DNA from: Alishewanella jeotgali KCTC 22429
GTDB lineage: Bacteria; Pseudomonadota; Gammaproteobacteria; Enterobacterales; Alteromonadaceae
Assembly (NCBI RefSeq): GCF_000245735.1
Contig: NZ_AHTH01000005.1
Location: 124,001-188,000 of the forward strand
DNA: 64,000 bases
Direction: 5' to 3'
This document shows positions 1-64,000 of this stretch, one piece after another (the first letter of the stretch is position 1; each line of letters opens with the position of its first letter). The position numbers and the translations under genes are program-made. Under the pieces are notes generated by a model. It was not told the origin of the DNA. It did not search any database and was given only the letters and a program-made list of their open reading frames with translations.

Positions 1-3000
1 GTAATTTCACCTCGGAGTAACCGGCGCTATCCAGCAACAGTTTTACTTCCTTTAACTGCTCCCGGCTTAAGTCACGCGGCTTATTTACTACCACCGCCAG
101 CGCAGCCGATTGGTTAAGCTGGCCTTTAATAAACTGATTAAAGCTCTCTAAGTAATCTTCTGGCTTTTCGTATTCACCATAGCTTTGCTTGCGTTCTTTA
201 AGCTCGTCATGGTGATCCGACAATACCGGCTGATACACTGAGCCGACCAGGCTGTTTACTTCATTCAGCTGGTTTAACAGCCCGCTGTGTTGCTGAATAA
301 ACTGCGCCGCCTGAGTGGGCCCAAGTTGGCGTAAATGGGTATGCAGGCTTTTCGGCTCGACACCCCACAAGTCTTGTAGTTCAGTAAGCTTTTGCTTCAG
401 AGCCGGTTTGCTATCGGCTTTATTTTCGGCTTTACGCAGCACCCGCATCACTTTTTGGCTTAGCTGGCTAAGCACCACATCAGCATAGCTTTCGCCTTGC
501 TGCTCACCGGGGCTGGCTAACGCCTGTTGTAGTTTATCCGGTGTGGTCAGCTCGTCCACCAACTGCTCTAACGTGATGTTAGGGTCTTTCACCAGCGGCT
601 TCATGGTGTTCACATCTTGCAGTGCGGCGTAAATATCTACCGGGTCGTAAATGCGAAATACCGTTTTACCAATGTCGTCACAACGGCGGGTGGCACGACC
701 AATCATTTGCTCGTACAAAATGCGCGATTTAACCCGGCGCATAAACACCAGGTTGCAGATGGTTGGCACATCAATACCGGTGGTGAGTAAGTCGACCGTT
801 ATAGCGATATTGGGGTAACGCTCGTTCTTGTACTGCCGGATAAGCTGCTCAACCTTATCACTTTGGCCGGTAATTTTGGCCACCGCCGCCTGGTTATAGT
901 CGCCGTTGTACATGGCTTTAAAGGCGTCATCTAACAGGCGCTTTACCATATCAGCGTGTAAATCGGTGGCGCAGAAGATCATGGTCTTCTCGTCACCAAA
1001 AGGATCCAGCTCTTTGGCTAACTGCTGGCAAATCACCCGGTTAAAGTTCTCGTTTATTACCCGGCGGTTAAAGGCTTCAACATCAAAGTTAAGTTCGTCT
1101 TCCAGATCCGCTGATTCAATCTCACCCGTGTGGGTGTTAATGGCACTGACCTTGGCGCCCTTTTCAAACTTAATGCCATTTTGGCTAAGCAAGGTTTCAA
1201 AACGGATGGGCGGCTCGTGGTCAATCAACCAGTCATCAGCTACGGCTTCACGGTAGGAATAGGTATATACCGGTTTACCAAAGATCTCGCTGGTATGCTT
1301 GGCTGGAGTCGCGGTAAGCGCCACTTTAAAGGCATCGAAGTAGTCCAGCACACGGCGGTAACTCGACAAATATTGGCTGGCATCACGAGTGGCCAGCTCG
1401 CCTTCGGTCATCTCTTGATCCAAGGTATAACCGCGGTGCGCTTCATCGACAATAATACAATCAAACTGATCCAGTGCTGGCGGGTTATCGCTCATAAAGA
1501 TACGTTTTACCATCGCCTGCACAGTGGCAACCTGAATGCGGGTTTCAGCCTCTGCCGCCATATCGCCCAGATCAGCGATATTGTATATCTTAAAGAGGGT
1601 ATGGTTTTGCTCTAGCTTTGCTTCGTTAAAGGCATCTAATGCTTGCTGGCCCAAAGCGGTACGGTCAACCAAAAACAAAATACGTTTAAAGCGTTCGGCT
1701 TTTAAAAAGCGATACATTAAACCAATGATGGTGCGGGTTTTACCAGTGCCGGTCGCCATCGCCAGCAACGCGGAACGACGGTTTTCGGCAAGCGCCGTTT
1801 CTACCGCTTCAATAGCTTTTTGCTGGTACGGCCTTACTTTTAAGTAACCAAAAGGCTCTTGCTTAAGCTGCTGTTCGGCTTGCGCCTTGCTGCGTTTTAG
1901 CAGATCCAGCAAGCCTTCCGGTGTGTGAAAACTCTGCAACGCGCGCTTTAGGTTGCTCTGCTCGCGTACATCACGAAACCAGGTGCCCGATTGTTCAGCC
2001 AGTTGCGGCACATATGGCCGACCATTACAGGAATAGACAAAGGGCACTTTGTAATGGCCATCGTGACTATCCGGCCAGGCCACGGTTAAGCCTGCCAGCT
2101 CCCAGGCACCGGTTAGCGGCGATACCACATTAAAACCCCGGCTATAGCGTTCAGCCTGGTCGATTTTACCGGCCACATTGACGTTTTCTTTTTTCGCTTC
2201 GACTACCGCTATCGGCGTTAACCCGCAAAACAGCGCGTAATCGGCACGACCACCTTCGCCGTTTAATTTGGTTGGCCACTCGGCAATTGCTTTGTTTTTG
2301 CCTTTCTCTGGCCGACAACCTTTTTGAAAGGTTAACTCCTGCGTATCAACATCCCAACCGGCATCTCGTAGCTGCTGATCGATCAGAATACGAGTAAGTT
2401 CTTCATTAAGGGTAATATACTGGCTGGCCGCCTGCGTTTTTTGCTTAACGCTACTTTGTTGCTTGGCCACATCGTCACTGGCTTGGGTGGCAATTTGCTG
2501 CTGCAACTGCTGGATCTTCGCTTCATATTCTTGCTGCTGTTGCTTTAATGCCGCTTCGTGCAACGCCGCTTGCTGCGCCAACTGTTTGGCTTCTTCATCC
2601 ATTGCCAAGGCTAAGGCTTCATACTCTGCCTTTTCTTTCGCAACCAGCTCATGTAGTTGCTGGCTGCTATCGAGCTGCACATTTGCCTGGTTTAAATCGG
2701 CTTTTAGCTTTTCTATATCTTGCTGCAGTTGACGCAGCTGGCTGCTAGGGTCGTTCGGTGCAATAAAAGGCCCGGCTTTAAATTGGGTACCGGCCTTACC
2801 AAAGGCCTGATGAAACCACACCGCTAACGCCCGGGCGACTTTTAAACCGTCTAAGGCCTCTTTGTGTTGGGTTTTAAACTGGTGGGTAGCTTTATTGCCT
2901 TCAATACGCAATATATGAAACAGCTCGCGCACACTGGGATCAAACCCCAGCTCGCGATTAAGCTTGTAAAGTAAGTCTGCTTGTGTGGTTTGCTCGTCAA

Positions 3001-3190
3001 AAGCAACGCCGGAGCGCGCAGCCACTTCCTGCGCTATCGCTTCAGCAAATTGGCGCAATTTAATTAAAGTAGTATTAGGGTCTGCGCTAAAGGCACGCTC
3101 AGCACTTTGCGCCAACTGCAAAAACAGCGGATCGTATTCGTTTAGAAAAACAAAATTAGACTGGTTGGCAGTTAAAACCGGCTGCGTCAT
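1..3190 (-). CDS. hsdR: Type I restriction endonuclease R subunit (HsdR), 3' end outside window
   Basis: ATP-dependent translocase and nuclease subunit of a type I restriction-modification complex. Reading the minus strand from the ATG at 3190 gives one open frame to the window edge (over 1,060 residues), so the C-terminus is missing. Visible order: an N-terminal DUF4145-like helical region (about 20-110), a Gln-rich coiled coil (about 150-250), the PD-(D/E)xK nuclease with D317 and E331-A-K333, then the SF2 motor with Walker A TGTGKT (about 480), DEAH at 582-585, motif III TATPAKH and motif VI QMIGRATRR (about 830). Length and order fit EcoEI-like HsdR proteins. The M and S subunits are not in the window and may lie beyond the left edge. 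A broken integrase and an XRE regulator sit just upstream, an arrangement typical of accessory defence regions. Confidence 0.95.
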   Translation of the reverse strand, partial: MTQPVLTANQSNFVFLNEYDPLFLQLAQSAERAFSADPNTTLIKLRQFAEAIAQEVAARSGVAFDEQTTQADLLYKLNRELGFDPSVRELFHILRIEGNKATHQFKTQHKEALDGLKVARALAVWFHQAFGKAGTQFKAGPFIAPNDPSSQLRQLQQDIEKLKADLNQANVQLDSSQQLHELVAKEKAEYEALALAMDEEAKQLAQQAALHEAALKQQQQEYEAKIQQLQQQIATQASDDVAKQQSSVKQKTQAASQYITLNEELTRILIDQQLRDAGWDVDTQELTFQKGCRPEKGKNKAIAEWPTKLNGEGGRADYALFCGLTPIAVVEAKKENVNVAGKIDQAERYSRGFNVVSPLTGAWELAGLTVAWPDSHDGHYKVPFVYSCNGRPYVPQLAEQSGTWFRDVREQSNLKRALQSFHTPEGLLDLLKRSKAQAEQQLKQEPFGYLKVRPYQQKAIEAVETALAENRRSALLAMATGTGKTRTIIGLMYRFLKAERFKRILFLVDRTALGQQALDAFNEAKLEQNHTLFKIYNIADLGDMAAEAETRIQVATVQAMVKRIFMSDNPPALDQFDCIIVDEAHRGYTLDQEMTEGELATRDASQYLSSYRRVLDYFDAFKVALTATPAKHTSEIFGKPVYTYSYREAVADDWLIDHEPPIRFETLLSQNGIKFEKGAKVSAINTHTGEIESADLEDELNFDVEAFNRRVINENFNRVICQQLAKELDPFGDEKTMIFCATDLHADMVKRLLDDAFKAMYNGDYNQAAVAKITGQSDKVEQLIRQYKNERYPNIAITVDLLTTGIDVPTICNLVFMRRVKSRILYEQMIGRATRRCDDIGKTVFRIYDPVDIYAALQDVNTMKPLVKDPNITLEQLVDELTTPDKLQQALASPGEQQGESYADVVLSQLSQKVMRVLRKAENKADSKPALKQKLTELQDLWGVEPKSLHTHLRQLGPTQAAQFIQQHSGLLNQLNEVNSLVGSVYQPVLSDHHDELKERKQSYGEYEKPEDYLESFNQFIKGQLNQSAALAVVVNKPRDLSREQLKEVKLLLDSAGYSEVKL

Positions 3191-3286
3191 AATCCCTCAT
3201 CGCAAGCTGATGATTTATCTTTAAATATTAAAGATAAGTTTGTACCACTTGTAGCAACCTAAGGCAATAATCTAACACACATGTTC

Positions 3287-3758
3287 TTAGAGGAAATCCA
3301 AATACTCTTTAGCTTTATTTTGCACCAAATGGCCATAGTGTTTGATGGTGGTTTGAATATTGGTATGTGCCATCAACTTAGATACCGTCAACAAATCTGC
3401 GCCTTTGGCAATTAACTGGCTAGCAAAGTTATGCCGCAAAGTGTACAAGTTCAGGTTATCCGGTAAACCGGCTAACTCACGAATTTTCGCCCAGGGCTTT
3501 TGCATGGCTTTTTTATCCAGACGCTTACCGGTAACTAGTGATGGAAACACTAGGCCTCTGATGGGATTAGCGTTTTGAATATGCCAAGCTTTTAGATAGC
3601 ACAGCTCTTTTCACTGCATAGTTAAGCATTGTTTTAAGCGCACCATATACCCGTTGAATGGTATCGTGCGCTAAACCCTCGGCCTCTTTACCCTCAATAC
3701 ACACAGTAATAGTGTTGATCTGGGCCGGTAACAACAACGGGGAGCTGGGACTGCTCAT
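3287..3758 (-). pseudogene. Tyrosine recombinase (phage-type integrase) remnant, frameshifted and internally deleted
   Basis: Two minus-strand frames together resemble an integrase. The upstream piece (3567-3758) has the end of a SAM-like core-binding domain (TIQRVYGALKTMLNYAVKR). The downstream piece (3287-3550) carries the catalytic C-terminus: LYTLRHNFASQL with the R-x-x-H arginine and histidine, LMAHTN, and the nucleophile region IKHYGHL. They are in different frames, and the central part that should hold the first catalytic arginine and the beta-strand lysine is absent, so about 100-150 residues seem to be deleted. The first ATG overlaps the stop of the XRE gene upstream (ATGA), so the remnant was probably co-transcribed with it. 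It is unlikely to be active. Confidence 0.75.
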
Positions 3759-4015
3759 TGTTCATGCTCCGAGAACAAGGTATCCAGTTCATCCCAATCC
3801 GGCAGACGGTGTTGTTTAGGGGTAACTTCAAACGTCAGATCCAACGCATCCAGCACCCGTTCAAAAATATCAAAGGAACCGCTAAAGCGGCCATTTTCAA
3901 TCTCGGAGATGGTTGATTTATGAATACCTGTTCGTCCGGACAACGCCTGTTGGGTATAGCCAAGGGCGGTTCTGCTTGCACGTATTGTTTTACCAATTGC
4001 TACTCGGGTTGCCAT
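3755..4015 (-). CDS. XRE-family (HipB-like) transcriptional regulator
   Basis: Small DNA-binding repressor of 86 residues with one helix-turn-helix domain (about 7-60): IGKTIRASRTALGYTQQAL, then HKSTISEIENGRFSG as the recognition helix region. A short acidic tail follows (DWDELDTLFSEHEQ). I start it at the ATG at 4015, which has GGAGG seven bases upstream; an upstream in-frame start at 4048 would run through the operator. The tail and size resemble HipB/antitoxin-type regulators, but the gene downstream is an integrase remnant and no HipA-like toxin is seen. Two matching palindromes upstream suggest autoregulation. Confidence 0.85.
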   Translation of the reverse strand: MATRVAIGKTIRASRTALGYTQQALSGRTGIHKSTISEIENGRFSGSFDIFERVLDALDLTFEVTPKQHRLPDWDELDTLFSEHEQ

Positions 4016-4027
4016 AACACCCTCCAG

Positions 4028-4085
4028 TGTTCGCCAATTAGCAAACATTATAGGCCTATTCTACAATGTTTGCCATATAGCAAAC
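4028..4085. promoter_or_regulatory. Pair of palindromic operators upstream of the XRE gene
   Basis: Two related inverted repeats lie directly upstream of the XRE start: TGTTCGCCAATTAGCAAACA at 4028-4047 and GTTTGCCATATAGCAAAC at 4068-4085. Both have half-sites GTTTGC / GCAAAC around a six-base A/T-rich centre, and the centres are 39 bp apart, about four helical turns. The proximal copy lies just upstream of the ribosome-binding site. Cooperative autorepression is an inference. Confidence 0.65.
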
Positions 4086-4372
4086 TTTTCTCGTCGTAAT
4101 ACCTGCTTGCTATATCAACACTCGCCGCTCATAGCTGCCCCCCTCCCAATTAGTCAGCATCAAAATATTTCAACTTTGCCAAAATCAAGCTGTTTGGATA
4201 CGAATACCCAAACCGCGATCAGTAACACCCTAGTTGCAATGTTTAGCCTTTAACTCTATTGGCAGCCAGCAAGATAGTCTCCAGGCACCCCCACCATCAA
4301 CAGCGCCACCGACTTCAGTATCTGGCTGAACGGACAACACTGCCTGCGAGCTAGCCAACTTTGCTCGTCATT
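4086..4372. other. Intergenic stretch without recognised gene
   Basis: About 290 bases between the XRE operator region and the stop of the dioxygenase gene. I see no convincing open frame, structured RNA or repeat. It probably holds the outer part of the XRE promoter and decayed sequence at the edge of the accessory segment. Confidence 0.5.
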
Positions 4373-5197
4373 CTAACCAAACCGAAATGCTGACAACTGG
4401 GTGCGCAGCACATTTTCTGAATACACTTTACGGCCACTGGCCGCGCCGGCGGCTCCGGCAACAACCATTAGCGGCAGCAAATGCTCTTCGGCCCCGCGTG
4501 GATGGCAATCTATGGCATGGGGCGCCGTTTGCCACTGCTGCAACAGGGCATAGCGTGTTAGCGGCTCGGCTTGCACGGCATCGGTTAACCAGCGGTCAAA
4601 GATCTCTGAGGGCGCGGTATAGCGCGGATCGCCATAGCCACGCATATTATGAAAACTCATGCCACTGCCAATAATTAGTACGCCCTGCTCTCGCAGCGGC
4701 GCCAATGCCGCGCCAAGCTGAAGGTGCGCTGAGGCATCCAGGCCGCGTTGCAGTGACAGCTGTACTACCGGGATCTCTGCCTTAGCAAACATCAGTTTTA
4801 ACGGGATAAAAACGCCATGGTCAAAACCGCGGCTCTGCTCCAGGCGGCTGGGTAAACGCGCTGCGCTAATCCGTTCGGCAATCGCCGCCGCCAGCTCAGG
4901 TGCGCCGGGAGCCGGATATGTCAGCTGATAAGTTGATTCCGGAAAACCAAAATAGTCGTAAATTAAATCGGGGTTGGCCGCAGCGGTCAGCGCAAAGGCG
5001 TCATCCTGCCAGTGTGCCGAAATCAGCAGAATGGCTTTTGGCGGTGCCGGTAAATCAGACTCGATACCGCGTAAAAACGCCGCCATCTGCTGCCAGGTAT
5101 GGACCGGGTTCCAGTTCATAAAGAAACAGGGGCCGGCGCCATGTGGAATAAAATAGGCCGGTTGCGTTAGCGGCGAATCAGGCATTGCTTCAGACAT
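4373..5197 (-). CDS. LigB-family extradiol ring-cleavage dioxygenase (DODA/YgiD type)
   Basis: A 274-residue class III extradiol dioxygenase, the family that opens catechol rings such as DOPA using a non-haem metal. Visible metal-site elements are H19 in IPHGAGP, H62 in LISAHWQ and a C-terminal histidine in AEEHLLPL; GFDHGVFIPLKLM and IGSGMSFHNMRG are further family signatures. The start at 5197 follows AGGAG at good spacing. It is divergent from a LysR gene about 100 bp away, which probably regulates it. Substrate is not deducible; YgiD homologues act on L-DOPA, but the related enzymes also include those induced by aromatic stress. Confidence 0.9.
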   Translation of the reverse strand: MSEAMPDSPLTQPAYFIPHGAGPCFFMNWNPVHTWQQMAAFLRGIESDLPAPPKAILLISAHWQDDAFALTAAANPDLIYDYFGFPESTYQLTYPAPGAPELAAAIAERISAARLPSRLEQSRGFDHGVFIPLKLMFAKAEIPVVQLSLQRGLDASAHLQLGAALAPLREQGVLIIGSGMSFHNMRGYGDPRYTAPSEIFDRWLTDAVQAEPLTRYALLQQWQTAPHAIDCHPRGAEEHLLPLMVVAGAAGAASGRKVYSENVLRTQLSAFRFG

Positions 5198-5240
5198 CAG
5201 TAAAAGCTCCTGTGGTAAAGTTGCACCAGTTTAGCCTGTT

Positions 5241-5290
5241 ACTGATATGATTATAACAAGCAAAAATGAACAACTGTTTTTACTATCAGT
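5241..5290. promoter_or_regulatory. Divergent intergenic region, candidate LysR site
   Basis: The 102-bp gap between the dioxygenase and lysR contains an inverted repeat of ACTGATA (5241-5247) and TATCAGT (5284-5290). Its position between the divergent starts fits a LysR autoregulatory region, but the spacing is wide and binding is an inference. Confidence 0.35.
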
Positions 5291-5299
5291 GAGAAATAA

Positions 5300-6193
5300 A
5301 TGTTAGATCGCTTAACCAGTATGCAAATTTTTGTTGAGGCAGCCAGTCTTGGTAGCTTGTCTGCGGCTGGGCGGGCACTAAAATTATCACCGGCGATGGC
5401 GAGCAAATATCTGGATGCGCTGGAAAATCGCTTAGGTGTAAAGCTGCTGCACCGCTCCACCCGCCAATTACGACTCACTGACGCCGGTGAAGATTATTTG
5501 GGCTCGTGCCGGCGTATTTTGCAGCAGGTGGCAGAAGCCGATGCCGAAATCACCGCCCTTAGCAGTGAAGCCATTGGCCTGCTGCGGATGAATATTCCGT
5601 TATCTTTCGGTGCGCATTATATTGCCCCACTACTACCAGAATTTAGCCAGCGTTATCCGCTGGTTGAAATTGAGCTGGGGCTTAGTGATCAGCAGCAGGA
5701 TATTTTAGCCGGCGGCTGGGATCTGGCGGTGCGTATTGGCCAGCTAAGCGACAGCAATTTAAAAAGCCGTGGCCTGGGGAATTGCCCGATGCGCCTTTGT
5801 GCGGCGCCGGCCTACCTACAGCGCTACGGTACGCCACAGCACAGTAGCGAATTAGCCCGGCATAATTGTCTCAGTTATACCTTGTCGGCAATGCAGCGCA
5901 GCGGCAACTGGGCATTTGGCAGACAGGGCGAGCACAAGGTGAACGTGAAAGGCAACTTACAGGCAAATAGCGGTGACGCCCTGCTCGCCGCAGCCATTGG
6001 TGGCCAGGGCATTATTTATCAGCCGGATTTTATTGTGCGTCAGGCGCTGGCCAGCGGCCAACTACAGGAAATCAGACTAGAGCTGCCGAATATCGATCTG
6101 GGTGGCTTACATATTTTATTTCACCCCAGCCGCAGTCAACCGGCCAAAGTGCGGGCAATGATTGATTTTTTAGTGGCGAAACTCGCAACTTAA
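5300..6193 (+). CDS. LysR-family transcriptional regulator
   Basis: Full-length 297-residue LysR regulator. The N-terminal winged helix (residues 1-60) reads MLDRLTSMQIFVEAASLGSL, AAGRALKLSPAMASKYLDAL and ENRLGVKLLHRSTRQLRLTD. The effector domain spans about 90-295 with the usual GLLRMNIPLSFG start. It belongs to the large group of LysR proteins that regulate a divergent oxidoreductase. The dioxygenase at 4373-5197 is the obvious candidate target. The ligand is unknown. Confidence 0.93.
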   Translation: MLDRLTSMQIFVEAASLGSLSAAGRALKLSPAMASKYLDALENRLGVKLLHRSTRQLRLTDAGEDYLGSCRRILQQVAEADAEITALSSEAIGLLRMNIPLSFGAHYIAPLLPEFSQRYPLVEIELGLSDQQQDILAGGWDLAVRIGQLSDSNLKSRGLGNCPMRLCAAPAYLQRYGTPQHSSELARHNCLSYTLSAMQRSGNWAFGRQGEHKVNVKGNLQANSGDALLAAAIGGQGIIYQPDFIVRQALASGQLQEIRLELPNIDLGGLHILFHPSRSQPAKVRAMIDFLVAKLAT

Positions 6194-6240
6194 AGCTTGG
6201 TAACTGACTGGCAAGACTATCGTTTTATCCAAAAGCAAAA

Positions 6241-6265
6241 AGGGCCGCTGCGTTGCAGAGGCCCT
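6241..6265 (-). terminator. Rho-independent terminator of the cold-shock gene
   Basis: Hairpin AGGGCC-g-CTGC-gtt-GCAG-a-GGCCCT. Read on the minus strand it is followed by TTTTTGCTTTT, about 60 bases after the csp stop. On the plus strand it follows lysR and may serve that gene too, although the T-tract there is weaker. Confidence 0.75.
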
Positions 6266-6323
6266 ATTGTGTTGTTCCTTTGCCAGCAGCAAAACTTACT
6301 GGCTCAGAGCAGGCGATTAAGCC

Positions 6324-6533
6324 TTACATCACAGAAATTTTTGATGCTTGTGGGCCTTTTTGGCCGGCCGTTACGGTAAATTGCACCCGTTGGCCTTCTT
6401 GCAGTGATTTAAAACCACCGCTTAAGATTTCGCTGAAATGAGCAAAAACGTCAGGACCTGACGCTTGTTCAATAAAACCAAAGCCTTTAGCTTCGTTAAA
6501 CCATTTTACGGTGCCGGTAGTTGGAGTAGACAT
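6324..6533 (-). CDS. CspA-family cold-shock protein
   Basis: A 69-residue single-domain OB-fold RNA chaperone. RNP1 is KGFGFIEQ and RNP2 is VFAHFSEI, and the N-terminus [13 protein letters not shown] is classical. I start it at MSTPTTG (6533) because this gives the standard family length; the open frame extends six codons further without family similarity. CspA-type genes often have long structured 5' leaders. The next 300 bases upstream are noncoding, which fits this, but the leader end cannot be placed from sequence alone. Confidence 0.93.
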
Positions 6534-6872
6534 AAGAGTTACCTGTATCAATTAATTAAAGTGCCTGCGACGAGGCGATAGTGCTGCAAGAGATGTTTAA
6601 ACTTATGAATACAGGAAAGGGTACTAAACGGCAGTAACATTCAAGGTTTGCATAAATAATGAACAAGCTAATTAAGCCTGAGCAGTGTATCGGTTTAAAC
6701 CAGGATGTCAAAGCTTATTGTATAAATATTGAGAATAAAAATTAAATGTTCTGCTATTAACCACCGCCGTCTCCAACGCCAATAAACTACCCAAGGAAAG
6801 CTGTATGCCTGTTGCAGTTTACACCAAGCGCCAACAAGGGTTGGCGCTGCTGTTAATGATGTTAACTAGTGC
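6534..6872. other. Noncoding gap: csp upstream region and 3' hairpin of the S9 peptidase gene
   Basis: About 340 bases without a gene. The left part is the upstream region and probable leader of the cold-shock gene. At 6827-6848 is a perfect 9-bp inverted repeat AGCGCCAAC / GTTGGCGCT with a four-base loop, about 25 bases past the S9 peptidase stop. It has no clear T-tract, so it is either a weak terminator or an mRNA 3' stabiliser. Confidence 0.5.
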
Positions 6873-9797
6873 TTAGTCATTGCGCTGATACGGCTGCCCT
6901 TGCTGCCACCACATTGGTGCCGGCTCGCCTTTAAGGTAGTGATTAAAAAACTCCAGCATTTTCATGCTGTAATCGACCTTGTTGGCAAAGTCCGCCAGAT
7001 GGTGATCTTCGCCTTCGTACTGCAGCATCACCACCTCTTTTTGCAGCCGGCGCAGCGCTAAATACAGCTCGATACCCTGCTCCCAAGGCACAGCCCCGTC
7101 TTTATCACCAAATTGGATCAACAGCGGCGTGTTGATCTTATCGGCAAAGAACACCGGTGAGTTATCAATATAAGGCTTGAGATTGTCGAACATCGACTCG
7201 CCAATGCGGCTTTGCCCGGTTTCATACTGGAACTGCCGCGCCAGGCCGGTTTGCCAGCGAATACCGCTATAGGCACTGGTCATATTCGCTACCGGTGCGC
7301 CAGCTACGGCGGCGGCAAAGCGATCAGTTTCGGTGATCACAAAAGCCGTTTGATAACCCGACCAACTATGTCCATGCAAACCGATAGCTTTAGGATCGGC
7401 AATCCCCAGTTCAATTAAACGGTCAATCGCCGGCAATAAGGACTCGGTAGCACTTGGGCCGGGCGCCCCCTCGCGGAAACGGATATCCGGTAAAAACACC
7501 ACATAATCCTGCCCTAAATAAAACGGGAAGTTCGGCCGGTGATTAACCCGCATCTGGTTATAGTTAAATAAGCGGTCGGAGAATTGCTCGTAATAATACA
7601 CCAGCACCGGATAGCGCTTGGCCGGATCGAAACCATCCGGCGTTAATACCACGCCTTGCAGCCGCTCACCATCGGCGGTAAACCAGTCAATCAGATGGCT
7701 GTCGCCCCAGACGAAATGGCGCTGCTGCGGATTCACATCCGTTAGCTGAGTCAGCTCGCTAAAATCAGGCTTCGCCAGTTTAAGATCCGGAAACTGGCGG
7801 AAGCTTTGTTCGGTAAACAGGTAGGCATCCTGCTGTTCCAGCGCTTCAACAACATCATAGCGCTTATTGCCGCTGATCAGGGTTTGTCGTTCACCCGTTG
7901 CCAAATTCAGCTGATAAAAGCCGCTCTGTTTGCTCTGCTCGTTAAAACCGCGTAATAGCAGCTTGCTATTCACGGCAATCGCCTGCGCTTTGGCATCGGT
8001 TTGTTCAAAGCGGTAACGCCAGTGCGTGTCGCGGCCATTTACCGTCAGATTACGGTTGTCGCCATTCAGGCCCAGTTGCCAGATATCAAAGCGATCATAA
8101 ACCAGTACCGCCGATTCATCAGCTAACCAACCGGCTACGCCATAGGCAGCCGCTGGTTCCGGCCGATCGTGCATTTCATCAACCCAGGACACCTTAATAT
8201 CCGCAGCCAGCTGGCGTTTGCTGCCATCGCTGCTATCAAATAACCAGAGTTTGCCCTGCTGCTGATACAGCGCATAACGGCCAGAGGGTGAGAGGTGCGC
8301 ACGCTCGTAAGATGGGTTGCCGGCAAAGACCTGCTGCCGCTGTCCGGTATGCAAATTAACATGCCAGATATCATGTAACCGGCCCTGCCAGGTCAGTTGC
8401 TGCAGATAAGGACGGCCATTGCTGAGCAGCGCCGCCTGCGGGTTTTGCGATGGGTACAGCCGATCTTCGATATCGGCACTTAGCGCTACCAGTCGCGGTG
8501 TGGCGTCGCTTGCCAGGCTACTATTATCCAGACTGCTGTTATCCAACCAGAGCAAAGCCGGGGCGGTGCGGCGCTGTGCTTGCTGATACTCCGCTTTTTG
8601 CTGCGGGATAATCCGCGGATCCTGACCATGCCACACCTGCAGCTTGCGCCCAGCGGCCAGGCGGGCTAAATCAAACAGCTGCTCGTCCGTTTCCAGTGCC
8701 GCCGCTTCTACTGCCGGCGCGACGAGTGGCCGAAAACCTAACAGTACCGCCCGGCTATCGTCACGCCACTCCGGTGCCTGCTTATCGCTTAACAGCCAGC
8801 CATCTTGTGCTAAAGTCAACGGCCGGGCCGGGTTTTTATTGCTACTTGTTAAATTTTTAGCCGACCAATACCACAGTTGCTGCGCAACTTCCTGGCCTTT
8901 TTCGGCTTTAGCAGCGCTAAAAAATACCAGTTGCTGACCATCCGGGCTAAAACGTAATTGCTGTTTGATGTCGGCGTTAGCTTCAGTAAGTGCCAGACTG
9001 CGCTGCTCGGCAGGGAAATAGACTAACACCTGCTGGCTTGGTTTGGTGTTTTTTGCCGCTTTGTCTGTTGTGGTTTGCGTACTGGCAGCTTGCCCAATAC
9101 CTGCTTGATCAATGCCCGCTTGCTCAACAACTAGGGCGATTAAGTCCGAGTCTTTGGCGGTAGCAAACTCTGTCACCTGCCCCAGCTCGCTCACCTTACC
9201 GCTTTGTAAATCCAGCAGTTGAAGTGATTGGCTACTGTCTTTGCCATCGGCTTTGCGCGCCAGTAACAGGGCATAATTACCGGCACCGGTAAAGCTAAAG
9301 CGTTCGATATTGGCAAACACCCGCTGCTCGCCAGTCGTGGTATTAAGCAGAATAGCGTTCTGTGCTAAGGCATCGCGTTTAGCTTTATCGTTTTTGGCCT
9401 GTTCACGCGCTAACAGCGGCGCCTGCTGGCGAAACAGCGCAAAACTACCGGTTTGATTCAGCTGGCCACGATCTGCGCGCTCAATACTAAACTCGCGCTC
9501 GCTAAGTAAATGCCGCACATAGCCGGTACTGTCGCCAAAATCCGGCTCAGCCGTATAAAGCAGCCACTGCTGATTACCGCTAACCGCACGATCTTTAATC
9601 TCGCGAAACTGCATAATATCACTCAGGCTTAACGGTTTAAGGTTGCTCACATCGGCACTACTGGCCGCAATAGTCACGGCGCTTGGCTGCAGCTGCGCCG
9701 TGTTAGTTGTCGTTCCAAGTTGACTACAGGATACAAGGGTTACCGATAGAGCCAGTGCCAGGGCGACACGGCTAACAGAGTATTGAAATCTTTTCAT
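6873..9797 (-). CDS. S9-family prolyl oligopeptidase-like serine peptidase, probable lipoprotein
   Basis: Large exported peptidase of about 974 residues. The N-terminus MKRFQYSVSRVALALAL leads to a lipobox-like LVSC, suggesting lipidation and anchoring in the envelope. A long beta-propeller-like region follows. The C-terminal alpha/beta hydrolase carries GHSWSG with the nucleophile serine at about 810, the acid in FGDKDGAVPW and the histidine in EGEDHHL. The ATG at 9797 gives the cleanest signal peptide; a GTG at 9806 is in frame. Similar lipoprotein or periplasmic S9 enzymes release dipeptides in peptide-feeding marine bacteria; this role is inference. It has no operon partner. Confidence 0.9.
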   Translation of the reverse strand: MKRFQYSVSRVALALALSVTLVSCSQLGTTTNTAQLQPSAVTIAASSADVSNLKPLSLSDIMQFREIKDRAVSGNQQWLLYTAEPDFGDSTGYVRHLLSEREFSIERADRGQLNQTGSFALFRQQAPLLAREQAKNDKAKRDALAQNAILLNTTTGEQRVFANIERFSFTGAGNYALLLARKADGKDSSQSLQLLDLQSGKVSELGQVTEFATAKDSDLIALVVEQAGIDQAGIGQAASTQTTTDKAAKNTKPSQQVLVYFPAEQRSLALTEANADIKQQLRFSPDGQQLVFFSAAKAEKGQEVAQQLWYWSAKNLTSSNKNPARPLTLAQDGWLLSDKQAPEWRDDSRAVLLGFRPLVAPAVEAAALETDEQLFDLARLAAGRKLQVWHGQDPRIIPQQKAEYQQAQRRTAPALLWLDNSSLDNSSLASDATPRLVALSADIEDRLYPSQNPQAALLSNGRPYLQQLTWQGRLHDIWHVNLHTGQRQQVFAGNPSYERAHLSPSGRYALYQQQGKLWLFDSSDGSKRQLAADIKVSWVDEMHDRPEPAAAYGVAGWLADESAVLVYDRFDIWQLGLNGDNRNLTVNGRDTHWRYRFEQTDAKAQAIAVNSKLLLRGFNEQSKQSGFYQLNLATGERQTLISGNKRYDVVEALEQQDAYLFTEQSFRQFPDLKLAKPDFSELTQLTDVNPQQRHFVWGDSHLIDWFTADGERLQGVVLTPDGFDPAKRYPVLVYYYEQFSDRLFNYNQMRVNHRPNFPFYLGQDYVVFLPDIRFREGAPGPSATESLLPAIDRLIELGIADPKAIGLHGHSWSGYQTAFVITETDRFAAAVAGAPVANMTSAYSGIRWQTGLARQFQYETGQSRIGESMFDNLKPYIDNSPVFFADKINTPLLIQFGDKDGAVPWEQGIELYLALRRLQKEVVMLQYEGEDHHLADFANKVDYSMKMLEFFNHYLKGEPAPMWWQQGQPYQRND

Positions 9798-9897
9798 AGC
9801 AAGCACTTATTCTGGTTATTTTGCAGCGCTTACCCTAGCACAGGCAGCAAGGCGCCAGCAGCAAAATCCTGCCAACTGGCGATTTGGTGGGATAAAA

Positions 9898-10257
9898 TTA
9901 AGCTTGAGGGTTCACCACATAGGTAAAACCACACCAACGCACCCCTGAGTTTAAGTATTCCGGTACCGCCTTAATACTTAGCCAAACCCAATGCCCGGCC
10001 GCATGTAAGAATCGGCATTTCACGTATAATTGCTGTAAATCTCTGCCTGAAAGTTGGATCTGTTGCTGCACCTGTAAAATATCATCTGGGTGCAAATTAA
10101 CAAAAAACAGATGCGGCTTGCGCCTTAAAGTAGCCGCACTGTAACCGGTGATCCGGTAGATACTTTCACTCGCTGACGGCAGACGGTAATCTCCCACTTT
10201 ATCGCGCTCCAGAATAAAAAAAGCGCCGGGGGTTAACTGTGAATATTTTTCTAGCAT
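9898..10257 (-). CDS. Stand-alone PAS-domain protein
   Basis: A 119-residue protein that is essentially one PAS_3-type fold: SASESIYRITGYSAATLRR, NLHPDDILQVQQQI, CRFLHAAGHWVWL and GFTYVVNP. It has no output domain. It lies about 45 bases downstream of the chemoreceptor gene on the same strand and could be co-transcribed with it, which would fit an accessory sensory role, but nothing else supports a function. The start at 10257 is preceded by GGAGG. Confidence 0.75.
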   Translation of the reverse strand: MLEKYSQLTPGAFFILERDKVGDYRLPSASESIYRITGYSAATLRRKPHLFFVNLHPDDILQVQQQIQLSGRDLQQLYVKCRFLHAAGHWVWLSIKAVPEYLNSGVRWCGFTYVVNPQA

Positions 10258-10301
10258 AGCACCCTCCAGGTGCAGCCAGCAGCGCCTGCTGCCGGCTTTG
10301 C

Positions 10302-12269
10302 TCAGGCAGCAGATAACCGGAACTGATTGGCCAGTTGCTGTTGTTCCAGTCCAAGCTGACTGAGCGCACTGCTGGTTTTGGCGGTTTCTTCAATCGCGAC
10401 CGAAGACTGCTCTGTTACCACCTGAATATTGGTCAAACTGCGGTTAATTTCTTCTGCTACCGTACTTTGCTGCAGCGCTGCAGCGGCAATTTGCTGATTC
10501 ATCGCCTGAATATTCTTGATATTACTAATAATTTGTTCGATAGCCTCAGTGGCATCATCCGTCGATTTAAATACCTCATTCGCCATGCCGGCATTGGCCT
10601 GCATCGCCTGTACTGCCTGTTCGGTTTTTTGCTGCAAGCGCTTAATCACTTCACTGATTTTGGTGGTGGGCTGCTGGGCCCGGTTGGCCAGTTGCCGTAC
10701 TTCATCGGCCACCACAGAAAACCCGCGCCCGGCTTCACCTGCCCGCGCCGCCTCAATGGCCGCATTCAGTGCCAATAAGTTGGTTTGCTCGGTAATACCA
10801 GAAATCACGCTAACAATTTCGCCGATACTGGCGGCTTCTTGCTGCAATTCGGCAATGGATACCGCCGTATCACTGACCTCCTGCGCCAGATTTTTAATGC
10901 CGCTCATAGTGCGATCTAAAATGCGGTTGCTAAATTCAGCCTGCTCGGCTGAGTGAGTAGCTGCAGTTGACGCTTCCTCGGCACTGCGGGCCACATCCTG
11001 CACGGTGGCGGTCATTTCATTCATCGCGGTGGCGACCTGCATGGTTTCCATTTTCTGTTGTGCCACACCGGTGCTGGTTTGCTGCGAAATCACCGCCATT
11101 TCTTCAGTTGAACTGGCCAATTGTGTTATCCCTGCCGAGAGGCGCAAAATCAGCTGCCGTAAACTTAACGTCATGCGCTGCATAGACTGCATCAACTGTC
11201 CCAGTTCATCGCTACGATCGGGGACCAAATCGGCAGTTAAATCGCCGTCAGCAATTTTATCTGCCACGGCCACCACCTGCTGTAGCGGTTTTACAATCAG
11301 ACGGGTGATGATCAGGGCGGCAGCGATGCCGAAGAGCAGCGCCAGCGCACTGGACACCAGTAATACCGTTTTTAACTGTTGCTCTTCCACGGCCAGGCGC
11401 TCTAATTGTCGCGCTAACGATAAATCAGCATCAGATACCACAGCACGAGCCTGCTCGGTTAATTGCTGCTCAGAGTTATCCAGCTGGGCACTGATTTGGC
11501 GAAAACTGCTAAATTCAGAGCGGTAGGCCGCCAGCTGCTGATTCACCTCGGCCAACAGTTGCTGCACCATTGCCTCATTACTACTTTGCTGTAACTGCGG
11601 AATAATTTGCTCCAGCGTTGCCAACTGTGCCAACAGTGCCTGATAAACCGCATTATCCTTGCTGATAATAAAGTTACGCTCTAACCGTCGCGCCTCCAGC
11701 AAAGCACGGTTGGCATCAGCAGCCAGCTGCGAATAACTTAGCGCAGCGATAGTTTCGGCATTACCCTGACGCGCGATCGCAGCAGTAGCCTTGGCCTGGA
11801 AGTCTTGCTCCAACTGGCTAAAGCTTCTGATGGCAGCGTACGCCTGGGCTTCCATCTGTTGCTGACGAGCCCGGTTTTCCAGCTCAAGTCGTTGATAATT
11901 TCTCAGTTCCTGCTGATAACTGCGGGCCTGTTGCTGCAGGGTTTGCATCAGGGTAATGCTTTCTGGCGTGCTAAAGCCGGCAATAGCGGCGTCAGACAAA
12001 CGCAGACTTTGCTCAACATTGGCAATGGCCGTGTCGATATACTGCACCTCACCGCGCAGAATAAAGTTTTTTTCTTGCTGCCGAGCATCGGAGATCAGCA
12101 AACTAATGCTTTTCACGTTGTTCAGTAGCGTAAAGCGTTCACTTAAAGCGCCCAAAGCCTGAAAACTCAGGGCACTGATGGTTAATAAGATGGCCAGCAC
12201 CACGGCAAAGCCACTTAACAATTTTTTCTTTACACTTAGGTTTAACAACAGCTGATTGATATTAGTCAT
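10302..12269 (-). CDS. Methyl-accepting chemotaxis protein
   Basis: A 655-residue transmembrane chemoreceptor. TM1 is near residues 17-37, a periplasmic helical sensor of about 265 residues follows, TM2 is near 305-325, then HAMP ([19 protein letters not shown]) and the cytoplasmic signalling coiled coil. The kinase-contact tip reads [20 protein letters not shown] followed by [15 protein letters not shown]. No C-terminal CheR-binding pentapeptide is present. The sensor domain is rich in Gln/Glu helices like four-helix-bundle sensors. Ligand unknown. The gene starts opposite the NRAMP gene across an A/T-rich 250-bp region. Confidence 0.95.
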
Positions 12270-12522
12270 GACAACACGCTCCTGTTTGTCTGCGTTTCTT
12301 TACACCTCAGTGCATACGGGCCGATTTATTAATTCGGTCAAAAAAAATTTAGAAAAATCGAATATTTTTTTATTATCATTAACAATCAGAGTATTAACAT
12401 AAAAAGCAATTTATAAATCCAATAGAAAACTTGCTGTCAGGCAACGAAAAGCGAATCAACTGGATCTGCTGTTATTGCTTCAGTAAAGTCTGGAGTTAAC
12501 TACCATCTGCTTAGCAACAACT

Positions 12523-13749
12523 ATGTCATCCATCTTTCGCTTTGGCCCCGCCACCCTGGTTACCGCTGCTTTTATTGGGCCTGGTACCGTGGTTACTGCA
12601 TCACTGGCCGGTGCTAACTTTGGTTATGCTTTGCTGTGGGCCTTGCTGTTTTCGGTGCTGGCGACGCTGATTTTGCAGGAGATGGCAGCCAGATTAGGCA
12701 TCGTAACCGGCCGGGGATTGGGTGAGAATTTGCGCCTGCAGCTGCAGCATCCGCTGCTGCGGGCCTTACTTTATCTGCTGGTTATTGCCGCTATTGTGCT
12801 GGGTAACAGTGCCTATCAGGGCGGTAATCTGACTGGTGCCAGCCTTGGAGCTGAAGCCATTTGGGGCGATACCGCCTGGCGACTTGCGCTGGCAGAGCAG
12901 AGCAAGCTGAACCCCTGGGCTTTGCTATTCGGAGCCGTTGCTGCGGCTATCCTCTGGCAAGGCCGCTACCAACTGATTGAGCGCTGGTTAATTGGCCTGG
13001 TGCTATTAATGAGCCTGGCCTTTATCAGCAGCATGCTGCTAACCCAACCGACATGGTCGGCCATACTGCGCGGGCTTTTAGTACCGCAACTGCCAGAGGG
13101 CGCAACGCTAACGGTAATTGCGCTGATTGGTACCACCGTTGTGCCCTACTCACTGTTTTTACATGCCGCCAGTGCTGCCCGTAAATGGCAAACTACCGAC
13201 AAAACCCAGGCGCTGGCGGAGTCTGCCGCCGATCTGCGTACTGCTATTCCGCTGGGTGGCCTAATTACTTTGGCAATAGTCTCGACGGCGGCTAGCGCAT
13301 TTTTTGGCAAAGGACTGACGCTTAGTAACGCCGGTGAGCTGGCACTGTCGCTGGAACCACTGTTTGGTGCCAGTGCGCGCTATCTGATGGCGCTGGGCTT
13401 ACTGGCCGCAGGCTTATCATCGGCACTAACGGCACCACTGGCCGCGGCCTTTGCGTTGCAGGGTTTATTGGCACTGAATCCGCAGCAGTTTCGCCTGACC
13501 TGGCTGCTGGTGATGTTAATAGGTATTACGGTATCCAGCATGGGGCTGAAACCTCTAAGCGTGATCTGGTTTGCCCAGGTTGCCAATGGCATTTTATTAC
13601 CGGTTATTACGCTCTGTCTGTTAGTCGCGGTCAATGCCAAAGCGCTGGGGCGCTATCGCAATAACCGTCGGCAAAATCTGCTCGGTTTTAGCGTACTGGC
13701 TATCACCCTGCTGTTAAGCGGCCGCACCCTCTATCTGGCGCTAAGTTAA
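12523..13749 (+). CDS. NRAMP-family transporter with altered metal-site motifs
   Basis: A 408-residue polytopic inner-membrane protein with about 11 membrane segments and clear NRAMP layout (FGPATLVTAAFIGPG; ANFGYALLWALLF; LGIVTGRGLGENLR). In canonical MntH/NRAMP, TM1 carries DPGN and TM6 carries MPH, which coordinate Mn2+ or Fe2+. Here the TM1 motif reads GPGT and the TM6 motif VVPYSLFLH, so the Asp, Asn and Met ligands are replaced. It therefore belongs to a divergent NRAMP branch and its substrate should not be assumed to be manganese. The start at 12523 is the first ATG of the frame; the ribosome-binding site is not strong. Confidence 0.85.
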   Translation: MSSIFRFGPATLVTAAFIGPGTVVTASLAGANFGYALLWALLFSVLATLILQEMAARLGIVTGRGLGENLRLQLQHPLLRALLYLLVIAAIVLGNSAYQGGNLTGASLGAEAIWGDTAWRLALAEQSKLNPWALLFGAVAAAILWQGRYQLIERWLIGLVLLMSLAFISSMLLTQPTWSAILRGLLVPQLPEGATLTVIALIGTTVVPYSLFLHAASAARKWQTTDKTQALAESAADLRTAIPLGGLITLAIVSTAASAFFGKGLTLSNAGELALSLEPLFGASARYLMALGLLAAGLSSALTAPLAAAFALQGLLALNPQQFRLTWLLVMLIGITVSSMGLKPLSVIWFAQVANGILLPVITLCLLVAVNAKALGRYRNNRRQNLLGFSVLAITLLLSGRTLYLALS

Positions 13750-13822
13750 CCCGCGCTGGTATTGCTAAAAAGGAAACAACAGGTTAGGTTAACTAATATT
13801 CTGCTTTTAAAATTAACAACCT

Positions 13823-14683
13823 ATGTTCGAAACTTTGACTCAGATTGGTTTACCGCTAGCGCTGATCTTTATTATGACCGGTGTCGGCATGAGCCTGCGA
13901 CCGCAGAATTTTCACCAAGTCGCAACCCAGCCGAAAGCGTTTTTCGTCGGTGCCGTGGCACAACTGCTACTACTGCCGCTGCTGGCGCTTGGTGTGATTG
14001 CAGTGTTTCAACTTCAGGATGAGCTGGCGGTTGGGTTATTTATTCTGGCACTCTGTCCGGGTGGCACGACGTCGAACTTATACAGCTATTTATCCAAAGC
14101 CGATGTTGGCTTATCGGTATCACTGACGGCGCTGGTCGGTTTCGTTACCCCCTTTACCCTGCCCTTTTTAGCTGCCTGGGCAATGCAACAGTTTTTAGGC
14201 GCCGAGAGTTTATTACAGCTACCACTACTCAAAACCTGGTTAACCCTACTGGTCGTTGGCGTGATCCCGGTGATTATTGGCATGTTAGTCAAAGCGAAGT
14301 TTCCACATTTTGCCGAGCGCGCCCAGCCACAAATCAGCCGTTTTTCGGTACTGGTATTACTGCTGCTGATTATCAGTATTGCCTATGATTTAGGCGATAC
14401 GCTTTGGCACTATCTGCTGCTAAGCGGCCCGGCGGCGCTGGCACTCAATCTGCTGTCGATGGCTCTGGGTTATGGTTTGGGGCGCTGGTTGCTACATAGC
14501 GAGCAACAAGCGCGGACCATCTGTCTGGAAGTAGGCTTACAAAATGGCACCCTGGCACTGCTAATTACTACTGGTATTTTGCAAAGCTCAGCGATGTCCA
14601 TCGCACCAAGCGTTTACAGTTTACTGATGTTTGGCAGTGCCAGCGTATTTACCTGGTGGGCGTTAAAACGCGGCACCCGGTAA
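13823..14683 (+). CDS. Bile acid:sodium symporter (BASS) family transporter
   Basis: A 286-residue inner-membrane protein with about nine or ten hydrophobic segments. The family signatures are LALIFIMTGVGMSL near the N-terminus, ALCPGGTTSNLYSYLSKAD in the first repeat and EVGLQNGTLALLI in the second. Bacterial BASS proteins carry out sodium-coupled uptake of organic anions; the substrate here is unknown. It follows the NRAMP gene on the same strand after 73 bp. Its 3' end overlaps by 21 bases the convergent small secreted protein gene. Confidence 0.88.
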   Translation: MFETLTQIGLPLALIFIMTGVGMSLRPQNFHQVATQPKAFFVGAVAQLLLLPLLALGVIAVFQLQDELAVGLFILALCPGGTTSNLYSYLSKADVGLSVSLTALVGFVTPFTLPFLAAWAMQQFLGAESLLQLPLLKTWLTLLVVGVIPVIIGMLVKAKFPHFAERAQPQISRFSVLVLLLLIISIAYDLGDTLWHYLLLSGPAALALNLLSMALGYGLGRWLLHSEQQARTICLEVGLQNGTLALLITTGILQSSAMSIAPSVYSLLMFGSASVFTWWALKRGTR

Positions 14684-15193
14684 ACTGGTGGCTAACTTTA
14701 ACAGCCGCTGCTTGTGGTGCTGTAACGCTGTCTTATCGGCAGCAGTCAAACAAGGTTCTATCGCCTGTTGCATCTGCTCAGTTTGCTGAATTTTCTGCTC
14801 TGCGATGCGCCGCTGTGGCTCAGGTAAAAAGGGTAAGCTCTGGCGGGTCAGTTGTTGTACCGGTTGTAATGATTGCAATAGCGGCCAACTGCCTTTCGCG
14901 GTTAACTCTAAAAACAGCGGCGCCGTTAATTGATGTTTTGCCAGAACCTGATCAACCTCTGCCACATAGGCTTTGCCCTGCTCTTGCTGGCGCAAATCAC
15001 TGGCATGCTGCTGCCAGTCACAATGTTTTTTCAACCGCAGTTTGGTTAGCCCTTGCGGATTATCCTGTTCAATAGCAGCCAGCTCCGGTAATGCCGCTTC
15101 CAGCCGGGCAATATTTTGTTCGGTTAAAACAGTGGTTGCAACCGCGCTGCTGGTAGCCGTCAACACGGTTAAAGCGAGAGCAAATTTATACAT
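14663..15193 (-). CDS. Small secreted protein of unknown function
   Basis: A 176-residue protein with a Sec signal peptide (MYKFALALTVLTATSSAVA) and a predicted all-helical mature part rich in Gln and Leu. It contains two cysteines (KKHCDW and IEPCLTA) that could form a disulfide. I recognise no family. The ATG at 15193 is chosen because it gives a clean signal peptide; the frame extends 26 codons upstream without one. The upstream side carries an inverted repeat and the IS1111-type element. Confidence 0.7.
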   Translation of the reverse strand: MYKFALALTVLTATSSAVATTVLTEQNIARLEAALPELAAIEQDNPQGLTKLRLKKHCDWQQHASDLRQQEQGKAYVAEVDQVLAKHQLTAPLFLELTAKGSWPLLQSLQPVQQLTRQSLPFLPEPQRRIAEQKIQQTEQMQQAIEPCLTAADKTALQHHKQRLLKLATSLPGAAF

Positions 15194-15282
15194 TAGTATC
15201 CCCGTTAATTGGTTTAGCCGATTATTACCCACCCTGCTGAATGCCACCTGAAGCCGATAAACCTCGCACATAGCTAACTAGA

Positions 15283-15310
15283 CCGGTACCTGTGCTTACA
15301 CAGGTACCGG
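15283..15310. repeat. Perfect 12-bp-arm inverted repeat with a third direct copy of the arm
   Basis: CCGGTACCTGTG and CACAGGTACCGG are separated by four bases. The right arm plus three bases (CACAGGTACCGGAGA) recurs at 15333-15347, directly next to the left end of the IS1111-type element. The repeat is either a terminator-like or REP-like palindrome and seems to be part of the target sequence of that element. Confidence 0.7.
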
Positions 15311-15397
15311 AGACATGTGGAAAACTTTAATGCACAGGTACCGGAGAATAATATGAACGCCTCCACTAAAGCGTCAGGGGCGTTTATCTGAAAGGAT

Positions 15398-15464
15398 GGA
15401 TACCCCTGGTCACGGCATCGTGTGCCAAAATGGTCGTTATTAACGACAGACAACAGGGGTATCC
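15398..15464 (+). promoter_or_regulatory. Leader hairpin covering the transposase ribosome-binding site
   Basis: GGATACCCCTG (15398-15408) is perfectly complementary to CAGGGGTATCC (15454-15464), which contains the purine-rich AGGGG just upstream of the ATG at 15468. A second perfect inverted repeat, GTCGTTA / TAACGAC at 15433-15447, lies inside the loop. A transcript entering from outside would fold this hairpin and hide the start, a known way for insertion sequences to block read-through expression (inference here). Confidence 0.6.
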
Positions 15465-15467
15465 GAG

Positions 15468-16484
15468 ATGAAGCTTAATGTATTTGGTGTTGATATTGCA
15501 AAAGATGTTTTCCAAATTCACTGGGTCGACAAAGCTGGTAAGGCGCGCTCAGAGAAAGTGAAACGACAACATTTTCTGGAATGGTTCAGCAATAAAGCCC
15601 CCTCGTTAATCGCGATGGAAGCCTGCAGTGGTGCGCATCACTGGGGTCGTTGTTTTCAGCAAATGGGCCATCAGGTAAGGTTAATTGCCGCGCACAAGGT
15701 TAAACCCTTTGTTATCGGCAATAAGAATGACATGGTGGATGCACAGGCCATTTGGACCGCGGTACAGCAACCGCAGATGCGGTTTGTGGCGGTGAAAAGT
15801 GTGGAGCAACAAGCGGCGTTATCAGCTCATCGGATGCGCGAGTATTTAGTGAAAACCCGCACCGGTAGCATCAATGCGATAAGAGGGTTTTTAGCCGAGT
15901 TTGGTATTGTTATTGCCAGAGGACGGACAGCGTTTAAACGTGAGATTGCCGGCTGTTTAGAAACCTTATCGCAGACGGTCCCCAAGGAATTTGCCGACAG
16001 GATGTATGAGCGGGTTGCGTATATCCACAAGCTTGATGACGATATTGCCGGGTTAGAGCAACATATTACGGCTTATTTTAAAGGCTGCCCACAATGTCAG
16101 CGGATAGCGAAGGTACCGGGCATTGGTGTGTTAAGTGCCACCGCCATCGTGGCGACAGTAGGCGATGTTAGTCAGTTTAAATCAGGCCGGGAGCTCTCCG
16201 CCTGGTTGGGCTTAGTCCCGAAACAAACCGGCTCAGGCGGCAAAGTGAAGCTCCATGGTATCAGCAAGCGAGGCGATACCTATGTACGCACCTTGTTGGT
16301 ACACGGCGCCCGCTCGGCCATCACGCACAGTAAACATCCCAGTGAGTGGCTGCAGCAACTCTTGGTACGCCGGCCAAAGAATGTGGTGCTACTGGCTTTA
16401 GCCAATAAAACAGCCAGAGTTGTTTGGGCATTGTTAAGCAAAGAGGCGGAGTATAGCGAAACACAGTATTCGCAAGTCAGTTAG
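15468..16484 (+). CDS. IS110/IS1111-family transposase
   Basis: A 338-residue DEDD recombinase. The N-terminal RuvC-like domain shows VFGVDIAKDVFQIH (first Asp), LIAMEACSGAHHWGR (Glu) and GNKNDMVDAQAIW (DxxDA). The C-terminal Tnp domain shows VPGIGVLSATAIVATVG, GRELSAWLGLVPKQ with the serine region, and HGARSA. These match the IS1111 branch. The enzyme excises the element as a circle and reinserts it under RNA guidance in characterised relatives. The ATG at 15468 fits the family start (MKLNVFGVDIAK). Confidence 0.95.
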   Translation: MKLNVFGVDIAKDVFQIHWVDKAGKARSEKVKRQHFLEWFSNKAPSLIAMEACSGAHHWGRCFQQMGHQVRLIAAHKVKPFVIGNKNDMVDAQAIWTAVQQPQMRFVAVKSVEQQAALSAHRMREYLVKTRTGSINAIRGFLAEFGIVIARGRTAFKREIAGCLETLSQTVPKEFADRMYERVAYIHKLDDDIAGLEQHITAYFKGCPQCQRIAKVPGIGVLSATAIVATVGDVSQFKSGRELSAWLGLVPKQTGSGGKVKLHGISKRGDTYVRTLLVHGARSAITHSKHPSEWLQQLLVRRPKNVVLLALANKTARVVWALLSKEAEYSETQYSQVS

Positions 16485-16589
16485 CTTAATCAGGTTAAGC
16501 AAAACGATTAACAACGCAAAGATAAAACAAGTTTAGCGCGAAGCTATTCGCAACCGTTTGTCAGGGCGCCTGACGTGTAATGAAATTGG

Positions 16590-16730
16590 TAAGACCATAC
16601 TTTAGCAGCCTGGCCACACGAAGGGTTTAAATACCGACCGGAGAATAAGGACTAAAGTCGCGGAAATCATTAGGGTCAGCGGGGGCGCGCCCCGCATTAA
16701 TAAGACCGGATATAGAACCGCAGCCCATCC
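16590..16730 (+). ncRNA. Candidate bridge RNA region of the IS1111-type element
   Basis: Within the 3' noncoding end, ACTTTAG (16599-16605) and CTAAAGT (16652-16658) pair perfectly and enclose a loop. Just inside the 3' side of this stem, at 16637-16648, is ACCGGAGAATAA, identical over 12 bases to the left insertion junction at 15340-15351 (8 bases of flank, the ATA core, one base of element). A GC-rich hairpin (GCGGGG / CCCCGC, 16679-16695) follows, then ATATAG at 16710-16715, which matches the right junction at 16772-16777. The first loop would be the target-binding loop and the later part the donor-binding region. Transcript ends are unknown. Confidence 0.5.
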
Positions 16731-16790
16731 AAACTCAGCACACGTTAAAAACCCTTGCAAAGGAGGCGTTCATATAGTGGTGTGGATAAA

Positions 16791-17351
16791 CTAGCTGCTG
16801 ATAATGGTAGCGATACCGAGCAATATAAAGATTGCACAGGCGCTGCGTCGTGCCCAATCCAGCGAAACTTTTTGCAGTAACCAGCTACCGGCATAGACCA
16901 CCGGCACGTTGGCGGCCAGCATACCCAGTGTCGTGCCCCAGATCACCATCCAGACCGCATCGTCAAACGCCGCCGCCAGGATCACCGTTGCCACCTGAGT
17001 TTTGTCGCCAATCTCGGCCAGGAAAAACAGTACACAGCTGGCAACAAAGGCGCCGTATTTTAGCATGGCAGTATCGTCGCTATCGTCTTTATCCGGGATC
17101 AGCAGCCATAGCGCCACAGCGATAAAAGAGCCTCCTAACAACCATGGGCCCCAACCGGCAGGGATAAACTGCGCCGCCCAGACACCTAACCAGGCTGATG
17201 CCGCATGGTTTAATAAGGTCGCGACCAGAATACCGGCGATAATGGCGGTTTTATTGCGAAAACGCGCAGCTAAAAACAGGGAGAGCAGTTGAGTTTTGTC
17301 ACCGATTTCAGCAATGGCGACAGCGGTAAAAGAAGATAGTAAAGCGTCCAT
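16791..17351 (-). CDS. GDT1/TMEM165 (UPF0016) family transporter, probable Mn2+ exporter (MneA-like)
   Basis: A 186-residue inner-membrane protein with six predicted membrane segments and both family signatures E-x-G-D-K-T: AIAEIGDKTQLLS in the first half and FLAEIGDKTQVAT in the second. Bacterial relatives such as MneA of Vibrio export manganese. I start at MDALLSSF (17351), which has AGGA five bases upstream; another ATG is at 17363. The strongest functional support is the yybP-ykoY-type manganese riboswitch in the leader, so I infer that excess Mn2+ induces the gene. Confidence 0.9.
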   Translation of the reverse strand: MDALLSSFTAVAIAEIGDKTQLLSLFLAARFRNKTAIIAGILVATLLNHAASAWLGVWAAQFIPAGWGPWLLGGSFIAVALWLLIPDKDDSDDTAMLKYGAFVASCVLFFLAEIGDKTQVATVILAAAFDDAVWMVIWGTTLGMLAANVPVVYAGSWLLQKVSLDWARRSACAIFILLGIATIISS

Positions 17352-17383
17352 AACATCCTGCATTAGCGCGGGATATTATCGAC

Positions 17384-17428
17384 AAAAGATAAGAGCTGAC
17401 TCCCGCTTTCGGTCAGTGTCTTATCTTA
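17384..17428 (-). promoter_or_regulatory. Expression-platform hairpin of the manganese riboswitch
   Basis: On the minus strand AAGATAAGA pairs with TCTTATCTT, with an inner TGAC / GTCA stem, giving a long terminator-like hairpin followed by TTG. Its 5' arm overlaps the 3' strand of the aptamer P1 helix (CTTAAGA), so aptamer closure and this hairpin are mutually exclusive. Confidence 0.6.
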
Positions 17429-17536
17429 AGTCTCATCACACAAGCCCGGAGAGTTGAGCTTGCTGCCTATACCATGTTCATGCGGCACAAGTATGTTGAT
17501 ATAGGCGCCTTACGGCCGATTACTCCCTTAAAGAGG
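17424..17536 (-). promoter_or_regulatory. yybP-ykoY manganese riboswitch aptamer
   Basis: Read on the minus strand, the leader of the GDT1 gene contains the hallmarks of the yybP-ykoY class: AAGGGAGTA near the 5' side, ATCAACATACTTGTG in the middle, CTCCGGGCTTG and then GATGAGAC at the 3' side. P1 can form between TTAAG and CTTAA. This class binds Mn2+ and controls UPF0016, MntP and Alx-type genes in other bacteria, matching the gene downstream. Boundaries are approximate. Confidence 0.8.
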
Positions 17537-17574
17537 CGCGCAGTATAACTGCTGGCGGCAGAAAAGCCAAGCCT

Positions 17575-17599
17575 GGGCCCGGGAGCGATTCCCGGGCCC
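17575..17599 (-). terminator. Strong hairpin downstream of the RND operon
   Basis: GGGCCCGGGA and TCCCGGGCCC form a perfect 10-bp GC-rich stem with a five-base loop, just after the stop of the last RND gene. On the minus strand CTTGGCTTTT follows, so it is a probable terminator for the efflux operon. Confidence 0.7.
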
Positions 17600-17604
17600 G
17601 GCTA

Positions 17605-20600
17605 TTAAGCTTGACGCAATAAACGCCGCTGCCACAAACCGCTGCGGGCCAGTAAGCGCCCTGTTGCGGTACGCAGTTTTACTAAACCATAGTAATTAAG
17701 CGGCACCAGCAATAAGCTGGTCAGGGTGGAGAACAACAAGCCACCAATAATGGCAATCGCCATCGGCGCGTAGCTTGGGCCATTACCACCAATGGCGGTG
17801 CCACCCAGCGCCAGCGGTACCAGCCCCAAGACGGTGGTCGCAACTGTCATCAGAATAGGCTTTAAGCGTGCGGTACAGGCTTCGATAATCAGATTTTTCA
17901 GCGGCAGATCCGGCATTAACGCCCGATCCTGATTAATGCGATCAACCAGTACTATGCCGTTATTCACGACGATGCCCATCAGTACCAGCATGCCGATCAT
18001 CCCCATGACCCCAAGACCAGTGCCGGTAATAAAGAAGGTCCAGAACACCCCAACAAAAGAGAATAGCAAGCTGCCAATCACCGCATTGGGCATTAACAAA
18101 GACTCAAACAAGGCCGCCATCACAATATAGATCATCGCTAATGCCAGCAGCATATTCACCAGCATCACCTGCTGCTCCTCGTTCTGGCGGGTAAAGCCGC
18201 CCTGATAGGACCAACGATAACCATCCGGCAGTTGCACCTGCTGCATCAACTGGCCAATCTCCTTACGCGCCTGATCCATACTGATATCTTTTTGCAGTGA
18301 CAACTGCAAGGCGACACCGGTTTCGCGGTTAAAGCGACGGATCGACTGCAGCCTTGGCACCACTTTTAGCTCAGCCAGCTGCGACAGCGGAATACTGACA
18401 CCGGCCACCACGGCAACCGGTAAGTCGGCTAATTCAGACAAGGAGCGGCTAATGCGCTCGTCATAAATCAGCCGGATCTGCAGCTCACCCTGCTCGGCAC
18501 TGCGATAGGTCCGCAGATTCACGCCCCGAAGCGATAAGGCGATACTTTGCGCTACCTGATTGGCCGAAAGCCCTAAACGCTCCAGCTCTGGGCGATTAAA
18601 CAAAATCTGCACTTCCTGCTGCCCACGCGCCAGATCCGAGCGTACCTCTGCTACAGCCGGTAAGCTTTGTAGTGCCGGCTCCAGCTCCGCAGCCAGCTCC
18701 AGTAAGCGCTCAGTCGAGTTACCCAGTAAATGCAGCCGCAGCCCGCTATTGTCACTACCAAAGCTAAAACTCGGTCTGGCGCGTACCAGCGGTGGCCATT
18801 CCTTGCGAATTTGCTCCTTCAGGCTATTTAGATCAACCGGTAAATCTTCTTGCAGCAAAATGATCGAAATAGCATGCCCGGAGCGGTAATAGCTATATAC
18901 CGACTCGATATAGAACTCTTCCTTGCGGCTATATAAAAAGGCCTCCATCGCTGACACCTCAGCGCGCACCTCTTCCAGGTTATAATTTCCCTGGATGTTA
19001 TAGTTTAAAAACAGCCGGCCACGGTCTTCTTCATCTTCATTACTGCTGCCAATTTGCAAAAAGGGTGGTACCGCACTCAGTAATACCAGCACTGCCAGCA
19101 GTGTTGCAGTTTTAGGCCAGTGCATCACCTTGGTCAGCAGCCGCCGATAGCCGCGATCCAACACTGAGCCTTGCGGATCACTGACCGGCTGAACTTTAAG
19201 TTTGGTGGTCAGCAAAGGGATCAGCGTCAGGGATAACAGCAGCGAGATCGCCAGACATAAGCAAATGGCGATAGCCACATGCTCGAGGAAAATGGTCAGC
19301 TGCATCTTCTCACCGATAATATTCGGTAAAAATACGATGGCGGTGGTCGCGGTGCCGGCCAGCACCGCCAGCCCAACCCGTTTCACACCACGCTCGGTTG
19401 CGGCACGCAGATCGCCGCCCAGTGCCCGCTCGCGGAAAATGCTCTCAGTCACCACAACAGCGTTATCGACCAACATACCGATCGCCAGCATCAGGCCCAT
19501 CATACTGAGAATATTCAGGCTGTAGCCCATAAAATACATGGCACCCAGCGCAATCACGATTGCCGCTGGCACCGACAGCACTACAATCAGCGTGGTCGTC
19601 AGATGTCGCAGGAATAAATACAGCACAATAAAAGACAGCAAGGCACCGATAGCACCGGCTTGCAGCAAGTCGCTGAGCGATTTAGTGACATTGTCAGCCA
19701 GATCGTCCATCACATACAGGCTGATACCATTAAAGGCCGGGTTGGAATCGGCGGCGGCTACCACCTGCATCGCGGCTTTGGCTACCTCGACCAGATTCGC
19801 GCCAGACTCTTTGTAAACGTTCATCCCCACTGCATAGGTCTGGTTTAAATGCCGGCCGTCTTCGCGTTTTGGCAGCTCCAGTTCAACACTGGCGACCTCG
19901 CGAAGTTGCAGGCCCGGCCGGATCGGCAAGGCGGCAATTTCCGACAGCTCTTTGTACTCACCAAGCGGTTTTACCAGCACACTTTGCTCGCCGTTGCGCA
20001 GCTCTCCGGCACTTAAAGCAAAGTTGCTGCCACGTAACTGATTTAATAACGCCGTAGGGTCAACCTGCAGCGCCCGCATCCGATCCGGGTCCAGGCGGAT
20101 AATCACCTGGCGCTTTTCTACCCCATAAAGCTCAACTTTGGAGACACCCGGTACCCGCTCCAGCGGCCGTTTTATTTGTTGTTCCAGCAAGTCATAAGCC
20201 ATCGCCAGATCGCGCTCAGAGGAGATCCGCAACTGGAATATCGGCATATCGCTGGTGTTAAACTGGAATACCAGTACCCGCTCTACATCTGCCGGCAACA
20301 AGTGGCGCACCGTATCCAGCCGCTCCCGCACTTCCAGACTCTTACTGCTGATATTTTCACTCCAGCGAAACTGCAGTGAAATATCACCACTGTTTTCATT
20401 GGCAAAGCTACGCAGCTCTTTAATACCACTGACGGTCGCCAGTGCCTCTTCCAGCGGCCGGGTGATCAGCCGCTCCACTTCAGCTGGTGTGGCATTCGGA
20501 TAAGGCACATTGACGTACAACTCCGGGATATCAATGCCAGGAAACATCTCCAGCGGCAGCAGCCGACTGGCTAAACCACCGAATAACAACATGGAGATAA

Positions 20601-20727
20601 ACAGCATACAGATGGTCACCGGCCGGCGCAGTGCCACCCGGGTTAACCAGATTGGCTTTTGCTCATCCGCTGCCGCTCCGGCGTGATTGGTGCTGGTTTG
20701 CGTCTCGTCTAAAGGCTGTTGGCTCAT
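17605..20727 (-). CDS. RND efflux permease (second permease of the operon)
   Basis: A 1,040-residue AcrB-like inner-membrane proton-driven pump subunit. TM1 follows TRVALRRPVTICMLFISML; large periplasmic loops lie after TM1 and TM7; the proton-relay region of TM4 reads GLMLAIGMLVDNAVVVTES. The C-terminal half has MGIVVNNGIVLVDRIN. The start ATG overlaps the stop of the upstream permease gene (ATGA), so translation is coupled. An adaptor and two different permeases without an outer-membrane factor resemble MdtABC or MuxABC layouts in which the permeases form a heterotrimer; that parallel is inference. Substrate unknown. Confidence 0.93.
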   Translation of the reverse strand: MSQQPLDETQTSTNHAGAAADEQKPIWLTRVALRRPVTICMLFISMLLFGGLASRLLPLEMFPGIDIPELYVNVPYPNATPAEVERLITRPLEEALATVSGIKELRSFANENSGDISLQFRWSENISSKSLEVRERLDTVRHLLPADVERVLVFQFNTSDMPIFQLRISSERDLAMAYDLLEQQIKRPLERVPGVSKVELYGVEKRQVIIRLDPDRMRALQVDPTALLNQLRGSNFALSAGELRNGEQSVLVKPLGEYKELSEIAALPIRPGLQLREVASVELELPKREDGRHLNQTYAVGMNVYKESGANLVEVAKAAMQVVAAADSNPAFNGISLYVMDDLADNVTKSLSDLLQAGAIGALLSFIVLYLFLRHLTTTLIVVLSVPAAIVIALGAMYFMGYSLNILSMMGLMLAIGMLVDNAVVVTESIFRERALGGDLRAATERGVKRVGLAVLAGTATTAIVFLPNIIGEKMQLTIFLEHVAIAICLCLAISLLLSLTLIPLLTTKLKVQPVSDPQGSVLDRGYRRLLTKVMHWPKTATLLAVLVLLSAVPPFLQIGSSNEDEEDRGRLFLNYNIQGNYNLEEVRAEVSAMEAFLYSRKEEFYIESVYSYYRSGHAISIILLQEDLPVDLNSLKEQIRKEWPPLVRARPSFSFGSDNSGLRLHLLGNSTERLLELAAELEPALQSLPAVAEVRSDLARGQQEVQILFNRPELERLGLSANQVAQSIALSLRGVNLRTYRSAEQGELQIRLIYDERISRSLSELADLPVAVVAGVSIPLSQLAELKVVPRLQSIRRFNRETGVALQLSLQKDISMDQARKEIGQLMQQVQLPDGYRWSYQGGFTRQNEEQQVMLVNMLLALAMIYIVMAALFESLLMPNAVIGSLLFSFVGVFWTFFITGTGLGVMGMIGMLVLMGIVVNNGIVLVDRINQDRALMPDLPLKNLIIEACTARLKPILMTVATTVLGLVPLALGGTAIGGNGPSYAPMAIAIIGGLLFSTLTSLLLVPLNYYGLVKLRTATGRLLARSGLWQRRLLRQA

Positions 20728-23700
20728 AGCGTTGCCTCCTGCTCTACTGCCACTGCCTTATCCCGTTGCAGGCTATACAGCACCGGAATAAATACCAGCG
20801 TTAACAACGTGGCCAAACTTAAACCAGCGATCACTGTGATCGCCATCGGGGCGCGGATTTCACTGCCCTCACCGGTGCCCAGTGCCAGCGGCAGTAAGCC
20901 CAGTACTGTGGTCAGGGTGGTCATTAACACCGGGCGCAACCGGCTTTGCCCCGAGGCAATAATGGCCTCCTGCAGCGCCAACCCTTCAGCACGCAGCTGG
21001 TTAATGCGGTCAATCAGGACTATGGCATTGTTGACCACGATCCCGGCCAGCATAATTAAACCGATAAACACAATCACCGACAAACGGGTATCAGTAAGCC
21101 AAAGCCCCAGCACGGCGCCTGCTCCCGCCAGCGGCACCGTAAACAGGATCAACAAGGGTTGCAGCAGATTTTCAAACTGCGATGCCATCACCAGATAGAC
21201 CAGGAATACCGCCAGCAGTAAGGCAAACATTAATGAGCTGTACGCCCGCGCCATCTCTTCACTTTGCCCCATCACCAGCGCCTGTTGGCCCGGTAATAAA
21301 ACTAACTGTGACAGTGCGGCCTCGGCGGCGGCCGTCGCCTGCTCCAGATCGCCATAAGCCAGGTTGGCCGTCACCAACGCCACCCGCTGCTGGCCCACCC
21401 GGGTAATTTCACTGGGGCCGACTTCGCGACGAATTTGCGCCACCGCACTTAACGGTAAGGGTTCAGCTGCACCAGGATTAATAATCAACTCGGCCAGCTG
21501 CAATTCATGCTGACGGTACTGCTCATCCAGCCGCACCCGGATATCAATTTTGCGATCGTGCAATGAGTACTGACCGGCCACTTCACCACCGATATAGGTG
21601 GCAACGCGGCGTGCGACCTGCTGCGCCGTCATCCCCAGCTGCGATAAGCGGGCATGGTCAAAATACAGGGTCACTTCCGGCTGACCTGGTCTTAAGCTGG
21701 ATTTAATATCGGTAAAACGATTATCCGCCTCCAGCAAATTAACCAGACGTTCGGCAGACTCAGACAACTGGGCCAAATCATAGCCACTGATCTCAATCTC
21801 CAATGGCGTACTGAAACTAAACAATTGCGGCCGGTCAAAGCGGCTGGTTACCCCTGGCAGCAATGCCAGGGTGCGGCGTAATTCTTCCTGCACCAGGGCT
21901 TCATCGTCAGCATTGCTATGCTCTGCCATCACCACATGCAGGCGGCCCCAATGGCTGCCGCCGATCGCCGGATCCACTGACATCTGGGCGCCGGTACCGG
22001 CTAAACCATAGCTGCGTTCTACCACCGGATACTGCTTCAGTTGCCCGGATAATTGCTTTAACAAGGTATCGGTTTGCTCAATAGCTGTCCCGACCGGTAA
22101 TTGCACATCGACATAGAACTCGCCCTGACTCAGCTGCGGGATCACATCCGCACCCAAGCGCGGCAACAGGCTAAAACACAGCGCCGCAGCGGTTAGCGTT
22201 AAAGCCAGGGTCAGCGTTTTGGCGGCCAGCGCAGCACGCAGCAAGCGCAGGTAGAGTGCTTCAATTGCCTTTAACAGCCCCTGCACCAGCAATACCGCCG
22301 GCCGGAATAACCAGTAAGCCCCCTTGGCAATGGCTTTGCCCAGCACGCTTAGTAACGTCAGCAGCGCCAGCACTGAAAGATGTAGCAAACGCCCGGCCGC
22401 CCGCAGCGGCAACAGCGGCCAGTGATACCAGCGGCTGGGTCTCAAGGAGGGTAAAGGCGTGATCTCGGTTGCTGCAGCGCCTTTTTGCCAGGAGCGCGCG
22501 GCCATGGTTGGGATCAGAGTTAACGCGACAACCAAAGAGACTAACAAGGCAAAGGTCACCGTCAGCGCCTGATCGCGAAACAGCTGGCCGGCAATGCCTT
22601 CGACAAATACCAGCGGGAAAAATACGGCTACGGTGGTCAGGGTGGAGGCCGTGATCGCCATCGATACTTCACCAGCGCCCCTGCGCGCCGCGTCTTTCGC
22701 CGGCATGCCCTGCTCTTTATAGCGGGCAATATTCTCCAGTACCACAATGGCATTATCTACCAGCAAGCCAACTGCCAGCGCAATACCACCCAGACTCATC
22801 ATATTTAGCGTAATATCCTGACCGTACATCAGATTAAAGGTGGCGATCACTGACACCGGGATCGATACCGAGATAATGACCGTCGCCCAGACATTACGTA
22901 AAAACAGATACAGCACCAGCATCGCCAGAATACCGCCGATAATACCGGCCGATTTCACGTCGCTGATCGCTTGTTTAATAAATTGCGACTGATCATAGAG
23001 CACATCCAGCTGATAACCGGCTGGCAGCATCTTTTTCAATTCGTCGAGACGGGATAACAAGCCTTCGGCGACCTTTACCGTATTGGCATCGCCTTCTTTA
23101 TAGATCGCCAGTTCAATGCCCTGAGCGCCATTGATATAGCTGATACTCTGCCGATCGGCAAAGGCATCCTTGACCTGTGCCACATCCTTTAACCGGATCT
23201 GACTGTTACCAACGGTAGCCAGATACAGATTTTCAATTTCCGTTAAATTAGCAAACTGATTTATCGTCCGCACCAGATAATCATAGGCCGGAGTTTCCAG
23301 CCGGCCACCGGCCAGGTTGATATTTTCGGCTTTTAAACGCTGGGTGATCAGGCTGATATCCAGCTGCAACTGGCTGAGTTTTTGCGGGTCGACCAGGATT
23401 TGGATCTCCTGAGTTAAACCGCCATCGGGCCGCACGGCGGCAATACCCGGAAACGACTCCAGTTTGCGGCGGAATTCTTCTTCGGCGAAAGTGCGCATTG
23501 CCACTAAGTCAGCCTGGTTCATCTCCGGCTTGGACAGCGATAAGCGTACTACCGGATCTAAATTAGGGTTAAAGCGCAATAACAACGGCTTTTCGACATC
23601 CAGTGGCAGGAACAGGACATCGAGTTTCTCCCGCACTTCCAGCAAGGCCAGATCCATGTCAGTGCCCCAGTCAAATTCCAGCACGACGTCAGAGCGACCG

Positions 23701-23957
23701 GCACGGGAAACAGAGGTGACTTTGCGCACGCCTTTGACGATACCGAGTGCTTCTTCTACCGGCTTACTAACCAGTTGCTCCACTTCGGCCGGTGCGGCAC
23801 CGACGTAGGTGGTGCGCACCGTTAAACTGGGATAAGACAAGTCAGGTAACAAATTAACCGCTAACCGACCTACTGACACCATCCCGAACAGCAGGATGGC
23901 AAGCGTGAACATCCAGACCGTGACCGGACGGGCCACGGCAGTTTCTACTAATTTCAT
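20724..23957 (-). CDS. RND efflux permease (first permease of the operon)
   Basis: A 1,077-residue RND permease. It begins MKLVETAVARPVTVWMF and has TM4 GGIALAVGLLVDNAIVVLEN, LTTVAVFFPLVFVEGIAG and, in the second half, IMLAGIVVNNAIVLIDRIN. It is about 40 residues longer than its partner, largely because of an extra hydrophobic, Leu-rich cytoplasmic or membrane stretch at about 500-570 between the two halves. It is 13 bp downstream of the adaptor gene and overlaps the next permease by four bases, so the three form one operon. Confidence 0.93.
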   Translation of the reverse strand: MKLVETAVARPVTVWMFTLAILLFGMVSVGRLAVNLLPDLSYPSLTVRTTYVGAAPAEVEQLVSKPVEEALGIVKGVRKVTSVSRAGRSDVVLEFDWGTDMDLALLEVREKLDVLFLPLDVEKPLLLRFNPNLDPVVRLSLSKPEMNQADLVAMRTFAEEEFRRKLESFPGIAAVRPDGGLTQEIQILVDPQKLSQLQLDISLITQRLKAENINLAGGRLETPAYDYLVRTINQFANLTEIENLYLATVGNSQIRLKDVAQVKDAFADRQSISYINGAQGIELAIYKEGDANTVKVAEGLLSRLDELKKMLPAGYQLDVLYDQSQFIKQAISDVKSAGIIGGILAMLVLYLFLRNVWATVIISVSIPVSVIATFNLMYGQDITLNMMSLGGIALAVGLLVDNAIVVLENIARYKEQGMPAKDAARRGAGEVSMAITASTLTTVAVFFPLVFVEGIAGQLFRDQALTVTFALLVSLVVALTLIPTMAARSWQKGAAATEITPLPSLRPSRWYHWPLLPLRAAGRLLHLSVLALLTLLSVLGKAIAKGAYWLFRPAVLLVQGLLKAIEALYLRLLRAALAAKTLTLALTLTAAALCFSLLPRLGADVIPQLSQGEFYVDVQLPVGTAIEQTDTLLKQLSGQLKQYPVVERSYGLAGTGAQMSVDPAIGGSHWGRLHVVMAEHSNADDEALVQEELRRTLALLPGVTSRFDRPQLFSFSTPLEIEISGYDLAQLSESAERLVNLLEADNRFTDIKSSLRPGQPEVTLYFDHARLSQLGMTAQQVARRVATYIGGEVAGQYSLHDRKIDIRVRLDEQYRQHELQLAELIINPGAAEPLPLSAVAQIRREVGPSEITRVGQQRVALVTANLAYGDLEQATAAAEAALSQLVLLPGQQALVMGQSEEMARAYSSLMFALLLAVFLVYLVMASQFENLLQPLLILFTVPLAGAGAVLGLWLTDTRLSVIVFIGLIMLAGIVVNNAIVLIDRINQLRAEGLALQEAIIASGQSRLRPVLMTTLTTVLGLLPLALGTGEGSEIRAPMAITVIAGLSLATLLTLVFIPVLYSLQRDKAVAVEQEATL

Positions 23958-23970
23958 CTTCTCGTCCCTG

Positions 23971-25029
23971 TCAGAATTCGCGCTCAGATACGACTTTGAC
24001 CAGGCTTTGCTCTTTTAACGCAGCATGCCCTGCCACCACGACCTGCTCTCCGGCTTCGACGCCGCTGATAATTTCCACTACGTTATCGGCAGTGTAGCCC
24101 AGGGTCACCGGCCGGCGTACAATACGGCTCTCGGCATCCAGTACCAGTACGCCCGGCAGATTATCCAGTGTCAGCAATGCCCGCTTTGGCACCAATAACG
24201 CGTTGTCACGGGTATCAAATTTAATTTCTACCTGGCTAAACATCCCCGCTTTTAACTGGCGCGCGCTGTTATCAATTAACAAGGTGGTACGCACTGTGCC
24301 TGAACTGGCATCCACCACCGGCGCAACCCGGCTTACCGCCGCCTTAACTTCCGGCACACCGGCAAAGCTCAGCACCGCCTGTTGTCCGGCTTGCGCTTGC
24401 AGCACTTGCTGCTCAGGTAAATGCACAACGGCTTCCAGCTCGGTTTCGCTAACCAGATGAAATAACGAATTCGGCGTCAACTGGCTGATCAGTTGGCCGG
24501 CCTTAACATAACGACGGGCCACAACACCGGCGATTGGCGCGCGAATTTCGGTTTCCCGTAAATTCAGCTCTGCCAGCTCAACTGCAGCCTGCATTGCCGC
24601 AACCTGCCATTTTAATTTTTCATACAGATCGGCACTGACCAACTGGCGCTGATGCATTTCGGTCATCCGGGTCAGCTCTGAACTTAAGCGACCTAATTCC
24701 GCCCGCTCTTTCGCCAGTTGGTGACGCTGCCGCTCATTCTCCAGCACCGCCAGTAATTGTCCGGCCTGTACCTGATCGCCTTCTTCAACCAGGATTTTCT
24801 GCACCAGCCCACTGCTTTTCGCCATCACTTCGGCTTCAGCACGGGCCGTTAAGGTGGTGGTGGTACGGTAGCTACTGCTGATGGCGCCATTTTTCGCCAC
24901 AGAAATTTCTACCGGCACAGCGACTTCAGTCGCAGCGGTGGCATTAATACTACTTTGCGCTTTATTACAACCGGTTAAGACTAAGGTACTGCACAGCACG
25001 GCGGCCGCAAGCGGCATTATCGTTTTCAT
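23971..25029 (-). CDS. RND periplasmic adaptor (membrane fusion) lipoprotein
   Basis: A 352-residue HlyD/AcrA-type adaptor with lipoprotein signal MKTIMPLAAAVLC...LTGC. Visible parts are the lipoyl halves (VQKILVEEGDQVQAGQLLAVLEN and EIRAPIAGVVARRYVKAGQLI) flanking a short alpha-hairpin, then the beta-barrel and membrane-proximal domains. I start at MKTIM (25029), which has AAGGA nine bases upstream and gives a proper lipobox, rather than the frame's first ATG at 25062. It is the first gene of the efflux operon. Confidence 0.92.
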   Translation of the reverse strand: MKTIMPLAAAVLCSTLVLTGCNKAQSSINATAATEVAVPVEISVAKNGAISSSYRTTTTLTARAEAEVMAKSSGLVQKILVEEGDQVQAGQLLAVLENERQRHQLAKERAELGRLSSELTRMTEMHQRQLVSADLYEKLKWQVAAMQAAVELAELNLRETEIRAPIAGVVARRYVKAGQLISQLTPNSLFHLVSETELEAVVHLPEQQVLQAQAGQQAVLSFAGVPEVKAAVSRVAPVVDASSGTVRTTLLIDNSARQLKAGMFSQVEIKFDTRDNALLVPKRALLTLDNLPGVLVLDAESRIVRRPVTLGYTADNVVEIISGVEAGEQVVVAGHAALKEQSLVKVVSEREF

Positions 25030-25277
25030 TTTCGTGTTCCTTGCATAAAGGGCTGATTTCAACCCGTTACTGTTAATCTGACGCTTTCTAAATTGCAGCC
25101 ACTATGCCAATAGTTTAATAGATTTAAGATCAGCTACTTAGCTTTAAATTGTTACAAATCACGACAATTGAAACACCAAAAAATAGTAAAAAACACCACC
25201 TTTTAGGCAAAAAAATTTATTCGTCGTGAGCCTTTGCCACAGCCAGACTCATCAGACCAGAACATCGCAAACCCACG

Positions 25278-25314
25278 TTAGAGTCTGTACTCTAAATAAT
25301 AATCGTTCTATACT
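25278..25314 (+). promoter_or_regulatory. Candidate fadL promoter and operator
   Basis: TTAGAGT-ctgt-ACTCTAA (25278-25295) is a perfect 7-bp inverted repeat. It is followed by a -10-like TATACT at 25309-25314, so the repeat would cover the -35 region. This suggests a repressor site. The regulator is not identifiable from sequence. The surrounding 285 bp between the adaptor and fadL is otherwise A/T-rich and empty. Confidence 0.5.
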
Positions 25315-25347
25315 GCGCCCCCTTTGTCCCAACAAGGTGTACAACTT

Positions 25348-26808
25348 ATGCTAAGAAAAACCTCGGTCGCCATTGCCGTTTTAGTGGCACTGAGTAGCCT
25401 GACTGTGCAGGCGGAAGGTTATAAATTACTGGAGCAGTCGGTCAGTAGCATGGGCAATGCCTATGCCGGTCGCGGTGCACAAATTACTGATGCGACATTG
25501 GTTTATTCCAATCCTGCTGCCTTAACCGAGCTTAAGGGCGAGCATTTTTCCGGTGGCTTAAACCTGATCCATGCCCGTACCCGCTACAGCGATGCCCAGG
25601 CGGTGAATGCCCGCGGCCTGGAGGTGACAGGCAGGGATCACGGTAAGGTATTGCTAACCGAAGTGGTGCCTTTTGCCTTTTATAGTCAGCAACTGAACGA
25701 CAATTTAAGTTGGGGCCTCGGCTTTTATGTGCCCTTTGGCCTGTCTTCCAACTACCAGCAAGACTGGGTTGGCCGCTACTTTGCCGATGAAACGGCAGTT
25801 CAGGTCTTAAGCCTGCAACCGGCACTCGGTTACAAATTAACTGACTGGCTCTCAGTAGGTGGCGCCATCAGTCTGAACCGCGCTGAAGGCACCTTATCCA
25901 AATACAAAGATCACTCAGGTTTGTGTGAACTGGGTAGCGGTATTGCGCAGCTGGCCGGGCGCGATCTGTCTAACGCCGCCTTTTGTGACAGTCATTATGA
26001 AGTCACAGGCAGTGACGTTAGCCTGGGATATACACTAGCCCTGCATGCCGAGCCGCTAAGCGGTACCCGGCTGGCGCTGATTTACCATTCAGCGGTCCGT
26101 TATACCCTAAGTGGCGACTCCGAAATTACCAATACCCCTATTACGGCAGCCACGGCGGGCAATACCCCAGGGCTTATCAGCGTTGCTCCGGGCCTGCCAT
26201 TGGTGGATGCCAGTACCGGGCGTTTTGCTGCCCGCGACTTGCTGACGGAACGCAGCAAACTGGCGCTGACCACACCTGCGACCCTGACCTTTAGTCTGGA
26301 TCAGCAGCTTAATGCCAAACTCAGTGTACAGGGTAGCCTGCTATGGACTGGCTGGAGTGTATTTAAAAGTATCGATATCGTCAGTAAAGATGCTAACCCC
26401 AGTATCTCCCTCAGTACCGGTGCCCAGTTAGGTGGCATGGGTTATATTGGCTATATCCCGGAATACTGGCACGATACCTGGTCTTTTTCGCTCGGGGCAA
26501 CTTATCAGTATCAGGCTGATTTAACATTACGTGCCGGCATCGCCTATGACGAAAACCCGATCCGCACAGTTCACAAAACAGCACGGATCCCAACCTCAGA
26601 TCGGGTCTGGTTAACCACAGGGTTAACTACCCGGCTCTCTGCCCAGAGCACGCTGGGTCTGGCCTACGGCTATATGTTTATGGATGATGTCGCCATTAAT
26701 GAGTTTGAGTATGGTGTTGCCGATAACCGGCTGAATCAGGCCAATCTGCAGGCAAACTACCGCAATAAAGCCCATGTGCTGGGTGTGCAGTTTAACTATC
26801 AATTCTAA
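25348..26808 (+). CDS. fadL: FadL/OmpP1-family outer-membrane transporter
   Basis: A 486-residue outer-membrane beta-barrel for long-chain fatty acids or other hydrophobic molecules. A signal peptide (MLRKTSVAIAVLV to VQA) precedes the family N-terminus EGYKLLEQSVSSMGNAYAG with the hatch region DATLVYSNPAALTEL. The protein ends in a C-terminal aromatic NYQF, typical of barrel insertion. I start at 25348, since the earlier ATG (25324) lacks a signal-like start. Several FadL paralogues often coexist, so the symbol marks family, not proven substrate. Confidence 0.9.
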   Translation: MLRKTSVAIAVLVALSSLTVQAEGYKLLEQSVSSMGNAYAGRGAQITDATLVYSNPAALTELKGEHFSGGLNLIHARTRYSDAQAVNARGLEVTGRDHGKVLLTEVVPFAFYSQQLNDNLSWGLGFYVPFGLSSNYQQDWVGRYFADETAVQVLSLQPALGYKLTDWLSVGGAISLNRAEGTLSKYKDHSGLCELGSGIAQLAGRDLSNAAFCDSHYEVTGSDVSLGYTLALHAEPLSGTRLALIYHSAVRYTLSGDSEITNTPITAATAGNTPGLISVAPGLPLVDASTGRFAARDLLTERSKLALTTPATLTFSLDQQLNAKLSVQGSLLWTGWSVFKSIDIVSKDANPSISLSTGAQLGGMGYIGYIPEYWHDTWSFSLGATYQYQADLTLRAGIAYDENPIRTVHKTARIPTSDRVWLTTGLTTRLSAQSTLGLAYGYMFMDDVAINEFEYGVADNRLNQANLQANYRNKAHVLGVQFNYQF

Positions 26809-26827
26809 GGCGTTCTGCCTTTTTATT

Positions 26828-26862
26828 GCCCGCTGGCTTTCAGCGGGCGTTCACGCCCTTTT
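26828..26862 (+). terminator. Terminator after fadL
   Basis: GCCCGCTG-gcttt-CAGCGGGC (26828-26848), followed by an overlapping GGGCGT-tc-ACGCCC hairpin and TTTT at 26859-26862. It lies about 20 bases after the fadL stop. Confidence 0.75.
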
Positions 26863-26975
26863 ACTAAACTATTCTTATCGATAGCAGTCAAATTCAGGTA
26901 CACTGCTACCAGATTGATCTGCTGCAGACCAAAGGCCGTTCAATAGCCAAAGGCTGTATTACCGGGGGTCCTATA

Positions 26976-27566
26976 ATGAAATTGTTGCCAACCGCTTTGT
27001 TACTTTGCGCCAGTTTAATGCTGGTAGCCTGCGCCGGCAGTCCGCGTCAGGCCAATATCGATTATGATCGTAGCGTCAATTTCAGCCAGTACCAGCGCTT
27101 TGCTTTTTATCAAGCAGCGCCGGCAGAAGGCGAAGAGGCCGCCAAGCCAGCCTATGATCCGCTGCTGGAACAACATTTTAAAACTGCTATCAGCCGTGAA
27201 ATGACCGCCCTGGGTTACACACTGGACGAAACCGCCCCGCAGTTACTGGTGAACTACCTGACCAATGTTGAAAACCGCCAGGATGTGCGCAGCTCGCCTT
27301 TTAGTGTTAACACCGGTTTTGGCTTTTTTGGCCGTAACAGCGCCTTTAGTGTTGGCTTTCCGCTCTATGGCGGCGTCGAAAAAGTCGACTATAAAGTGGG
27401 CTCAGTATTAATCGAAGTGATTGATGCCTCAGCCAATAGAGTGATCTGGCAGGGTATGCTGGAAGGTCGGCTATCCAACAAAGCTATGCAGCAACCGCAG
27501 CAGGCGATCAACGACACCGTTAATCTGATTTTTCAGCGTTATCCAACCAGACTCGTCAGTCAGTAA
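26976..27566 (+). CDS. DUF4136-family lipoprotein
   Basis: A 196-residue lipoprotein with signal MKLLPTALLLCASLMLVAC (lipobox LVAC). The mature part fits DUF4136: IDYDRSVNFSQYQRFAFYQ at the start, then a glycine- and phenylalanine-rich middle (GFGFFGRNSAF) and VLIEVIDASANRVIWQG. The function of the family is unknown. The ribosome-binding region is GGGGGTCC before the ATG at 26976. A GGGGGCC / GGCCCCC hairpin at 27586-27602 follows the stop. Confidence 0.85.
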   Translation: MKLLPTALLLCASLMLVACAGSPRQANIDYDRSVNFSQYQRFAFYQAAPAEGEEAAKPAYDPLLEQHFKTAISREMTALGYTLDETAPQLLVNYLTNVENRQDVRSSPFSVNTGFGFFGRNSAFSVGFPLYGGVEKVDYKVGSVLIEVIDASANRVIWQGMLEGRLSNKAMQQPQQAINDTVNLIFQRYPTRLVSQ

Positions 27567-27585
27567 CTGACTTCGCAAAAAAAGC

Positions 27586-27602
27586 GGGGGCCAAAGGCCC
27601 CC
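27586..27602 (+). terminator. GC-rich hairpin after the DUF4136 gene
   Basis: GGGGGCC-aaa-GGCCCCC, 20 bases past the stop, with an A-tract upstream but no T-tract downstream on the plus strand. It would be a terminator in the minus direction or an mRNA 3' end. Confidence 0.5.
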
Positions 27603-27678
27603 TGCACTCAATCGCAGAGTAATATCCAGGAAGGAAGGTATAACGGCTACGATTATCCGTTAGCAGCATGGCAGTTTT

Positions 27679-28437
27679 ATGACGATTAGCTTGCAGAATA
27701 ATGAATTCGACGCCGCAGCAACGGGCAGTGCAACCTCAGCAGATGGCAAACGCCTGGCGCTGCTGATTGCACAAAGTGGTTTATGTTCGCGCAGGGCAGC
27801 CAGCCGGTTAATCACAGCCGGGCGGGTTAGCGTCAATGACCAGCCGGCCAGCCATACCCTGCACCTGCCCGATGCCAGCACCATCTGTGTCGATGGCAAA
27901 CCCTTACCTACCCCGGCCAAACTGAGCTATTACCTGTACCATAAACCTGTAGGTATTGACTGCAATATCCGCCCCGAAGATCCGGCCAGTATCGCGGCGG
28001 TACTTCGCGATTTACCTGCCAGGCTCTACCCGGTTGGCAGGCTGGATAAAGACTCGCGCGGCCTGCTGCTACTAACCAATGACGGTGCCCTGACCCAAAG
28101 GTTATTACATCCGGGTGCCCAAAAGGCCAAAACCTATTGGGTTGAGGTGGATAAACCTCTTAGAGCAGATCTCAGTGCTCGCTTTGCAGCAGGTATCAGT
28201 TGGCAAGTCGGGCCGCATCGCTACCAAGCCCAGCCCTGCCAGGCGCGGCCGCTTAGTACAAACCGTTTTGAAGTTATCTTATATGAAGGCCAGAACAGGC
28301 AAATTCGTTATATGTGCCGCGAGCTTGGTTATCGGGTACAGGATCTGTGCCGGGTGGCTATTGGTAATCTGGCGCTTGGCAGCTTAGCAGCAGGCGAGCT
28401 GCGACCGCTTAGTGCTGCCGAGCTGGCATTGCTGTAG
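27679..28437 (+). CDS. RsuA/RluF-family rRNA pseudouridine synthase
   Basis: A 252-residue pseudouridine synthase. An N-terminal S4 RNA-binding domain (LALLIAQSGLCSRRAASRLI) is followed by the catalytic core with GRLDKDSRGLLLLTNDG, whose aspartate is the catalytic residue, and EGQNRQIRYMCRELGY. The overall form is closest to RluF, which modifies 23S rRNA near position 2604, or RsuA-like enzymes. Target assignment is inference. The 3' end overlaps the convergent MFS gene by 29 bases. Confidence 0.88.
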   Translation: MTISLQNNEFDAAATGSATSADGKRLALLIAQSGLCSRRAASRLITAGRVSVNDQPASHTLHLPDASTICVDGKPLPTPAKLSYYLYHKPVGIDCNIRPEDPASIAAVLRDLPARLYPVGRLDKDSRGLLLLTNDGALTQRLLHPGAQKAKTYWVEVDKPLRADLSARFAAGISWQVGPHRYQAQPCQARPLSTNRFEVILYEGQNRQIRYMCRELGYRVQDLCRVAIGNLALGSLAAGELRPLSAAELALL

Positions 28438-29620
28438 CAGAGGGTTGCCGCTTAAGTCGCCATAGCAGCAGACAAAGTAATAACGTCAGGCCATACATTA
28501 ATACCGACCCGATCACCACGCCCAACCACTGCCCTGCCTGCCAGAACGGCTGCAGATATAAAGTCCCCGAGCTGGCGCCCAGATAGTAAAACACCAGATA
28601 AAGCGCACTGGCGCTGGCCTTAGCACGGAGCGCATGTTGACTAACCCAGCTACTGGCCAGTGAGTGACATAAAAAGAAGCCAAAGGCACTGATAAAAAAG
28701 CCTGCGCCAATCAGCACTAAGCTTTGCCCCAGGGTAATGACCGACCCCAGCATCATAATCAGAATACCGGCCGCCATGGCGCCGGGTGCAGACAAGCGCG
28801 CCGCAATTTTTGCCGATAATGCTGAGCCGACAGTGCCTGTTAAATAGGTGACAAACAGCAAGCCAATCAGACTACTACTCAGGGAGAACGGAGCTGCCGC
28901 CAGCACGAAAGCGATATAGGTATATTGATTTAAAAACACCAGAAAATTCAGGCCGCCAATCAAGTACACCAGCAACAACAACGGCTGGCGCAGATGAAAC
29001 AGGTTATCACTCAAGGCTTGTTTCAGCCGGAATGGTTGGCGCTGAAATTGTAACGAGGCAGGTAAATAGCGCCATACCAGCCAGCAACTCAGCAAACCCA
29101 GCAGCGTCATCGGATAGAACACCCACTGCCAGTGACCAAGATCGGCCATGGCGCCCGATAATAAGCGGCCGCTGATGCCGCCCAGCGAATTGGCACTGAT
29201 ATAAAGCCCGACCGCACTGACCAGCGCTGGCTTGCTGTACTCTTCGCCCATCCAGGCAATGGCAATGGCCGGCAGGCCACCGAGAAAGAGCCCCTGCACT
29301 GCGCGCCAGAACAACAACGCCTGAAATGACGCGACCTGACTGAGGATCAGCGTACTGACTGTCATGCCAGCCAGGGTGATTAACAGCAGTTTTTTACGCC
29401 CCCAGGCATCAGACAACGCGGCATACACCAATAACGACAAGCCAAGGCACAGAGTACCCATGGTATAAACCCAGCTTACCGTTAACGCCGATAGCTGAAA
29501 CTGTCGGCTTAACTCCGGCAAAAGCGGTTGCATCAGATGCAAATTGGCAAATACCGCAGCGGCAGCCACACAAAGCGCCAACACACTGCGATAAAACGCT
29601 GCCGATTTATATTCAATCAA
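28409..29620 (-). CDS. MFS transporter (YnfM/DHA1-like)
   Basis: A 403-residue 12-TM major facilitator. The loop 2-3 signature reads YAALSDAWGRKKLLLI, followed by FWRAVQGLFLGGLPAIAIAW. Layout matches the YnfM-like drug/arabinose-exporter group. It is a single gene; the substrate is not deducible. Confidence 0.87.
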   Translation of the reverse strand: MIEYKSAAFYRSVLALCVAAAAVFANLHLMQPLLPELSRQFQLSALTVSWVYTMGTLCLGLSLLVYAALSDAWGRKKLLLITLAGMTVSTLILSQVASFQALLFWRAVQGLFLGGLPAIAIAWMGEEYSKPALVSAVGLYISANSLGGISGRLLSGAMADLGHWQWVFYPMTLLGLLSCWLVWRYLPASLQFQRQPFRLKQALSDNLFHLRQPLLLLVYLIGGLNFLVFLNQYTYIAFVLAAAPFSLSSSLIGLLFVTYLTGTVGSALSAKIAARLSAPGAMAAGILIMMLGSVITLGQSLVLIGAGFFISAFGFFLCHSLASSWVSQHALRAKASASALYLVFYYLGASSGTLYLQPFWQAGQWLGVVIGSVLMYGLTLLLCLLLWRLKRQPSATAMPARQH

Positions 29621-29842
29621 AGCCGGTGATCCTGTTTCTACTCAGAGCCTTATTGTAACCGATCCCGGGCACCGTCGGATGCGTAATGGCAAAGTTAGCG
29701 CCAATATCGACTTAAAACCCAGTCCAGGCTGAAAAGTGCAGAAAATCGAAAGATTAGTTGGATTTATTGCACTGGTCTTACCGCAACCGCGACCATATCT
29801 AACCCGGACTGTAATTAACAACCCTAAACTAACCGGAGTGCT

Positions 29843-30910
29843 ATGAATACCGTATTCTCACCAATAAAACTGGGCGCTGTGGCGCTAAAAAACCGCATCC
29901 TGATGGCACCCTTAACCCGCTGCCGCGCTACCCTGGACCACTACGCCACCGAACTGATGGCCGAGCATTATGCCCAGCGTGCCAGTGCCGGTTTATTAAT
30001 CGCGGAAGCCACCATGATTGCGGAAGGCAACTCTGCATTTTACCGCGAACCCGGCATTTACTCGGCTGCGCATGCCAATGCCTGGCGGCAGGTTACTCAG
30101 GCTGTACATGCACAAGATGGTAAGATTTTTCTACAGCTTTGGCATGGCGGCCGCGCCTGCCACCCGGCCTTAAATAACGGTAAGGTGCCGGTTTCAGCAG
30201 GCACCAACGCCATCGACGATTACACTCACACGCCGGAAGGTAAAAAAAGCTACACCGCGCCGCGGCAATTACCCACTGCTGAAATTGCAGAGGTGGTCGA
30301 GCAATTCCGCCAGGCGGCGATCTATGCCAAACAAGCCGGCTTTGACGGTGTAGAAGTGCATGGCGCTAACGGCTATTTAATTGACCAGTTCCTGCGTGAT
30401 GGTATTAATAATCGCACTGACCGTTATGGCGGCAGTCTGGAAAACCGCGCACGCTTTTTAATGGAAGTGCTGCAGGCGGTCATCAGTGTCTGGGGTGCCG
30501 ATCGGGTGGGCCTTCGCTTATCACCGCTAAACAGCTTTAATAGTGCCAAAGACAGTGACCCTATTGGCCTGATCAGCTATCTGGCCAAAGCATTAAGCCC
30601 ATTAAAGCTGGCTTATCTGCACCTGATGCGCGCCGACTTTGCCGGCCTGCAATTTGGTGATGTCGTGAGCGCTGCCCGCGCTCATTATCAGGGGCAACTG
30701 GTGGTAAATATGGGCTATGATCTGGCTGAAGCCAATCAGGTAATTGGTCTTGGCAAAGCTGATGCGGTAGCTTTTGGCAGTGCCTTTATCGCTAACCCGG
30801 ATCTGGTCGAGCGGCTGGCACAAGGCCTGCCATTGGCCCAGCCCGACGTTGCCACCTTCTACACCCACGATGCTAAAGGCTATACCGATTATCCCCGCGC
30901 CAGCGCTTAA
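29843..30910 (+). CDS. Old Yellow Enzyme family ene-reductase (NemA-like)
   Basis: A 355-residue FMN-dependent NAD(P)H oxidoreductase with a TIM-barrel. Signatures are FSPIKLGAVALKNRILMAPL, QLWHGGRACHP, the substrate-binding VEVHGANGYLIDQF with the His/Asn pair, and NRTDRYGGSLENRARF. It reduces activated C=C bonds or nitro groups in relatives such as NemA. The start at 29843 has CCGGAG upstream. Directly after the stop is a short heptamer repeat and then the first large IS copy. Confidence 0.92.
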   Translation: MNTVFSPIKLGAVALKNRILMAPLTRCRATLDHYATELMAEHYAQRASAGLLIAEATMIAEGNSAFYREPGIYSAAHANAWRQVTQAVHAQDGKIFLQLWHGGRACHPALNNGKVPVSAGTNAIDDYTHTPEGKKSYTAPRQLPTAEIAEVVEQFRQAAIYAKQAGFDGVEVHGANGYLIDQFLRDGINNRTDRYGGSLENRARFLMEVLQAVISVWGADRVGLRLSPLNSFNSAKDSDPIGLISYLAKALSPLKLAYLHLMRADFAGLQFGDVVSAARAHYQGQLVVNMGYDLAEANQVIGLGKADAVAFGSAFIANPDLVERLAQGLPLAQPDVATFYTHDAKGYTDYPRASA

Positions 30911-30933
30911 AGCTTAAAGCTTAAAGCTTAAAG
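30905..30933. repeat. Heptamer tandem repeat (CTTAAAG)
   Basis: CTTAAAG is repeated about four times, starting inside the stop region of the ene-reductase gene. It is followed by two copies of AAAGGATGGGGTCA, which lead into the IS insertion at 30959. Confidence 0.75.
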
Positions 30934-31069
30934 GATGGGGTCATAAAGGATGGGGTCACCCATTAGCCTCTCGGTGTCAATAGCGTAACCAAACCCGCGC
31001 GCACGCAAGTGCGCGTATCTTTTATTCCTTGTAAACCAATAACCCTCGCATTTTAGTTCTCGTTGGTGG

Positions 31070-31338
31070 TTGCGATATATCGCTCCAGTCACCCATCAGG
31101 ATCAAGGCTCTGGACTCACTGCGTCCGGCCCCTGGCTACTTGTAGCCCCAGAAAACCCTCTGTTCTCCCGCCTGTCCAAGTGATGCAGCTTTTGCTGCGA
31201 CAGAATCATGGTTTTAAACCAACCCCTTGATGGCTCAGGCAGCAGGCGATGTTACGGCAAACAAGGTGAAACAGCGTAGCAGTGCAATCAGATCTATGGT
31301 TTTACCAACCCCAAATACGGCATCAGCTACGCTGGGTA
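31070..31338 (-). ncRNA. Candidate bridge RNA region, copy A
   Basis: Identical to the region described at 50512-50780 for copy B. The target-loop stem maps to 31272-31334. Confidence 0.5.
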
Positions 31339-31341
31339 AAC

Positions 31342-32358
31342 TCAGTTAAAGGCGCGCTTCACATCAAACTCTACCCCGTCTTTTAGCATGTTGTAGCAGG
31401 CTCTGGCCAGTTTGTGTGCCACGGCTTTCATCGCGACAACCTTTAAATTTTTAGCGCATTTACGTTGGTAAAATCGCTTGATTAATTCATCCGAGCCAAT
31501 CGCAAAGTGCGCGGCCTCCATAAAAGCCCAGCACAGGTAACGGTTGCCACATTTGCGATTTCCTTCACCCTTTTTCTTACCGTTTGATTCGCGTTTTGAC
31601 GTGACCATCCGGGCGTAAGAAGTAAAATTGCCGCAACTGTCAAACCGCGTAATATCACCGGTTTCCAGACAAATGGTCATCGATAAAATATCGCCAATCC
31701 CAGATACGGTTTTAAGCAGCTGAAAATCCTTGCAAGGCTTAAGTTGGCGTAACAGCTCAGCTTCTACAGCCTGAATTTGCTGTGCTAACGCTTGCATCAC
31801 AGTCCAATTCGCCTGCAACGCCAGTAACTGCTCTGGCAACAGGGGCAGTGCGGCCACTTGCTCCGCTGTCCATGTTTTAATAGTGTAGCTTGGTGTATCC
31901 CGGCCTAAATTGCGCATCAATAAATTCTTGATAGACAGCAGCTGGGTGGTCTTTTGCCGTACCAACTGCGCGCGTTTACGTGCTAAATCACGCAGAGCAC
32001 GAGGCTCTTTCGGATAAATATAGCCACAGGGCAACAGGTCTATTCGCAGCAAATGCGCCAGGTGTCTGGCATCGGCGAAGTCACCGCTGTATTTAAGGCC
32101 ATCATAGACCACCACTGCCGCGGTGTTGACCAGACGAACCTCATAACCTTCCGCTTGCAGCGCATCGACCAGCCAATACCAGTTAAACGTTGATTCAACA
32201 GCAATAGTGTCAATCTGCTCTTTATACATGGCAAGTACCCCGAGAATAACCTGCGCATCATTCGGTAAACGCTTGGAATAAATGACCTTATCGTTTTTAT
32301 CAATAATTACTAACACAGAATTATTGGAATGCAGGTCAATACCGACATACAATTTCAT
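31342..32358 (-). CDS. IS110/IS1111-family transposase, copy A
   Basis: A 338-residue DEDD recombinase identical in sequence to those at 49492 and 54671. N-terminal RuvC-like motifs: YVGIDLHSNNSVLVI (Asp), IAVESTFNWYWLV (Glu), GDFADARHLAHLL (Asp pair). C-terminal Tnp domain: VSGIGDILSMTICLETG, SYARMVTSKRESNGKKK and CGNRYLCWAFMEAA. I start at MKLYVGID, behind AAGGAGG; an earlier TTG would extend it 13 codons. Only about 30% similar by eye to the transposase at 15468, so the two are different elements. Confidence 0.95.
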   Translation of the reverse strand: MKLYVGIDLHSNNSVLVIIDKNDKVIYSKRLPNDAQVILGVLAMYKEQIDTIAVESTFNWYWLVDALQAEGYEVRLVNTAAVVVYDGLKYSGDFADARHLAHLLRIDLLPCGYIYPKEPRALRDLARKRAQLVRQKTTQLLSIKNLLMRNLGRDTPSYTIKTWTAEQVAALPLLPEQLLALQANWTVMQALAQQIQAVEAELLRQLKPCKDFQLLKTVSGIGDILSMTICLETGDITRFDSCGNFTSYARMVTSKRESNGKKKGEGNRKCGNRYLCWAFMEAAHFAIGSDELIKRFYQRKCAKNLKVVAMKAVAHKLARACYNMLKDGVEFDVKRAFN

Positions 32359-32449
32359 ACGGCCTCCTTGGAAATAGTTTTTTTCGACGTCAATCAAAAA
32401 ATAGCTATTAACTCGGAGGCCGTCTAAGGGCCGCTTAGGCTAATGATTA

Positions 32450-32496
32450 TCAGGTCTTGCTTTTTGCTTATAAAGCAAAAAGCAAGACCTGACCCC
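32450..32496. repeat. RAYT-associated palindrome, copy 1 (cut by IS copy A)
   Basis: Starts TCAGGTCTTGC and ends GACCTGACCCC, with an ATA-type loop. The outer GGGG of the left arm lies across the IS at 30952-30955. On the right, degenerate units (GACCCCAATTCC, GACCCCAATACC, GACCCCAATTCC) continue to about 32535. Confidence 0.9.
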
Positions 32497-32650
32497 AATT
32501 CCGACCCCAATACCCATGACCCCAATTCCCAATTCCGGCCGGCTTGCAGCTGGCTGTCAGCTCGGGTACAGTTATCAGGTCAAGAATGGGGTGAGATCGG
32601 CAGATCTGGCCCCTTTTTACCTTTATATACTAATAACGAGAAATGACTTT

Positions 32651-33994
32651 ATGCATGATGCATCCTGGCGGGACTTACCCCCGCCCACGCCCTTCTATCG
32701 CTGGATGGTGTTGCTGTTTGTCAGCCTGGCGATGTTTGGTAACTACTATATCTATGACTCCTTATGGCCTATTGTTGACTTACTGCGCGAACAGCGCGGT
32801 TTTAGTTATCAACAAATTGGTTGGCTTTCTACCGCCTATAACGTCGCTGCGCTGCTGGTATTACTGGCCGGTGGCTATCTGATTGACCGCTGGGGCACCA
32901 AAAGGGCTATTACACTATTCGCGCTCATTTGCTTATTTGCGGCCATCGTAACTGCCTGGAGCCCAAACTTTGAAATGATGCTAGCCGGCCGTTTTTTACT
33001 GGGCCTGGGAGCAGAACCGCTGATTGTAGCGGCCACTACTGTGCTGGCGAAATGGTTTAAAGGTAAGGAACTGAGCTTTGCCTTTGGTATTAACCTGTCG
33101 ATTGCCCGCTTAGGCTCGACTGCCGCCGATTGGTCGACCGGTTTTGCCAGCCCGCTTTACGCCAACTGGCAAGATCCATTATGGCTGGCCACTGCGGTAG
33201 CCGGTATCTCGGTAAGTGCCGCTATCCTGTACTGGATTTTAGAGCGCCGCGCCGAAGGCCGTTATAGCCTGGGTGTAGCGGAAAATAACGAAAAACTGGA
33301 ATTTAAAGGCCTGTACAGTTTTAGTGCCTCTTACTGGTATGTGGTCGCGCTGTGCGTCGTGTTTTACGCCACCGTCTTTCCGTTTCGCAGCTTTGCCATC
33401 GACTACTTTCAGCAGGCGCATGGTCTCGACCGCGAAGCTGCCGGTATTCTCAGCAGCATTCTGCCAGTCTCCGCCATTATCGCCACGCCACTATTTGGTC
33501 TGTGGGTAGACCGTATTGGTAAGCGCGCCCTCTTTATGGCTGCCGGCTCACTGGTGTTGTTGCCACTGTTCTTAATTGTCACCTATGCACCGGCCGGCCC
33601 GCTGGTCGGTATCAGTATTCCATTTATCGGCAGTGCTATTGTGCCATTGACCTTACTGTTAGTGATTACAGTACTGGGTATCGTTTTCTCGCTGATCCCG
33701 GCGGTAATGTGGCCGTCTGTCGCTTACATCGTCGATGGCCGCCGCCTGGGTTCTGCTTATGCGCTGATGACGTTCTGTCAGCAAATTGGCTGGGCAATAG
33801 TGCCGCTGACTATCGGTTTCTTAAACGATCGCTTTTTGGCCGGGCCAGAAAATATTGCTGGCTATACTCCGGGTATGTGGCTGTATACGGCGCTGGCGTC
33901 ACTGGGTTTATATTTCTCTTATAAACTATGGCGCACCGAACAAGGGCCTACAGGTCATGGCCTGGATAGTATTACCAGCAAAAGTGCCGGTTAA
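32651..33994 (+). CDS. MFS transporter (MFSD1-like)
   Basis: A 447-residue 12-TM major facilitator with WMVLLFVSLAMFGNYYIYD, GGYLIDRWGTKRAI in the loop 2-3 position and FGLWVDRIGKRAL in the second half. It resembles bacterial members of the MFSD1-like group, whose animal relative exports dipeptides from lysosomes; substrate here unknown. I start at MHDASWRD (32651); the frame upstream runs into GGGGTCA-type repeats and is not real protein. A terminator follows at 34156. Confidence 0.85.
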   Translation: MHDASWRDLPPPTPFYRWMVLLFVSLAMFGNYYIYDSLWPIVDLLREQRGFSYQQIGWLSTAYNVAALLVLLAGGYLIDRWGTKRAITLFALICLFAAIVTAWSPNFEMMLAGRFLLGLGAEPLIVAATTVLAKWFKGKELSFAFGINLSIARLGSTAADWSTGFASPLYANWQDPLWLATAVAGISVSAAILYWILERRAEGRYSLGVAENNEKLEFKGLYSFSASYWYVVALCVVFYATVFPFRSFAIDYFQQAHGLDREAAGILSSILPVSAIIATPLFGLWVDRIGKRALFMAAGSLVLLPLFLIVTYAPAGPLVGISIPFIGSAIVPLTLLLVITVLGIVFSLIPAVMWPSVAYIVDGRRLGSAYALMTFCQQIGWAIVPLTIGFLNDRFLAGPENIAGYTPGMWLYTALASLGLYFSYKLWRTEQGPTGHGLDSITSKSAG

Positions 33995-34015
33995 CGCTGA
34001 TTAAGCAAAGGGGCT

Positions 34016-34067
34016 GGGGTCTAGGTCTTGCTTTTTGCTTATAAAGCAAAAAGCAAGACCTGACCCC
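34016..34067. repeat. RAYT-associated palindrome, copy 2
   Basis: Left arm has one extra T (GGGGTCTAGGTC); otherwise the same 24-bp arms and an ATA loop. It lies just after the MFS stop. Confidence 0.9.
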
Positions 34068-34114
34068 CTACATACTGTGATGGTTAGCCTTCAAATCAAC
34101 TAACCCTATTAGAT

Positions 34115-34176
34115 CAAAGTCCTGGATCGGCGTCCAGGACTTTGTCAGCAGTCTGAGGGAGCGAGTAACGCTCCCT
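34115..34176 (+). terminator. Tandem hairpins, second a strong terminator
   Basis: First hairpin CAAAGTCCTGGA / TCCAGGACTTTG (34115-34144, perfect 12-bp stem). Second AGGGAGCG-agtaa-CGCTCCCT (34156-34176), followed by TTTTTTA. The second is a standard terminator downstream of the MFS gene. The first may be a regulatory or REP-like palindrome. Confidence 0.75.
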
Positions 34177-34276
34177 TTTTTTATTGTCGCAGCACAAAAA
34201 ACAAGCAAAAAAAGCTAAAGTTTAATCACGGGCAGCCGTTAACCCGTTAAGGCCAAAATGTAACAGGAGCGCCCAG

Positions 34277-34864
34277 ATGAGTACCATTAAACCGGATGTC
34301 GCGGTAAACGCCAATCGGCCTGGCGGTTATAAGACCGAATTACCAGGTACAGCGAACGCAAAAGCCCAGGAAAACTATAGCCAAATGCTGCAAAAAACTA
34401 ATAAACAGCAGCAAAATATGGCGATCCTGCAGGCAAATGAAAAAGTAGCACTGCAAAGCGGCAATAATTCGCTTAGCTTGTTATACAAAACGGCGCTGGA
34501 AGGCATTAATAAAGAGTTAGAGCCGATCTTTGGTAAGAACGCAGCACAAAAAATCTACGACTCGGGTATCGACACCTCACCCGAAGCCACAGCCGGGCGT
34601 ATTGTTGGCTTTGCCACCAGTTTATTTGCCATATACCAACAACAACGGCCATCGAATGATCAGGAACAGCAGCTGAATGATTTTATGGACGTGATTGGCA
34701 AGGGTATCGAACAAGGCTTCGCCGACGCTATTAAAATTCTTGAGGGTTTACAGGTGTTTAATGGTGAAGTTAAAAGCGGCGTCGACACAACTTATGATTT
34801 AGTGATGCAGGGCCTGCAAAGTTTCCGCGAAAAAATGCTGGAAAGCATTACCAAGCCTGAATAG
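34277..34864 (+). CDS. DUF5610-family protein
   Basis: A 195-residue cytoplasmic-looking protein, without signal peptide or membrane segment. A low-complexity N-terminus (to about residue 60) precedes a helical domain: LLYKTALEGINKELEPIFG, GIDTSPEATAGRIVGFAT and LNDFMDVIGKGIEQGFADA. These match DUF5610, a family of unknown function found in aquatic gammaproteobacteria. AGGAGC precedes the ATG. The 3' end converges on ytfL with a palindrome between. Confidence 0.75.
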   Translation: MSTIKPDVAVNANRPGGYKTELPGTANAKAQENYSQMLQKTNKQQQNMAILQANEKVALQSGNNSLSLLYKTALEGINKELEPIFGKNAAQKIYDSGIDTSPEATAGRIVGFATSLFAIYQQQRPSNDQEQQLNDFMDVIGKGIEQGFADAIKILEGLQVFNGEVKSGVDTTYDLVMQGLQSFREKMLESITKPE

Positions 34865-34882
34865 TGGGTTGGGCTAGGGGCT

Positions 34883-34933
34883 GGGGTCAGGTCTTGCTTT
34901 TTGCTTATAAAGCAAAAAGCAAGACCTGACCCC
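34883..34933. repeat. RAYT-associated palindrome, copy 3 (perfect, 51 bp)
   Basis: Perfect 24-bp arms beginning GGGGTCAGGTCTTGC around an ATA loop. It lies between the convergent DUF5610 and ytfL genes, where its transcript hairpin could act as a bidirectional terminator. Confidence 0.95.
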
Positions 34934-34938
34934 AGAGT

Positions 34939-36222
34939 TTACTCTATCCGCGTGACTAACAACTGGTCGATTTTGTAACTGTCGATATCAACCACTTCGA
35001 ACTTATAGCCGCCATGCAGCACAAAGTCAGTGCGTTTTGGGATCTTACGCAGGCTATACATCATAAAGCCAGCAATGGTTTCGTAATTTTCCGCATCAGG
35101 GAAGCTATCAATGCCCAGTACCCGCATAACATCCGCTAGTGGTGTTAAGCCTTCCACCAGCCAGGAGTTGTTATCCCGAGCCACGATTTGATCTTCTTCT
35201 GAACTCACCAACTCACCCATCACAATACTCATCACATCTTTTAGCGTGATAATACCGACCACCAGTGCGTATTCGTTCAGGATAATCGCAAAATCGATAC
35301 CTGCCGATTTAAAATGTTCCAGCACTTCGTACAGTGACAAAGTATCCGGAATAATCAGTGGCGCCCTGACTATACCCTCTTTGCTCAAAGAAATGGGCTG
35401 GTCATGTAGCACCTGCATTAAAATGTCGCGAGTATCAACATAACCAACTACCTGATCCAACACCTTGTCGCATACCAGAAATTTGGCATGTGGATGCTCA
35501 GCAATCTTGGCTTTGATATTGTCTTGTGATTCATCTTTAGTGAAGAAAATCAGGCTCTCACGCGCGGTCATCGCCGACGTAACGGTGCGTGACTCCATAT
35601 CAAACACGTTTTCCAGCAGTTGATGCTCGTGCTCCTGTAATACCCCTGCTTGAGCACCAGCGTCCATCATTGCCATAATATCGTCCGGCGTAATGTCATC
35701 TTTGCGCATCGTCGGCACTTTAAACAAACTAAAAATCAGGTTTGCCAGACCATTAAATAACCATACAAAGGGCCGCAAGATCACCAGTAACATTAGCATC
35801 GGCGATACGATACGCAACGCGATTTGCTCAGGCGCAATCATCGCTAGGCGCTTAGGCATCAGATCGGCAAATAAAATAAACAAGGACGTGACAAAAAATA
35901 CCGAAAAGGTAAAGGCCGCAGGCTGCACCCAGGGCTCTGAACTAATTAATGCCAGCAAGCTGGAAAAATAAGGCGTAAAAGCCGATTCACCAAGAATGCC
36001 ACCGAGGATCGCGACGGCATTTAAGCCAATTTGCACCACCGTAAAAAAGTTACCCGGATGTTCCTGCAACTGCAGCACTTTTTCCGCCCGCACATCGCCT
36101 TCGGTTGCCAGCATTCGCAGCCGCATCTTGCGCGAGGCGGCCAAGGCAATTTCAGAGATCGAAAAAAACGAACTGGCAGCCACCAACAAAAACATCACCA
36201 GCAAGTATTCAAGGGTTGTCAT
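34939..36222 (-). CDS. ytfL: CNNM/CorC-HlyC family protein, YtfL (PaeA-type)
   Basis: A 427-residue inner-membrane protein. The DUF21 membrane domain (residues 1-190; FFSISEIALAASRKMRLRML, ENPG-like EHPGNFFTVVQIGLNAVAILGG split by family convention) is followed by a tandem CBS pair (about 215-340) and a C-terminal CorC_HlyC domain (SWLVEGLTPLADVMRVL; FEVVDIDSYKIDQLLVTRI). I recognise strong similarity to E. coli YtfL, reported as PaeA, a cadaverine/putrescine exporter. Role in this organism is inferred from that. Confidence 0.9.
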   Translation of the reverse strand: MTTLEYLLVMFLLVAASSFFSISEIALAASRKMRLRMLATEGDVRAEKVLQLQEHPGNFFTVVQIGLNAVAILGGILGESAFTPYFSSLLALISSEPWVQPAAFTFSVFFVTSLFILFADLMPKRLAMIAPEQIALRIVSPMLMLLVILRPFVWLFNGLANLIFSLFKVPTMRKDDITPDDIMAMMDAGAQAGVLQEHEHQLLENVFDMESRTVTSAMTARESLIFFTKDESQDNIKAKIAEHPHAKFLVCDKVLDQVVGYVDTRDILMQVLHDQPISLSKEGIVRAPLIIPDTLSLYEVLEHFKSAGIDFAIILNEYALVVGIITLKDVMSIVMGELVSSEEDQIVARDNNSWLVEGLTPLADVMRVLGIDSFPDAENYETIAGFMMYSLRKIPKRTDFVLHGGYKFEVVDIDSYKIDQLLVTRIE

Positions 36223-36259
36223 AATTAATCCGCTACAAAAAAGATTGGGGTTGTGGGGA

Positions 36260-36365
36260 TGGGGTCAGGTCTCGTTGGGAATGGGGTCAGGTCTTGCTTT
36301 TTGCGTATAAAGCAAAAAGCAAGACCTGACCCCATTCAGACCCCATTCAGACCCCATTCAGACTC
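36260..36365. repeat. RAYT-associated palindrome, copy 4, with flanking tandem GGGGTC units
   Basis: Palindrome at 36283-36333 with a GCG variant beside the loop. On its left is a partial unit GGGGTCAGGTCTCG (36260-36273). On its right CAGACCCCATT is repeated about three times. It sits between the divergent ytfL and TPR-GGDEF genes. Confidence 0.9.
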
Positions 36366-36481
36366 CATTTGGCCACATTTATTATACTGTATTTAGCATA
36401 ACTGACCGACGCTATTATCTGGACTTTATTGAAAAATTTAGTTACAACTACGCCTAATATATAGCTTGCTGCGATAATAAT

Positions 36482-38560
36482 ATGCTTAAGTCAGCGCTGA
36501 AAGTAGCCATCCTGTGTTGTAGTTTTATGACAACAGCAGTCTCTGTGCCTGCTTTGGCTTATAGTCAGGAGCTGGATAAGCCGTTGTTGGTCTTATCGGT
36601 AAAGGACGCGCAGGACCCCGCTCTGGAAGCCAAGCTCGACCGCTACCTCAATCTGGAGTTTCGTGAACCGGATGCTGCGGCAACGTTACTGCAAGACATT
36701 ATCAGCTCACTGCATAGCAATACCCCTATTGAAAGTTATGTCCGAGCGCAAACCTATCTGGTGCTGGCTAAACTGTTCAGCCGTGACAGTGCCGCACAAG
36801 CAGAGGCAACACAGCTGTTAGATGAGCTGCTGACGCTGACACACTCGCCTCTCACTGCCAATGCGCTAGTCGAAATTCAGGCACTAAAGCTACAAACACT
36901 GCTGAGCCAATCCAAACTCAACGAGGCCTATCTGCAAGCTGAAGCGGTGAATGAACTGCTGGCGGACGCCTCCAACCCCAGAGTACTGTACTGGGCGCAT
37001 GGGATGTTGGGCAATCTGGCGCGCACTGACGGTCAGTTTGAACAAGCGCTGCAACATTACAGCAGCGCCATGGATGCCTTGCTGCATCTTAACGACGAGC
37101 GGTTACTATTGCGGCGTTCTTCACTAAACTGGCAAACCGCCTTGGTCTATACCGAGTTAAAAAACTGGTCTCAGGCCCGTCCTTTGTTGGAAGGCTTGAT
37201 CGAAGAAGTAAAAAAACACGGTCAGGACGATTATCTCGGAGACCTTTATCTGGCACTTGGCTATGTGCTAAGTATGCAAAAAGATTATCAGGCCGCCGGC
37301 AAGATCAATCAACAAGGACATGACTTAGCCAGAGCACGAAACCAGCAGTCGTTAGCCCTCACCTTTATAAATAATCAGGCTTCTATTCTGATTGAGCAGC
37401 AACGCTATGCCGAGGCGAAAGCCATGCTGGAAGCTGCCTTGCTTGAAGCGGAGGAATTAAACGAGCCGAACACCTACCAGATTATGCGCCTAAACTTAGG
37501 CTATATCAGGGTCATGCAAGGCGATACCGCCGCTGGGTTGGCCCAAATGGAGGCTGCGTACGCTTACTATGAAGAGTTTGGCGTAAAATCAGAGCTAGAC
37601 GGCCATCTGGAATGGTTGGCCAAAGCCTACCGGGCCGCCGGCGATTATCTACAGCTTGCCGATACCCTGCAAAAACAAATGGCGCTGCGCGAAGAGCTGT
37701 TCTCTGAAAACAGGGAAAAGCGTATTAATGATTTGCAAAGCCGTTATGATATGAAGTCGCAAGCACAGCGTATTACCATTTTACAGCAACAAAATGAATT
37801 ACAAGAAGAACTGATTAGAAACAAACAACTACAGCAACAAATCACCCTGCTGTTTATTATTTTAATGGGGCTGGCAGCCATTATGTTAGTACAGCTCTAC
37901 CGTAAGGTACGCCGCTCTAACTTGCGCTTACGGGAGATGAACAAGCAGCTGGAATACCAATCCTTGCGCGATCCGTTAACCGGCTTATTTAACCGTCGCG
38001 CCATGCAGGAGAAAATGGCCAAACGGCATCAGGAAACACAACCTGCCCGTTGTGCGTTGTTACTGCTTGATATCGACTTTTTTAAACATATTAACGATCA
38101 TTATGGTCATGCAGCCGGTGACGCCGTGCTAATTGAAATCAGCAAACGCTTGCAAACCTTATGTCTGGAATCCGAATTGTTGATCCGCTGGGGCGGAGAA
38201 GAGTTTTTGATTGTGTTGCAGCGTCCCGAGCAAGCCGACATTGACCAACTCTGCGCAACACTACTGCACAAGGTTTCAGAACTGCCAGTGCTGTTTGAAG
38301 GTAAGGAAATTCCTGTCACCATTAGTGGCGGCTTTATTAACCTGCCCTTTGCTCAGGTGCCCGAACACCAATTTAACTGGGAGCGGGTATTGCAAGTAGC
38401 CGATATGGCCCTGTACTTAAGCAAGGTAAATGGTCGTAACCAAATTAATCTGGTTACCGGCCTCTTGGCACCCTTTAGCGAGGCAGAGCCTCATCTGCAA
38501 TCTGATCTTTCCGGTGCGATCCGCGAAAATATGATCGAGCTGCACACCATCGCCGGCTAA
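36482..38560 (+). CDS. TPR-repeat diguanylate cyclase (GGDEF)
   Basis: A 692-residue membrane sensor enzyme. An N-terminal signal peptide (to about residue 28) leads to a periplasmic region of TPR-like helical repeats (about 90-410), a coiled coil, one TM segment (about 453-475), then GGDEF (about 500-660) with RDPLTGLFNRRAM and active-site RWGGEEFLIVL. The motif is intact (GGEEF), so c-di-GMP synthesis is expected. No RxxD inhibitory site is seen in the usual place. Four bases overlap the convergent antiporter gene end. Confidence 0.92.
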   Translation: MLKSALKVAILCCSFMTTAVSVPALAYSQELDKPLLVLSVKDAQDPALEAKLDRYLNLEFREPDAAATLLQDIISSLHSNTPIESYVRAQTYLVLAKLFSRDSAAQAEATQLLDELLTLTHSPLTANALVEIQALKLQTLLSQSKLNEAYLQAEAVNELLADASNPRVLYWAHGMLGNLARTDGQFEQALQHYSSAMDALLHLNDERLLLRRSSLNWQTALVYTELKNWSQARPLLEGLIEEVKKHGQDDYLGDLYLALGYVLSMQKDYQAAGKINQQGHDLARARNQQSLALTFINNQASILIEQQRYAEAKAMLEAALLEAEELNEPNTYQIMRLNLGYIRVMQGDTAAGLAQMEAAYAYYEEFGVKSELDGHLEWLAKAYRAAGDYLQLADTLQKQMALREELFSENREKRINDLQSRYDMKSQAQRITILQQQNELQEELIRNKQLQQQITLLFIILMGLAAIMLVQLYRKVRRSNLRLREMNKQLEYQSLRDPLTGLFNRRAMQEKMAKRHQETQPARCALLLLDIDFFKHINDHYGHAAGDAVLIEISKRLQTLCLESELLIRWGGEEFLIVLQRPEQADIDQLCATLLHKVSELPVLFEGKEIPVTISGGFINLPFAQVPEHQFNWERVLQVADMALYLSKVNGRNQINLVTGLLAPFSEAEPHLQSDLSGAIRENMIELHTIAG

Positions 38561-39987
38561 GCTAGGGGTTGATAGCGCCGCTTTAACCAAAGCGAACAAA
38601 AAAACACCCAACGCTGACGGCGGCCCAGTTGCTGCAACACGGCAGCAGCATATCGCTGAAGCCCATAATAAACCGGCACCGCCAATAATAGTGGCCAACT
38701 GGCAGCCCAGATAGCAGCAGGGGCCAATGCAACTAAACTTAGCCCGGTATAAGCCGCCAGCTCCAACGGCAGCCAGCTAACCCAGGCTGACGGCAGTGCC
38801 CCGCCCCAACTTAGTGTTAGTGCCGCCAAAGCCAACAGCAGTAACGGCAACCGCTGCAACCAGGGCATGCTATCAGCTACAGTGCGGCTCAACAGCTCAC
38901 GTTGCTCAACTCTAAACCGCATCAGCAAGTGACAAAGCGCCAAAGCCGTACAAAGCGCCCCCAAATACAAGCATAACGCCAACGGTAGCGCGGCGGCAGC
39001 AGTAGCTTGCTTAAGCGCCGCTTTTGCCATAGCACCACTGGTTAAAGGTAGCGCTGCCAAGCTAACCACAAAAAAGCCCAGTAATAACAAATCCAGCTGG
39101 CTTAACCGATAGCGACTGGCACTGCCGGCCAGTAAAAACAAGGCTCCTTTAGCAAAAGCATGATGAGCCGCATAAGCAACCAGCGCCGACAGTGCCAGCG
39201 CCTGCTGTTCGGGTACCAGCAACCAGCTGATACTGAGTAGCATTAACACATAACCAATCTGACTAACCGACGAATACGCCAGGATTTGTTTGCTCTTTTG
39301 TTGGCACAGCGCGGCCAGAGCACCAAAAATTGCCGACCCAAACCCCAACCATAACAAGCCCTGGCCCCACTGCTGCAATAAAGGGTCGCCGGCAGGCAAA
39401 AACAACCAGAGCCCAAAGATCCCGGCTTTGATCATCGCACCCGATAGCACCGCACTGGCAGCCGCAGGGGCTACCGGATGTGCTTGCGGCAACCATAGGT
39501 GCAGTGGAAAAAAGCCTGCCTTTAAACCCAAACCCAGTACAAAGAGCGCAATCGTCAGGTGATCAAGCGGCACAGTCTGCCAACTTTGCCAATCATACAG
39601 GCCTCCGGCGGCAGCAGCGCGCAGCACTAAAGCGCTAAATAGCAGTAATTCGCCAATAATGGCCAGTTGTAAATAGAGTCGCCCTGCCCGTCTCGCCTGC
39701 TTGCTACCACTGTGCAACACCAAACCGGCACCGGCCAAACTCATTATGCTAAACCCCAAATAAAAGCTCAGCGCATCCAGTGCGGTGATCAGCAACATAT
39801 TGCCAGCAAAACACAGCAGCATAAAAAGCCAGTACCGTGTCGCTTTTGGGTCTGCGGCCTGACTACTTAGGCTATAACCTAACGCCAGCACCCACAGTAT
39901 TAAACTGAATACCAGCCAACCCTGACTCACTACCGAGACTAACCCCAGGCCGGCACCAGGCCATAGCAGATGGCTTAAATCAATCAT
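38557..39987 (-). CDS. NuoL/M/N-like antiporter subunit (Mrp operon, third copy)
   Basis: A 476-residue proton-conducting membrane subunit with about 13-14 membrane segments. Typical motifs include GLGLKAGFFPLHLWLPQAHP (TM lysine and HLWLP) and KSKQILAYSSVSQIGYV. It is the most divergent of three antiporter subunits in this operon and closes it. I start at MIDLSHLLW (39987), whose ATG overlaps the upstream stop and has GGGAG before it. Its role, ion channel versus structural replacement for MrpA, is unclear. Confidence 0.88.
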   Translation of the reverse strand: MIDLSHLLWPGAGLGLVSVVSQGWLVFSLILWVLALGYSLSSQAADPKATRYWLFMLLCFAGNMLLITALDALSFYLGFSIMSLAGAGLVLHSGSKQARRAGRLYLQLAIIGELLLFSALVLRAAAAGGLYDWQSWQTVPLDHLTIALFVLGLGLKAGFFPLHLWLPQAHPVAPAAASAVLSGAMIKAGIFGLWLFLPAGDPLLQQWGQGLLWLGFGSAIFGALAALCQQKSKQILAYSSVSQIGYVLMLLSISWLLVPEQQALALSALVAYAAHHAFAKGALFLLAGSASRYRLSQLDLLLLGFFVVSLAALPLTSGAMAKAALKQATAAAALPLALCLYLGALCTALALCHLLMRFRVEQRELLSRTVADSMPWLQRLPLLLLALAALTLSWGGALPSAWVSWLPLELAAYTGLSLVALAPAAIWAASWPLLLAVPVYYGLQRYAAAVLQQLGRRQRWVFFCSLWLKRRYQPLA

Positions 39988-41491
39988 CAAAACTAAACTC
40001 CCGTTCGACAATCAGCTCACTCCAGCTTAATGGGCTAAGTTCGGTACTGGCAAAGAGCCCCATCAGTAGTATTAGCAGCATCGTAAAAACCGGTGGCACT
40101 AATAACATCCAATGTGTTTCCAGGCGTTGAGAAAACCGCTGCGGTGCTGGCCAGGCACTGTACTGCACGCCAAACCAAATCCGGTACACCACCGGCAAAA
40201 AATAGCAGGCATTTAACAGCCCAGAGAGCACAAACACCAGGATCAGCCAGGGTTGTGCCACTTCGGCCGCTCCCAGCCCCAGATACCATTTGCTGATAAA
40301 GCCTGCTGCAGGCGGAATGCCAATCATCCCCAGAGCACCCAGGGTAAACGCCACTGATGTAAGAGGCATCCGCCGGCCAACACCATTCAATTCGCGGATT
40401 TTATGGATCCCCAGGGTTTCGGCGTAGTTACCCGCACAGAAGAAGAGTGTAATTTTCATTACCCCCTGATGCACCAAATGTACCAAAGCGCCTACCGCCG
40501 CCAAAGGGCCCAGCAAGGCGACCCCGAGGGTAATGTAAGACACCTGACTAATGGTTGAATACGCCAGTCGCTTTTTAATATCCTGCTGTGCCAGAGCGCA
40601 CCAGGAACCAAACAAAATGGTAAAAGCCGCCAGGAACAGCAGCGGCCAGGCCAGGTCCAGGCTACTGACGACTTCTACCCCAAAGACGTCATACACCACC
40701 CTGACGATGCCAAAAGCCCCCGCCTTGACCACTGCCACGGCGTGCAGCAACGCACTTACCGGCGCCGGTGCCACCATCGCCTGAGGCAACCAACCATGCA
40801 GCGGAAATAACGCCGCCTTTACGCCTAAGCCCGCAATCAGTAACGCAAAAGCGACTTTTAGCAACGCGCCTTCGGTTGCCAGCAACGGCAGCACATAGCC
40901 ACCGGGGGTAAAATCCGGACTACCGGCCAATAAATGCAATAACGACACCCCAAGCATAAGCAATAAGCCACCACTGAGGGTATAAGCCAGGTAACGCCGG
41001 CCAGCGGCCAAAGACTGCGGGGTTCCGCGGTGCACCACCAACGGAAAGGTCGCCAGTGTCAGCAGTTCATAAAATAATAAAAAACTAACCAGATTACCGG
41101 CCAGTGCCAGCCCAACGGTAGCACTGACACAGAGACTAAAATAGCCAAAAAATCGTGAGCGCAGTGGTGAATTTTCTAAATACCCAATGGCGTAAATCGT
41201 CGTGGCTAACCACAACACCGACGACAACACCACAAACAACAGTGATAGTGCATCGGCGTGCAAAATTAAATCAGCACCGGGTAAAAACGCCAGCCGAAAC
41301 TCATAATTGTCACCAGCCTTTACCCCCTGCCACATCACATACACCAGCACCAGCTTAAGCACTACCCCCAGTAAATTTAAACTGGTGCGAAGTGCTACCT
41401 GCTGCTCTTTTAGCGTAAAGATCAGCAAGCCGGGCAATAGCGAGCTAAGTACAATCAGTAGCGGTAAGAACTCCAGCGACCAGGCTTGCAT
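39980..41491 (-). CDS. NuoL/M/N-like antiporter subunit (MrpD-like, second copy)
   Basis: A 503-residue antiporter-type subunit. Key features are ELLTLATFPLVVHRGTP with the TM5 glutamate, GLGVKAALFPLHGWLPQAM, ALLHAVAVVKAGAFGIVRV and DIKKRLAYSTISQVSYITLG. The start at 41491 shares its ATG with the stop of the upstream mrpD (TAATG) and has CAGGAG before it, so translation is coupled. Confidence 0.9.
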   Translation of the reverse strand: MQAWSLEFLPLLIVLSSLLPGLLIFTLKEQQVALRTSLNLLGVVLKLVLVYVMWQGVKAGDNYEFRLAFLPGADLILHADALSLLFVVLSSVLWLATTIYAIGYLENSPLRSRFFGYFSLCVSATVGLALAGNLVSFLLFYELLTLATFPLVVHRGTPQSLAAGRRYLAYTLSGGLLLMLGVSLLHLLAGSPDFTPGGYVLPLLATEGALLKVAFALLIAGLGVKAALFPLHGWLPQAMVAPAPVSALLHAVAVVKAGAFGIVRVVYDVFGVEVVSSLDLAWPLLFLAAFTILFGSWCALAQQDIKKRLAYSTISQVSYITLGVALLGPLAAVGALVHLVHQGVMKITLFFCAGNYAETLGIHKIRELNGVGRRMPLTSVAFTLGALGMIGIPPAAGFISKWYLGLGAAEVAQPWLILVFVLSGLLNACYFLPVVYRIWFGVQYSAWPAPQRFSQRLETHWMLLVPPVFTMLLILLMGLFASTELSPLSWSELIVEREFSFDD

Positions 41492-42909
41492 TACAGCTCC
41501 TGTTTTAACAAGGTCAGTAGCGGCAGACTGAACACCGCCATCACCCAAACCAATAAAGCCGGCAGTAGCGCCAGATATTGTGGCAAACGCTGTGGTGAGA
41601 AATCGGGGGCAGTAGGTGCCGCCCGGTCAAATGCTAACACCACAACCCGAAACACATAGGCTGCCGACAGTAAGGTTGCCACGACTAAGGCTAGCAGCCA
41701 AAAAAACTGCTGGCTTTGCCATAACCCCAGTAATAATGCCCACTTGGCCAGAAAGCCGCCGCTTGGCGGTAAACCAATTAAGCTGCCCCCCGCCACGGCA
41801 AAGGCAAACATTGCCAGTGGCATAGTTTGACTGGCCCCCTTTAGCTGCTCAACCTGTCTGGCACCAAGGGTATGCTGCAACTCACCGATAGCCAAAAAGC
41901 AGGCGGCCTTTGCTAACGCGTGCGACAACACAAAGAGCCACATTGCCGCCACAAATTCGGGCAAATTAAAGCGTAAGATAAAAGCCAGGGCTAAGGTGGC
42001 ATAACCCAGCTGAGCCACCGTGGAATACGCCACTAAAGACTTACTATAGGGGGTGCGTATCGCGGCTATCCCGCCAAACAGCATGGCGCCCAAAGCCGCT
42101 GACGCCAATAAATAGGCCGCTGCAGGCAAGAAGGCGGCCGGAGCCAGCGTCGTCCACAGCAGATATAAAATAAACAAGGGGCCTTTAACAACCAGGGCGG
42201 ATAACAACGCACTTACCGGTGCCGGTGCGCTGGCATGCGCCGCAGGCAACCAGAGATGCAACGGCCAGCATGCGGCCTTTAACATTAACCCCAGTGTCAT
42301 CAACGTTAACGCCACAGCATTCAGCCAGTTGGCTTCTAACTGCCCGGCCAGCATAGGAATATCCAGCACGCCATAGCCTGCGTAGATCAAGGCCACGCCC
42401 AACAAATAGCATAGGGAGGCAAACAGCGAATACAGTAAATAATCCAGCGCCGGGCGCAGTGCTTTATCGCCCGACAGGGTGACCAGCGCCACAGCGACCA
42501 TGCCTAACAATTCCAGACAGACATACAGATTAAACAAATCCCGGGATAGCCAAAGCGCCTGTAAACTGGCCAGCAGTAAGTTAGAAAGCGGCCAGAACGC
42601 TGCAGGCAAAGGATTACGCCGTTGTATCGAGCCGACATAGGCAGAAACCAGTAGATGTAATGTAACCGACACCAACAGCAATAAGGTGGTTAGGCCGTCA
42701 GCTTGCCAACGAATGGCCAGCAATGGGCCCCAATTGCCCAGAAACCATTGTTGTTCGCCGGATACCGTTACTTGCAATAAAAAGCTGACAGCCAGCGGCA
42801 GCAAGCCAACAGCCACAGCAAAGTGCAAAACCCGCGCCCGGCGCGGCCAAAGAAGCATTAGCAAGGCTGCCGCCAGCGGCAGTGTAACCAGTAATACCGC
42901 TGGCCACAT
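41491..42909 (-). CDS. mrpD: Mrp antiporter subunit D
   Basis: A 472-residue MrpD/NuoN-like subunit: VCLELLGMVAVALVTLSG, GLMLKAACWPLHLWLPAAHA, SALLSALVVKGPLFILY and YSKSLVAYSTVAQLGYATL. MrpD is one of the cation/proton-translocating subunits of the multi-subunit Na+/H+ antiporter. It overlaps mrpC by one base and is followed by two more antiporter-type subunits. Confidence 0.92.
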   Translation of the reverse strand: MWPAVLLVTLPLAAALLMLLWPRRARVLHFAVAVGLLPLAVSFLLQVTVSGEQQWFLGNWGPLLAIRWQADGLTTLLLLVSVTLHLLVSAYVGSIQRRNPLPAAFWPLSNLLLASLQALWLSRDLFNLYVCLELLGMVAVALVTLSGDKALRPALDYLLYSLFASLCYLLGVALIYAGYGVLDIPMLAGQLEANWLNAVALTLMTLGLMLKAACWPLHLWLPAAHASAPAPVSALLSALVVKGPLFILYLLWTTLAPAAFLPAAAYLLASAALGAMLFGGIAAIRTPYSKSLVAYSTVAQLGYATLALAFILRFNLPEFVAAMWLFVLSHALAKAACFLAIGELQHTLGARQVEQLKGASQTMPLAMFAFAVAGGSLIGLPPSGGFLAKWALLLGLWQSQQFFWLLALVVATLLSAAYVFRVVVLAFDRAAPTAPDFSPQRLPQYLALLPALLVWVMAVFSLPLLTLLKQEL

Positions 42910-43193
42910 TATTGCGGTCTCGCCAATAAGCGGCCAAGTAGCGCCAGCGCAAAGGCGGTGGCACTTACCGCAACCACCAAGCCGGTTAATACCAGGGCAT
43001 GTAATACACTGTCGGCCGGCTCACCATACAAAACCGGCCGGTACGCCAGGCTGACCATCAGCATAAAGATACCGGCGCCAATCACATTTAATGCCAAAAT
43101 CCGCCTTAATAATTCCGGGCCACGCCACAAACCGAGGCTGCCGACACCTAACAGCAAGGCCGCCGTGGCTAAATACAAATAAAAGCTAAGCAT
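42909..43193 (-). CDS. mrpC: Mrp antiporter subunit C
   Basis: A 94-residue NuoK-like three-TM protein: LGLWRGPELLRRILALNVIG, then GEPADSVLHALVLTGLVV, the usual MrpC signature with the DALVLTAIVI-like segment. I start at MLSFYLYL (43193), with AGGAG eight bases upstream; this overlaps the previous gene by eight bases. Confidence 0.9.
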   Translation of the reverse strand: MLSFYLYLATAALLLGVGSLGLWRGPELLRRILALNVIGAGIFMLMVSLAYRPVLYGEPADSVLHALVLTGLVVAVSATAFALALLGRLLARPQ

Positions 43194-44097
43194 CAGCAGG
43201 CTCCTGTTCAGGTTCACCCACCACCAGTAAAGCCAGAGTCAGCGCAATAGCCAGGGTGGCAAAGGTTTCAACCAGCAAAATAATGCCACCGGCTAAGGCA
43301 ACCGGCCAGCTCAGCCATACCAGCTGGCCGGGCAGCAGCAGGCTGGCCAAGCCAGCCATGACAAAAGCAATTAACCCCGCCAATACTAAGGTTCTGACGG
43401 CAAAATTCTGCCAGCTTAGCCAGGCAAGTTGTTGATTTAACCTTAAGATAACCAAACCCGATGCCAGCAAGGCCCCGGCCTGAAAGGCGCCACCCGGTGC
43501 CGCCGCCCCTCGCCACAACAGGTAAGCACTTAGCAACAATAACATTGGGCTAAGTAACCGGCTCCAGCTTACACTCAGTGACCAGCCTGCGTGCAGTGGC
43601 AACTGGCTTGGCACCTGGCGTGCCCCTAAGAGCGCCAGCAGTAACACCAATAACTCCAACAAGGTATCCCAAGCCCGGAAATTAAGTAATACCGCTGTTA
43701 CCGGATGGCTAACGCCACTGACGGCTAAGTGTTCCGCCACCCGCTCGCTGAGTTCAGTAGTCGGCTGGGCCGGGATTTGAAATACGCTATACAGTAACAG
43801 AGCACTTACCGCGGCGACAAAAACCAGGGGTAACCACAGCTTAGGTTTAGGATACCCGGCGTCACCGGCGTAGCGCGCCAACGCCGTAAAACATAAGGCA
43901 CCGGTTAATCCCGCACCAATTGCAGCTTCTGCTAAAGCCAAATCAGGCGCCTGCAAACGGGCCCAGGCCAGTGCCATCATAACCCCAAAGGCAATAAACA
44001 AAGTCACAGCATGCACCAACTGACGACTTAACATGGCAGCGCCAGCCAAAGTTAACAATAACGCACAGAGCACCACATCAAACAGCAGTAGGCCCAT
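43186..44097 (-). CDS. Fused DUF4040 (MrpA C-terminal/MbhD-like) and MnhB subunit
   Basis: A 303-residue protein with about nine membrane segments. Residues 1-80 match DUF4040, the NuoJ-like module normally at the MrpA C-terminus (VTLFIAFGVMMALAWARLQAPDLALAEAAIG in the family pattern). A linker with PVTAVLLNFRAWDTLLEL resembles MbhE, and the C-terminal third is MnhB-like (APGGAFQAGALLASGLVIL). In archaeal membrane-bound hydrogenases these are separate genes (MbhD, E, F). Here they are one protein while the large MrpA antiporter domain is absent from it. Confidence 0.85.
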   Translation of the reverse strand: MGLLLFDVVLCALLLTLAGAAMLSRQLVHAVTLFIAFGVMMALAWARLQAPDLALAEAAIGAGLTGALCFTALARYAGDAGYPKPKLWLPLVFVAAVSALLLYSVFQIPAQPTTELSERVAEHLAVSGVSHPVTAVLLNFRAWDTLLELLVLLLALLGARQVPSQLPLHAGWSLSVSWSRLLSPMLLLLSAYLLWRGAAAPGGAFQAGALLASGLVILRLNQQLAWLSWQNFAVRTLVLAGLIAFVMAGLASLLLPGQLVWLSWPVALAGGIILLVETFATLAIALTLALLVVGEPEQEPADA

Positions 44098-44414
44098 TAA
44101 TCCTCCTGCCCCGGATCAGCCGGTTCCACCGGGTTAGCCTGTTGTTCGTGACTAAAGCGGGCTAATAACTGACAGGAAACGGCGCCCGATCCCATCACCA
44201 CCAACCAGATCAGCAGCATCAAACAGGCTTCACGCCAATGACTTTGCAAACTCAAGCCGATAACCACCAGCCCCAAGCCCAGAGTGTCGGCTTTGGTAAC
44301 TGCATGCAAACGGGAGAAACTGTCGGCAAAACGTAATAGGCCCAGGCTGCCAGCCAAAAAAAATACCACTCCTAGCGCCAGCAATAGCCAACTGCAAAGC
44401 TGCAAAATACTCAT
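44097..44414 (-). CDS. mrpG: Mrp antiporter subunit G
   Basis: A 105-residue three-TM protein: GVVFFLAGSLGLLRFADSF then SRLHAVTKADTLGLGLVVIG, the classical MrpG/PhaG signature. It overlaps the next gene by one base and the previous by four. Confidence 0.93.
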   Translation of the reverse strand: MSILQLCSWLLLALGVVFFLAGSLGLLRFADSFSRLHAVTKADTLGLGLVVIGLSLQSHWREACLMLLIWLVVMGSGAVSCQLLARFSHEQQANPVEPADPGQED

Positions 44415-44686
44415 GGTGTTTTCCCAAGTGAGCGGGTATCAGCTCGCGACTTTCCCAGCCGCTGTACTAACGCAGCCGGCGCCGCTGCCGCCAGAATCGC
44501 AATTAACAGTGCCACATCTAGTAACGCAGGTAGCGCCAGTAGCTTACTTAGCACCAATAAAATGGCGACGCCGCTACTACCGAACAATTGAATGGTGAGC
44601 AGACGATCCAATAAGGTTGGCCCCTTAATTACCCGCCACAGCCCAAGTAACATAGAAAACAACAGCAGTAACAATACCAGTGTCAT
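44411..44686 (-). CDS. mrpF: Mrp antiporter subunit F
   Basis: A 91-residue three-TM protein with RVIKGPTLLDRLLTIQLFG and LPALLDVALLIAILAAAAP, diagnostic for MrpF (conserved RGPT..DR and D in the third helix). Overlaps neighbours by four bases on each side. Confidence 0.93.
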   Translation of the reverse strand: MTLVLLLLLFSMLLGLWRVIKGPTLLDRLLTIQLFGSSGVAILLVLSKLLALPALLDVALLIAILAAAAPAALVQRLGKSRADTRSLGKTP

Positions 44687-45183
44687 ACCCGCTCCTGCTT
44701 ATCCGATTCTGCAAATAACAGTGCCAGTTGCTGTTCAAGTGCTAAAACCTCTTGCTGCCAATTGGCTTCGGTGTCTAACAGATGCAACTGTAGCCGCCCG
44801 GCAGGCTGCAAGCTAACGGTACAGGTACCGGGTAGCAAGCTAATCAAGGACGCAAATAGCATTTGCGCCTGGGCTGACGATAAACGGGTTTGAAATTCGG
44901 CAAAGCCGCTACGATCGAAACGCTGCGGCATCAGGGCCCGGCCAGCCACATCCAGGCCGCCCATTACCAACTGCCGCAGGAATAACCCTAATAGTGGCAG
45001 AAAATAACGCCATCGCACTGCCGGTAAAACTAACGGAGAATACCACTGCCACAGCAGTAAAATGGGGAGAACACAGGCAAAAAAGCCCCAACCGGAGTTT
45101 GCTGTTAACACTGCCCAACACGCCGCGGCGACCACAACTAACCACCACGACCGACGGACGAACAACCACAACGTTATTGTCAT
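44683..45183 (-). CDS. mrpE: Mrp antiporter subunit E
   Basis: A 166-residue membrane protein with two or three N-terminal helices and a soluble C-terminal part: LRQLVMGGLDVAGRALMPQ and ISLLPGTCTVSLQPAGRLQLH match MnhE. It is the first gene of the eight-gene operon. The promoter should lie in 45184-45283, upstream of which palindrome copies begin. Confidence 0.9.
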   Translation of the reverse strand: MTITLWLFVRRSWWLVVVAAACWAVLTANSGWGFFACVLPILLLWQWYSPLVLPAVRWRYFLPLLGLFLRQLVMGGLDVAGRALMPQRFDRSGFAEFQTRLSSAQAQMLFASLISLLPGTCTVSLQPAGRLQLHLLDTEANWQQEVLALEQQLALLFAESDKQERV

Positions 45184-45283
45184 ATCGCACCGCTTCAGTT
45201 AACAAAACCACAGCGATTATCACAAATAATTACCGGGAAATCGAACAAAACCGCGACTTTCAACCCCCAAATTGGAAACGATT

Positions 45284-45387
45284 GGGGTCAGGTCTTGCTT
45301 TTTGCTTGAAGCGATTGTGCGATTGGGGTCACGATTGGGGTCAGGTCTTGCTTTTTGCTTATAAAGCAAAAAGCAAGACCTGACCCC
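45284..45387. repeat. RAYT-associated palindrome, copy 5, with an extra half-copy
   Basis: Half-palindrome GGGGTCAGGTCTTGC... at 45284-45307, a spacer with another GATTGGGGTCA at about 45321-45331, then a full palindrome at 45337-45387 with an ATA loop. The unit CGATTGGGGTCA occurs three times. Confidence 0.9.
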
Positions 45388-45402
45388 CTAGACCCCAGAT
45401 TG

Positions 45403-47268
45403 CTATAAACGGTGTAAGGTGGCTAGGTGCTGTTGTAAAAATTGTTCGAACTCAGCGAGCGGCAAGGGTTTGGCGAAATGGAAACCCTGATAATGATAAC
45501 AGCCTAGCTGCAACAGGGCTTTCAGCTGGCCGGCGTTTTCTACCCCCTCAGCTAACACTTCTAACCCCAGGGTTTGACCAAGCAGAATAATGGTTCTGAC
45601 AATGGCTTGTTCGTTTTCATCCCGCAGCAAATCATCGATAAAGCCGCGGTCAATTTTTAACTGGTATAGCGGCAGTCGCTTTAAGTAAACCAACGACGAG
45701 TAACCAGTACCAAAGTCGTCTAGCGCAAAACGAATACCATGCAGCTGTAATTGCTGCATTTTGGAGACCACATGGTCAAAATCATCGACCAGCATACTTT
45801 CGGTGAGCTCGAGCTTAAGCGCAGAGGCATCTATTTGGGTTTCTTTTAAAATCCCCTGCACTACCTGCACAAAATCACGCTGCCGGAATTGCCTGGCGCT
45901 GATATTCACCGACAGTTCCAACTGAGCCCGCGCTGGCTGCTGCTGCCATAATGCCAGCTGCCGGCAGGCTTTACGTAAAACTTGTTCGCCAATTGCGACA
46001 ATCATGCCACTTTCTTCAGCAAAATCGATAAACTCGTAAGGGCCTAGTAAACCCCGAGCCGGGTGGCGCCAGCGCAGTAATACCTCTGCCCCCATCACTA
46101 CCCCAGGGTGAACCAGTTGCGGCTGAAAATACAGTTCAAACTGATCATCTGCCAGGGCATCGCGCAACTCATGCGCCAATAACAGACGCCGGCTGGCCTG
46201 AAATTGCAATTCGCCGTCAAAAAATGCCAGGGCATCGCCGCCCTGAGGTTTAACCTGATGCATTGCCATATCGGCCTGAGTGATCAGTACATCAACTTCC
46301 TGTGTATCGCCCAAAAACAAGGTAGCACCTATGCTAAGGGTATTTTTTGGACGGATTTGCTGCAAGGCTTGGCTGTCTAATACCGATTGTTGTAACTGGG
46401 CAGCCAGTGCCGTCACCTCTTCTACCGCCGCCCGGCTGCAGGATAACATCTCGGTTAATACCAAAAACTCATCAGCGTTTAACCGCCCCACCGTATCGCC
46501 CTGCGGCAATACCTGCGCCAAAGCCTGGCCAACCAGCTTAAGCACCCGATCGCCGGTGTTATAACCCAAACTATCATTTAAGGTTTTAAAATCATCAATA
46601 TCGATAAAAAGCAGCGCACTATAATGCTGTGACCTGTTACTTTGCAGCTGCGCCTGATGAATGCGGTCGAGCAGCAACTGGCGGTTAGCCAAACCCGTTA
46701 TCGGATCGAACAACGCCAGACTCTCGGCCCGCCGTTCGACCTGCTGACGCAAAAGCGCACCGCAAATATTACCTGCAATCAACTGCATACCGGCAACATG
46801 CTCGTTTGACCATTGCTGCGAACAACGCACCACATCCAAGCCTAACATACCCAGCAAGCGGTTGTGGCTACGTAAGGGTAGCATCAGGAGCGACTGAATG
46901 CCTTGCGGGGCCAATAATTGATATTCTGCGGAGTCTGGCGGCAAGGCCTGTACATCAGAAATTACTGCCGGCATACCAGCCTGCCACTGGGTATACCAGG
47001 TACCAAATTCTGCCGAGGATAAGTTTTGTAGCTCTGAAAGTTGTGATGTAACGCCTGCGGCGCACCATTCGTGAGTATTACTAGCGGTTGCCAGATCATC
47101 TGCAAATTTAAACAGATAGCAACGATCGGCTTGATAAAAATGCCCAATGGCCGCCAAGGCTTGGTCAATTACAGTATCAATTTCAGCGGCAGCAGCCTGA
47201 GCAAAAGCCCCGGAGATGGTGGCTACCATCTGCAAGAAACTTGGCTCTGAACGATACTGCACTGCCAA
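45403..47268 (-). CDS. GAF-GGDEF-EAL protein, probable c-di-GMP phosphodiesterase
   Basis: A 621-residue cytosolic protein. GAF (about 20-175; CYLFKFADDLATASNTHEW), GGDEF (about 190-350) and EAL (about 365-615). The cyclase motif is degenerate: GRLNADEFLVL instead of GGDEF. The EAL part looks active: GAEVLLRWRHP (EVL form), ELTESMLVDDF and DDFGTGYSSLVYLKRLPL with IDRGFIDDL. So hydrolysis rather than synthesis of c-di-GMP is expected, with the degenerate GGDEF perhaps binding GTP as a regulator. No membrane segment. Confidence 0.9.
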   Translation of the reverse strand: MAVQYRSEPSFLQMVATISGAFAQAAAAEIDTVIDQALAAIGHFYQADRCYLFKFADDLATASNTHEWCAAGVTSQLSELQNLSSAEFGTWYTQWQAGMPAVISDVQALPPDSAEYQLLAPQGIQSLLMLPLRSHNRLLGMLGLDVVRCSQQWSNEHVAGMQLIAGNICGALLRQQVERRAESLALFDPITGLANRQLLLDRIHQAQLQSNRSQHYSALLFIDIDDFKTLNDSLGYNTGDRVLKLVGQALAQVLPQGDTVGRLNADEFLVLTEMLSCSRAAVEEVTALAAQLQQSVLDSQALQQIRPKNTLSIGATLFLGDTQEVDVLITQADMAMHQVKPQGGDALAFFDGELQFQASRRLLLAHELRDALADDQFELYFQPQLVHPGVVMGAEVLLRWRHPARGLLGPYEFIDFAEESGMIVAIGEQVLRKACRQLALWQQQPARAQLELSVNISARQFRQRDFVQVVQGILKETQIDASALKLELTESMLVDDFDHVVSKMQQLQLHGIRFALDDFGTGYSSLVYLKRLPLYQLKIDRGFIDDLLRDENEQAIVRTIILLGQTLGLEVLAEGVENAGQLKALLQLGCYHYQGFHFAKPLPLAEFEQFLQQHLATLHRL

Positions 47269-47462
47269 AGCTACCTCGAACTTTTTATTGGCCTCTACTG
47301 CAGTGTATCTGCTATTACCTTAACTGCAAAGCCTGACCAGCAAAATATCCAAGCGATGAATGTTGATAAAGATTGGCGCGGCTATAGCCTATAGTCTAAG
47401 TTTTATTCAGCGTAAAATTTTGTAAAGTGTCGACATATAGACCACAAAAAGAGGCAAAATCG

Positions 47463-49346
47463 ATGTCTTACTGCACTGAATACCAAAAATCCGTCGACAA
47501 TGCTGTTGAGTTCTGGGCCGATAAGGCGAGCAAGCTGGCCTGGTTTAAACAACCAACCCAGGTCTTAACTGAGCAGCAGGGGCAATATCAATGGTTTGCC
47601 GATGGCGAACTGAACACCAGCTATTTGGCTCTGGATTATCATGTGGAACAGGGCCGTGGTGAGCAAGCAGCGCTGTTTTATGATTCACCGGTCACCGGCA
47701 GCAAACGCCGCTACAGCTACCGGGAACTGCGTGACGAAGTTGCGCACTTCGCTGGGGTATTAAAAGCGCAAGGTGTTGGCAAAGGCGATCGGGTAGTCAT
47801 TTATATGCCGATGGTGCCAGAGGCCGCTATTGCCATGTTAGCGACGGCACGCTTGGGTGCTATACATTCTGTCGTATTCGGTGGTTTTGCACCGCACGAG
47901 CTAGCCGTTCGGATTGACGATGCCAGTCCAAAGGTAGTGGTGAGTGCATCCTGTGGTATCGAAGTAAACCGTATTATCAGCTATAAACCATTACTGGACA
48001 GTGCACTGGAAAAAGCCAGTCATCAGCCCGAGCGCTGCATTATTTTACAGCGGCCACAACAAACTGCGACGCTGCTAGCCGGACGAGATTTAGATTGGCA
48101 CAGCGCCATGCAACAGGCCGCGCCTGCCGAGCCCGTGGCGGTAAAAGGCACTGATCCGTTATATATTCTGTACACCTCCGGGACCACCGGTAAGCCCAAG
48201 GGGGTGGTACGTGATAATGGCGGCTATGCCGTGGCGCTGCACTACAGCATGCAAGCGATTTACAATATCAAACCGGGCGAAGTATTTTGGACTGCATCCG
48301 ATGTCGGTTGGGTAGTTGGCCACTCTTATATTGTGTATGCGCCACTGTTGGCCGGCTGCACCACCATTTTATATGAAGGCAAACCGGTGTTTACACCCGA
48401 TGCGGGCGCCTTCTGGCGGGTATGCGCCGAGTATGGTGTTAAAGCCATTTTCGCAGCGCCAACGGCATTTCGCGCTATTCGTAAAGAAGATCCTCATGCC
48501 GAATTAATGAAGCAACATGATCTGAGCAAACTCGAAACCATCTTTATGGCTGGCGAGCGCTTAGATCCGCCCACTTACCATTGGGCCTGTGAAGTGTCTG
48601 GAAAACCTGTTATCGATCACTGGTGGCAAACCGAAACCGGCTGGGCAATTTGCGCCAACTTGGCCGGTATTGAATTACTGCCAGCCAAGGCCGGTTCGGC
48701 GACAAGACCGGTGCCAGGTTATAACGTACAAATCCTGAATGACGAAGGCCAGCAAATGGGCGCCAACCAGCAAGGTAATATCGCGATTAAATTACCTTTA
48801 CCACCTGGTTGTTTAAGCACGGTGTGGGGTAATCCGGAGCGCTATGTTGCTGGTTATCTGAGCCAATTCCCAGGCTACTATGCCACCGGTGATGGCGGCT
48901 ATCTGGATGAAGACGGTTATCTGTTTGTCATGGGCCGCACCGATGATGTCATTAACGTCGCTGGGCACCGCTTATCCACTGGTGAAATGGAAGAGATTAT
49001 CGCCTCGCATCCAGCCGTGGCCGAATGTTGCGTAATCGGTTTGCCAGATGAGCTAAAAGGCCAGCAACCGGTTGGTTTCGTACTGCTGAAAAACGGCGTG
49101 GAAACCGATGCCGAAACGGTACAAAACGAACTGGTAGCCCTGGTGCGGCAAGAAATCGGCGCCGTAGCCTGCTTCAAACGCGCGCTGGTGGTACCACGCT
49201 TACCGAAAACCCGCTCCGGTAAAATTTTACGTAAATTACTGCGGCAAATCGGCGAAGGCCAGAGCTACCAAATCCCCTCCACCATCGACGATCCGGCCAG
49301 CCTGCCTGAGCTGGAGGCATTAATGCAGCAACATGGTTTAGCCTAG
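47463..49346 (+). CDS. prpE: Propionyl-CoA synthetase (PrpE-like)
   Basis: A 627-residue acyl-adenylate-forming enzyme that activates propionate (or a similar short acid) to the CoA ester. Signatures: YTSGTTGKPKGVVRDNGGY (ATP loop), WWQTETGWAI, ATGDGGYLDEDGYLFVMGR, NVAGHRLSTGEMEE and the C-terminal catalytic lysine in PKTRSGKILRK. The N-terminus MSYCTEYQKSVDNAVEFW is PrpE-like. I start at 47463, not at the frame's first start 36 bases earlier. No other prp (methylcitrate cycle) genes lie in the window. Confidence 0.9.
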   Translation: MSYCTEYQKSVDNAVEFWADKASKLAWFKQPTQVLTEQQGQYQWFADGELNTSYLALDYHVEQGRGEQAALFYDSPVTGSKRRYSYRELRDEVAHFAGVLKAQGVGKGDRVVIYMPMVPEAAIAMLATARLGAIHSVVFGGFAPHELAVRIDDASPKVVVSASCGIEVNRIISYKPLLDSALEKASHQPERCIILQRPQQTATLLAGRDLDWHSAMQQAAPAEPVAVKGTDPLYILYTSGTTGKPKGVVRDNGGYAVALHYSMQAIYNIKPGEVFWTASDVGWVVGHSYIVYAPLLAGCTTILYEGKPVFTPDAGAFWRVCAEYGVKAIFAAPTAFRAIRKEDPHAELMKQHDLSKLETIFMAGERLDPPTYHWACEVSGKPVIDHWWQTETGWAICANLAGIELLPAKAGSATRPVPGYNVQILNDEGQQMGANQQGNIAIKLPLPPGCLSTVWGNPERYVAGYLSQFPGYYATGDGGYLDEDGYLFVMGRTDDVINVAGHRLSTGEMEEIIASHPAVAECCVIGLPDELKGQQPVGFVLLKNGVETDAETVQNELVALVRQEIGAVACFKRALVVPRLPKTRSGKILRKLLRQIGEGQSYQIPSTIDDPASLPELEALMQQHGLA

Positions 49347-49353
49347 TGGGATT

Positions 49354-49400
49354 GGGGTCAGGTCTTGCTTTTTGCCTTTTAAGCAAAAAGCAAGACCTGA
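49354..49400. repeat. RAYT-associated palindrome, copy 6 (cut by IS copy B)
   Basis: Palindrome of the CTTTTAA-loop type, intact from GGGGTCAGGTC to GACCTGA. The last part of its right arm (TGACCCC) is displaced to 50892-50898 by IS copy B. It is the downstream flank of the RAYT gene. Confidence 0.92.
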
Positions 49401-49426
49401 TAATCATTAGCCTAAGCGGCCCTTAG

Positions 49427-49491
49427 ACGGCCTCCGAGTTAATAGCTATTTTTTGATTGACGTCGAAAAAAACTATTTCCAAGGAGGCCGT
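49427..49491 (+). promoter_or_regulatory. Leader hairpin covering the transposase ribosome-binding site
   Basis: ACGGCCTCC (49427-49435) pairs perfectly with GGAGGCCGT (49483-49491), which contains the AAGGAGG ribosome-binding site and ends directly at the ATG. The same hairpin is in copies A and C. It would silence translation from transcripts that enter from outside the element. Confidence 0.6.
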
Positions 49492-50508
49492 ATGAAATTG
49501 TATGTCGGTATTGACCTGCATTCCAATAATTCTGTGTTAGTAATTATTGATAAAAACGATAAGGTCATTTATTCCAAGCGTTTACCGAATGATGCGCAGG
49601 TTATTCTCGGGGTACTTGCCATGTATAAAGAGCAGATTGACACTATTGCTGTTGAATCAACGTTTAACTGGTATTGGCTGGTCGATGCGCTGCAAGCGGA
49701 AGGTTATGAGGTTCGTCTGGTCAACACCGCGGCAGTGGTGGTCTATGATGGCCTTAAATACAGCGGTGACTTCGCCGATGCCAGACACCTGGCGCATTTG
49801 CTGCGAATAGACCTGTTGCCCTGTGGCTATATTTATCCGAAAGAGCCTCGTGCTCTGCGTGATTTAGCACGTAAACGCGCGCAGTTGGTACGGCAAAAGA
49901 CCACCCAGCTGCTGTCTATCAAGAATTTATTGATGCGCAATTTAGGCCGGGATACACCAAGCTACACTATTAAAACATGGACAGCGGAGCAAGTGGCCGC
50001 ACTGCCCCTGTTGCCAGAGCAGTTACTGGCGTTGCAGGCGAATTGGACTGTGATGCAAGCGTTAGCACAGCAAATTCAGGCTGTAGAAGCTGAGCTGTTA
50101 CGCCAACTTAAGCCTTGCAAGGATTTTCAGCTGCTTAAAACCGTATCTGGGATTGGCGATATTTTATCGATGACCATTTGTCTGGAAACCGGTGATATTA
50201 CGCGGTTTGACAGTTGCGGCAATTTTACTTCTTACGCCCGGATGGTCACGTCAAAACGCGAATCAAACGGTAAGAAAAAGGGTGAAGGAAATCGCAAATG
50301 TGGCAACCGTTACCTGTGCTGGGCTTTTATGGAGGCCGCGCACTTTGCGATTGGCTCGGATGAATTAATCAAGCGATTTTACCAACGTAAATGCGCTAAA
50401 AATTTAAAGGTTGTCGCGATGAAAGCCGTGGCACACAAACTGGCCAGAGCCTGCTACAACATGCTAAAAGACGGGGTAGAGTTTGATGTGAAGCGCGCCT
50501 TTAACTGA
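49492..50508 (+). CDS. IS110/IS1111-family transposase, copy B
   Basis: Identical product to the transposase at 31342-32358; see there for motifs. Full length and apparently intact. Confidence 0.95.
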   Translation: MKLYVGIDLHSNNSVLVIIDKNDKVIYSKRLPNDAQVILGVLAMYKEQIDTIAVESTFNWYWLVDALQAEGYEVRLVNTAAVVVYDGLKYSGDFADARHLAHLLRIDLLPCGYIYPKEPRALRDLARKRAQLVRQKTTQLLSIKNLLMRNLGRDTPSYTIKTWTAEQVAALPLLPEQLLALQANWTVMQALAQQIQAVEAELLRQLKPCKDFQLLKTVSGIGDILSMTICLETGDITRFDSCGNFTSYARMVTSKRESNGKKKGEGNRKCGNRYLCWAFMEAAHFAIGSDELIKRFYQRKCAKNLKVVAMKAVAHKLARACYNMLKDGVEFDVKRAFN

Positions 50509-50511
50509 GTT

Positions 50512-50780
50512 TACCCAGCGTAGCTGATGCCGTATTTGGGGTTGGTAAAACCATAGATCTGATTGCACTGCTACGCTGTTTCACCTTGTTTGCCGTAACA
50601 TCGCCTGCTGCCTGAGCCATCAAGGGGTTGGTTTAAAACCATGATTCTGTCGCAGCAAAAGCTGCATCACTTGGACAGGCGGGAGAACAGAGGGTTTTCT
50701 GGGGCTACAAGTAGCCAGGGGCCGGACGCAGTGAGTCCAGAGCCTTGATCCTGATGGGTGACTGGAGCGATATATCGCAA
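50512..50780 (+). ncRNA. Candidate bridge RNA region, copy B
   Basis: The 3' noncoding end is rich in hairpins. CAGCGTAGC (50516-50524) and GCTACGCTG (50570-50578) form a perfect 9-bp stem. Its loop holds TTGGGGT (50536-50542), identical to the outer palindrome half, and on the opposite side AGATCTGA (50555-50562), which matches AGACCTGA of the inner half with one difference that allows G-U pairing. Further on, ATGGGTGA (50754-50761) is identical to the right end plus core (50887-50894). This is the expected order of target-binding and donor-binding loops. Transcript ends are not visible. Confidence 0.55.
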
Positions 50781-50916
50781 CCACCAACGAGAACTAAAAT
50801 GCGAGGGTTATTGGTTTACAAGGAATAAAAGATACGCGCACTTGCGTGCGCGCGGGTTTGGTTACGCTATTGACACCGAGAGGCTAATGGGTGACCCCCA
50901 GATTGGCCCCCAAGAT

Positions 50917-51750
50917 TTACCTGACTGATACTATTCTGCTGACTCGGGAGTAATGCAAACCGAAATAATCACCGATCTGTTTCAGGGTATAATTGCCGGT
51001 TAGATAGGCAGCGACAATGGCGTCATCGCGATTAATAGCTGCTTTTTCAATTTCTACCAGGGACACTTTATTGCTAATACGTTGTTTCTTCGGGATGTCG
51101 GTTAACTCGGCGACGTGATCATCAAGCTCTGATAAGTGTTTCTGAACAAAATCGTCATCACCTAAAAAGATCTGATTGGTAATTTTTTCCCAGATGGTTA
51201 TCCCCTTGCCCTGCTGTACAAAACTGGCGTACTTTTCTCTGGCTAGCCGGCGTTGATTTGCGAAATTAGCCAACAAAGTATCCGTTGCCAACCACGTTGG
51301 CGAAGGAGCGTATCCCATCGCAGCATGCCAGCTGCTCCACGGCCATTCATCCAACGTCTGCACCATGTTGGCTCGAATGGGATTTAAGACAATATATCGG
51401 CTTAGCTCCATTAAATATGCATCTCTGTGCACCAAAATTGCCTTGAAACGGCCCTGAAATAAGTGACCTACGCGGCCATATTTGCGGTTAATCTTCTGAG
51501 TGTAACTACCATTAAGTTGGCGCATACCTTTGCTTAAATTGGCATCGGGCGTTTCAACTAACAAGTGATAATGATTTGTCATCAGGCAATAAGCGTGTAC
51601 TAGCCAGTTACACTGTTCACAGACTTTGGTTAGCAAGCTAAGGAAAAGCTTGAAATCTGCGTCTTCGAAGTAAATGGGTTTACGCTCATTGCCTCTGCTT
51701 GTTACATGGTAGAGCGCCCCACAGAACTCTAGTCTAAGAGGTCTTGCCAT
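50917..51750 (-). CDS. REP-associated tyrosine transposase (RAYT, IS200-like Y1)
   Basis: A 277-residue HUH-type single-strand DNA transposase. MARPLRLEFCGALYHVTSRGNE is the classical RAYT start; the HUH motif is in LMTNHYHLLVETP; the nucleophile tyrosine is probably in GSYTQKINRKYG; GHLFQGRFKAILV and YIVLNPIRANMV are family hallmarks. A C-terminal extension ends in a helix-turn-helix-like segment (YTLKQIGDYFGLHYSRVSR). I start at 51750; the frame upstream is palindrome sequence. Palindromes flank it on both sides, as RAYTs are flanked by the REPs they process. Confidence 0.93.
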   Translation of the reverse strand: MARPLRLEFCGALYHVTSRGNERKPIYFEDADFKLFLSLLTKVCEQCNWLVHAYCLMTNHYHLLVETPDANLSKGMRQLNGSYTQKINRKYGRVGHLFQGRFKAILVHRDAYLMELSRYIVLNPIRANMVQTLDEWPWSSWHAAMGYAPSPTWLATDTLLANFANQRRLAREKYASFVQQGKGITIWEKITNQIFLGDDDFVQKHLSELDDHVAELTDIPKKQRISNKVSLVEIEKAAINRDDAIVAAYLTGNYTLKQIGDYFGLHYSRVSRIVSVR

Positions 51751-51825
51751 AGCGTGCACATGGTTAACTATTGGTAATAAAAATGTAGCGGAAAAACCAG
51801 GAAAAACAAGTTGGGATTGGGGATT

Positions 51826-51876
51826 GGGGTCAGGTCTTGCTTTTTGCTTTATAAGCAAAAAGCAAGACCTGACCCC
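51826..51876. repeat. RAYT-associated palindrome, copy 7 (perfect, 51 bp)
   Basis: Perfect 24-bp arms around a TAT loop, which is the ATA type in opposite orientation. It is the upstream flank of the RAYT gene. Confidence 0.95.
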
Positions 51877-51888
51877 AAATTTTCAAAT

Positions 51889-52905
51889 TTAGATGTTGGT
51901 TTTGTACCACTGCATGGCTTCGGCGATGCCGGCACGAATGACGTGGGTGGGTGTGTAGCCGAGTAAGCGGGTAGCTTTACTGATATCGGCTTGCGAATGG
52001 CGTACGTCGCCTGGGCGGAATTCGCGATAAACCGGCTTTTGTTTTACAGCAACACCGCAGGCGCTTAAGGCTTCTTGCAATGCGTAAAACAAATCATTTA
52101 GCGTGGTGCGATCACCAACTGCTACGTTATACACTTGGTTTTTAGCGGCGTCATCTGCGGTAGCGGCTAAAATATTTGCCTGCACCGCATTGGCTATGTA
52201 ACAAAAATCCCGGCTGGTTTCACCATCACCGTTGATATATACCGGCTCGCCCTCGATCATGGCCGCCGCCCACTTTGGAATAACCGCCGCATAGGCACCC
52301 GCAGGATCTTGCCGCTTACCAAATACGTTAAAATAGCGCAGGCCAATACTATTAAACCCATAGCTTCGGGCAAAGACGCTGGCGTAAAGCTCATTCACAT
52401 ACTTAGTTACGGCATAAGGGGATAACGGCTGGCCAATATTCTCTTCAATCTTTGGCAGTGCCGGATGGTCACCATAAGTTGAACTGCTAGCTGCGTAAGT
52501 AAAGCTTTGTACTCCAGCATCTCTTGCGGCTACCAGCATATTCAGAAAACCAGAGATGTTTGCCGCATTCGTTGTTATGGGATCTGCCAACGAACGGGGC
52601 ACAGATCCCAATGCCGCCTGATGCAATACATAATCAACCTGCTGCACCGCTTGCTTACAATGCTCCAGATTTCGTATGTCGCCTTTAATAAAATGAAAAT
52701 TCTGCCATTGCTGCGGACTAACCAGTTGCCGGACTTCGTCCAAATTATGTTGGAAGCCCGTGGCAAAGTTATCAAGCCCAACAACTTTTTGGTCCAATTT
52801 CAGTAGTGTTTCTAACAGGTTCGATCCGATAAAACCTGCGACACCGGTAATCAACCAACGTTTAGGCGCTGCCTTTAGCGCCTCACATACAGATATATAG
52901 CGCAC
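51889..52905 (-). CDS. wbpP: UDP-N-acetylglucosamine 4-epimerase family (WbpP/TviC-like)
   Basis: A 338-residue extended SDR enzyme. NAD site [15 protein letters not shown], catalytic Ser and YxxxK in [12 protein letters not shown] and [14 protein letters not shown], and [13 protein letters not shown] recognise WbpP/TviC, which interconvert UDP-GlcNAc(A) and UDP-GalNAc(A). It is 10 bp downstream of tviB, so the two form a two-gene unit giving UDP-GalNAcA for a polysaccharide. Confidence 0.9.
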
Positions 52906-52915
52906 TACTAACTCC

Positions 52916-54190
52916 CTATAAGCGCATATCGGCAGCCTGAGCCGGCAAAATATACTTTAAATCATATAACACAGCGTTAGGTTTACAGTAGCTACGAATA
53001 TCGGCGACAGATAAGGCTCTGAATTCGCGATGCCCCACCGCCAGAATAACAGCGTCGTAGCTGCCCGGCTGCAACTGGCTGACCGGCGTAACGCCATACT
53101 CATGTTCAGCCTCGGCTGGATTTGCCCAGGGATCATACACATCGGCATCAATACCAAATTCCGCAAGCTCAGCTAAAATATCCACGACTTTAGTATTTCG
53201 AATATCCGGGCAATTTTCTTTAAACGTCAGGCCCATTACCAATACATGCGAACCATTCACCTGTATTGATTTTTTCAGCATCGCCTTAATCAACTGCGAC
53301 ACCACATAGCGCCCCATACTATCGTTAATACGCCGTCCAGCCAGGATCACTTCAGGATGATATCCCACCGCCTGGGCTTTATGGGTTAGATAATATGGGT
53401 CGACCCCAATACAGTGCCCGCCAACCAGACCCGGCCGGAAAGGTAAAAAGTTCCATTTAGTACCGGCGGCCAGCAACACCTCTTCAGTATCAATGCCTAA
53501 CTTGTTGAAAATAACTGCTAGTTCATTAATTAAGGCAATATTTAAATCACGTTGAGTGTTTTCGATAACCTTTGCAGCTTCGGCCACCCGAATCGAGCTA
53601 GCCTGATAGGTTCCTGCGGTAATAATACTGGCATATAAAGAATCAACAAAATGCGCCACTTCGGGAGTGGAGCCAGACGTGACCTTTTTGATAGTGGTAA
53701 CGCGGTGCTCTTTGTCACCGGGATTGATCCGCTCTGGGCTGTAACCCGCAAAAAAATCAACGTTATACTTCAAGCCACTTCGACGTTCAATAACGGGTAC
53801 ACATACCTCTTCGGTAGCACCCGGATAAACTGTCGATTCAAAGATAACGATATCGCCGGCATTAATAACCTTACCAAGAGTATCAGAGGCCTTAATTAAG
53901 GGAGTTAAGTCAGGCTGGCGATGTTTATCGATAGGAGTTGGAACAGTAACAATATAAACGTTAGCTTGCTTTAAATCTGCAATATCATCACTAAACCACA
54001 AACGCTCCGCCTGGCTGAGTTCAGTGTCGGATACTTCCAGCGTATGGTCAGCCCCCAACTTCAACTGCGAAATACGCTGCGGATTAATATCAAAGCCCAA
54101 AGTCGAATAGGTTTTGCCAAACTCGACAGCTAATGGCAACCCAACATAGCCCAAACCAATAATCGCCAACCGCGTTTCAGATAACTTCAT
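52916..54190 (-). CDS. tviB: UDP-N-acetyl-D-glucosamine 6-dehydrogenase (TviB/WbpO-like)
   Basis: A 424-residue nucleotide-sugar dehydrogenase. N-terminal NAD fold [45 protein letters not shown], catalytic cysteine in [16 protein letters not shown] and C-terminal [16 protein letters not shown]. Closest in form to TviB/WbpO (UDP-GlcNAc to UDP-GlcNAcA). IS copy C lies 97 bp upstream of the start, so the original promoter may be displaced. Confidence 0.92.
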
Positions 54191-54398
54191 ACCGGCACAT
54201 CCTTATGTATCCATTGCTTAAGAAATAAGCTATATCAAGTTTAGCAGATTGTCGAGGGTTGCTAGGGGTCAAATTGCGTGGGGGTCACCCATTAGCCTCT
54301 CGGTGTCAATAGCGTAACCAAACCCGCGCGCACGCAAGTGCGCGTATCTTTTATTCCTTGTAAACCAATAACCCTCGCATTTTAGTTCTCGTTGGTGG

Positions 54399-54667
54399 TT
54401 GCGATATATCGCTCCAGTCACCCATCAGGATCAAGGCTCTGGACTCACTGCGTCCGGCCCCTGGCTACTTGTAGCCCCAGAAAACCCTCTGTTCTCCCGC
54501 CTGTCCAAGTGATGCAGCTTTTGCTGCGACAGAATCATGGTTTTAAACCAACCCCTTGATGGCTCAGGCAGCAGGCGATGTTACGGCAAACAAGGTGAAA
54601 CAGCGTAGCAGTGCAATCAGATCTATGGTTTTACCAACCCCAAATACGGCATCAGCTACGCTGGGTA
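54399..54667 (-). ncRNA. Candidate bridge RNA region, copy C
   Basis: Identical to the region at 50512-50780 in copy B. The target-loop stem maps to 54601-54663. Confidence 0.5.
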
Positions 54668-54670
54668 AAC

Positions 54671-55687
54671 TCAGTTAAAGGCGCGCTTCACATCAAACTC
54701 TACCCCGTCTTTTAGCATGTTGTAGCAGGCTCTGGCCAGTTTGTGTGCCACGGCTTTCATCGCGACAACCTTTAAATTTTTAGCGCATTTACGTTGGTAA
54801 AATCGCTTGATTAATTCATCCGAGCCAATCGCAAAGTGCGCGGCCTCCATAAAAGCCCAGCACAGGTAACGGTTGCCACATTTGCGATTTCCTTCACCCT
54901 TTTTCTTACCGTTTGATTCGCGTTTTGACGTGACCATCCGGGCGTAAGAAGTAAAATTGCCGCAACTGTCAAACCGCGTAATATCACCGGTTTCCAGACA
55001 AATGGTCATCGATAAAATATCGCCAATCCCAGATACGGTTTTAAGCAGCTGAAAATCCTTGCAAGGCTTAAGTTGGCGTAACAGCTCAGCTTCTACAGCC
55101 TGAATTTGCTGTGCTAACGCTTGCATCACAGTCCAATTCGCCTGCAACGCCAGTAACTGCTCTGGCAACAGGGGCAGTGCGGCCACTTGCTCCGCTGTCC
55201 ATGTTTTAATAGTGTAGCTTGGTGTATCCCGGCCTAAATTGCGCATCAATAAATTCTTGATAGACAGCAGCTGGGTGGTCTTTTGCCGTACCAACTGCGC
55301 GCGTTTACGTGCTAAATCACGCAGAGCACGAGGCTCTTTCGGATAAATATAGCCACAGGGCAACAGGTCTATTCGCAGCAAATGCGCCAGGTGTCTGGCA
55401 TCGGCGAAGTCACCGCTGTATTTAAGGCCATCATAGACCACCACTGCCGCGGTGTTGACCAGACGAACCTCATAACCTTCCGCTTGCAGCGCATCGACCA
55501 GCCAATACCAGTTAAACGTTGATTCAACAGCAATAGTGTCAATCTGCTCTTTATACATGGCAAGTACCCCGAGAATAACCTGCGCATCATTCGGTAAACG
55601 CTTGGAATAAATGACCTTATCGTTTTTATCAATAATTACTAACACAGAATTATTGGAATGCAGGTCAATACCGACATACAATTTCAT
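54671..55687 (-). CDS. IS110/IS1111-family transposase, copy C
   Basis: Identical product to copies A and B, intact. It reads in the same direction as tviB. Confidence 0.95.
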   Translation of the reverse strand: MKLYVGIDLHSNNSVLVIIDKNDKVIYSKRLPNDAQVILGVLAMYKEQIDTIAVESTFNWYWLVDALQAEGYEVRLVNTAAVVVYDGLKYSGDFADARHLAHLLRIDLLPCGYIYPKEPRALRDLARKRAQLVRQKTTQLLSIKNLLMRNLGRDTPSYTIKTWTAEQVAALPLLPEQLLALQANWTVMQALAQQIQAVEAELLRQLKPCKDFQLLKTVSGIGDILSMTICLETGDITRFDSCGNFTSYARMVTSKRESNGKKKGEGNRKCGNRYLCWAFMEAAHFAIGSDELIKRFYQRKCAKNLKVVAMKAVAHKLARACYNMLKDGVEFDVKRAFN

Positions 55688-55778
55688 ACGGCCTCCTTGG
55701 AAATAGTTTTTTTCGACGTCAATCAAAAAATAGCTATTAACTCGGAGGCCGTCTAAGGGCCGCTTAGGCTAATGATTA

Positions 55779-55825
55779 TCAGGTCTTGCTTTTTGCCTTT
55801 TAAGCAAAAAGCAAGACCTGACCCC
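55779..55825. repeat. RAYT-associated palindrome, copy 8 (cut by IS copy C)
   Basis: CTTTTAA-loop type. Its outer left-arm bases (GGGG) are across the IS at 54281-54284. Two extra units TGACCCCAATCC follow on the right. Confidence 0.92.
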
Positions 55826-55850
55826 AATCCACATGACCCCAATCCAGCAG

Positions 55851-56150
55851 CTACTCCGGGAATTGCTGGCGGCGGATAGTGGCGAATTGCTTACGGCATA
55901 AGTAGAAGGTGATAGGTCTGGTGATCAGCGGGTATAAAATAACAAGCAACACAATATAACCAACAATCATCCAGCCCTCTGCTCTGGCAATTAAGATAAA
56001 CAGCACAGATAGAATCACTAGCTTAATGATATTAAGCGTAATTTTTGTAGGTGCAGGCAAGCGATCGGCTGCAGTACGAATAACTTGCATCCGCTGTGAG
56101 AAGTTTAACCCCTGCAATTCCGGGATACTCTGACTGTTGAAATAAATCAT
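55851..56150 (-). CDS. Small two-TM membrane protein of unknown function
   Basis: A 99-residue protein. A soluble N-terminus (LQGLNFSQRMQVIRTAADRL) is followed by two membrane helices (about 40-57 and 63-82) and a basic tail (CRKQFATIRRQQFPE). It may correspond to the DUF6170 family, but I am unsure. It is enclosed by palindrome copies on both sides, so linkage to the polysaccharide genes is doubtful. Confidence 0.65.
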   Translation of the reverse strand: MIYFNSQSIPELQGLNFSQRMQVIRTAADRLPAPTKITLNIIKLVILSVLFILIARAEGWMIVGYIVLLVILYPLITRPITFYLCRKQFATIRRQQFPE

Positions 56151-56169
56151 GGTTTACACCTCAAAACAC

Positions 56170-56254
56170 GGGGTCAGGTCTTGCTTTTTGCTTAATAAAA
56201 CACGGGGTCAGGTCTTGCTTTTTGCTTAAAAGGCAAAAAGCAAGACCTGACCCC
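56170..56254. repeat. RAYT-associated palindrome, copy 9, with an extra half-copy
   Basis: Half-palindrome at 56170-56193, then AATAAAACAC, then a full palindrome at 56204-56254 of the CTTTTAA type in reverse orientation. ACACGGGGTCAGG occurs at the start of both. Confidence 0.9.
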
Positions 56255-56275
56255 AATCACACAATCACAATCCGA

Positions 56276-58387
56276 CTAATCGAAGAATGTGTTACGGCTC
56301 TCAGTCAAATCGACTAATCTTACTGGTCGGTTCAGTGGCTGACCACCATCCCGCCCGATTGGGATCCATGGGATCTGTCCTCTGCCCTTAGAAGGTCTTA
56401 CTGAGAATAAGTCAAATGGGATCGATAAATAAAAGCCTTTAGTAAAACTGCCTTCACCGTAATCTGCTGAGGATACATTTGTGACAGCAGCATACGCACC
56501 TACAATCATGCCGCTGTCAAATCGCTTAGCAAAGTCCACGTTAACGCCCTTATCTTTCGCCAAAAACTGGCCGATATTGAAGGTTAAACGCGTATCGGGT
56601 AAGAAACTTGGCTGCCAATAGATGTTCACATGGCCTGTAAGAGTTTTGTAATCAAAAAAGCCAAAATCATTCTCGTAGGAGCGCTGCCGCACGTAGTTTA
56701 AATCAAAACCGACTGCAAAAGGACTATCAACTGGACGATACAGAATCTCGCCGCCTACACCACCATACATGGTTTCCAGATAGCCTGCGTAGGCCTGCGC
56801 AAAGATTGATGGTGCAATTTCTTTCTGCCAATGTCCAAACACATTGTCCATGCCGAATTTACTACGAGTAACATATTCACGTACATAAGTACGAACTCTG
56901 GGTAAATTAGATTCTAAGGCGTCAACTTTAAAGTTAAATTTATCAAAGTTCTCCAACAAGGTCAGTCGCAGATTACCCATCACACTAAATTGATTATTAA
57001 AGCGATAGCCTCCCGCTAAATAAACGCCCCCCTGATACATATAAAAATATTCTGGATTACCGAAAGACTGGATCCAGAACGTTTCCAAACCAGTAGAAAA
57101 GCCCCGATCATCATTCAGTGGAACCTTAGCAATGGAGTCAGGTTCTGGCTGCTGCCTTACGTATGTATCTCTGATAGTGGCTTCCAACTTATTAGCGTTC
57201 ACAGCCTCAACAAATGCATCAACATCAATTACCTTCTCAAGCATGGCCATGTTCGCCGAGTGCTCTACTATACGAATAGTCTTAACAGTTTCCGGCAACT
57301 GTGCCGCGATAGCGCGCCCAGCACGCTCAGTTGCCTCTTCGTCGTCGCGGTAACCGATGGGCACGCCATGCACAATAAACTCGTGCTCAGACATTTGTAT
57401 ACCTTTTGGCAACAAGCCTGCGTTATAAAACAGATTTCTGGTTAGAGTACTAAAGTTAACATTAGGAGATATCGTGGCACGATCTTCAGGCACAGCGATT
57501 TTTTCAGGCTTGATCTTAATCTGGCTTGCCGTATGCATATTAAAGGCATAATGCATACCAAAGCCCAGGGTATTACCCCGCTGATAATTTAGGTCAAAGG
57601 TAAAATCGCGCCATTTATAGGTTGCACCAAGATTCCAGCGTGAATCTTGCTGTAATGCCCCGGCGAAGTCCTGTACATAGTTATTACCATCGTACTCTAA
57701 TTTTAGTACCAGCGGCTGCCATGGCGTCTGATAGGATACGCCACCAAATACCGAAGCAGGTCCCCGGAAAAACTTTTTATATTCAATTTTACCACCCTGG
57801 CCACTAAAGCCTGAGTCACGTTGACAGAACGAATCTCTAAGTTCACAAAACGGATTCTTAATATTCCCTGCAGCTCCGAGATATCCCCATCCCATCCCCA
57901 AATGAAAATCGACGGCACCAAATTGCTTACTTAACGTAACAAATTCACTCTCAAAAAGCCCTGTACCACCAAAGTCACGCAAACCTACTGCAACCTGAGG
58001 TAAATACTGCCCTTCTTGCCAAAGTCGGAACTTCACATCCAAACCTTTATCTTTATAGGTTTGATCGTTGCTAAATCCGGGAGAATCGCTATACAAACGG
58101 GTCCTAACGTCAGTATAGCGAGCTGTCGCCTCCATCCATGGAAATAGCTGAATACTTACTGACCATAACCGGTACTCTTCATTATCTGTGTAATTAAGAG
58201 TCACATCACCGTCTGGCGCCATACGGGCAGTAGGTGTTTGAATCAGGCCAACACCACCATGCGCTGCCTGAGAGGCGCCTGCCGGATCGGGTTGCCAAGC
58301 TAATGACGTATTGGCAACAGCGACTGCAGCTGGCGAACATAGCAAAGCCAAAGCTGATAGTTTAAAAGCAGGTTTTACTTTCAACAT
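56276..58387 (-). CDS. yjbH: YjbH/GfcD-family exopolysaccharide outer-membrane protein
   Basis: A 703-residue exported protein with a signal peptide (LKVKPAFKLSALALLCSP to AVANT). The repeated beta-strand pattern fits a beta-barrel of the YjbH family: GGVGLIQTPTARMAPDGDV, YNDN-like TARYTDVRTRLY, GLDVKFRLWQEG and PRVRTYVREY. In E. coli, YjbEFGH is linked to an exopolysaccharide, and GfcD to group 4 capsule. It overlaps yjbG by one base (TAATG) and is the last gene of the operon. Confidence 0.88.
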   Translation of the reverse strand: MLKVKPAFKLSALALLCSPAAVAVANTSLAWQPDPAGASQAAHGGVGLIQTPTARMAPDGDVTLNYTDNEEYRLWSVSIQLFPWMEATARYTDVRTRLYSDSPGFSNDQTYKDKGLDVKFRLWQEGQYLPQVAVGLRDFGGTGLFESEFVTLSKQFGAVDFHLGMGWGYLGAAGNIKNPFCELRDSFCQRDSGFSGQGGKIEYKKFFRGPASVFGGVSYQTPWQPLVLKLEYDGNNYVQDFAGALQQDSRWNLGATYKWRDFTFDLNYQRGNTLGFGMHYAFNMHTASQIKIKPEKIAVPEDRATISPNVNFSTLTRNLFYNAGLLPKGIQMSEHEFIVHGVPIGYRDDEEATERAGRAIAAQLPETVKTIRIVEHSANMAMLEKVIDVDAFVEAVNANKLEATIRDTYVRQQPEPDSIAKVPLNDDRGFSTGLETFWIQSFGNPEYFYMYQGGVYLAGGYRFNNQFSVMGNLRLTLLENFDKFNFKVDALESNLPRVRTYVREYVTRSKFGMDNVFGHWQKEIAPSIFAQAYAGYLETMYGGVGGEILYRPVDSPFAVGFDLNYVRQRSYENDFGFFDYKTLTGHVNIYWQPSFLPDTRLTFNIGQFLAKDKGVNVDFAKRFDSGMIVGAYAAVTNVSSADYGEGSFTKGFYLSIPFDLFSVRPSKGRGQIPWIPIGRDGGQPLNRPVRLVDLTESRNTFFD

Positions 58388-59139
58388 TAAATAACCCTAT
58401 TTACCGCCAGTGCGAGAATTTGCTGATTTAAGCGAGCAAAGTCACCAGAAAACCAAGAAGTGCGAAAAGGAACAAACACCATAGCACCAGGAATGACCTC
58501 GATATGTTGTTCGCGCAGCTGTTGCCAGGTTACTCTAACAACCTGTCCATGAGGTTGAATGATATACAGATTTTGCCGATCGGCATTTTTAGAAAAAGGC
58601 AAATCATTCAGATAATACTGCAATGGTGTGGCAGAGCGATGGTCTAAATTGGTACTACGAGACAGCGCACCGAAGAAAAGAACATCATTCGGTCGGGGTT
58701 GAAGTAACAATTGATAGTGCCCGGCTTCAAATCTTGGGTTAAAAGCCAACTGCACACGAGCACGCTCGTAATCAATCTTAATCGAAACTCGCTGAGCCAC
58801 TTGCCAGGCAGCTATCTCACTTGCCAACACCTGCAATGATACCTGATTGGAACTGCTCGCCTTTTCAATCAACTGTTGTAGCAATAGCAAGGTTTGTTGT
58901 TTTTTCAGCTCGGGTTCAGAAGTGTTTGCCCGGAACAACTTACTCGCTGGCCAATACCAAGGCTGGTCAAACGCAACCGGCGCTAACACATCGACTAATC
59001 TGGGACTAGTAACAAACTGCTGCGTTTTACCGTTCACAACTACAACAACCTTAGCAGCTGGAGTATCTGCCGCATATCCAGCAACACACCAGCTCGCAAC
59101 AAAAACAACTAACAGTATCTGCTTAAACAAAGCTTTCAT
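58387..59139 (-). CDS. yjbG: YjbG/GfcC-family periplasmic protein
   Basis: A 250-residue periplasmic protein with a signal peptide (MKALFKQILLVVFVASW to YAA). The mature part has GfcC-like features: SPRLVDVLAPV, WYWPASKLFR and a C-terminal segment on fixed-point values (IIQPHGQVVRVTWQQL, IPGAMVFVPF). It is encoded between yjbF and yjbH with overlapping stops and starts, so they are translationally coupled. Confidence 0.87.
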   Translation of the reverse strand: MKALFKQILLVVFVASWCVAGYAADTPAAKVVVVVNGKTQQFVTSPRLVDVLAPVAFDQPWYWPASKLFRANTSEPELKKQQTLLLLQQLIEKASSSNQVSLQVLASEIAAWQVAQRVSIKIDYERARVQLAFNPRFEAGHYQLLLQPRPNDVLFFGALSRSTNLDHRSATPLQYYLNDLPFSKNADRQNLYIIQPHGQVVRVTWQQLREQHIEVIPGAMVFVPFRTSWFSGDFARLNQQILALAVNRVI

Positions 59140-59837
59140 CGGGCATCCTCCGCAATAGACAAACCACTGGCTGAAAGATGTCGTGCAATTTCACTAATAA
59201 ACACCAGTTCAAGCGCTGGATGCCCCGGTGCCAAAGTTTGAACGGTTTTCAATACTGTGCCACTACCCTGCTCCAACCAAAAAGTATTCTGCCAATTTTG
59301 ATCAAAACGCCAAAAACGCGACGGGCTCTCGTATGTGAGTTGTTCCGTTACTTTGATAACGGCAATGTCGTGCCCAAAGTATTGTAAGGTATGCCCTTTC
59401 TCAACATAAAAGTGTGAATTAACAACATAACCGTACTCACCTAGCTGCCAATCTATACCACGCAGCCAACGGCTGCCCGTAACAGGCGACTTTAAAGGAT
59501 CGCTGTTCACATTACTGGTAAAAATTAAATCATTTTCCATACCTATGGTACGAATAATACGCCCATTGTCGGTAACCAGCATTGCATGGTTCTGATCTAT
59601 CCACTTTAACTGGTTGTTATCGATAAAAACCAATCCCAAGGCCACTCTGGGCGCATCACCCAAGCGCACATAAAGCAAGTCGTTGTTGGCCTGCTGAAGC
59701 TCTCCCCAAGTGACATCGACATCAGCAACAGGCGTAAAAGCAAATTTAACAAGGTCTATATAGGCTTTATAAGTGCCCGAGCAGGAACTTAAGAGAACGC
59801 AAAGTAAAATTAGCGGTATCCATTTGGCAGGAAACAT
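59136..59837 (-). CDS. yjbF: YjbF/GfcB-family lipoprotein
   Basis: A 233-residue lipoprotein with lipobox LLSSC (about residues 15-19). The mature domain is all-beta (LLYVRLGDAPRVALGLVFI, LVTDNGRIIRTIGMENDLI, LTYESPSRFWRFDQNWQNTF), matching YjbF/GfcB. Overlaps yjbG by four bases. A terminator separates it from yjbE upstream. Confidence 0.87.
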   Translation of the reverse strand: MFPAKWIPLILLCVLLSSCSGTYKAYIDLVKFAFTPVADVDVTWGELQQANNDLLYVRLGDAPRVALGLVFIDNNQLKWIDQNHAMLVTDNGRIIRTIGMENDLIFTSNVNSDPLKSPVTGSRWLRGIDWQLGEYGYVVNSHFYVEKGHTLQYFGHDIAVIKVTEQLTYESPSRFWRFDQNWQNTFWLEQGSGTVLKTVQTLAPGHPALELVFISEIARHLSASGLSIAEDAR

Positions 59838-59860
59838 AGGGCTAAACTCTAAAAAAGTGC

Positions 59861-59888
59861 AAAAAAAACCGCCATAAGGCGGCTTTTT
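59861..59888 (-). terminator. Terminator/attenuator between yjbE and yjbF
   Basis: On the minus strand GAAAAAGCCGCC-ttat-GGCGG followed by TTTTTTTT. It lies between yjbE and yjbFGH and should lower expression of the last three genes relative to yjbE. Confidence 0.85.
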
Positions 59889-59900
59889 CGTAACACTCGC

Positions 59901-60320
59901 TTAAATGCGAGTGATGATAGCAGGATAGGTTCTTACAACAGGTACTGTGATAGTACTTGTAGCAGTACCTGTACCAGTAACGGTTACCGTAACGCTATTA
60001 TTAGTACAAACACCATCTACCGGAGGTGCATCGCCTTCATTACAAATAAGCGTGAATTCCGGTTCTTCAGGATCTGTACCACCGCCACCTTCATCCGGAG
60101 GTAAAATGTCATTACTCTTAGCGTTAGCGATGATGGCAGCAGCAACAGTTGCTGCAATACCCGTAGCAATTGCCGTAGACACGGCGAAACCACCAACACT
60201 AGTAACTTGAGTGGTAGCCTGAGCAGGATTTGGGCCACGATTATCAGTTTGCGCGTTAGCAACGCTCACAACAGTAAGTGACATGGCCAAGGCCAGTGCC
60301 GATACAGCTAATTTTTTCAT
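59901..60320 (-). CDS. yjbE: YjbE/GfcA-like small secreted protein
   Basis: A 139-residue protein with a Sec signal peptide (MKKLAVSALALAMSLTVV to ANA). The mature part has an Ala-rich helical stretch, an acidic Gly-rich linker (PPDEGGGGTDPEEPE), two cysteines (LICNEG and GVCTNN) that could pair, and a Thr/Val-rich tail (TVTVTGTGTATSTITVPVV). It is longer than E. coli YjbE, but position and composition fit. GAGGG precedes the ATG. Confidence 0.75.
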   Translation of the reverse strand: MKKLAVSALALAMSLTVVSVANAQTDNRGPNPAQATTQVTSVGGFAVSTAIATGIAATVAAAIIANAKSNDILPPDEGGGGTDPEEPEFTLICNEGDAPPVDGVCTNNSVTVTVTGTGTATSTITVPVVRTYPAIITRI

Positions 60321-60411
60321 CTAAGCTTCCCTCTTTTAATAAGCCAAACTGGCGTAACAATAACTTAAAACAGTGTAATTGGCAACCAAACTCGCCCATG
60401 TAACCAAATGT

Positions 60412-62409
60412 TCACGCTATCTGCTGAGAAGTGCTGGAATTCACCACACCTAATTCAGTCACTGATGCGGTATTTGCAGCAGTTGAGATAGTCGCTACTT
60501 TAGCTACCTGTTCTTTAGTAACCACTGCACAGGAGGCGTTTACCACCAAATCACTGGTTGCGTTGCTGTAATTGAACTCCGTGGGCGCACTGCGGATAAG
60601 CTCAATGATTTCCTCGACAGCAAAACGCTCACATGCGGTATCCAAACGCTCTAACAGATGCAGCATCTCCGGCCAGGTTAAACAAAGCTCGTCTGCAGCC
60701 ATAATACGGCTATGGTCAGTTTTACGAACATTATTACCTACCAGCAGCTCTTCATACAGCTTTTCGCCCGGCCGTAAACCGCTAAATTGAATTTCAATAT
60801 CGCCATTGGGGTGCTCTGCATCGCGTACTTCCAGGCCCATTAAGTGGATCATGCGGCGGGCTAAGTCGGCTATACGAACCGGCTCGCCCATATCTAATAC
60901 AAACACATCGCCGCCTTTACCCATAGCACCGGCTTGAATTACCAGCTGCGAGGCTTCGGGTATGGTCATAAAATAACGGATAATATCTTTATGAGTTACC
61001 GTTACCGGGCCGCCTTTGCGAATTTGCTCTCGGAACAAGGGCACCACAGAGCCAGACGAGCCCAAAACATTACCAAAACGCACCATACAAAAGCGGGTTT
61101 GACTCTGGTGCTGTGCCAGACCCTGCAATACCAGTTCTGCCAAGCGTTTCGAAGCACCCATTACATTGGTAGGGCGCACCGCTTTATCGGTAGAAATAAG
61201 TACAAAGGTTTCTACCCCTGCTTTAATGGCCGCTTCGGCGGTATACCAGGTGCCAAATACATTATTGCGCACCCCTTCGACAACATTGTATTCCACCAGC
61301 GGAACATGCTTATAAGCGGCAGCATGGTATACCGTTTGAACGCCAAAGGTACGCATTACCGTTTCTAAGCGGCTCTGGCGCTGCACAGTGCCCATTACCG
61401 GCACCAGGTTTACGTCTAATCCCTCGTTGGCAATCGTTTGTTTAAGTTCGCGCTCTATGGCATATAACGAATATTCTGATAACTCAAACAACACCAAAGT
61501 AACAGGTTCACACATTACAATTTGCCGACATAGTTCGGAGCCAATAGAACCACCGGCACCGGTAACCATAACAACCTTGCCTTTAATATTGGCATGCAGC
61601 AGCTTTTTCTTGGGGGCTACCGGGTCGCGTCCCAGTAGGTCTTCAATTTTTACATCCTGTAACTCGTCAATTCGCATACTGCCATTTACCAGATCACTCA
61701 TCCCTGGAATAGACAATACCGGAATAGGTAGCTCTTCAAGCTTATCTAACACTTCTCTGCGCCGTGAACGACTGGCCGAAGGCATAGCAAGCAAAATACG
61801 ACCAATACTGCGCTGCTTAATTATACTGGCAATATTTTCTGGGCCACTAACTGGGATACCTAAAATGGTAGAGCGTTGCAAAGTCGTATCATCGTCAACA
61901 AACATCACCGGGTGGTACTGTTCGCCGTTTATAAGCGCTTGAGCAAGCTGACGACCCGACGAACCAGCGCCATAAATCAACACCCGGGTTTTATGGCTGT
62001 TATTACTTGGTTGCAGTACTAAACGAGCCCCCAATCGAATGCCACCAGAGCTTACTAGTGCAAGCAAGGCATACACTACAACCAGATTAGTTTTATCCTG
62101 TACGCCCAAACCGGCAAAAAGCAGAGCTAAGATAACGCCGCTGGCGATAATGCCGAACAATACAGCACCAAGCGCATGCTGTCCCATATAACGAATTACG
62201 GCGCGATATAGGCCTAACTTAGTGAAAACCAGCAAGGTAAGCGGCAACGTTACTGCAAAAGCGAGTACCATTGTTTGAAATTGGCTTACGTTTCCATTTT
62301 GAGTAAGCACAAAGGCCAGCAGCAACGACAAGGTTAAAAATACGGTATCTATTACTACTGAAATTATGCGCTTAACCGAACGCGGTAGCGCCAGCAACCA
62401 TGCAAGCAT
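60412..62409 (-). CDS. Membrane-bound UDP-GlcNAc 4,6-dehydratase family protein (CapD/WbpM/PglF type)
   Basis: A 665-residue enzyme with four N-terminal membrane helices (about 15-115), a CoA-binding-like Rossmann domain (VLIYGAGSSGRQLAQALI) and an SDR catalytic domain (VMVTGAGGSIGSELCRQIV, LISTDKAVRPTNVMGASKR, where Met replaces the usual Tyr of YxxxK as in PglF/WbpM). These start synthesis of 6-deoxy amino sugars such as QuiNAc or bacillosamine. The last 70 residues are an unusual Ser/Thr/Val-rich tail. Confidence 0.9.
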   Translation of the reverse strand: MLAWLLALPRSVKRIISVVIDTVFLTLSLLLAFVLTQNGNVSQFQTMVLAFAVTLPLTLLVFTKLGLYRAVIRYMGQHALGAVLFGIIASGVILALLFAGLGVQDKTNLVVVYALLALVSSGGIRLGARLVLQPSNNSHKTRVLIYGAGSSGRQLAQALINGEQYHPVMFVDDDTTLQRSTILGIPVSGPENIASIIKQRSIGRILLAMPSASRSRRREVLDKLEELPIPVLSIPGMSDLVNGSMRIDELQDVKIEDLLGRDPVAPKKKLLHANIKGKVVMVTGAGGSIGSELCRQIVMCEPVTLVLFELSEYSLYAIERELKQTIANEGLDVNLVPVMGTVQRQSRLETVMRTFGVQTVYHAAAYKHVPLVEYNVVEGVRNNVFGTWYTAEAAIKAGVETFVLISTDKAVRPTNVMGASKRLAELVLQGLAQHQSQTRFCMVRFGNVLGSSGSVVPLFREQIRKGGPVTVTHKDIIRYFMTIPEASQLVIQAGAMGKGGDVFVLDMGEPVRIADLARRMIHLMGLEVRDAEHPNGDIEIQFSGLRPGEKLYEELLVGNNVRKTDHSRIMAADELCLTWPEMLHLLERLDTACERFAVEEIIELIRSAPTEFNYSNATSDLVVNASCAVVTKEQVAKVATISTAANTASVTELGVVNSSTSQQIA

Positions 62410-62514
62410 TTTTTACTCCATCGTGCTGGTTTCAGTTACCAGCACTAGTTACATCTATCAAGCTGCTGAGTATAGCAGTTAAGCAGTCTAAATGCAGCAG
62501 AAAGCCGCCAGCGC

Positions 62515-62563
62515 ACCACTCACAACTCAACATTCAACACTCACAACTAAAAACTCAAAACTC
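62515..62563. repeat. Heptamer tandem repeat 3' of galU
   Basis: About seven degenerate 7-bp units (AACTCAA, CATTCAA, CACTCAC, AACTAAA) that run into the galU stop codon. The same unit family appears upstream of galU. Confidence 0.75.
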
Positions 62564-63467
62564 AAGATTCCCCCAAGTGCCCCCGCAACCAAGTCTTAAA
62601 TGCCGGCCCCAGGTTTTTATCGCGCAAACCAAACTCAACAAAGGCTTGCATATAGCCCAGTTTATTGCCGCAATCATGGCTGCGGCCAATAATATGGTAA
62701 GCATTAACCGGCTGCTCTTTCATTAAAATAGCAATAGCATCGGTTAGCTGAATTTCGTCACCAGCACCCAGCGGGGTATATTCCAAAGCTTCCCAGATAT
62801 CCGGGGTAAATACATAGCGACCCACCACTGATAAGTTTGACGGCGCCTCTTCCTGGCGAGGTTTTTCAACAATGGCCGTCATATTTACCGAATCACCAAC
62901 TGTTAATTCATGCCCCTGCACATCGGCTACCCCATAGCTGGACACACTTTCCATTGGCACTGGCTCTACCATTACCTGGCTAACACCGGTTTCAGCAAAC
63001 AACCTGGCCATATGTGCCAGGTTATCCCGCGTTAAATCACTGTCGTAACCATCAATCAAAACATCGGGTAGTACCACAGCAAAGGGTACATCGCCAACCA
63101 GAGGGCGGGCACACAAAACGGCATGGCCCAAGCCCTTTGCCTGGCCCTGGCGCACATGCATAATAGTTACATCTTTAGGGCAAATATTTTGCACCTCATC
63201 CAGCAACTGACGCTTAACCCGCTTTTCCAGCATCGACTCCAGCTCGAAGCTTTTGTCAAAGTGGTTTTCAATGCTGTTCTTGGACGAGTGCGTCACCAAC
63301 ACTATTTCTTTAATGCCAGCAGCAATACATTCTTGTACCACATACTGAATAAGCGGCTTATCCACTACCGGCAGCATTTCCTTCGGAATAGCTTTAGTAG
63401 CAGGCAACATCCGGGTTCCCAAACCCGCTACCGGGATCACCGCTTTACGAACAGCACTCTTTTGCAT
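62562..63467 (-). CDS. galU: UTP-glucose-1-phosphate uridylyltransferase
   Basis: A 301-residue GalU that makes UDP-glucose. Nucleotide-binding [20 protein letters not shown] with [39 protein letters not shown] (metal-site Asp), and [13 protein letters not shown]. It is complete and starts at 63467. Together with the adjacent ugd it supplies UDP-glucose and UDP-glucuronate. Confidence 0.95.
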
Positions 63468-63510
63468 AATGATTCCAATTCTTTAATTCTGTAACAAACC
63501 AAGCACTAAA

Positions 63511-63597
63511 CACTCAAAACTCAAAACTCAAAACTCAAAACTCACAACTCAACATTCAACATTCAACATTCAACATTCAACATTCAACATTCAAAAC
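63511..63597. repeat. Heptamer tandem repeat between ugd and galU
   Basis: About twelve 7-bp units in two blocks: AACTCAA (about five, one AACTCAC) then CATTCAA (six). It fills most of the 134-bp gap that should hold the galU promoter or leader. Confidence 0.9.
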
Positions 63598-63601
63598 TAC
63601 C

Positions 63602-64000
63602 CTAATCATTCCCAAACAAATCACGGGTATAAACCTTAGCTTCCACATCAGCCAGCGCAGGGTTACGGCGATTGGCCACAATAACATCGGCCAGTTGTTT
63701 AAACTCGGCCAAGTCGTTGATCACCCGGCTGTTAAAAAACTCCGACTGCTTTAACTCCGGCTCATACACTATCACTTCCACACCTTTGGCTTTAATACGC
63801 TTCATAATGCCCTGAATTGCCGAAGCCCGAAAGTTATCCGATCCAGCTTTCATCACCAGGCGAAAAATGCCAACGATTTTCGGTTGACGCTTAAGGATAG
63901 ACTCGGCAACAAAATCCTTACGGGTTCGGTTGGCTTCTACGATCGCCTGGATAATGTTATTCGGAACATTACGATAGTTCGCCAATAACTGCTTAGTATC
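63602..64000 (-). CDS. ugd: UDP-glucose 6-dehydrogenase, C-terminal part (5' end outside window)
   Basis: The minus-strand frame stays open to the window edge (residues DTKQLLANY before the first Met), so only the last 130 or so residues are seen. They match the C-terminal NAD/UDP-binding domain of Ugd: [38 protein letters not shown] and [11 protein letters not shown]. The enzyme oxidises UDP-glucose to UDP-glucuronate. It is upstream of galU on the same strand. Confidence 0.92.

Follow-up and report, generated by a model that had tools for sequence, protein, structure and literature searches.

Insertion of IS110-family elements into REP sequences was published by 2006 (PMC1525189), and target guides of IS1111 elements followed in 2024 (PMC11187229, PMC11208160). 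As described in the text of PMC11187229, the match of an IS1111 seekRNA to the top strand of its target lies 5′ of the match to the bottom strand, and in ISEc11 a promoter assembled from the joined ends transcribes tnp together with the downstream RNA. For the bridge RNA of IS621, the text of PMC11208158 describes handshake guides, in which, once strands have been exchanged, core-adjacent bases pair with the partner DNA.

The element that we analyzed here shares features with both of these systems. Like the IS1111 elements ISEc11, ISPa11, ISKpn4, and ISPst6, as they appear in the text of PMC11187229, it has a noncoding region (NCR) downstream of the transposase gene, subterminal inverted repeats, a predicted joined-end promoter, and two short matches to opposite target strands in equal order. 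It differs from those elements in that the structured region spans about 270 nt, an SN motif replaces S(T)G in the transposase, and, on average across the relatives, a second loop also matches the target. With IS621, as presented in the texts of PMC11208160 and PMC11208158, it shares a target loop with left and right guides, a donor guide, a REP target, a core dinucleotide within the pairings, and, by our mapping, the same handshake geometry; unlike IS621, its NCR lies downstream rather than upstream, its core is TG rather than CT, its donor guide sits in a multiloop, and its subterminal repeat is 7 bp long rather than 2-3 bp. The target loop, right-end guide, and handshake are known bridge RNA or seekRNA biology. 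For a second target-matching loop, we found no mention in the running text of PMC11187229 and PMC11208160 or in the open-access literature searched. Overall, we put the probability at about 95% that the region downstream of the transposase gene encodes a bridge RNA, or seekRNA, belonging to an IS110-family element of IS1111 type, judged from comparative sequence analysis.

The window, a stretch of 64,000 nt from Alishewanella jeotgali KCTC 22429, contains three identical 1,494-bp copies of this element. Copy 1 lies at 49400-50893 on the plus strand, measured between the duplicated TG core, with its ends assigned from intact palindromes and homologs; copy 2 lies at 54286-55779 and copy 3 at 30957-32450, both on the minus strand, the latter with coordinates derived from the position of tnp. 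Every window copy is inserted into one arm of a REP-like palindrome, GGGGTCAGGTCTTGCTTTTTGC...GCAAAAAGCAAGACCTGACCCC, the left part of which occupies 49354-49399 next to copy 1, where the insertion has split the right arm. Because five intact palindromes are left in the window, both the empty site and the element ends are known, and on the strand of the element the target reads AAGACC-TG-ACCCC. At the left end (49398-49410, plus strand), the TG core is followed by ATAATCATTAG, and the left half of the subterminal inverted repeat (ATTAGCC) starts here; the right end, AGGCTAATGGGTGA (50881-50894, plus strand), carries the repeat arm GGCTAAT and the TG core at 50892-50893. The repeat of 7 bp stands at the lower limit of the 7-17 bp of the IS1111 group, and in many relatives, 7-10 of 10 compared positions of the subterminal repeats match. 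Relatives with TGA at the left end but TGT or TGG at the right end indicate that the common core is the TG dinucleotide. A −35-like TTGACA (50870-50875, plus strand) would lie 17 nt from GATAAT once both ends join in a circle, and at least 10 of 12 consensus bases of this putative promoter are found in 35 of 58 elements, a count made without a random control.

The transposase/recombinase gene (49492-50508, plus strand) encodes 338 aa with DEDD_Tnp_IS110 and Transposase_20 domains (PF01548, 2.6e-16; PF02371, 5.3e-16), which place it in the IS110 family, and scores 195.8 bits against NF033542, for which the cutoff is 140. Its length and the 385 nt of noncoding DNA 3′ of tnp agree with the 330-350 aa and long downstream NCR of the IS1111 group. 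The catalytic serine, S258, is invariant in seven of seven aligned proteins and aligns with the serine of ESG in ISCro4. Of the GL-P----S(T)G motif, which the text of PMC11187229 gives as a consensus reported for the IS1111 group and not as a group criterion, the serine is kept and the next residue is N. This N in place of the usual G after the catalytic serine extends almost clade-wide: a pattern search finds SN in 77 of 88 transposases, nine of the 10 that the pattern missed have SN on the sequence segments inspected and the other TN, and the remaining protein reads TS by the pattern.

Copy 1 sits just past the 3′ end of a neighboring gene for a REP-associated tyrosine transposase (RAYT; 50917-51858, minus strand), which scores 81 bits against NF047646, for which the cutoff is 80. 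The palindrome is clustered locally and not genome-wide, in that 22 of the 24 exact GGGGTCAGGTCTTG matches in the genome fall on contig C61 at 156-239 kb. In having all copies at one REP position, the element is like the IS110-family elements ISPpu9, ISPpu10, and ISPa11 (text of PMC1525189), although the species and the REP sequence are different and only a minority of the sites in this clade, 9 of 56 joined sites, is palindromic (p<=0.01; three of the nine are the window copies). As a general recognized feature, the palindrome was ruled out on these figures, and RAYT-like genes near only 5 of 88 loci, in the DNA examined, argue further against it. Left flanks ending in AAGRYY occur in 23 of the 71 elements with a readable left flank (three being the window copies), 20 of them with a right flank starting ACC; by record title, they span hosts of different phyla (Pseudomonadota, Nitrospirota, and one Pyrinomonadaceae MAG), and most lie outside palindromes. 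On other contigs of the genome of the window, remnants of a related element have a different right flank, ACCCCGAAGG in L004 and L005 and ACTCCGAAGG in L006, and a 5′ guide that fits this flank, TTCGGGGT, is present in the relative L038.

The initial annotation of this DNA, made from the sequence alone, had described a bridge-RNA-like target loop matching both halves of the palindrome target, and the features that it described are confirmed. A perfect 9-bp stem, in which CAGCGTAGC (50516-50524) pairs with GCTACGCTG (50570-50578), closes the predicted target-binding hairpin (loop 1; 50516-50578, plus strand), and this outer stem also covaries. The two loop strands, TTGGGGT at 50536-50542 (TTTGGGGT from 50535) and AGATCTGA at 50555-50562, lie where that annotation had put them; on the strand where the target reads TTGGGGTCAGGTCTT, the first is identical to the left half, and pairing of the second with TCAGGTCT includes one U-G. 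The guide order that had been likened to IS621 is indeed IS621-like on that strand, and on the transposase strand it is the order given for IS1111 seekRNAs in the text of PMC11187229. Read on the transposase strand, the 5′ target guide TTTGGGGT (50535-50542) would pair with the right flank ACCCC(A), the 3′ target guide AGATC with the core TG (50555-50561) matches the left flank AGACC-TG with one U-G, and the putative handshake bases AT that follow the core (50562-50563) are the same as those with which the element starts (AT, 49400-49401). In copies 1 and 2, the fit between the 5′ guide and the right flank stops after the 5 nt ACCCC, where C takes the place of A. Nowhere in the window outside the three copies of the element do the two loop matches (the left half and any of four spellings of the right half) occur as a pair.

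Neither single-sequence folding (z -0.49; 63 of 200 shuffles as stable) nor an Rfam search of the region, which gave no match at gathering score, lent support; the structural evidence is comparative. We aligned 23 downstream regions, comprising the window and 22 relatives chosen from the loci, and ran RNAalifold, which returned a consensus fold of the target hairpin and a multiloop domain. The latter, a predicted donor domain (50595-50778, plus strand), is closed in the consensus by the helix 50595-50604/50767-50778, which is partly mismatched in the window copy; it fits the report, in the text of PMC11208160, that many IS1111 orthologs have predicted donor-binding bases within a multiloop. 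Scoring omitted the final two pairs as well as the four that could join guide to guide; of the 44 pairs that remained, 32 are changed on both sides, and 90.1% of cells are paired. The covariation score is 0.542, compared with 0.207 for shuffled alignments (0 of 500 as high) and 0.071-0.115 for slid partners.

The comparison of loops with insertion junctions that the initial annotation had called for was made on 88 elements: 80 loci from one relatives search, the three window copies, and five further loci. Scans of viral contigs found no relatives. The target loop was found by rule in 80 of the 88, and eight, including L037, were dropped for having no loop that fit the rule. Across 64 distinct elements, the 3′ guide matches the left flank at 3.91 of 5 nt where 1.88 are expected (0 of 20,000 shuffles), and across 58 distinct elements, the 5′ guide matches the right flank at 4.90 of 6 nt where 3.43 are expected (0 of 20,000); the second count includes L077, whose right flank was misassigned and which was excluded from the handshake, donor-domain scan, and right-flank paired counts. 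When 3,456 RNA-by-flank cells from 53 distinct elements were scanned without a preset register, all of the top ten paired a guide strand with its own flank, either at the expected register or, within the CCCC run, shifted by one. To lessen the effect of relatedness, we also compared closest disjoint pairs of elements in which both loops were found (76 plus 28 new). Where left-flank bases differ, the 3′ guide tracked the change 37 times, crossed it once, and did neither 60 times (41 pairs); for the 5′ guide and the right flank, the counts are 43, 0, and 43 (39 pairs). Loops and flanks thus change together, which upholds the reading of this hairpin as a target loop.

The result was repeated out of sample with frozen rules on elements from other genomes and plasmids. 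Of 56 new loci (L117-L172), 19 were left out as copies from the genome of the window, fragments, or distant relatives, and 37 entered the test: 17 were distinct elements with a left flank and both loops (13 with a right flank), nine repeated combinations that had been counted before, and 11 were missing a part by rule, among them L122 and L165, which would have favored the second loop described below. The 3′ guide scored 3.41 against 1.69 expected (n=17) and the 5′ guide 5.00 against 3.38 (n=13), both with 0 of 20,000 shuffles as high. The nearest relative, L037, with a 93% identical transposase, carries the 5′ guide TTTAGGGT instead of the TTTGGGGT of the window and has ACCCTAAA as its right flank; a deletion has removed its 3′ strand. 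It had also been proposed that the same loop at different targets would speak against a guide, and on this point, the outcome favors a guide that tolerates mismatches: the plasmid copies L160-L163 share one loop and one right-flank type, and their left flanks agree with the loop at 2 to 4 of 5 bases.

Two other explanations of the match between loop and target have to be set against these data. At 7-8 nt, the matches are short, and about 4-5% of Markov NCRs contain a given half (928 and 773 of 20,000), as a coincidence of short sequences would have it; among 20,000 first-order Markov NCRs, 7 contain both matches in this order within 40 nt, and 2 of 20,000 shuffled targets find both in the real NCR. 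Covariation over dozens of elements and its out-of-sample repetition refute coincidence, which we regard as exceedingly improbable. Very unlikely too, if less extremely so, is a match at the level of DNA, with the NCR acting as a shared repeat or protein-binding site and not as an RNA guide. Such a reading gains some appeal from the fact that elements and palindromes are both repeats, but it sits poorly with compensatory base-pair changes in 32 of 44 pairs and with two guides whose matches to opposite strands follow the published order of IS1111 seekRNAs (text of PMC11187229). For a bridge RNA, by comparison of sequences, conservation of the RNA structure is demonstrated, as is the agreement of guides with targets, of guides with right ends, and of handshake bases.

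On the donor side, ATGGGTGA at 50754-50761 (plus strand) duplicates the right end of the element (50887-50894), as had been noticed before, and it comprises a putative right-end guide, ATGGGTG, and a handshake base, A. Its assignment as a donor guide is strengthened by the relatives, in which the donor-domain copy is identical to the true right-end 8-mer in 50 of 60 elements, repeated copies counted (permutation mean 22.3, maximum 34), and rare right-end variants are shared by the donor guide (GGCTGA in L045, L047, and L048; GAGTGA in L110). In L088, from Paraburkholderia nodosa, the donor-guide segment ATGGATGACTGGTGCAGACCAG is present again at the right end. A search of the donor domain across relatives identified no left-end donor guide, and in the strand before CTGGGG, where the anchor was misplaced in some elements (e.g., L039-L043), there was no clean covariation with the left end. 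As for the handshake, in 70 of 74 elements, the target loop has directly after TGA the base found at position 2 of the left end; in 53 of 59, the right-end guide has directly after TG the base with which the right flank begins. Repeated copies are counted in both figures. Among disjoint pairs that differ at these positions, 21 tracked, none crossed, and four did neither for the target loop; the counts for the right-end guide are 16, 0, and 5. The pairs are mostly distant (53-74% identity, one 91%), so that clade effects remain; single C-C and G-G cases match too. By our mapping, an IS621-style handshake geometry appears to be present and is partly clade-structured.

From this arrangement, we infer transcription, complex formation, a circle intermediate, and strand exchange. 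Joining of the ends in a circle would create a TTGACA-17-GATAAT promoter that transcribes tnp and the downstream RNA, and the transcript 3′ of tnp would fold into the target-binding hairpin and the donor-binding multiloop. On the top strand of the target, the right flank would be bound by the 5′ guide, and on the bottom strand, the left flank would be bound by the 3′ guide, with the TG core between the flanks; the donor-domain guide would read the right end of the element, with the core-adjacent bases in each domain matching the partner DNA as a handshake. The RNA would in this way direct the DEDD recombinase to bring the circular element to AAGACC-TG-ACCCC, with strand exchange at TG. Dozens of retargeted relatives constitute a natural experiment that backs the bridge RNA model for IS1111-type elements, handshake bases included, and the analysis yields a table of guide-target pairs.

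A further loop lies within the donor domain. In the window, this loop 2 (50620-50671, plus strand) consists of a 5′ strand AAGGGGT (50622-50628), a hairpin, and a 3′ strand TGATTC-TG (50642-50649); it forms the apical loop of a donor-domain helix and has the same build as the target loop (5′ guide, TGG hairpin CCA, 3′ guide plus TG). The hexamer ATGATT (50641-50646), which the initial annotation had offered as a weak candidate for the other donor guide, falls in loop 2, a loop that tracks the target in other clade members. It occurs at that site only in the element of the window and its nearest relatives L037 and L038 and was ruled out as a conserved left-end guide.

Our first automatic extraction of loop 2 recovered 32 of 80 loops, several incorrectly, and gave a weak signal (RTG2-LF, z 2.3 at 5 nt), and the rule was rewritten twice after the sequences had been inspected, reaching 75 of 80 and then 76 of 80. 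Across 55 distinct elements, the 3′ strand of loop 2 matches the left flank at 2.89 of 5 bases where 1.88 are expected (0 of 20,000), and the match is gone when the strand is slid by 1-3 bases (z at most 1.7). The 5′ strand matches the right flank more weakly, at 3.56 of 6 bases against 3.06 (1 of 5,000), under the earlier extraction rule (75/80). Some relatives that have unusual targets spell the target again in loop 2; individual cases include L100, in which left flank, guide, and second loop all read GGTTT, and L122, in which left flank and second loop both read TGGAGT. Because the rule had been rewritten on inspected sequences, loop 2 was included in the frozen-rule test on new elements, where the 3′ strand scored 2.59 against 1.71 (n=17; 2 of 20,000) and the 5′ strand 3.31 against 2.63 (n=13; 63 of 20,000). 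We consider it an even chance, on this sequence evidence, that in the clade bridge RNA, the known target loop is accompanied by another loop inside the donor domain that also reads the target, and we infer that across the clade, this second loop would be used jointly with the first. It would then read the flanks of an integrated copy during excision or hold a second target molecule in the complex; if true, reading of the flanks would account for a donor element needing the right target around it. The second loop is a clade property that is at best half present in the copy of the window, in which the 3′ strand TGATTC fits AAGACC at 1 of 5 scored bases and the 5′ strand AAGGGGT fits ACCCC.

For loop 2 only, a competing explanation is that it resembles loop 1 through recombination between the loops or shared ancestry and not through target reading, which we hold to be possible, if on the doubtful side. 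Guide 1 and the flank disagree at 77 positions, and of these, loop 2 agrees with guide 1 in 35, with the flank in 12, and with neither in 30. The paired test gives a modest signal that is weaker than for loop 1, with 10 tracked and three crossed (85 neither) on the left and 12 and two (72 neither) on the right, and within the AGRYY-target group no loop 2 signal was found (n=22, z 0.9). When 6,280 cells were scanned in the neighborhood of loop 2 and the donor domain, the top cell and several of the next were in the loop-2 register, and off-register cells near the top reached z 3.8-4.5. Rearrangement of the loops does occur, as a fusion in L037 and a duplication in L068. Against such copying speaks the extent of the similarity, which among 75 distinct elements is confined to guide positions (3′ strand -1 to -5; 5′ strand -2 to -5 and -7) and absent from the testable adjacent bases and the start of the intervening hairpin, both of which a conversion tract would take in. 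Also against the rival, the loop 2 signal survives when elements are compared inside clusters whose transposases are at least 65%, 70%, or 75% identical (0, 0, and 1 of 20,000, respectively).

The two rearranged loops are of interest in themselves. In L037/L008, from Arsukibacterium perlucidum, loops 1 and 2, whose hairpins are similar, have been fused by a deletion between these hairpins into a hybrid loop, in which the 5′ guide fits the site over 8 bases and the 3′ strand and left flank have TTC-TG in common. In L068, from Undibacterium macrobrachii, the target hairpin is tandemly duplicated about 41-160 nt past tnp (the best self-match, 42 of 60 bases, has an offset of 82 nt); one hairpin is like the loop of L056, and the other has the 3′ guide of L061, from the same species, forming a natural RNA with an extra target loop.
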